24,395 nucleotides of DNA from a bacterium (GTDB lineage: Bacteria > SM23-81 > DAOVCL01): positions 1-24,395 of the forward strand of contig JAOZPP010000043.1 in the NCBI GenBank assembly GCA_029932675.1. Direction: 5' to 3'. A program made the translations under genes and the position numbers. Numbering within the stretch: position 1 is the stretch's first letter; the number at the start of each line of letters is the position of its first letter. Positions 1 to 24,395 of the stretch are shown here, in pieces. Below the pieces are notes generated by a model, which was given only the letters and a program-made list of their open reading frames with translations, had not been told where the DNA came from and ran no database searches.

Positions 1-101
1 ACTACCCGAGGGGGTTAAACCCTTCTCTCATGAGCCGACTTTTTCAGCAACCTCTATTTGGATTCATTCCGCAATTTTGCCGGATAGTAATCTTCTACCG
101 C

Positions 102-137
102 TCGCCCCGCACTTAGATATGTATAAGTGTGGGGCGA
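102..137. repeat. Strong hairpin palindrome
   Basis: A 14-nt arm at 102-115 (TCGCCCCGCACTTA) pairs with 124-137 (TAAGTGTGGGGCGA) around an 8-nt loop, with one G-T wobble. Neither side has a convincing T tract, so this is better called a palindromic intergenic element than an intrinsic terminator. It lies about 100 bp past the end of the lipoprotein gene. Confidence 0.6.
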
Positions 138-185
138 ATGTTCTGCAATCTGTTGTCTTTTTTGGGGGGGGCAGCCTAAAATGGG

Positions 186-215
186 AACCGCCCTCCAAAA
201 TCGTAGAGGGCGGTT
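186..215 (-). terminator. Possible terminator after the lipoprotein gene
   Basis: A perfect 10-bp stem (AACCGCCCTC at 186-195, GAGGGCGGTT at 206-215) with a 10-nt loop starts 26 bp beyond the stop codon of the lipoprotein gene on the minus strand. The transcript continues with CCCATTTT, so the T tract is weak and delayed. Position favours a terminator; the missing run of T residues keeps confidence moderate. Confidence 0.45.
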
Positions 216-240
216 CGATTAATCCTTGCAGTAAGCTTTA

Positions 241-1092
241 CTACCAGGTGCCATCAGGATTAACATCCTCCGGCCCCTCATAGGGTTGCCACCACTGACC
301 GTGAGCACCGTTTTCCGTCCAGGTTACTTTGAGCACGGCAGAGGTAACATTGGCGATGTTGCCCTCATACTGGAAGTCTTCATAGAACTCTCCAGTGTTA
401 CCCGGGGGACAAACAGCTAACATATTAATTTCCTGCTTCGCTACCGTCTCTCCTACAAATTCTATCCAGCAGGTGAGGACACCATTGGAATCAGTAGCCC
501 AGTGGGCTTCCTGAGTAAGGTTGGCTGGTACTATATCCCCATCGTAGAAGGAAAGGGCCCCGGATTTTGCATCACCTGATACATTCCATTTCCAACTGAT
601 CTCCACAGTAGTGGTGTCGATCTCGTATTTCTTCATCCATCCTTCAGTACAGTCCTGATTGGAATGTCCCTGCAGAAAAACCCAATCGGAGACCTCCTGG
701 CCTCCAAAAGTGCCCGACACCTTGCACTGCCAGTTATAGCCATCTGAAGCCTTTGTCGCCGTAATCGTGTAGGTAGCGCCACTTTCGGTATAGGAGTAGG
801 TCCAAGTTCCGTTGGAGTAACTAGCGTTCCCTGCCAAACCACCATACATAGTTATGATGGTGGAGAACCCGAATATAAGACCATTCATAGAGCTAGTTTG
901 CCATTTGGCCTCCTGCGCTTGAGAAGGAGCCTCTTCAGGTATATCGGAGGGACTGCAGACACTGACTGATAGTGCTGGCAACTGAGGTGCCGGGTTGCTC
1001 TCCTGCGGGGGATTCTCACTCTTCTTCGTGCTACAGCCAAAGGCTACAAGCAAAACAACAAGTAGGCTAATGGGAATAAGCCATCTCTTCAT
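241..1092 (-). CDS. Putative lipoprotein of unknown function
   Basis: A 283-aa protein with a short basic N-terminus, a hydrophobic stretch and a lipobox-like AFGC, with Cys at residue 20, so it is probably lipid-anchored after signal peptidase II cleavage. The mature part is rich in Trp, Tyr, Thr, Ser and Asn with alternating polar and hydrophobic residues, consistent with a beta-sandwich. Trp-rich segments (TWTYSYTE, VEISWKWNVSG, VLKVTWTENG) recur at a spacing that suggests a repeated fold. The ATG at 1092 is preferred over a GTG nine bases earlier, because AAAGGAGGTG sits 6-8 bases upstream of the ATG and overlaps the GTG. I recognise no family. It is separated by 176 bp from the beta-barrel gene upstream and has its own likely promoter, so it may be transcribed apart from it. 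Confidence 0.85.
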   Translation of the reverse strand: MKRWLIPISLLVVLLVAFGCSTKKSENPPQESNPAPQLPALSVSVCSPSDIPEEAPSQAQEAKWQTSSMNGLIFGFSTIITMYGGLAGNASYSNGTWTYSYTESGATYTITATKASDGYNWQCKVSGTFGGQEVSDWVFLQGHSNQDCTEGWMKKYEIDTTTVEISWKWNVSGDAKSGALSFYDGDIVPANLTQEAHWATDSNGVLTCWIEFVGETVAKQEINMLAVCPPGNTGEFYEDFQYEGNIANVTSAVLKVTWTENGAHGQWWQPYEGPEDVNPDGTW

Positions 1093-1129
1093 CTTTTTCA
1101 CCTCCTTTCCTTAGCTTCTTGGGTAGGCC

Positions 1130-1157
1130 AATTTAAACCAATTAAAGTTAAAGTCAA
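1130..1157 (-). promoter_or_regulatory. Likely sigma-70 promoter for the lipoprotein gene
   Basis: On the minus strand a -35 box TTGACT (1157-1152) and a -10 box TAAATT (1135-1130) are separated by 16 bp in an AT-rich stretch. The predicted start near 1123 would give a leader of about 31 nt before the ATG at 1092. The -35 matches consensus at 5 of 6 bases and the -10 at 4 of 6. Confidence 0.45.
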
Positions 1158-1268
1158 GTAGAAACTCCCCGTGTGGCCCGTTTATTCTTCTTAGCAACCA
1201 ATATTATTCACGAAAACCCGCCGGATACTCACTCCATCTTCACTATCCTGAGAGGAGGAGGATCTGGG

Positions 1269-2873
1269 CTAAAACCGATACCTATATCCCAAACTGGCCA
1301 TCCTCTCCCCCTGGGATTCCCCTTGTTTGGTCAGCCGAAGATTGAAGTTCAAGCTTGAAGTTCGAGAGAAAGCGTATCCGGACCGCAAGGTCATGGTTTG
1401 GGACTTGCTTCCTTTTTGATGGTTGGAGCTAATGGCGAGGGAGTTGGAGAGCTTTCCCCGATAGGCTTGATGGTTAATCCCCAAACCGTAAAGATAGGTC
1501 TTGGTAGTGGAACTACCTCCATAGCCCTTGTTCTTGTTCCGGATATAACCAAAATTGGGTGAAAGGTTTAATCCCCTCCCTAAAGTGTGGACAAGCATAA
1601 TCCTGAAATTCTGGGAATCGAAGTCCGTCTTCGGCCTTACTTGGTTTCTATCCCTGGAGTTCTGATAAGAATAGGAAAGGGTAACTCTCTGATGAAGATC
1701 CCTTAACTCAAAATTATATCCAATATTTAAACTGTAGCTTTGCATAGAATTGTCCACTTTGCAGGTATCATCTGAGGCATCGTTCTTCATCCCGGTAAAG
1801 GCGTAGCCAGGCGTGAGGAAGAACTTTGCCGAGGGTCGCCAGGAGAGGTTGAGGGAGAAGTTGTTTCGCCTGGTAGTATAATCCTTTTGCCCAGTGAGGT
1901 TATCCTTGAAGGTGAAGAACCTCCCATCAAAGGTAACCTTGCTGTGCATCAGGCTAACCCGAGAAGAGAGATCTATCCTCTGCCGATCATTGGCTAAGGA
2001 GGAAAGGCCCAAGGAAGTATAACCAGGCCCGATATAGGTATATCCACCACTCAAGTTTGCGGAACCCAACTTCAGTCCCAACTTAAAATTATAGGCGTAG
2101 TCAACGCTTGTGGAGTGCCGGGGCTGAAAGAGCTTGCTCACCGCTGAAGGGATCTTCTCCGAGGAGAACTCAGAGCTGTTCATATCTCTGGTGTAGGCGC
2201 TGGCTGCAAACTCCCCTCCCAAGGAGACCTTCCCTAACTTCGCCTGGAGGGAGACCCCACCCACTATGTTCTCCTGGGGGGGCTCTACCCCTGCGCTATC
2301 CAATGATTTAGGGTCATCCCTTACCTTGAGCAAATTCAAATCCCAGAGAAAACCGCCCTCCTTTCCAAACCCAAGCTTCATCCCATAAAGGCTCCGCGCA
2401 TAGGTGGGGCTATCCCCCTTTGTTGCTCTACGGTTCTGACCGCTAACCAGGGAGAGCCGGAAACCACCTGGTCGCAGATCTATCCCCCCTCCCCGCACGA
2501 ACTCACCGTTGAGGGTGTATTCGGAGAACTCCGGGTAGTAGTCACCGATGTGGAAGGTAACCGGGCCAAGCCGAGGAGTCAGGGAAAGGTGATTAAAGGG
2601 CTGCCTCACCTTTGTCTCCTCGGTGGAGATCACCAACTCAAAGGGGAAGGACATCCCCCAGAAAGAGATGGTAGGGCGGATATAGAGCCGACCGGTGAAA
2701 CCAGGACGATCGCTCTCCCCCTCCTTCCTCTGGTAGCTCTCCAAGTAGCTTCCCACCTCCCCGCTGAGCTTAAAGGGGGAGGAGGCTTGAGCATTTGACA
2801 AAGGGGAAAGAAGAAGGCCAAGAAGAGGCAATAGACGAAAACAGAAAACAGAAAACCAATTTTGCTTTCCCAT
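1269..2873 (-). CDS. Predicted outer-membrane beta-barrel protein
   Basis: A 534-aa protein with an N-terminal signal sequence ending near SNAQAS (residues 1-31), followed by alternating amphipathic strands across its whole length. It ends in GYRYRF, and a terminal aromatic residue is typical of BAM-assembled outer-membrane barrels. Residues of about 100-160 contain Gly-rich turns (FVRGGGIDLRPGG, SLVSGQNRR) resembling short barrel turns. The long array of paired strands would fit a barrel with well over 16 strands, but I cannot count them exactly. It is translationally coupled to the fibronectin gene before it: its ATG overlaps that gene's stop as TAATG, with GGAGAAGAGA upstream. It is the last of a three-gene unit of exported proteins, so it may be the membrane anchor or export pore for the two large partners. 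No specific family is recognised; the barrel call is fairly secure, the role is inference. Confidence 0.82.
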   Translation of the reverse strand: MGKQNWFSVFCFRLLPLLGLLLSPLSNAQASSPFKLSGEVGSYLESYQRKEGESDRPGFTGRLYIRPTISFWGMSFPFELVISTEETKVRQPFNHLSLTPRLGPVTFHIGDYYPEFSEYTLNGEFVRGGGIDLRPGGFRLSLVSGQNRRATKGDSPTYARSLYGMKLGFGKEGGFLWDLNLLKVRDDPKSLDSAGVEPPQENIVGGVSLQAKLGKVSLGGEFAASAYTRDMNSSEFSSEKIPSAVSKLFQPRHSTSVDYAYNFKLGLKLGSANLSGGYTYIGPGYTSLGLSSLANDRQRIDLSSRVSLMHSKVTFDGRFFTFKDNLTGQKDYTTRRNNFSLNLSWRPSAKFFLTPGYAFTGMKNDASDDTCKVDNSMQSYSLNIGYNFELRDLHQRVTLSYSYQNSRDRNQVRPKTDFDSQNFRIMLVHTLGRGLNLSPNFGYIRNKNKGYGGSSTTKTYLYGLGINHQAYRGKLSNSLAISSNHQKGSKSQTMTLRSGYAFSRTSSLNFNLRLTKQGESQGERMASLGYRYRF

Positions 2874-4915
2874 TATCTCTTCTCCTTTTCTATCTCCCCC
2901 TTGCAGACCTTGGAGAAGGAGGATCTGTTCCCTGAGCTATCGTAGGCTCTCAGTTTATAATAGTATTTCACTCCAGGGCTCACCTCCTTATCCACGAATC
3001 TTGGCTCCCCCTTAATCAAGGGACTTATCTGGAGGAATTTGCCCTTCTTCCTGATGGACCTGAATATCACATAACCCAACAATGATTCATCTTTGGCCCT
3101 CTCCCAACTTATGATCAGGCTGGTGTCCTCAGGGTTAGGGGCTACCTTCACCTTTTGCGGAACCTGTGGAGGCGTCTTATCATAGGGCTTTCCGGCTATA
3201 GGTTGGGAACGGGGGGAGACGTTCTTGGCCCGATCGAGTGCCTCCAAGGTATAGCGGTAGAGGACATTTGGTCTAACCCCTCGGTCGGTAAAGCTGGTGG
3301 CCTCAGGAGGAAGAGGGGTTGGGTTAAGCTTCCCCCAGTTTGTATCCCCATCACTTTGACGATAGAGGTTGTAGCCACCTATATCCCTCTCCGGGTTAGG
3401 ATACCAGTGCAAGGTAACACTCCCATCGGAGGAGGTGACCCCCTTGAATATGGGGGCAGTGGGGGGGGTGACATCGGGAAGGGTTACTTCCACTACCTGG
3501 GAGGGTTGGCTCTCGTTGTAGTTGTTATCCAAGGCCTTGATCCGATAATAGAAAGGATTTGATGCCTCCTTAGTGAGCTTATCCACATAGGTGGTGTCAT
3601 AGACCGGACGGTCTGTAAGCCTTAGATATTGCTTGGCCTCCCGCTTCAGTGACCTAAAGACCACATAGCCATTGAGGTCTTCCTCCTTGTTTGGTTTCCA
3701 GCTCAGGATGACCTCCCCTGGTCGGGAGATAGCCTTCAGGCCAACGGGGGGAGCTGGGGGAAGATCATCGATCACATTGGCCAGGGCTACATAGGACTTA
3801 CCGCTCTCATTGCCCGAGGAGTCGAATGCGGTGATATAATACCAGAGGGAGATCCCCAAGGGCAAACCACTCTCCTGGTAGATGGTCTGCTCCCTGGGCA
3901 GAGGCTTCTTGTTTATCCTGTGGAACTCCCCTCGATAGTCCCTCCCCCGGTAGACATTGTAACCTGCCGCATCGGGCTCAGGTGACCGTTCCCAGCGAAG
4001 GGTGACCGTATCCCCACTTACTTCAGTCTTCAGGCCCAGGGGGGCTAACGGAGGGGTAAGATCCACCGGGGTGGCACTCAGCCTTTCTGACTGCCTGCTC
4101 TGGCGGCCAAAGGCGTCAATCCCCCGCAGATAATACCAGTAGGTGTGGCCATTCTTCACCTGGGAGTCTGTAAAGACGAACTCCGGCACCACCTCCATTC
4201 CAGTGGTATCTGTGGTGGTTAGGATGATGATGGGGGCGGTGTTTACCCTCTCGTATTTTCCGTCTTTCTGATCGCTGCGGTAGAGGTCATAGGCGGAGAA
4301 CCTGGGCTCCTTAAACCAGCGGAAGGAGACAACTCCATCACCGGCTTGGACAAAGAAGCCCAGAGGGGCGGTCAGGGGGAGATAATCCTTTAAACCAATT
4401 GGCTTTAGGATAGTAGCCAACCTCTTCTCCTTACCCTTGGCACCAATCGCGGTAAGCCGATACCTATAACTCTTCCCCTTCTCTACCGTTTTATCCTCCC
4501 ACCTCAGCCCCAAGACATCGGCCACCTGGGGGCTGATATCCGCATAGAGGAGGAGGGCTGATCGCCGGTTTTCCTCCTCTACCTTCCGCCTCCTCTTATC
4601 CTTGAACTCCATAGGCCGAGGAGAGATGAGATTTATCACCCTCTTAAAGACCTCATCCCCTAACCTCTCCTTGAGAACCTTTTCATCGGTTATCTTGACC
4701 AGAGGGGAAGGATTGAGTTTGGTCCAAGTCTTCCTCCCCGCCTCTTGGCGGTAGAGGTTGAAGCCGCCGGCGGGATAACCTCCCTCCGGGATAACCCACC
4801 GCAGGATGATGGACTCCTTATCTACACCGGCCAGGAGGGGAAAACCTTTGGCCCGCAAGGCTGAGGGCGCCATTAAGGATAAGACAATCGGTAATGCCAG
4901 GGTTAGCTTTCTCAT
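2873..4915 (-). CDS. Secreted protein with six fibronectin type III domains
   Basis: A 680-aa protein with a signal peptide (cleavage likely after LRA, about residue 22) and then six fibronectin III-like units at about 25-172, 180-283, 290-385, 390-480, 486-577 and 583-672. Each shows the pattern of a W in strand B, a G-Y/F-x-L/V-Y/F-R strand C (for example GYNVYRG, GYVVFRS, GYNLYRQ) and a Y-Y/R-Y-x-L/I-x-A strand F followed by D-x-x-G-N-x-S. Domain 1 carries a charged, helical-looking insertion at about residues 76-130. The start is the ATG at 4915, with AAGGAGGGAAAG just before it. It lies 19 bp after the 1594-aa gene and overlaps the beta-barrel gene by one base, so the three are co-transcribed. 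Fibronectin III units bind proteins or sugars; here they probably act as a periplasmic or surface scaffold. The ligand is unknown. Confidence 0.9.
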   Translation of the reverse strand: MRKLTLALPIVLSLMAPSALRAKGFPLLAGVDKESIILRWVIPEGGYPAGGFNLYRQEAGRKTWTKLNPSPLVKITDEKVLKERLGDEVFKRVINLISPRPMEFKDKRRRKVEEENRRSALLLYADISPQVADVLGLRWEDKTVEKGKSYRYRLTAIGAKGKEKRLATILKPIGLKDYLPLTAPLGFFVQAGDGVVSFRWFKEPRFSAYDLYRSDQKDGKYERVNTAPIIILTTTDTTGMEVVPEFVFTDSQVKNGHTYWYYLRGIDAFGRQSRQSERLSATPVDLTPPLAPLGLKTEVSGDTVTLRWERSPEPDAAGYNVYRGRDYRGEFHRINKKPLPREQTIYQESGLPLGISLWYYITAFDSSGNESGKSYVALANVIDDLPPAPPVGLKAISRPGEVILSWKPNKEEDLNGYVVFRSLKREAKQYLRLTDRPVYDTTYVDKLTKEASNPFYYRIKALDNNYNESQPSQVVEVTLPDVTPPTAPIFKGVTSSDGSVTLHWYPNPERDIGGYNLYRQSDGDTNWGKLNPTPLPPEATSFTDRGVRPNVLYRYTLEALDRAKNVSPRSQPIAGKPYDKTPPQVPQKVKVAPNPEDTSLIISWERAKDESLLGYVIFRSIRKKGKFLQISPLIKGEPRFVDKEVSPGVKYYYKLRAYDSSGNRSSFSKVCKGEIEKEKR

Positions 4916-4934
4916 CTTTCCCTCCTTATAGTTT

Positions 4935-7900
4935 CTACCTATGGTTAAGCTTATCTTTTGGTATGGTTATGTTGAAGTAGCCTAATTTCCCGGAGATATC
5001 GGCATTGGTGTGCCATTGCCAGAGGAAAACATCTCGATACTGAAGGCTCAATATAAAGGAACTGCTTATAGGCCCCAGAGCATCCCACAAGAGATCCTTC
5101 TCGGCGTCGGAAAGGGTTAAGTCCTTGACTCCAGCTCGCACGAGGGTAAAAGAGGGATACATTGCTCGAATGACCTTGAGATTCGGCTCCATAACCACAT
5201 CCTCATAATCGCAGAAGTGGTGGATGCTATGCTGATGGCCCCCATAGAAACTTTTGTAGTGAGTACCCTTTAGTTTAATCTCTGCAGTGATATGTACAGG
5301 AATCGAAGGAACAGTAAAGTAATAGCTGTACCCCAAAAAATGGAAGACGGCAAAAACATCTCTATTCACCGTGATCTCCGCCTGACCGAGCAGGCTATGG
5401 GGGCCCGGCTGAGGGGTTGAATAGTAGATGCCTTCAATATCCCTCCATTCGATGGGCTCCACAGTATTGAAGGTGGAGACCCAGAATAGATATGGGGGAA
5501 CCTCGGATAGGCCAATCCCCACCCGGGGGTTCTTATCTGAGGCATCAATCATCTCTTTGAAATACTCATAGGCAGAGGTCTTGAAGGCCAATTTGTAGAC
5601 CTGTTGGCCCGTGGAAACCTTCGTGATCCGCAGCTCATACTCGGTTTGAGGCTCCAAACACTCTCGACACTGGATAGCCTTGCCCTCGTATCTCCAGTAG
5701 GGTACCCCACCTCTGGTCTTCTTCTCCCATTGGCCGTTGACCTTTTTATAGAGAGCAGGCTGATAAGCCTCATAGGGCATGCGAGTGAGGAAGTTCACCT
5801 GCAGATCGGTGCTGGTATAGACATACTCCTGCCTGGGATGGGGATAGGTGGACTCCACATACTGATCCCACCTCGAGGCCATTTCGCCTGTGCGAAAGTT
5901 TGTCCAGAAGACCGTTGCCCCCTGGTTCTGCCAGGCCCCGTTGCCGTGTCTTTTCTGCATATAGGCAACGATCTTCACATTGTAGACCGTATTGGGCTCG
6001 AGGAGGTACTTTGGATAGAGATAACACTGTTTGTAGTCAACCCCTCTTGCCCTGGCCTCTACCTCCACCCGAGTTCCCGGCTCGGGAATCCGGTAAAGGG
6101 TAATAGACCCATAATGCACCCGATATTGCAAGTCCTCAACCGTGTAGATCAAATCCTCGGGAAAGGGAAAGTTGCCTACAATCTTGATGGCCAGGGGAAC
6201 ATCGGTCTGCCCCACTGGGGGATAGGTGGAAACAATGGCAGGAGGAAGCTCCAACTCCCCCTCTCCCCCTCCCCCTACAGACCCTTCCTCAGATTCCCAA
6301 GAGAAGGACATAGTGAAGCTGCCGGAGACCAAGCCTCCGAGCACACTATAGTGGGCGGAGACACTTCCCCAGATACGGGTGGGATGGGGAGCCCTCACCC
6401 CCAAGTTGGCGGCCACACCGGCATTGAAGATGTCGAAATCTGACCCAAAGACATGAACCCCGGCCCTGACATCGAGCCAAGCAGCCACTTCGGCATAGAT
6501 GAAGAACGGTCTATACCCCACAGCCACATCGGCGCTAAATCCGGCATCGAGATACCCATAGAAGATCCACCAACTGCCGCCAGCGTGAAGCGCATATTGG
6601 AAGCCTAAAGCTATCCCCCGGTTGTCGATGTCAAAATACCCGGAACAGGTGAACATATAGAGGGCCTTAACGCTGATTGGGGAGTCCTTCGTGCCAAAAT
6701 GGAAATACCATTCGTCAGCAGAGAACTTCATATCCGCGTGAGCAAAACCTGAACCAGAGGCGGGAATCTTCACAATCCCCTGATAATCTACCTTCACGCC
6801 CAAATAAGCGGTAAAGACGAAGGGGTCGGCTTGAACATCAATATCGGTTACGATCCTGAACTGATCCGACCTGGCCGTTCTGCTGGTGAAAAGCCAACTG
6901 TCCCCGTGGAAATGTATCTCCTTTAGTCCCCAGGAGGAGGTAAAGCTGATCTCAAACATCAAATCCCCATTCCAGGTATAGCCCTGGTCACTGGAAGTGC
7001 CTAAGATCACCATTGCCTTAAAGCCGAACCCCATCGTGCGATCAGGAATATATTCACTATCCCCCTGGTATTGCCCAGTGCTCGTGGTATCTACCCTTCG
7101 ACAGTGGTAGTAGGCCCCTCCTCCCAAGCCATAGAGGCTAACTGGAAGGGCACCAAAGGGGAGTCCAAAACCGAGGTCGGCTTTGGCGGCCACATACCAA
7201 TAGGGGAACCGATTATTTTCTGGGCCTGCCGTCCCTATCTTCAGGGCAGCCCAAACGCTGAATTGATTTTGTATGGTAAGCTCAGTCTCCGCCCCAAATC
7301 CTGACCCATAGGTGGGATCGTTATCATAGAATTCTATCTCCGCATAGAACTTCAGAGGAGGCCGATCATAATCTATGGTCAACCCCCCTACGGTGACCCC
7401 ATCATATACCCATTGGTTGCCCACCTTTTTAGAGAAGATCTTAAATATCCCCTCAGCATCGGCTTCGGAAAGGGGATCGGGCAGGGTGAGAGAGGCCTTC
7501 ACGGCAAACCACCGCTTGTCCTGAGATAGGCCAAATCCGACCCCAGATATCCCAATGCTAAAGGAACCGAAGCTGGCCTGCGGGATGAAGGAGAGGTTTA
7601 GCCAACCGCCAACTCCGGAAATCATCACCTCGCCCTCCGAGGTTATCCCCAGACCCTCAAATTGTATATCGGGAATGACTAAGAGCTTGTTACAGGAAAG
7701 CCTCCCATTTATGGTCACTAATCCCACACCGTCCGAATAGGAGAACTGGCCGCCGGTGATGGTTATCTCCATAAGCCATACCTCTATATTGACCTGGAAA
7801 CCGGTGGTGAGGGTAAGATTCTGCAGACCCTCGGCGGTGATGGCTATGGAAAAGCCCACATCTGAGTCGAGGAAGGGCACTGTTATCTTCCCCTTAATGC

Positions 7901-9719
7901 TCCCATGGTCCACGGTATTGTTCACCAAGCAAAGATAAATTGAATCGAGTTTACCACCAAAGCCTCCATATTTTACCGCTGGGGGCATCGCCGGGGGAAG
8001 GACATAGCCCTCCATTCCACCACCTCCGATGCCGAATTCCCTTACCTTCACAGGAATTGGAGGCAGTTCTGAAAGGTCAGAATTTAGGCTTTGAAATATG
8101 GGAGGAAGAGCAAGTTTAGCTGAACCTACATACAGCCCCATAAAACCCGGAGGCATATCCGGAGGTGACTGACTGCCGCAGAGGTCGAGGATCAAGTCTC
8201 CAGGCTTGAGGGCTAAATCGCTCTCCCCTATCCTCAGAGGTGGGAGGGTTACTTCTTCAGGCAGGCTATCCAAGTAGCATCCTCGACCCAAGAGGTCGAT
8301 GTCCTCAATCTGGAAGGATACAGTCTGATTATCCTTGTCCCTAACATTATCTGGGAGGGTTACTTCCAGATCTATGGAGCTTGATATGCCCTGACCAAAG
8401 CTAATGCTCGAACCAGATTTGAAGACCAGCCTGAAACCCATCGGATCAATGAGATCGAAGCTTAAGTCATTAGTCAAACGCACCGTCCCCAAAAACCCCT
8501 GAGGGGTAACCCTGATATTGTCCAATGGAAAACTGAGTTGGTTGCCCCCTGAGGTTGTCATGGGGAGGATAGCTGTCAAGCTTCCGCTACAGGTGGCTGA
8601 GTCGGGCCAGAAGGTGATGCTATCCAAGAAGAGATGGGCAAAGTCGGCCTCTGTCTCCAGAGGGGGGGTGAAAGCAGCGTTAATGAAGCCCGCTATAACC
8701 TTTTTCTCCTCGTCAATCCCCAGCCCACTGAAGCTGACCTCAATCCCCTGATGGAGGAATGGTATCTCTATGGTGCCCGATCCTGAGAAGTCATCTGCGG
8801 AGGGATTGGTCACCTCGGTAATGGCCACGATGAAATCGCCGATTTGAATCTCCTCCCCTGGTTGAGGGCCCTGAGGCTGGTATCCCGGCGGCCAATAGGT
8901 GAAGGTCCAGATCTCGCTCCTCCCCTGGTTTGAGCTCACCGGATAGCCATATTGGTCCTTGGCCTGCACCTGCCAGACATAGCTTTTCCCCTCCTCTAAG
9001 GCGGGGGCATTTAGGGGGTAGGAGAAAAACGTCTGAACCTCAATGCTCTCCTGGTAAACCGGATAGTTGGAGCGGATGGCTGCACTGGGATATTGATGAG
9101 GGAGAAGCTCACATATCTTCAGGTGATAGGTGAGTTGATAATCTGGAGGGACGATCACTGGTGTCCATTGGAAGTTTGGGTAGGGGGTGCTAGTAGAGTC
9201 GCCATCCGCGGGGAGGATAAGGGAGGGAGGATTCGGGTAGATGATGGAGAAAGGTTGGCACTTCTCGTCCAGAACCTTCCCTTTTAAGTCCATCACACTT
9301 ACACAGATGGTATAGGTACCCTCCGGCAACCTCCCTGTCCTCACGATGTTCGACTCTATCCTCGTATCATACTCCACATCTCCCCAGTTAATCAGCTCCG
9401 GGGAGTAGATGGTATTCAACCCTGGCCGGAGGGTAATGGGTTCACTCCTCCCCGTTAAGATCGGCTTTTGTCCTCCTCCAAAACGGCTTATAGTCCTTCT
9501 GGTTATAGTTACGGCCAGGATAACCCTCGTTTGTTCTGTATAAGAATGGTTGAAAAGAACCAAATTGGCTAACTTCTGGTTCCATTCCCAGTCGCTTATG
9601 TAGGGAGATGGATAAGGATGAACATAGAACTTTTGGATCTCCACCTGAGCCGAGGCGGCCCCAGTGAAGGCAAGAAGGAGCAAACCCAAGAGCGAAAATA
9701 TCATCACCTTTTTTCTCAT
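4935..9719 (-). CDS. Giant exported beta-rich protein with Ig-like domains
   Basis: A 1594-aa protein. The ATG at 9719 is chosen over an open extension to 9833 because AAGGGGGATATA precedes it and the product then begins with a classic signal peptide (MRKKVMIFSLL..., cleaved near ASAQ, residue 25). The extension instead runs through an intergenic repeat. Residues of about 160-280 resemble a fibronectin-like unit (PNFQWTPV, YHLKICE, YVWQVQAKD). The long middle (about 290-1180) is made of Gly-rich alternating beta segments, many shaped like sheet-forming repeats (GGAYYHCRR, GYLDAGFSADVAVGYRP). After about residue 1190 come units starting with PPAIVSTYPPVGQTDVP, the pattern of SbsA-type Ig-like domains in cell-surface proteins. 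No catalytic motif is visible. It is first in an operon with a fibronectin protein and a beta-barrel, so a cell-surface or outer-membrane structural role is likely. The family is not recognised. Confidence 0.88.
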   Translation of the reverse strand: MRKKVMIFSLLGLLLLAFTGAASAQVEIQKFYVHPYPSPYISDWEWNQKLANLVLFNHSYTEQTRVILAVTITRRTISRFGGGQKPILTGRSEPITLRPGLNTIYSPELINWGDVEYDTRIESNIVRTGRLPEGTYTICVSVMDLKGKVLDEKCQPFSIIYPNPPSLILPADGDSTSTPYPNFQWTPVIVPPDYQLTYHLKICELLPHQYPSAAIRSNYPVYQESIEVQTFFSYPLNAPALEEGKSYVWQVQAKDQYGYPVSSNQGRSEIWTFTYWPPGYQPQGPQPGEEIQIGDFIVAITEVTNPSADDFSGSGTIEIPFLHQGIEVSFSGLGIDEEKKVIAGFINAAFTPPLETEADFAHLFLDSITFWPDSATCSGSLTAILPMTTSGGNQLSFPLDNIRVTPQGFLGTVRLTNDLSFDLIDPMGFRLVFKSGSSISFGQGISSSIDLEVTLPDNVRDKDNQTVSFQIEDIDLLGRGCYLDSLPEEVTLPPLRIGESDLALKPGDLILDLCGSQSPPDMPPGFMGLYVGSAKLALPPIFQSLNSDLSELPPIPVKVREFGIGGGGMEGYVLPPAMPPAVKYGGFGGKLDSIYLCLVNNTVDHGSIKGKITVPFLDSDVGFSIAITAEGLQNLTLTTGFQVNIEVWLMEITITGGQFSYSDGVGLVTINGRLSCNKLLVIPDIQFEGLGITSEGEVMISGVGGWLNLSFIPQASFGSFSIGISGVGFGLSQDKRWFAVKASLTLPDPLSEADAEGIFKIFSKKVGNQWVYDGVTVGGLTIDYDRPPLKFYAEIEFYDNDPTYGSGFGAETELTIQNQFSVWAALKIGTAGPENNRFPYWYVAAKADLGFGLPFGALPVSLYGLGGGAYYHCRRVDTTSTGQYQGDSEYIPDRTMGFGFKAMVILGTSSDQGYTWNGDLMFEISFTSSWGLKEIHFHGDSWLFTSRTARSDQFRIVTDIDVQADPFVFTAYLGVKVDYQGIVKIPASGSGFAHADMKFSADEWYFHFGTKDSPISVKALYMFTCSGYFDIDNRGIALGFQYALHAGGSWWIFYGYLDAGFSADVAVGYRPFFIYAEVAAWLDVRAGVHVFGSDFDIFNAGVAANLGVRAPHPTRIWGSVSAHYSVLGGLVSGSFTMSFSWESEEGSVGGGGEGELELPPAIVSTYPPVGQTDVPLAIKIVGNFPFPEDLIYTVEDLQYRVHYGSITLYRIPEPGTRVEVEARARGVDYKQCYLYPKYLLEPNTVYNVKIVAYMQKRHGNGAWQNQGATVFWTNFRTGEMASRWDQYVESTYPHPRQEYVYTSTDLQVNFLTRMPYEAYQPALYKKVNGQWEKKTRGGVPYWRYEGKAIQCRECLEPQTEYELRITKVSTGQQVYKLAFKTSAYEYFKEMIDASDKNPRVGIGLSEVPPYLFWVSTFNTVEPIEWRDIEGIYYSTPQPGPHSLLGQAEITVNRDVFAVFHFLGYSYYFTVPSIPVHITAEIKLKGTHYKSFYGGHQHSIHHFCDYEDVVMEPNLKVIRAMYPSFTLVRAGVKDLTLSDAEKDLLWDALGPISSSFILSLQYRDVFLWQWHTNADISGKLGYFNITIPKDKLNHR

Positions 9720-9778
9720 TATATCCCCCTTGATTTTCTTTTGAGGTAATGACTGCCCTACAAGAAGGGCGAAAATCA

Positions 9779-9854
9779 GGTAGCCGCAACCTTCAGGTTG
9801 CGTAAGCGGTTGATTTGTGAGGCATATCTTCACAGGCTAAAGCCTGCGGCTACC
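9779..9854. repeat. Nested palindromic intergenic repeat
   Basis: A perfect 10-bp outer inverted repeat (GGTAGCCGCA at 9779-9788, TGCGGCTACC at 9845-9854) encloses two smaller hairpins. These are CGCAACC/GGTTGCG with a TTCA loop (785-791/796-802 after 9000) and CAGGCT/AGCCTG with an AA loop (833-838/841-846 after 9000). The layout is that of a REP/MITE-like mobile palindrome. It fills the start of the 446-bp gap upstream of the 1594-aa gene. Confidence 0.65.
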
Positions 9855-9922
9855 CATCAGAAGGTTTCTGCAGGAGAGTCGTTAGTGGAAACTTCTTTTG
9901 ATCTCTATTTCGTGTTTTTTGT

Positions 9923-9948
9923 AGTGGCAGAAGTCCTCTTCTGCCACT
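9923..9948. repeat. Perfect 11-bp hairpin
   Basis: AGTGGCAGAAG (9923-9933) pairs with CTTCTGCCACT (9938-9948) around a TCCT loop. It is followed on the plus strand by only TTTTC, so it is not a clear terminator. It belongs to a cluster of unrelated short palindromes in this gap. Confidence 0.6.
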
Positions 9949-9956
9949 TTTCTGTG

Positions 9957-9979
9957 CCGTCAGGGCTCTGCTCTGACGG
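9957..9979. repeat. CCGTCAG-family hairpin, copy 1
   Basis: CCGTCAGGGC (9957-9966) pairs with GCTCTGACGG (9970-9979) around a TCT loop, with one G-T wobble. On the plus strand it is followed by AAAAAC. Related hairpins are at 10427-10450 and 18405-18425. Confidence 0.6.
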
Positions 9980-10036
9980 AAAAACAGGTCCTTTGTGGAG
10001 GACAACATCCACAATAAGCAAAAATCTCCATTTGCC

Positions 10037-10080
10037 CGTCATTACGAGTCCTCCCGATGTAAATCGGGAAGAAGCAATAC
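10037..10080. repeat. Dispersed-type repeat with CCCGAT hairpin
   Basis: The segment opens with CGTCATTACGAG and closes with GAAGCAAT. Between them is a perfect 6-bp hairpin, CCCGAT (10053-10058) and ATCGGG (10063-10068), with a GTAA loop. The frame CGTCATTgCGAG...GAAGCAAT is a wording I know from dispersed intergenic repeats in many bacterial genomes; whether this copy is repeated in this genome cannot be seen here. Confidence 0.4.
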
Positions 10081-10165
10081 CCCGCTTCTACCGCACTTTA
10101 CCGTTCTGGACCGGGAAGGCCCAAAGGAAGGTTTCCTCGAATAAAGTCGGGTAGGGATCATTCTC

Positions 10166-10381
10166 TTAACCCATCAGGGATTTGATCTCCTCTAACGACA
10201 GTCCTTTATCCCTCAGCTTAAGTATTTCCCTTAGCACCAAGAGGCTCTTATCGGTGAAGATGCGATAGCCCGCATCAGAGGAATGGGCTACCTCCAAGAG
10301 CCCTAACCTTACATAATAGTCGACCTTGCTCGGTCTAACCCCAGCTTCTTCTGCCAGTTCACGTAGAGTGTATAGCTTCAA
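10166..10381 (-). CDS. Minimal MerR-type helix-turn-helix regulator
   Basis: A 71-aa protein consisting almost entirely of a MerR-type winged-helix DNA-binding domain: YTLRELAEEAGV forms the first helix-turn-helix, then VDYYVRLGLLEVA and GYRIFTDKSLLVLREILKLRDKGLSLEEIKSLMG. The usual YY.R.GLL and GYR.Y landmarks are present. Typical MerR proteins have a further dimerisation helix and effector domain, which are missing, so it is a stand-alone DNA-binding module; such minimal versions are common. The start codon is TTG at 10381, with GGAGG four bases upstream; no ATG is available in frame. It lies 151 bp after the DUF4412 gene and 446 bp before the 1594-aa gene, on the same strand. Its target is unknown; the surface operon downstream is the obvious candidate. 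Confidence 0.85.
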   Translation of the reverse strand: MKLYTLRELAEEAGVRPSKVDYYVRLGLLEVAHSSDAGYRIFTDKSLLVLREILKLRDKGLSLEEIKSLMG

Positions 10382-10426
10382 TAATCCTCCAATGAAAGGC
10401 CTCTAAATTTTCCTATCATCCTCTTA

Positions 10427-10450
10427 CCGTCAGGTGAGGGCACCTGACGG
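10427..10450. repeat. CCGTCAG-family hairpin, copy 2
   Basis: A perfect 10-bp stem, CCGTCAGGTG (10427-10436) and CACCTGACGG (10441-10450), with loop AGGG. It lies in the 151-bp gap after the DUF4412 gene and could help end that transcript, but there is no T run. The neighbouring words CTGCGTTTATCCGCGTCC (10471-10488) resemble another common dispersed repeat. Confidence 0.6.
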
Positions 10451-10532
10451 CTCGTAGGACCTTGACAATCTGCGTTTATCCGCGTCCAAAGATGGGATTC
10501 CCTTAAATTGAGGAGAAACCCTCTTCTGCAAC

Positions 10533-11432
10533 CTACTTTATGCTCATCTTCTTCAAACCCTGGGGGAGCTCAAACTGGGAGTCCTGAATGGAGGTGGACT
10601 TAACCTCGGTAACCTCCATATGAATGGTAAAGATGGGTTTGTTTCCGGTCTTCATCGCCTCCATCATACCCTTCATCCCAGCAGGCATCTCCTCCTTCCC
10701 CTCTTCCTCGGCGAAGCTCCCCTTCATCTTCATGGAAGCATCCATAAGGATGGGAAACCCACCTATTTCATTCATCTTATTAGTAAACTCCTCCATCTGG
10801 TCCTTCTGTGTTCCAGAGAAGAATTTCTCTATGAAGCTTGTGGAGGAACCACCCGTCTTCTCCGAAAGCCTCTTCTGAAAGTCATTGAGCTCCTTTAAAT
10901 TCTTGTCCCCCTTGGCAACCCAGAGATCACCGGACATCGAGTATGAGATCTTCTTCCCCCTCTCATCATCTATTGCCTCCCCCTCCATAGTCATTATCAC
11001 CTTCTGGCATTTGAACCCATTTATTAGTTTGCTCTCCTTCGTCTGCTGCACCTCAAACTTGGGCGGGTTGAGTTTAGCCTGCCCTTTCCTCCCCTTCACT
11101 TGGGATTGAGGAGCGAACATCTCCTTTAGGGGCATCTCCGTATAGGTCTTCGTATCCGGGGAGATGGTCCAGACAACACCCTTGTCCAGTCTGATGATGG
11201 TGATCTCACCCGTCCCTGGCACTTGAATCATATTTCGCGACGGAGAACTCATCTCCGTCCTCTGCTTATCGCCTTTGATAAAGGTGGTGGTCTGGAACTC
11301 CATCTGCATCATCCCTCCCATCATCTCCATCTTCATCTTCTGCTTGTAAACCACATCACCCCACAGGGAGTTCACCCCAAACATAAGGCCCCAAATAATG
11401 GCCAAAACGGGAACTAAACCTCTACCTTTCAT
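10533..11432 (-). CDS. Secreted DUF4412-type protein, Met/Lys-rich
   Basis: A 299-aa protein with a signal peptide (residues 1-25, cleavage near SLWG). The mature part starts with VVYKQKMKMEMMGGMMQMEF and TTFIKGDKQRTEM, then a strand carrying VVWTISPDTKTYTEMPL. This arrangement matches the DUF4412 family of exported beta-rich proteins: a tested quantity in the envelope, a strand pair reading K-G-D-K-x-R, and an I/W-x-I-x-P-D-x-K-x-Y. The C-terminal half repeats a Met/Lys-rich pattern around residues 225-260 and ends in LPQGLKKMSIK. The biochemical function of the family is unknown. The start is the ATG at 11432, with GGGAGG five bases upstream. It is 55 bp past the end of the ankyrin reading frame and is probably the last gene of the operon that begins with the FG-GAP protein. 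Confidence 0.82.
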   Translation of the reverse strand: MKGRGLVPVLAIIWGLMFGVNSLWGDVVYKQKMKMEMMGGMMQMEFQTTTFIKGDKQRTEMSSPSRNMIQVPGTGEITIIRLDKGVVWTISPDTKTYTEMPLKEMFAPQSQVKGRKGQAKLNPPKFEVQQTKESKLINGFKCQKVIMTMEGEAIDDERGKKISYSMSGDLWVAKGDKNLKELNDFQKRLSEKTGGSSTSFIEKFFSGTQKDQMEEFTNKMNEIGGFPILMDASMKMKGSFAEEEGKEEMPAGMKGMMEAMKTGNKPIFTIHMEVTEVKSTSIQDSQFELPQGLKKMSIK

Positions 11433-11487
11433 TGAATACCTCCCTCCAAAATGTTACCTCATTCAACGATTTACTCCAACGGCCTTT

Positions 11488-11598
11488 TCACTCTACCTTA
11501 GATTTGAGGAACTTCACAACTTCCGCGTGTCCTCCCTTCTCCGCCAGCTTGAGCGGAGTATCACCCTCCTTGTTCCGGGCATTCACCCCAACCCTTTT
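11488..11598 (-). pseudogene. Out-of-frame tail of the ankyrin-repeat gene
   Basis: Reading one base out of step from the ankyrin frame gives GVGVNARNKEGDTPLKLAEK, continuing as GGHAEVVKFLKSKVE to a TGA at 11490-11488. This is a complete ankyrin repeat matching the consensus (G-x-x-V-N-A-R-x-x-x-G-x-T-P-L-x-x-A-x-x-x-G-H-x-E-V-V-K-x-L). It is the natural end of the upstream protein, lost in the sequence as written because of a missing base in the AAAAAGGG run near 11593-11600. Restoring one base gives a 199-aa protein ending at 11488. Confidence 0.75.
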
Positions 11599-12086
11599 TC
11601 CACCAGGAGCTTAACTACCTTCAAGTTACCCTCCCTGGCGGCATACATCAGGGGAGCGAATCCTCCTTCGATCTGCGGGTCCACCTCCGCATCCTGGGAA
11701 ATCACCAGATTGAGCATCTCCAATATATCCCCCTCTTTAGCCTGACCCAGCAGGGTAACCAAGGGCCAAAGCACTGTGGTGCCATCCTTTGCCTTAGCCC
11801 TTACATCAGCGCCAGCCTTGAGGAGAAGGGGGATCAGTTCCCTGAATGCCTCCCGGTTGTTAGCAGCGGCGATAAGAGCTGTCCCACCTCTAATGTTCTT
11901 TATCTTGAGGTTGGCACCTTTGGAGAGCAAGAACCTAACAAAGTCAGCATCATCATTGATACAGGTCATAAGAAGGGGCGTATTGCCGGCCCTGTCCTGG
12001 GCGTTGATCTCCACCCCCTTGGCCAACATCTCCTTAGCCACTTGGAAGGCACCTAAGTAGATAGCTGAGTTCAACTGAGAGATCAT
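11583..12086 (-). CDS. Ankyrin-repeat protein, frameshifted near its 3' end
   Basis: As written, this is a 167-aa frame with about four ankyrin repeats: QLNSAIYLGAFQVAKEMLAK, then VEINAQDRAGNTPLL..., ANLKIKNIRGGTALIAAANN, ADVRAKAKDGTTVLWPLVTL and AEVDPQIEGGFAPLMYAARE. The frame ends prematurely in LLVEKGLG, mid-repeat; the missing final repeat continues in the next frame. There is no signal peptide, unlike the genes around it. The ATG at 12086 has AAAGGAG 12 bases upstream, a rather long spacing. The preceding gene stops 27 bases upstream in the same reading frame, so the two could once have been one secreted ankyrin protein. Ankyrin repeats bind proteins. The partner is unknown. Confidence 0.8.
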   Translation of the reverse strand: MISQLNSAIYLGAFQVAKEMLAKGVEINAQDRAGNTPLLMTCINDDADFVRFLLSKGANLKIKNIRGGTALIAAANNREAFRELIPLLLKAGADVRAKAKDGTTVLWPLVTLLGQAKEGDILEMLNLVISQDAEVDPQIEGGFAPLMYAAREGNLKVVKLLVEKGLG

Positions 12087-12113
12087 CTCTGGTGTTGTCT
12101 CCTTTACCGGTCC

Positions 12114-12521
12114 CTACGGAATATCAAAGCGTGGCTGCACGACCCGCGCCCTGATTTTACCTGATAGGTTGGAGATGTCTATGTAATTTATTCCCTCTGC
12201 TGCTGGAAATCTCCAAGATTTGGACTCTCCAGCCTCAATCACATATTCCACCTCCTTGAATATGCCCTTGGCAGAACCCTCCCCATGATATAAGGCAAAC
12301 TTCCCCTTGGAGAGGGAACCATTCTGGGACTCACCGACAATTTCGACCTCCAACCTCTTCTTGGGATCCACCATTATCCCTCTTCCAAAATTCCCCTCCA
12401 ATTCGTACTTCCCCACCTTTAAATCAGGAGGTTCCTTTTTGGCCTTTTGGTCTGCTGCTCCTGACAAGCCCCGGAGGAGAAAGATGGTCACCACCATAAT
12501 TAACATCCCCTTTAGTTTCAT
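12114..12521 (-). CDS. Small secreted protein of unknown function
   Basis: A 135-aa protein with a signal peptide (MKLKGMLIMVVTIFLLRG..., cleaved near SGAA, about residue 22), a Lys-rich linker, then a compact beta-rich domain with a recurring strand pattern (VGKYELEGNFGRG, RLEVEIVGES, KFALYHGEG, EVEYVIEAGES, INYIDISNLSGKI). It ends in RFDIP. No known family is recognised. The ATG at 12521 is chosen over a GTG six bases earlier, because the GTG is buried in the ribosome-binding site (AAAGGGG, five bases before the ATG). It sits 38 bp past the PorV-like gene in the same operon. The next gene begins 27 bp later in the same frame, so this could be the N-terminal half of a former longer protein. 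Confidence 0.75.
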   Translation of the reverse strand: MKLKGMLIMVVTIFLLRGLSGAADQKAKKEPPDLKVGKYELEGNFGRGIMVDPKKRLEVEIVGESQNGSLSKGKFALYHGEGSAKGIFKEVEYVIEAGESKSWRFPAAEGINYIDISNLSGKIRARVVQPRFDIP

Positions 12522-12559
12522 TTGCACCCCTTTGCTTTAAATTCTCCAAGATACAGCCA

Positions 12560-13438
12560 TCAAAAACTGAACTCTAAGGATATCCGGTGAGAGGGATCAA
12601 GATCCCTATAGGGCACAAAGGCATAGCTAAAAGCAAATTTCTTCCAAAGGAGCCCCCATCCCAGGGAGAAGGAATGGGCCGTATTATAGCCGGCCCTCAA
12701 GGCCAATGTCTTCAATATCACATATTCTCCACCCAATCCGAATATGAGATCGCTATCTATTGTCTTCTCTACCTCAGAGCCAAAGGAGAAGTCAGCTTTC
12801 TGATAGGCCCCTGCTATCCCCAGACTCAGAGGGAGGGGGTCTCCTTCCTTGATAAACTTGATCTTAGGTCCTATATTCCGGAGGGTAAGTGCTAAGTTTA
12901 ACCCAGGAAATCGGGTGGGCCCATACAGAAGACCCAAGTCAAAGGCAAATGAGGACGCTGACTCGTTTTCTATCTTCTCCAGGATATACTTACCAGTGAC
13001 CCCATAGGATAGGGCCCTCCCCATCTCATTGGCATAAGCCAGGCCAAAAGCTGCGTCATAGGCGGAATATTTACCCACTTTAAGAAAATCCTCCACCTTC
13101 GGAATATCACCCGATGAGGAATAATAGAGGCTAATTCCAAAATGGCCAAGGCTGTTAGAGAAGACACCAGCCAGGTATTGGTGGCTCATATCAAGGAACC
13201 AGAAGTTCTGAGAGAGGATTAACTCCCTTGACCCAATTTGGCTAAGTCCTGCTGGATTCCAGTAGATCGCCGAGGGGTCATCGGCGATGGCCCCATAGGC
13301 TTCCCCCATTGCACAAGCCCTGGCCCCCAAACCTATGCCGAGAAACTGTGCACCTGTTGTCCCCTCCCCGTGAGAAACCCCTGCTGCAATCACCAGAATT
13401 GATAAGACAAATAAAACCCATAAAAAGTGCTTTTTCAT
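12560..13438 (-). CDS. PorV/UPF0164-family outer-membrane protein
   Basis: A 292-aa protein with a signal peptide (cleavage near SHGEG, about residue 24), then the diagnostic opening GTTGAQFLGIGLGARACAMG followed by EAYGAIADDPSAIYWNPAGL. This is the hallmark of the PorV/PorQ-like (UPF0164) family of outer-membrane beta-barrels. The rest is alternating strand and turn, ending in RISLEFSF with the terminal Phe usual for barrels. In type IX secretion PorV shuttles cargo carrying a C-terminal signal domain to the cell-surface attachment complex. Here it lies 4 bp after a gene whose product ends in just such a domain, so a matching export role is plausible. Other T9SS parts are not in the window. 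The start is the ATG at 13438; its ribosome-binding site AAGGTG lies in the last codons of the preceding gene. Confidence 0.88.
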   Translation of the reverse strand: MKKHFLWVLFVLSILVIAAGVSHGEGTTGAQFLGIGLGARACAMGEAYGAIADDPSAIYWNPAGLSQIGSRELILSQNFWFLDMSHQYLAGVFSNSLGHFGISLYYSSSGDIPKVEDFLKVGKYSAYDAAFGLAYANEMGRALSYGVTGKYILEKIENESASSFAFDLGLLYGPTRFPGLNLALTLRNIGPKIKFIKEGDPLPLSLGIAGAYQKADFSFGSEVEKTIDSDLIFGLGGEYVILKTLALRAGYNTAHSFSLGWGLLWKKFAFSYAFVPYRDLDPSHRISLEFSF

Positions 13439-13442
13439 CTTG

Positions 13443-16400
13443 TCACCTTATTATGGCAAATTTCCCTTTATCCTTACCGGCGGGGCCAGAGAGAACCCAG
13501 ATATACACCCCACTCGCCAGCTTCTTGCCGTTATCATTGGTCACATCCCACTCCAGAGTTGACTTCCCCTTGATCTCCCTTAGGGTGCGCACCAATCTGC
13601 CTGCTTTGTTATATATCCTGATCGTTGAATGGGGCAGGCTCCCCCCGAAGAAGGTAATGACGGTATGACCCCGTGCCGGGACAAAGGGGTTGGGGTTTAC
13701 CCCAATTTCCTCCTTGGCCTTGATGGTAGTCACGGCATCAGGTGCGTTAGGTCTTCCCTCAACGAACCCAACATTGTCGATTGCCCTGCTGTAAAAACGG
13801 TAGGTGTGGCCATTATGGCCGATGAAGATGGCACTCGTCCCCTCTGTCTGTTGCCAAAGGCTGTAATCTCCTCCGTTGTCGGAAACATAGACATCGTATC
13901 TGTAGATACCCGACTCGCTATCGTGGCCGCTCCAGGAGACCTTAAAGCTGACATAGTCGACTGTGGATGGAAGGGGGTTTACGCTGCTTGTCGGAGGCCG
14001 ATTGTCGATCAGGTTCAGCACCTGGTGGGTTAATATGGGCTCGTTCGCCCCCAGGCTGTCCCGGAAGATGATGGAGGCACGGTTGGTGATTTCGGTGCCG
14101 GAGGCTAAGCCGCTGTCGGGCCAAATAGTATAGGTAAACCAGCTCTGTCCCTCAGGTGGGTTCACATTTGGCGGAAGGTTGATCCCATTAAAGGTAAAGG
14201 TTACTATTCCATTGAGGGTATCAAGCTCCATCTGGGTCAACTGGTGTTTTGAGGCTCCAAACCGCAGAGTTGACCAGTTAAGGTCTGGGTCAAGGGTATC
14301 GATGACTACCACATCCGGGACCGGCGCGGTAGCGGTATCTACATTCTCAAAGTATATGGTGTATTGATATGGGCGATTGTCGGTGATATACCCTTTCTCA
14401 CTAAAACCTGTAGGCCCCGCCTTATCATTTGGATCCCAATAAAATCCCAGGGCAACGGCTAGTTCAGCCTTCGTTAGCCCTAAAAGCTGCCCAGCCAAGT
14501 CTGCACCTTTTATCACGGTGGATGCTAAGTCATAGGCCTGAATGAAGGGGATGGTCTCAGGAAACAGAATCTGCACGCCGAGCTTTACCAGGGACCAAAA
14601 TGTCCCTTCCACGAAGTCACTCAGTGCTTTCTCCCCGGCACCTTCAAAATCCTGCAGGGTGAGGCCATCGTGTTTCTCATAAGCTTGATAGAGGTTCTTC
14701 CCAAAGCAGAGGGCAGAATTGAGGAGAGAACCCTTTACGCTAAACCCAGGATTCTCCCCTAATTCAGCGGTCCTTTTACCCATCTTCTGAGGATATTCTT
14801 CCCACACCGTCTGGACGTTGCATTCATATATTCTCATTTTTCCAGGGGGGATTACACTGATATAGATAGGAACCATCACATTCTTAATATCGTAAGCTTC
14901 CAACGAATCACCCCAAGCTATCGTGTCCTTCGTGGCCGCACTGACGACGGAGGTTATCTTCAGATAGTCAGGGACATCTACCTCCAATATTACCCTGTCG
15001 AGGTTAACATTCCCTGAATTCCCAGCATAAATGTAGTAAGTCAACGGTATATCTTCACCAAATTTTATGGTCACATTGCTTAACCCACAGATATCCAACC
15101 AGAGGTGCTGGTCACCTTCCTCCACTTCAAAGGCATTGAAAAAGGTATCTGCGCTCCCTCCGGGGTTAGCTACCAGCAAATCCCAATTGCCTCTGGTCAC
15201 ACCAGTAAGGTTGAAAACGGCTTGGATCTCCGTGGATGAAATTACTTTGCTCCATTCGGTTTGATAACCACTGGCAACAATATCTGGCTCCCCCGCGCGC
15301 ACAAGCTTCACTTCGGCACTATCAGCAAAGTTAAAGCCTGTAATCGCTGTGGTAACCCACCCCGTATTACCTCCGGACCGTGGCCAGATGGAAGCTATAA
15401 ACGGTTGATTGCCTGAGGTGTCCCTGACGGTCACTGAGCTTGTTAACAGATTATTTGACGGGTTCTGATCAACGGAGGAGATTGCTTGGCAACTGACTTG
15501 GTAATTACCTGTCTTTAGAGGAACCCAAGGAGGGAAGCTAACGGTATCCCACTGCCCTGAGGAAAGGGTTGCCGTTATCGTATCTTCATAAACGGAACCA
15601 ACTCGAAAACGAACCTGAAAGGTCTCTGAACCTGTGCCTAAATTTACTACTTCAGCCTCGGGCACAACGGCTACATTGGGAGGGATTATGCCGACAGGGG
15701 ATAAGATGGATGTAACCCCCACATCGTGGGTCAACCCCTTTGTTCCGAAAAGGAGAGCCACCTGGTTCGAATCTGGGTGGATTATGGCCAGGTCAGATGC
15801 CCCATCGCGATTAAAGTCTCCTGAACAGAAGGAATTGTAGCAGGCCATAGAGTATATCGGGATGGGATTAGCTATGTAACTGTACCCCGCAGATTCAAAG
15901 TTTCCCTTCCCATCCCCTGGAAAGAGGAAAATCGTGGTTCCGCCCATAGCTATGTCAATATTGGCATCACCATTGAAATCGCTTAGCGCATAACCGAGAT
16001 TTTGGGAACTTTGAGCATTCACTTCTGTGTAATAGGTCATCCCCCCTTCACCATCTCCCAGCCAGATTTCCCCTACCAACCAGCTTAACACGAAAATGTC
16101 CTCATTCCCGTCGTTATTGAAGTCTGCCACCTCAATTTTATCCCAGACGACACCACCGGGATTCTCCGTGTCGTAATTCCGTCTTTGACCGAATTCACCA
16201 TTGCCCTTGCCGAAGAGAATAGAAAATCTGGTGACCTCCCGGGTGATCAGGTCGAGATGTCCATCGCCATTGATATCAGCGGAGGCAATAGCAGTTAAGC
16301 CAAAGGAAAAATCGATTTGAGTGAAATTGGGAAAGGAGCCAGAGCCATCTCCAAAAAGCATAAAGAGCTTATTCCCGTTTATACTCGCGGCAACATCCTC

Positions 16401-17972
16401 ATAACCGTCTTCGTTATAATCGCCAAGGGCAAGATCATAGGGATTGCCATAAAGAGGATAGGGGGATTGGGCGGTAAAACCTCCAGCTCCCTCCCCAAAA
16501 AGGGTGATAAGAGCTGTATTTAGGGTATCGGAAACGATTAGGTCAATATTTCCATCGCCATTTAAATCGACGGCCCTGAGGATAAAAGGTATCCCCCCTA
16601 TGCCGATCTCACTGGATTCACCGGCGAAGTTTCCCTTCCCGTCATTGAAGAGAATGGTTATACTCCTGCCCTCAGTATTTGCTGTTGCTATGTCCTGATA
16701 ATGATCCCCATTGAAATCGGCTGATACAATTGAATTCGGTCTCAGACCTACTCCATATCGGGGAGCCGTCTGAAAAGTTGTATCCCCATTGCCAAAGAAG
16801 ATATCAAGCCCATCGGCTTCCCATAAACCCTGCCTCTGGAACAAAATATCCTGATGCCCATCACCATTCAGATCGGTAGCCGAAAAGTCATCCAGCTTAT
16901 CAGCGTACGGATATACCAGAACTGGATACCATTGAGGTGCCTTAAAATCACCACCTCCCTTCCCCAGCATAAGTCCAAACCGGTTCAGGAAGAAGTATGA
17001 GCGGGGGAGAAAGGCTAAGTCCAAAAGACCATCCTCGTTAAGATCTACTGGATATAAAGCTCCAACCCCAACACCTGCCCCAAATTCAACTGGTGGATTA
17101 AAGAAACCATTACCTTTTCCTTTCAAAAACCTAATTGCTAACGCGGGATCATACTCGCTGGAGGCAGAGACAATATCCAGATGACCATCTCCATCAAGAT
17201 CGGCAACATCGATGTCGGAATAGAGGGATATAAACGGAGCAGAGACTATCCCCACCGGATATGTGCCCGCTTGGGAAAAGCCACCAGCTCCATCGTTCAG
17301 AAGGACGACGATGCTATCGCTGGGATCGCTATAAAGGGGACGATACTTGGGTAGGATTAGATCTATAGAGCCATCCTCGTTGAAATCCCCGAGAACAGCA
17401 TACCCTTCAAAAAAACCACCAATAGAGAAGAAACCCCCTCGATAGAAGTATCCGTTGCCGCGTCCGATGAGAATCGCCGTGATCAGAGTATCCCCACAGA
17501 TTATATCCGCATAGCCATCATCGTCCAAATAGTTAACTCCCCCTAATCGTTGTGGCGGGATAATACCCAGATCACTTACATCTATAGAAATTGGATCAGA
17601 AAAAGCGCCGTTACCATAACCTAACAGAATGTATAAATATCCATTTGGGTCATTGACCACGAGATCAGCATTACCGTCATTGTTGAAATCTCCCGCCTCT
17701 ATGGACGAACCCTCCACCCCCTGGACTCTATTGGTGGAATACCAGCCGGAAGGTTGCATCAGATAGATGGAGAGGTTTTCTGAGTTGGGATCATTGCTCA
17801 AAACGGCGATGTCCGCAACTCCATCCCCATTAAAGTCGGCCATCGTATAGGAATGAATACCGGGCGCTGGTATCTCTACTACGGTTGGAGAAAAGAGAGG
17901 CTGGGAATGACTTGTGGAAATCAGCAAAATGCTAAGTGGAACGAAAAGAAATAGAATGAATCTACGAATCAT
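13443..17972 (-). CDS. Giant exported FG-GAP protein with sorting-type C-terminus
   Basis: A 1509-aa exported protein. After a signal peptide (cleavage near SHSQ, residue 24) come 14 calcium-binding-type D-x-[ND]-x-D-x-x-x-D repeats (for example DFNGDGVADIAV, DLDGDGHLDIVS, DINGDGHLDLIT) between about residues 45 and 735. This is the signature of FG-GAP/VCBS blades and fits two seven-bladed propellers. Next are a CARDB-like unit (about 750-850), an IPT/TIG-like unit (about 855-955), a DUF11-like unit, a hydrophobic helical stretch (about 1080-1185), a domain starting DPNDKAGPTGF, a fibronectin-like unit, and a C-terminal domain from NPNPFVPARGHTVI to SGVYIWVLSG...GKFAIIR. That last domain is of the FlgD-Ig/type IX sorting kind. 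The ATG at 17972 is preferred to a GTG at 17984, as GTGAGG lies six bases before it. It heads the sigma-54 operon and is followed within 4 bp by a PorV-like gene. A surface adhesin or binding role is inferred. Confidence 0.9.
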   Translation of the reverse strand: MIRRFILFLFVPLSILLISTSHSQPLFSPTVVEIPAPGIHSYTMADFNGDGVADIAVLSNDPNSENLSIYLMQPSGWYSTNRVQGVEGSSIEAGDFNNDGNADLVVNDPNGYLYILLGYGNGAFSDPISIDVSDLGIIPPQRLGGVNYLDDDGYADIICGDTLITAILIGRGNGYFYRGGFFSIGGFFEGYAVLGDFNEDGSIDLILPKYRPLYSDPSDSIVVLLNDGAGGFSQAGTYPVGIVSAPFISLYSDIDVADLDGDGHLDIVSASSEYDPALAIRFLKGKGNGFFNPPVEFGAGVGVGALYPVDLNEDGLLDLAFLPRSYFFLNRFGLMLGKGGGDFKAPQWYPVLVYPYADKLDDFSATDLNGDGHQDILFQRQGLWEADGLDIFFGNGDTTFQTAPRYGVGLRPNSIVSADFNGDHYQDIATANTEGRSITILFNDGKGNFAGESSEIGIGGIPFILRAVDLNGDGNIDLIVSDTLNTALITLFGEGAGGFTAQSPYPLYGNPYDLALGDYNEDGYEDVAASINGNKLFMLFGDGSGSFPNFTQIDFSFGLTAIASADINGDGHLDLITREVTRFSILFGKGNGEFGQRRNYDTENPGGVVWDKIEVADFNNDGNEDIFVLSWLVGEIWLGDGEGGMTYYTEVNAQSSQNLGYALSDFNGDANIDIAMGGTTIFLFPGDGKGNFESAGYSYIANPIPIYSMACYNSFCSGDFNRDGASDLAIIHPDSNQVALLFGTKGLTHDVGVTSILSPVGIIPPNVAVVPEAEVVNLGTGSETFQVRFRVGSVYEDTITATLSSGQWDTVSFPPWVPLKTGNYQVSCQAISSVDQNPSNNLLTSSVTVRDTSGNQPFIASIWPRSGGNTGWVTTAITGFNFADSAEVKLVRAGEPDIVASGYQTEWSKVISSTEIQAVFNLTGVTRGNWDLLVANPGGSADTFFNAFEVEEGDQHLWLDICGLSNVTIKFGEDIPLTYYIYAGNSGNVNLDRVILEVDVPDYLKITSVVSAATKDTIAWGDSLEAYDIKNVMVPIYISVIPPGKMRIYECNVQTVWEEYPQKMGKRTAELGENPGFSVKGSLLNSALCFGKNLYQAYEKHDGLTLQDFEGAGEKALSDFVEGTFWSLVKLGVQILFPETIPFIQAYDLASTVIKGADLAGQLLGLTKAELAVALGFYWDPNDKAGPTGFSEKGYITDNRPYQYTIYFENVDTATAPVPDVVVIDTLDPDLNWSTLRFGASKHQLTQMELDTLNGIVTFTFNGINLPPNVNPPEGQSWFTYTIWPDSGLASGTEITNRASIIFRDSLGANEPILTHQVLNLIDNRPPTSSVNPLPSTVDYVSFKVSWSGHDSESGIYRYDVYVSDNGGDYSLWQQTEGTSAIFIGHNGHTYRFYSRAIDNVGFVEGRPNAPDAVTTIKAKEEIGVNPNPFVPARGHTVITFFGGSLPHSTIRIYNKAGRLVRTLREIKGKSTLEWDVTNDNGKKLASGVYIWVLSGPAGKDKGKFAIIR

Positions 17973-17995
17973 AGTTGACCTCACAGCAGGGGTTC

Positions 17996-18022
17996 AACTC
18001 CAAACTTAATAAGTTCTGAGTT
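17996..18022 (-). other. Predicted 5'-leader hairpin of the sigma-54 transcript
   Basis: The first bases of the predicted transcript form AACTC-AG-AACTT [ATT] AAGTT-TG-GAGTT, a 12-position stem with one mismatch and one G-T wobble. It begins about three bases after the predicted +1 (near 18025). A 5'-terminal stem can protect mRNA from 5'-end-dependent decay; the same DNA is also a good operator-like dyad. Confidence 0.45.
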
Positions 18023-18035
18023 CAACCTATCCCTT

Positions 18036-18051
18036 AGCAACTGCTGTGCCA
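18036..18051 (-). promoter_or_regulatory. Consensus sigma-54 (-24/-12) promoter
   Basis: On the minus strand the sequence is TGGCACAGCAGTTGCT, matching the sigma-54 consensus TGGCAC-N5-TTGC[AT] at every fixed base. It is preceded by C, as in the extended consensus. The -24 GG and -12 GC are correctly spaced. Transcription should start near 18025, about 53 bases before the ATG of the FG-GAP gene at 17972. The gene for a sigma-54 activator lies just upstream on the same strand, ending at 18560, so this is very likely its target. Confidence 0.9.
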
Positions 18052-18085
18052 GAAAAACTTCATACCGGGAGAGAAAGGGGTAAAT

Positions 18086-18100
18086 CATTGATATACAAAG
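18086..18100. promoter_or_regulatory. Candidate activator site, dyad 1
   Basis: CATTGATATACAAAG is an imperfect dyad around TTG-N5-CAA, centred near -68 relative to the predicted start. It matches dyad 3 (18195-18209) at 11 of 15 positions, including TTGA and CAAAG. Repeated dyads upstream of a sigma-54 promoter are the expected form of an enhancer site. The assignment is inference. Confidence 0.35.
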
Positions 18101-18149
18101 CGAAAATTCTTTGGGCTTCTTCTATGGATAAGGAGGTAAAGGTCAGAAG

Positions 18150-18168
18150 TGTTATTTTGGTTATAACA
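18150..18168. promoter_or_regulatory. Candidate activator site, dyad 2
   Basis: TGTTAT-N7-ATAACA is a perfect 6-bp inverted repeat, centred near -134 from the predicted sigma-54 start. It does not share the TTG-N5-CAA core of the other two dyads, so it may be for a different factor or be chance in an AT-rich stretch. Confidence 0.3.
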
Positions 18169-18194
18169 GATTTTTGCTTGGGAAGGGATAAATT

Positions 18195-18209
18195 CTTTGA
18201 AAATCAAAG
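18195..18209. promoter_or_regulatory. Candidate activator site, dyad 3
   Basis: CTTTGA-AAA-TCAAAG is a perfect 6-bp inverted repeat with a 3-bp spacer, centred near -177 from the predicted start. It resembles dyad 1 in size and core (TTG-N5-CAA). Confidence 0.35.
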
Positions 18210-18404
18210 GATAGATGTGTTAAGAGAAAGGTAACAAACTATCGGTGAGAAGTAACTAAAACAGTTTGCGGGGGCCAGTTTCCAGAGATCGGGGATCAGG
18301 GGAGACAAGAACGAGGTGACAGAACCCCGATTCTGCCCCCTTCCTCTTTTGATTCTCTCTCCCTTGCTCTTTGTGGATGTTATCATCCATAGAAGAAACT
18401 TTCG

Positions 18405-18425
18405 CCGTCAGGGCAGAACCCTGAC
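18405..18425. repeat. CCGTCAG-family hairpin, copy 3
   Basis: The perfect stem is GTCAGGG (18407-18413) with CCCTGAC (18419-18425) around CAGAA. On the left the family words CCGTCAG are intact; on the right the closing GG has become AA. It is the most degraded of the three related hairpins. Confidence 0.5.
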
Positions 18426-18440
18426 AACACAGGAGATTCC

Positions 18441-18554
18441 GAAATTCAGTGAAATCCGTGTAATCGGAGGCTATTTTTTGCCCATGAGGTTCCGTGGTAA
18501 ACTTTGCGTTCTTTGTGACTTTGTGGCGCTGTGTTGCTCCGCGGTGATCAGTGG
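18441..18554. repeat. Dispersed-repeat-like low-information text
   Basis: Consecutive phrases such as TTCAGTGAAATCCGTGTAATC, AACTTTGCGTTCTTTGTGAC and GCGGTGATCAGTGG look like degraded, widely dispersed intergenic repeats. They have the same flavour as CTGCGTTTATCCGCGTCC at 10471-10488. I recognise the wording from intergenic regions of several bacterial groups; copy number here is unknown. Confidence 0.4.
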
Positions 18555-18559
18555 AAAAC

Positions 18560-20140
18560 CTAACGGAAGTCCTTGGGTGAGATTTTGTGCTTGGAGAGCA
18601 TCTGGTGGAGAAGGCTACGGTTAATCTTAGCTTTGCTTGCTGCTTCACTTACCTTGCCGTGCGTACTCATCATAAGATGAATCAGGAAGTCCTTTTCCAC
18701 CCTTTGGATCGCCTCCGTGCGTGCCTGCTCTTTGGCTTTCTTCAGCTCCGCATTGGTCTGAGGAACTTTTCCCTCCAGTCTTCTTTTCACTATCTCCTGA
18801 GGAAGATCTCCCAGGCCTATTCTCTTGGCCTTAGAGAGGATAATCGCCCTCCTGATGATATTCTCCAATTCCCTTACATTCCCCGGATAATCCCAGGAGA
18901 GAAGTGCCTCTTCGGCTAGGGGTTCAAAGCCTACCACATCCTTCTTCAATTCCACCATAAATTTCCCTAAGAAGTGATTGATCAAGAGGGGCAAGTCATC
19001 CTTCCTCTCCCGCAAGGGAGGAAGGGTAAGGTTAATTACATTAACTCGATAGTATAGGTCCTCCCTGATGATACCCCTTTTAAGCATTTGAGAAAGGTCA
19101 CGGTTGGTCGCACAGATAACCCTCACATCTACCCTTCTGAGCCTATTGCTTCCCACTCTTTGGATTTCCCCAGATTGGAGCACGCGAAGAAGTTTCACCT
19201 GGAGTTTAGGGCTCATCTCACTGATCTCATCGAGAAATATGGTTCCCCGATCAGCGGCTTCAAATCTGCCCACCCTACTTGTGGTAGCGCCGGTAAAGGC
19301 ACCCTTTTCACAGCCGAAAAGCTCAACTTCCAATAGGGTCTCTGGTATGGCCCCGCAGTGAACCGGCATAAAGGGCCCCTGGGAACGATTGCTAATCCGA
19401 TGGATGGCCCTAGCTAGGAGCTCTTTGCCCGTTCCGGTCTCCCCCTGAATGACTACTGGAGCATCAGTAGGGGCAACCTGCTGGGCCTCCTCTAAAACCT
19501 CCAATAGCTTGGGGTTGGCACCTATTATATTGGCAAATTTATCCTCTACCTCCCTCTTTAGGTAGACATATTCCCTCTTCAGCCTCTCCCCATTAAGGGA
19601 GAGCCTAATGGCCTGAGCTGCCCCCTTAGCCAAACCCTCCGCCAGACGCAGCTCCTTGGGGGAAAAGAGGGAGGAACGGGTAGGATTGTCTATGTAGATG
19701 ACCCCAAAAACCTTCCCTTCTCCGAGGAGCGGAACACAGATAACCGATTTCAATTGCAGACTGACAACCGACTCGCTATTCCCAAACCTTTTATCTTGGG
19801 ATGCATCTTGGGAGAGAATCGACTCACCTGATTTTACCACCCGATTAATTATCTTCTCACTGATCTCAAACTCAGGTTTCTCTATATCCTCCTTCCTAAC
19901 ATTTCTGGCCACTTTGAAGTCTAAGTTCCCCTCGTCATCAACCAAGACGAGAAACCCCCGCTGGCCCCCGCTGAGCAGCAAGAATCTGTCCATCACCAGC
20001 TCTAAGAGGTCATCTATGGAGATAAGGTCGGAAAAGACTTGGGAGACTGCGCTCAAGAAATAGTCACCCCCACCCTCCCCCACATTCATCTCCCCCAATG
20101 ATGAACCGATCTTCTCTATTAATTCCCTTTTCTTAACCAT
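18560..20140 (-). CDS. Sigma-54 enhancer-binding protein with GAF sensor
   Basis: A 526-aa transcription activator. A GAF domain spans about residues 30-180 (SVICVPLLGEGKVFGVIYID). A full sigma-54 AAA+ domain spans about 205-430, with Walker A GETGTGKE (233-240), the GAFTGA loop (280-285) that contacts sigma-54, Walker B IFLDE (301-305) and REDLYYRVN with the arginine finger region. A Fis-type helix-turn-helix spans about 483-520 (VSEAASKAKINRSLLHQMLSKH). There is no response-regulator receiver domain, so it is not a classic two-component partner; control is presumably via the GAF domain and/or the kinase gene 39 bp upstream. The ATG at 20140 has GAGGA six bases before it. The next gene on the strand is preceded by a consensus sigma-54 promoter, the natural target. 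Confidence 0.95.
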   Translation of the reverse strand: MVKKRELIEKIGSSLGEMNVGEGGGDYFLSAVSQVFSDLISIDDLLELVMDRFLLLSGGQRGFLVLVDDEGNLDFKVARNVRKEDIEKPEFEISEKIINRVVKSGESILSQDASQDKRFGNSESVVSLQLKSVICVPLLGEGKVFGVIYIDNPTRSSLFSPKELRLAEGLAKGAAQAIRLSLNGERLKREYVYLKREVEDKFANIIGANPKLLEVLEEAQQVAPTDAPVVIQGETGTGKELLARAIHRISNRSQGPFMPVHCGAIPETLLEVELFGCEKGAFTGATTSRVGRFEAADRGTIFLDEISEMSPKLQVKLLRVLQSGEIQRVGSNRLRRVDVRVICATNRDLSQMLKRGIIREDLYYRVNVINLTLPPLRERKDDLPLLINHFLGKFMVELKKDVVGFEPLAEEALLSWDYPGNVRELENIIRRAIILSKAKRIGLGDLPQEIVKRRLEGKVPQTNAELKKAKEQARTEAIQRVEKDFLIHLMMSTHGKVSEAASKAKINRSLLHQMLSKHKISPKDFR

Positions 20141-20179
20141 AAGCGTTCCTCGTCCTGGCCAAGGTCAAATCCCTCAAAT

Positions 20180-23100
20180 TTAGCATGCCCTTCTAAGCAA
20201 CTCGACATCCTGAGCAAAGCTAACAACCTCCTGCTTCCTCTGAAAAGCCCTTCTCAGCCTCTCCTCCTCTATCTCCAAGATAAGGCTCCGTAAGATCTGA
20301 AAACATTCCTCATATTCCCTCTTTGCCTGATCAAACCTCCCCTGATAGTAGGAGGCCCGTCCTATCTGGTAATGGGCCATCCAGAGAACCCCATTCATCC
20401 CAGATGACTTAGCCATTTTCTCAGCAGCCATTGCCCACTTAAGGGCTTCCTTCAACCTCCCGCCCTCTATCTCTATGCGAGCCAATTGAATTAAGGCCCT
20501 CGCCCCCTCGTATCTCCTCTTCAGGGACTGAGCTGTTTTCCATACATGGCTTGAAGATCTAAACGCCCTCTTCAGATCTCCCCTCTCCATCTCCAACTGG
20601 GATTCCAACAGTAGCGAAGTGAGAACAAATTCCATATACCCAATCTTCCGGGATATAGCCAGGGCGCCCAAAACAGCTCTTTCCGCCTGAGAATGATCCC
20701 TTACCCGGAGGGAGTAGGCGGCAAAGCCAATTAAAACCCTTGCCCTGAGAACCTTGCTCTCCAGCTTGTCGGCTATCTTCCTCACCTGGCCCAAGAGTTT
20801 CCCCGCCCCTTTAGTATCCCCAAGAGCTATATCTACTTCTGCCAAGTTAGTCATAACCCAAGCTATCCCCCGGGGGTGATTTATCCCCTGATATATCATC
20901 AAGGCCCCCAACAAGCTCCGCCTAGCCTTCTCATATATTCCCCTTTGGGAGAGGATGGTCCCTCGGTTGAGGAGCACCAAGGCTTCTCCCCTTCTATCTC
21001 CTACCTCTATTAGAACCTCTCTGGCTTTCTCATTAAGCTCTCCCGCCTCGTTGAGCCTCCCCAAAGCTACATATACCCGCGAGATGTTATTTAAGCTAAT
21101 ACCCTCCATCCATCTGTCCTTAACCTCCTTTGCCCACCTCAATGCGGCCCGATAATGCTTTAGGGCTAAAGGAAAAGAGGAACGATAGAAGTGGATATTG
21201 CCCACACCTAAACAGCTATACGCCACACCTCCTCTGTCTCCTCTCTTCCAAGAAATTCTCCTCCCTTGGCGAAAGCAGTTAATCGCCTGGGTATAATCCC
21301 CCTCTTGGGTGAAGAGATAACCAAGGTTAAAGAGCACATCTTCCTCCCTCTTCTCATCCCCCAAGATAGCACTCAGCCAAAGTGCCCTTTTATAACCTCT
21401 GATTGCCCTCTGATAAAAACCAAGGCTCTCATTGACTCGGGAGAGGTTATTCATTGCCTCTATCTCTATATCCTTGCTTTTTAAGGCTTTTGCCACCTGG
21501 AGAGCACTTTTCATATGTGACCGGGCCTCCACATACCTCCCCAGACAATAATAGACAAGCCCCAGGCCATTTTCTCCTCTCCCTTGCCAGACCCTATTCC
21601 CCCTATCCCGGGAAACCTTTAAGATGCTCTGAAATGCTTCCCTAGCCTTCTCATACTCCCCCAAATAAAAGAAGGTTTCCCCCTTCCGCTGGTAAAGTCG
21701 CCAGGGCATCTTCTTGTATTCCTCCTCTATGATCTTTATGGCCTCGGCGTAGCAACTAATGGCTCTCGGGTAATCCACTAATCGGCGAGAATACTCCTTG
21801 GCTGCCTTTAAAAACCAGAGAAGGGATTGACCTCTTAGTTTTCCTTTGAGCAGATGATAAGCTATAGGGAAGTAGAATCCCCTGGCTTCTCCCTTCACCT
21901 GGCGGAGATAACTCCCTAATCTTCGGTGCAGTTCGACTCTTACCCCCTCATCCACATCCTCATAAACTATCCTATGGAGCATTCGGTTGCTAAATCTAAA
22001 TCTGTTAGGGTGAACATCCACTCTCTGGATGAATCGAGCTCTCAACAACTCCCCTAATATAGGTTCTATATCCCCAAACCCACTGAGCTGATGTAAGACC
22101 TCCCAGTCAAAGTGATAACCTATTACAGAGGCAACTCCGATAAGTCGCCTCTCCTGGGTACCCAACAGATTGAGTCGCCTCCTCAAAACCTTCCTTATCC
22201 CAGTGGGCAAAGGAAGAAGCGCCAACTTCCCCTCCTTTATCCTCCACTCTCCCTGACTCCTATAGATTAAGCCCTCGTCGGCCAAAAGGCCCAAGAGCTC
22301 CTCTACAAAAAGTGGATTACCCCCGGTCTGCTCCTCGATCAGCTTGGCCAGGGGGTCAGCCCCGGACGTGCCCAGAATAGAGGCTACAAGGGAGTTTATC
22401 TCCTCACCGTTTAGCGGACCCAATTTTATCTCCTCTAAGAGTCCCTTTTCCTTCAGCTTCTTCCTTATTGAGGGGAACTTACCCTCTGGCTCAACCCCCT
22501 CCCCCTCCCAGGTTCCAATCACCATAGCAGAGGGATTGTTGAGGGCCATAGTCTCCCAAAATTCCATCCAGACCTCATCTGCCATCCCTAAATCATCAAA
22601 GAAGAGGATAAGTGGCCGATCCTGGGCCATTTCGGCCAATTTAACCGTTAAATCCCTAAATAGAGACGAGATCTTTGGCCCAAAGAGATGAGGTGCAAAA
22701 CGCTTTGTTGGTAGCATTCCAGATGATTCAAGGGTTAAGGGGGATTCGCTTAAGGCCAAATTGAACCCCCCTCCCTCTTTAATTATATCAACAGGGAAGA
22801 AGGGAACCCCCTTCACCTGGAGTAGAAACTTAAACTCCTCTAAGAACCTTGATTTTCCTATTCCCTCCTCCCCCCATATAAGAAAGGCCCTTGGCCTTGG
22901 GGGAGGGAAAGAGAGCCGATTAGAGTGAACCCGCTCGAAACCAAGGAATAGATGATCTAATTCCTTTTTCCTACCGATAAATTGTCCACGTGGAAGTCTA
23001 AATCTATACTTGAGATATTTAGGGTAACTTATTGTAATTTTGGAAAATAAATTTTCTATTACCTCTAAAGGGGATTGAAACCTCTCTGATGGTTCCTTCT

Positions 23101-23812
23101 CCAAAAGCTTGAGGATAACCCTGTTAATTGGAGCGGGGATCTCCGGGTTAAGGCTGGACGGTGAAACCACCTCCTCGTGTAGATGGGCCTCTATAAGCTT
23201 GGCTACATCTGAATAGGGAAATGGTTTCCTCCCTGTCCAGAGCTCATAGAGAACCACCCCCAAGGAATAGAGATCAGATCGCCCATCCCCTCTCCCTCCT
23301 TTCAAGACCTCTGGAGCTATATAGCCCGGGGTCCCCCTTATCCCCACACCAGAAGGAAAGCCAATAAACTGAGCCAAGCCCAAGTCTATGATTTTCACCC
23401 CCTCCACTTTGTCTATTAGGATATGCCCCGGTTTGAGGTCAGAGTGGACATAGCCCCGTGAATGGATGAATTCCAGGGTCTCACAGATTTGAAGGAGTAG
23501 TTGAAGAAAATGCTCATATTCCCATTTTTTAAAGGAAATAAGGATGTCTTTTCCCTCTACCAATTCCATCACTAAGAAATCTCTTCCATCACTGGTCTTG
23601 CCCATTTGATAAATCTGCGGAAGGTGAGGGTGATTTAACCTAAAGAGGGCAGAGAACTCCTCAAGTGGAGCTAAAGAAATCCCCTTTTGAGGGGTAAAGA
23701 CCTTAATGGCCACCTTCCTCTTGCTCCTTAAGTCGTAAGCCTCATACACCCTCCCCATACCCCCTCTCCCTATCTCCGTTAATAACCTATATCCTCCTAT
23801 GCTTTGCCTCAT
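20180..23812 (-). CDS. Ser/Thr kinase-ATPase-TPR signalling protein
   Basis: A 1210-aa cytoplasmic signalling protein. Residues 8-260 form a Hanks-type kinase: Gly loop GRGGMG (15-20), VAIK lysine (37), catalytic HSDLKPGHIL (123-132), metal-binding DLG (143-145) and IAPE. The catalytic loop reads HSD rather than HRD, making it a non-RD kinase that may not need activation-loop phosphorylation. An AAA/STAND-type ATPase follows (about 278-640), with Walker A GEEGIGKSR (314-322), Walker B LILFFDDLG (401-409) and TGGNPLFVEELL. The rest (about 680-1210) is a TPR array of about a dozen repeats. This order resembles PknK-type and myxobacterial kinase-ATPase-TPR regulators. The ATG at 23812 is preferred to a TTG at 23830, since AGAGGAGG immediately precedes it. 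It is co-transcribed with the sigma-54 activator gene 39 bp downstream, suggesting that it controls it. Confidence 0.93.
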   Translation of the reverse strand: MRQSIGGYRLLTEIGRGGMGRVYEAYDLRSKRKVAIKVFTPQKGISLAPLEEFSALFRLNHPHLPQIYQMGKTSDGRDFLVMELVEGKDILISFKKWEYEHFLQLLLQICETLEFIHSRGYVHSDLKPGHILIDKVEGVKIIDLGLAQFIGFPSGVGIRGTPGYIAPEVLKGGRGDGRSDLYSLGVVLYELWTGRKPFPYSDVAKLIEAHLHEEVVSPSSLNPEIPAPINRVILKLLEKEPSERFQSPLEVIENLFSKITISYPKYLKYRFRLPRGQFIGRKKELDHLFLGFERVHSNRLSFPPPRPRAFLIWGEEGIGKSRFLEEFKFLLQVKGVPFFPVDIIKEGGGFNLALSESPLTLESSGMLPTKRFAPHLFGPKISSLFRDLTVKLAEMAQDRPLILFFDDLGMADEVWMEFWETMALNNPSAMVIGTWEGEGVEPEGKFPSIRKKLKEKGLLEEIKLGPLNGEEINSLVASILGTSGADPLAKLIEEQTGGNPLFVEELLGLLADEGLIYRSQGEWRIKEGKLALLPLPTGIRKVLRRRLNLLGTQERRLIGVASVIGYHFDWEVLHQLSGFGDIEPILGELLRARFIQRVDVHPNRFRFSNRMLHRIVYEDVDEGVRVELHRRLGSYLRQVKGEARGFYFPIAYHLLKGKLRGQSLLWFLKAAKEYSRRLVDYPRAISCYAEAIKIIEEEYKKMPWRLYQRKGETFFYLGEYEKAREAFQSILKVSRDRGNRVWQGRGENGLGLVYYCLGRYVEARSHMKSALQVAKALKSKDIEIEAMNNLSRVNESLGFYQRAIRGYKRALWLSAILGDEKREEDVLFNLGYLFTQEGDYTQAINCFRQGRRISWKRGDRGGVAYSCLGVGNIHFYRSSFPLALKHYRAALRWAKEVKDRWMEGISLNNISRVYVALGRLNEAGELNEKAREVLIEVGDRRGEALVLLNRGTILSQRGIYEKARRSLLGALMIYQGINHPRGIAWVMTNLAEVDIALGDTKGAGKLLGQVRKIADKLESKVLRARVLIGFAAYSLRVRDHSQAERAVLGALAISRKIGYMEFVLTSLLLESQLEMERGDLKRAFRSSSHVWKTAQSLKRRYEGARALIQLARIEIEGGRLKEALKWAMAAEKMAKSSGMNGVLWMAHYQIGRASYYQGRFDQAKREYEECFQILRSLILEIEEERLRRAFQRKQEVVSFAQDVELLRRAC

Positions 23813-23905
23813 TTCCTCCTCTAAAGGCAAGGGGTGAGGAATGTCCTGATCTCCGCACCCCTAAAGATGGTTTTACTCCTCAGGTTTGAATCTTTTACAA
23901 AGGAT

Positions 23906-24272
23906 CACTACTGTCCGATTGTTTGCTCTTGACTTTGTTGTAACTGCATTGACGAAAGTGAGTTGCGAGCTAAAATAACTGTTATCGATTTCAAATCCTT
24001 TGTATACTATGGTTATTCCACTTTCTACGGTGCATCCGAAAATGCCGTGAAGACACCAATATGGATTGCCATCTCAGTGTTTGTCCTCGTCGCCATTGTT
24101 AAGAAACGGGCTCATCTGGACCTCAGTCTCTACACAATTCTACAGAGTCTGAGCGTCACCGTTTTCGAAAAATCGCCTATCTTACAGGTGCTTACGGATT
24201 TCGCTCGCAAAGAGCTGAAGGGCGAATGCTGTAAGCAATTGTCATTATTCAACTAATAACCGGACAGTAGTG
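23906..24272 (+). mobile_element. Internally deleted IS4-like insertion sequence
   Basis: A 367-bp element bounded by 12-bp perfect terminal inverted repeats, CACTACTGTCCG at 23906-23917 and CGGACAGTAGTG at 24261-24272, with partial matching further inwards (ATT and GTT). It is flanked by a perfect 9-bp direct repeat, ACAAAGGAT, at 23897-23905 and 24273-24281, a target site duplication. Only the 3' end of the transposase remains, so the element cannot transpose itself but could be moved by a full copy. It lies 94 bp upstream of the kinase gene, facing away from it, in what should be that gene's promoter region. Confidence 0.9.
23963..24256 (+). pseudogene. Transposase C-terminal remnant (IS4 family)
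   Basis: The frame encodes FYGASENAVKTPIWIAISVF, then VLVAIVKKRAHLDLSLYTIL, LQSLSVTVFEK, and ends NCKQLSLFN-type (as CCKQLSLFN). This is the characteristic C-terminus of IS4-family transposases with an N-terminal DUF4372 domain. The preceding residues (VIDFKSFVYYGYST) do not resemble that family, so the deletion joint is probably near 24015. The full-length protein would be about 370-400 aa, so three quarters are missing. The open frame begins at a TTG without a plausible ribosome-binding site. The stop codon lies four bases before the right inverted repeat, the usual layout. Confidence 0.85.
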
Positions 24273-24281
24273 ACAAAGGAT

Positions 24282-24395
24282 ATTAAACCCGACCTATTCA
24301 TAAATTAGGGTGAGGATCTACAATATGCATAGGTTTTGTGTTGTAGACCAGCTATGATTTGGCAAGGGGAAAATGCAAAAATTTTCAGGGTCAAG
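24282..24395. other. Unassigned window end with one dyad
   Basis: The last 114 bp carry no open frame of interest. A perfect 7-bp inverted repeat, TCTACAA (24317-24323) and TTGTAGA (24341-24347), spans a 17-nt loop. This may be part of another intergenic repeat that is cut by the window edge. Confidence 0.35.

Follow-up and report, generated by a model that had tools for sequence, protein, structure and literature searches.

Sigma-54 enhancer-binding proteins (EBPs) of the GAF type, the class of NifA, NorR and FhlA, have target operons that lie divergently or downstream, and EBPs encoded in cis with a sigma-54 promoter of their own are a classical theme. In Porphyromonas gingivalis, the genes of the type IX secretion system (T9SS) apparatus are controlled by PorXY-SigP, a two-component system together with an ECF sigma factor (PMC4800418, PMC8265659). 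SprB-SprF represents a surface T9SS cargo with its own outer-membrane partner, which is PorP-like (PMC9143113). Sigma-54 has also been surveyed as a controller of the bacterial exterior, including EPS, LPS, flagella, lipoproteins and wall precursors (PMC3162934).

We analyzed a stretch of 24,395 nucleotides (the window) from a bacterium without close cultured relatives, whose genome is 3.03 Mb. Along the minus strand lie, in this order, a gene for a kinase-AAA-TPR protein, an EBP gene, a hairpin, two dyads, a sigma-54 promoter, a gene for a giant FG-GAP protein and a PorV-family gene. We read this locus as a sigma-54 switch that is complete in itself and serves one surface protein, with a probability of roughly two in three. 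Sigma-54 control in cis is well supported; control of the EBP by the kinase, judged from the genes, is plausible but weaker. Like the NifA/NorR/FhlA class, the window has a GAF domain, an AAA+ domain with GAFTGA and a C-terminus that looks by eye like an HTH, a tandem dyad, and a -24/-12 promoter beside the activator gene. Unlike that class, its EBP is paired with a Ser/Thr kinase-AAA-TPR protein, and the presumed target is a T9SS-type surface protein rather than metabolism. Dedicated transcriptional control tied to type IX secretion is common to this locus and PorXY-SigP, but at this locus an EBP and sigma-54 are set before just one cargo operon. As in SprB-SprF, the cargo gene is followed directly by that of an outer-membrane partner, which belongs to the PorV/PorQ family and not to PorP/SprF. 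The link between sigma-54 and envelope or exterior genes agrees with the published survey, although T9SS cargo is outside its list. The initial annotation had proposed a system not yet described. The cis-encoded EBP with its own promoter is classical, whereas the T9SS link supports that claim: the locus ties together sigma-54, Ser/Thr kinases and T9SS, and no paper on this combination was found in the open-access literature searched.

The first gene of the regulatory pair (20180–23812, minus strand; the open reading frame is 20180–23830 and the natural ATG start is 23812) encodes a protein with Pkinase (1.2e-42), AAA_16 and many TPR matches in Pfam. The EBP gene (18560–20140, minus strand) begins 39 bp after it. 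Its product contains GAF_2 (1e-17), Sigma54_activat (4.6e-70) and AAA_lid, with an intact Walker A motif (GETGTGKE) and GAFTGA loop, and the receiver domain is absent. These domains and motifs confirm the pairing of a kinase-ATPase-TPR protein with a receiver-less sigma-54 activator. The C-terminus resembles a Fis-type HTH by eye; Pfam HTH_8 is not reported for this EBP at E <= 0.01 and is reported in a related fusion protein and in the TPR-EBPs described below. The nearest NCBIfam model for the EBP is NifA (9e-119, under its cut-off). An ordinary orthologue of a described system is ruled out, as no NCBIfam equivalog scores above cut-off for the kinase, the EBP or the giant. The genome encodes rpoN (Sigma54_DBD, 1.3e-58), the gene on which the initial proposal depended.

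The window kinase and EBP align end to end with a 1738-aa fusion encoded elsewhere in the genome (C35), whose junction is at residue 1215; the kinase matches residues 1–1215. Domain order is the same as in C35 and other kinase-activator fusions of this type, but the window pair is split into two genes and its kinase has a changed catalytic Asn. In the catalytic loop, HSDLKPGHI, His replaces the usual Asn of HxDLKPxN, which is present in the C35, G002, G003 and G105 fusions and in several paired kinases. The initial claim that the kinase governs the activator thus draws support from the gene pairing and the fused paralogue and is weakened by this substitution. A substantial possibility, though not the reading we favor, is that the EBP acts on the promoter in cis while its partner, whose kinase domain would be weak or inactive, serves as a scaffold or ligand sensor that gates it by contact, without phosphotransfer. 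The missing Asn would fit such a role, as would 13 sister modules in the genome that work without a kinase and have TPRs fused to the GAF-EBP. Against it, the ATP-binding lysine (VAIK), the catalytic Asp of HxD and the Asp of DLG are all kept, and unusual loops are tolerated in other bacterial Ser/Thr kinases.

Unrelated genomes also encode a kinase and an EBP as a fusion or as neighboring genes; of 386 genomes, about 20 have fusions of 1400–1900 aa. Those of G002, G003 and G105 have lost GAFTGA. A -24/-12 site is scarce or missing downstream of the readable fusions in other genomes, so that an adjacent promoter is not a general trait of the fusion family. One G105 locus (L264) combines a kinase-EBP fusion, a perfect -24/-12 site and an FG-GAP protein; it was rejected as exact conservation, its EBP having GTATGV in place of GAFTGA. 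At C35 itself, both genome copies of a TGTAAA-N6-TTTACA dyad lie just upstream of a near-consensus sigma-54 site with one mismatch (any such dyad pair arose in 11 of 20000 shuffles), and no T9SS cargo was found within 6 kb. No orthologue of the window EBP was found in 60 genomes, nor in G001–G003, and none of the giant in 41 genomes. Among the best 80 named relatives of the EBP, mostly Deltaproteobacteria, a phmmer test found a kinase-domain neighbor in none.

A perfect -24/-12 promoter, TGGCACAGCAGTTGCT (TGGCAC-AGCAG-TTGCT; 18036–18051, minus strand), lies 508 bp past the EBP stop. Chance predicts 0.02 matches to TGGCAC-N5-TTGCW in the window, and this is the single one; across the 3.03 Mb genome there are 14 such sites, while the pattern in reverse has 0. 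With the C of TTGC at -12 (18037), transcription is predicted to start at 18025, the position also proposed initially, 53 nt ahead of the giant's ATG at 17972; a Shine-Dalgarno sequence, TGAGGT (17983–17978), is read directly 5 nt ahead of that ATG. Upstream of the promoter are two putative enhancer dyads, TGTTA-N9-TAACA, at 18218–18236 and 18150–18168 (minus strand), centered at about -202 and -134 from the predicted +1. The genome contains three copies of this dyad, two of them here. The dyad was picked after inspection, and some repeated 5-bp dyad appears in 2.9% of shuffles of the region; we consider the tandem pair a likely enhancer. A 31-bp direct repeat around the dyads is not significant. 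Between the EBP and the promoter, a terminator-like hairpin of 12 pairs (18403–18429, minus strand) is the longest stem of the scanned region, in a scan that overall is not above chance. A leader stem-loop starting at the predicted +1 (17991–18025, minus strand) is weak and not significant (z = -1.0), and an Rfam search of eight loci returned tRNA-Sec alone.

Based on these features, we propose the following mechanism. The kinase-AAA-TPR protein and the GAF-EBP would be made from one transcript, probably ending at the hairpin. A signal would be registered by the kinase/TPR part, presumably with phosphorylation, and by the GAF domain of the EBP, which would then assemble on the tandem dyads (18150–18236), its GAFTGA loop opening the sigma-54 RNA polymerase waiting at 18036–18051. 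The transcript from near 18025 would encode the two-propeller FG-GAP protein and its PorV-family partner, and the former would be exported by Sec and then carried to the surface by the T9SS.

Is the local EBP the one that acts here? The genome encodes approximately 25 EBPs, and sigma-54 promoters alone confer no EBP specificity; a different EBP could activate a real promoter while the local pair controls something else. We consider this improbable. Outside this intergenic region the dyad is nearly absent, and sigma-54 sites adjacent to EBP genes are common in the genome: in pattern searches and retrieved stretches, 14 of 40 TGGCAYN5TTGC sites lie less than 600 bp downstream of a same-strand EBP gene, where 0.1 is expected (binomial P about 1e-26 under an idealized uniform null), as do 6 of the 14 perfect sites. 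In addition, the HTH ends differ among the modules except in C9a/C46, C30/G1_110 and C109/G1_108, whose intergenic regions are also alike. The initial proposal that the local activator acts at this promoter is strengthened by rpoN, a promoter beyond chance, EBP-adjacent sites and a nearly private dyad, with binding still presumed. That the -24/-12 match is a chance one, the giant's operon being served by a housekeeping promoter or by transcripts running on from the kinase and EBP genes, is very improbable and was rejected: a weak sigma-70-like match (17997–17968, 9/12) overlaps the start but is at chance level, whereas the window expectation, the reversed control and the EBP-adjacency of such sites all argue for a real promoter, its distance from the start codon and from the Shine-Dalgarno sequence is suitable, and the terminator-like hairpin separates it from the EBP.

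The giant (13443–17972, minus strand) begins with MIRRFILFLFVPLSILLIS, which reads by eye as a signal peptide. It contains 14 FG-GAP calcium-loop motifs, forming two 7-blade propellers, in line with the two propellers noticed initially, followed by DUF7619 and a putative T9SS-type C-terminal domain (CTD). By curated models the sorting-type assignment of this end is borderline. FlgD_ig, CHU_C and Por_Secre_tail fall just below curated cut-offs (TIGR04183, 21.8 bits versus 23; FlgD_ig, 26.6 versus 27), and the region scores 2e-10 against a CTD profile that excludes the window sequence and draws on other proteins, most of them from the same genome and a congener. Four base pairs downstream, the next gene (12560–13438, minus strand) encodes an outer-membrane protein of the PorV/PorQ family (NF033709, 179 bits, cut-off 90; PorV, 9.9e-06), as first described. 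Possible further operon members on the same strand are a 137-aa exported protein (12114–12527; 32 bp gap) with no family in Pfam or NCBIfam, an ankyrin-repeat protein (11583–12086; Ank_2 7.5e-22; 27 bp gap) and, last, a DUF4412 exported protein (10533–11432; 150 bp gap). The span first assigned to the module, 17972–23812, covers the regulatory pair and the promoter but ends at the giant's start; the operon continues to 12560, and perhaps to 10533. SprA, from which the T9SS apparatus was judged, is encoded in this genome and above cut-off in G000–G003, and we expect the giant to be located at the cell surface.

The window locus is one of a dozen-odd repeated modules in this genome, of which the initial annotation was unaware. 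Their shared layout is a sensor-EBP, a putative terminator, a putative private enhancer, a -24/-12 site and an exported T9SS cargo; we found them undescribed in the literature searched. Thirteen sister loci each encode a small exported protein (104–122 aa) and a TPR-GAF-EBP (910–1030 aa), and most of them continue with a -24/-12 site, behind which lies a T9SS cargo. The kinase is absent, with TPRs joined straight to the GAF-EBP. The small ORF adjoins the TPR-EBP in 13 of 13, export being judged by eye, and a search of genome contigs with this small-protein family found no named relatives. An ML(M/C)AA(E/W)PW motif is associated with the sister modules' peptides. T9SS-tailed cargo lies within 6 kb at 6 of 7 assessable TPR-EBP loci, compared with 0 of 8 response-regulator or other EBP loci (Fisher P 0.0014). 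At the module C30, no cargo is present within 6 kb and an HNH endonuclease gene takes its place.

A small exported protein beside a TPR-containing regulator resembles RRNPP systems, for which the criteria are a receptor of 250–500 aa and a propeptide of up to 100 aa (PMC10075063). The sister receptors are GAF-sigma-54 EBPs well outside that range, their candidate propeptides exceed the limit, and the host genome has outer-membrane and T9SS genes; a signaling role is putative. The repeated layout suggests that the genome selects surface proteins through dedicated switches, mostly each placed before a different exported protein. More speculatively, the genus may select its surface coat with about fifteen sigma-54 switches insulated from one another, in which an EBP reads its own enhancer alone and expresses one T9SS cargo, be it a propeller protein, a beta-helix or a C25 or M4 peptidase. 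For one or two of them, the window's included, the gate would be a Ser/Thr kinase; for thirteen it would be a small secreted protein that the TPRs sense, in a peptide-signaling design resembling RRNPP but operating via sigma-54. We regard this broader scheme as less likely than not. Single cargo operons seem to own all-or-none sigma-54 switches, and the arrangement recurs a dozen times, the HTHs, enhancers and cargo differing between modules. The control described so far for type IX secretion (PorXY, SigP) targets the apparatus, whereas here it would operate at the level of the cargo, and the modules offer a model, open to testing, of how a bacterium chooses the surface protein it displays. 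The sister-module layout is conserved in the congener G001, where two modules (L107 and L108) retain both the -24/-12 site and the T9SS cargo.

On the minus strand of the window, a Ser/Thr kinase-AAA_16-TPR protein (20180–23812) is followed by a GAF-AAA+ sigma-54 activator with a putative C-terminal HTH and no receiver domain (18560–20140), a giant exported FG-GAP protein (13443–17972) and, 4 bp later, a PorV/PorQ-family protein (12560–13438), the domains and gene order described in the initial annotation. After 508 bp of intergenic DNA behind the activator gene, and ahead of the giant, comes a perfect −24/−12 site, TGGCAC-AGCAG-TTGCT (18051–18036, minus strand). Read directly, the predicted +1 is 18025, 53 nt ahead of the ATG at 17972, and TGAGGT lies five bases before this ATG. 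The operon may extend over three more genes, to 10533. The giant contains a DUF7619 domain and 14 calcium-loop blades, which make two seven-blade propellers. Its C-terminus appears to be of the type IX secretion (T9SS) type; it scores slightly under the curated cut-offs and matches a profile from other cargo proteins, with the window sequence excluded, at 2e-10. Signal peptides were assessed by eye. Just upstream of the kinase gene (23905–24275), inverted repeats CACTACTGTCCG / CGGACAGTAGTG flank a 97-aa ORF without a Pfam match; this ORF resembles an IS transposase end, and the region looks like a mobile-element relic.

The perfect promoter claimed from the sequence is very unlikely to be a chance match: the window holds one match to the strict pattern (0.02 expected), and the draft genome (3.03 Mb, 116 contigs, the window being the whole of contig C16) holds 14, versus none for the reversed pattern. 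The genome encodes rpoN, on which the proposed regulation depends, and about 25 sigma-54 enhancer-binding proteins (EBPs). For six of the 14 perfect sites, an EBP gene ends less than 600 bp upstream on the same strand. For TGGCAYN5TTGC the count is 14 of 40, compared with 0.1 expected; the binomial P value for this excess presumes an even spread of sites and is a guide only.

The arrangement is repeated. Thirteen genes encode TPR-GAF-EBP proteins of about 910–1030 aa, each directly preceded by an ORF of 104–122 aa (L074:10792–11148, L067:4934–5302, L069:4975–5331, L065:3305–3631 and nine more; the congener G001 has a further five). These small exported proteins have a hydrophobic N-terminus and the motif ML(M/C)AA(E/W)PW, of which a remnant persists in the most divergent copies; in longer form the family motif reads ANTGxERxMLMAAEPW. 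The family has no match in Pfam or NCBIfam and, among 193 genomes searched, is restricted to this genus. Where enough sequence follows, 10 of 11 modules have a −24/−12 site with at most two mismatches 179–467 bp downstream of the TPR-EBP stop, in many cases right behind a terminator-like hairpin; the sites at contigs C104 and C7 (the latter at a contig end) are decayed. The usual downstream gene encodes an exported T9SS-tailed protein (beta-propellers, a beta-helix protein, an M4 peptidase). Such cargo is found at six of seven assessable TPR-EBP loci, versus none of eight response-regulator or other EBP loci; C30 is an exception. Several cargo genes are cut off because contigs frequently end right behind the promoter. 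The HTH ends vary among modules and are alike solely where the intergenic regions are alike. Activators that each recognise a private enhancer would produce this co-variation; common descent alone could also yield it.

Candidate enhancers were found upstream of the window promoter. The dyad TGTTA-N9-TAACA occurs there twice at a distance of 68 bp, centred near −134 and −202, and the whole genome has only three copies. The dyad was noticed before counting, and some repeated dyad arises in 2.9% of shuffles of this intergenic region. The nearest paralogue of the window pair, on contig C35, is a single 1738-aa protein with which the kinase and EBP align end to end, split at residue 1215. Its −24/−12 site, which has one mismatch, is preceded by two TGTAAA-N6-TTTACA dyads that occur nowhere else in the genome; a pair of this kind arose in 11 of 20000 shuffles. 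This paralogue is the stronger parallel. Both kinase-activator modules therefore have near-private tandem dyads at the position expected for a cis activator.

Kinase and activator are likely to be functionally linked, given the C35 fusion and the fused or adjacent kinase and activator genes of unrelated genomes. In the window kinase, the ATP lysine and the two Asp residues are intact; His replaces the catalytic-loop Asn, and the enzyme may therefore be weak or a pseudokinase. It may act on the activator by phosphorylation or gate it by contact. T9SS-tailed genes lie near several kinase-EBP fusions or pairs elsewhere (L103, L264, L265, L266, L271, L274), a lead only, given without a background rate for those genomes. 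The AAA+ loops of the kinase-TPR-GAF-EBP fusions L136 (genome G002), L137 (G003) and L264 (G105) read IATGV or TATGV in place of GAFTGA, and these proteins may no longer work with sigma-54.

The sister-module layout is kept in G001. At L107 the site is followed by an orthologue of the propeller protein of source contig C109, and at L108 by a T9SS-tailed, gingipain-like C25 peptidase; at L110 the site is present and no cargo lies downstream on that strand. The C30/G1_110 pair, 53% identical overall, retains TCGTCATT-N2-TGGCGA and the −24/−12 box. No orthologue was found of the window EBP (60 genomes; G001–G003) or of the giant (41 genomes). In the unrelated G105, a kinase-EBP fusion, a perfect site (L264:8466–8481) and an FG-GAP/CBM96 protein follow one another in the window's order; it was not counted as a conserved counterpart, its EBP lacking the GAFTGA loop.

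Activators adjoining their own sigma-54 promoters are classical, and the parts of the proposed undescribed system are known; what seems new is how they are combined, that this combination recurs, and that small exported proteins sit next to the TPR activators. It has been proposed that sigma-54 controls the cell exterior (PMC3162934), and type IX secretion is known to be controlled via PorXY and SigP (PMC4800418, PMC8265659). In the open-access literature searched, no paper joined sigma-54 activators with T9SS, nor does a survey of sigma-54 regulons from 2025 mention type IX secretion.

Several small elements accompany the modules. A conserved leader (CTCCGCTTGTCCGTGGCTTGGGCGGGCAGGGGAAGCCGGTGCTGCC...) of about 100 nt follows the −24/−12 site in L066, L067, L068, L069, L070, L073, L074, L107 and L108, at the start of the predicted sigma-54 transcripts; in the eight loci compared with Rfam, this leader had no match. 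L072 and L110 have a related form with a hairpin directly after it, so the leader there may be a sigma-54-dependent small RNA. A second small ORF of about 50–60 aa, charged and mostly ending in DW, lies between promoter and cargo gene in C18, C46, C108, C111, C109, C104, G1_107 and G1_108. REP-like palindromes of type GGTGGCAGAACCCCGATTCTGCCACC are frequent around modules (leaders of L057, L059, L071 and L073; window 18300–18430). A selenocysteine tRNA is located at L067:5462–5552 (Rfam tRNA-Sec, 77.5 bits).
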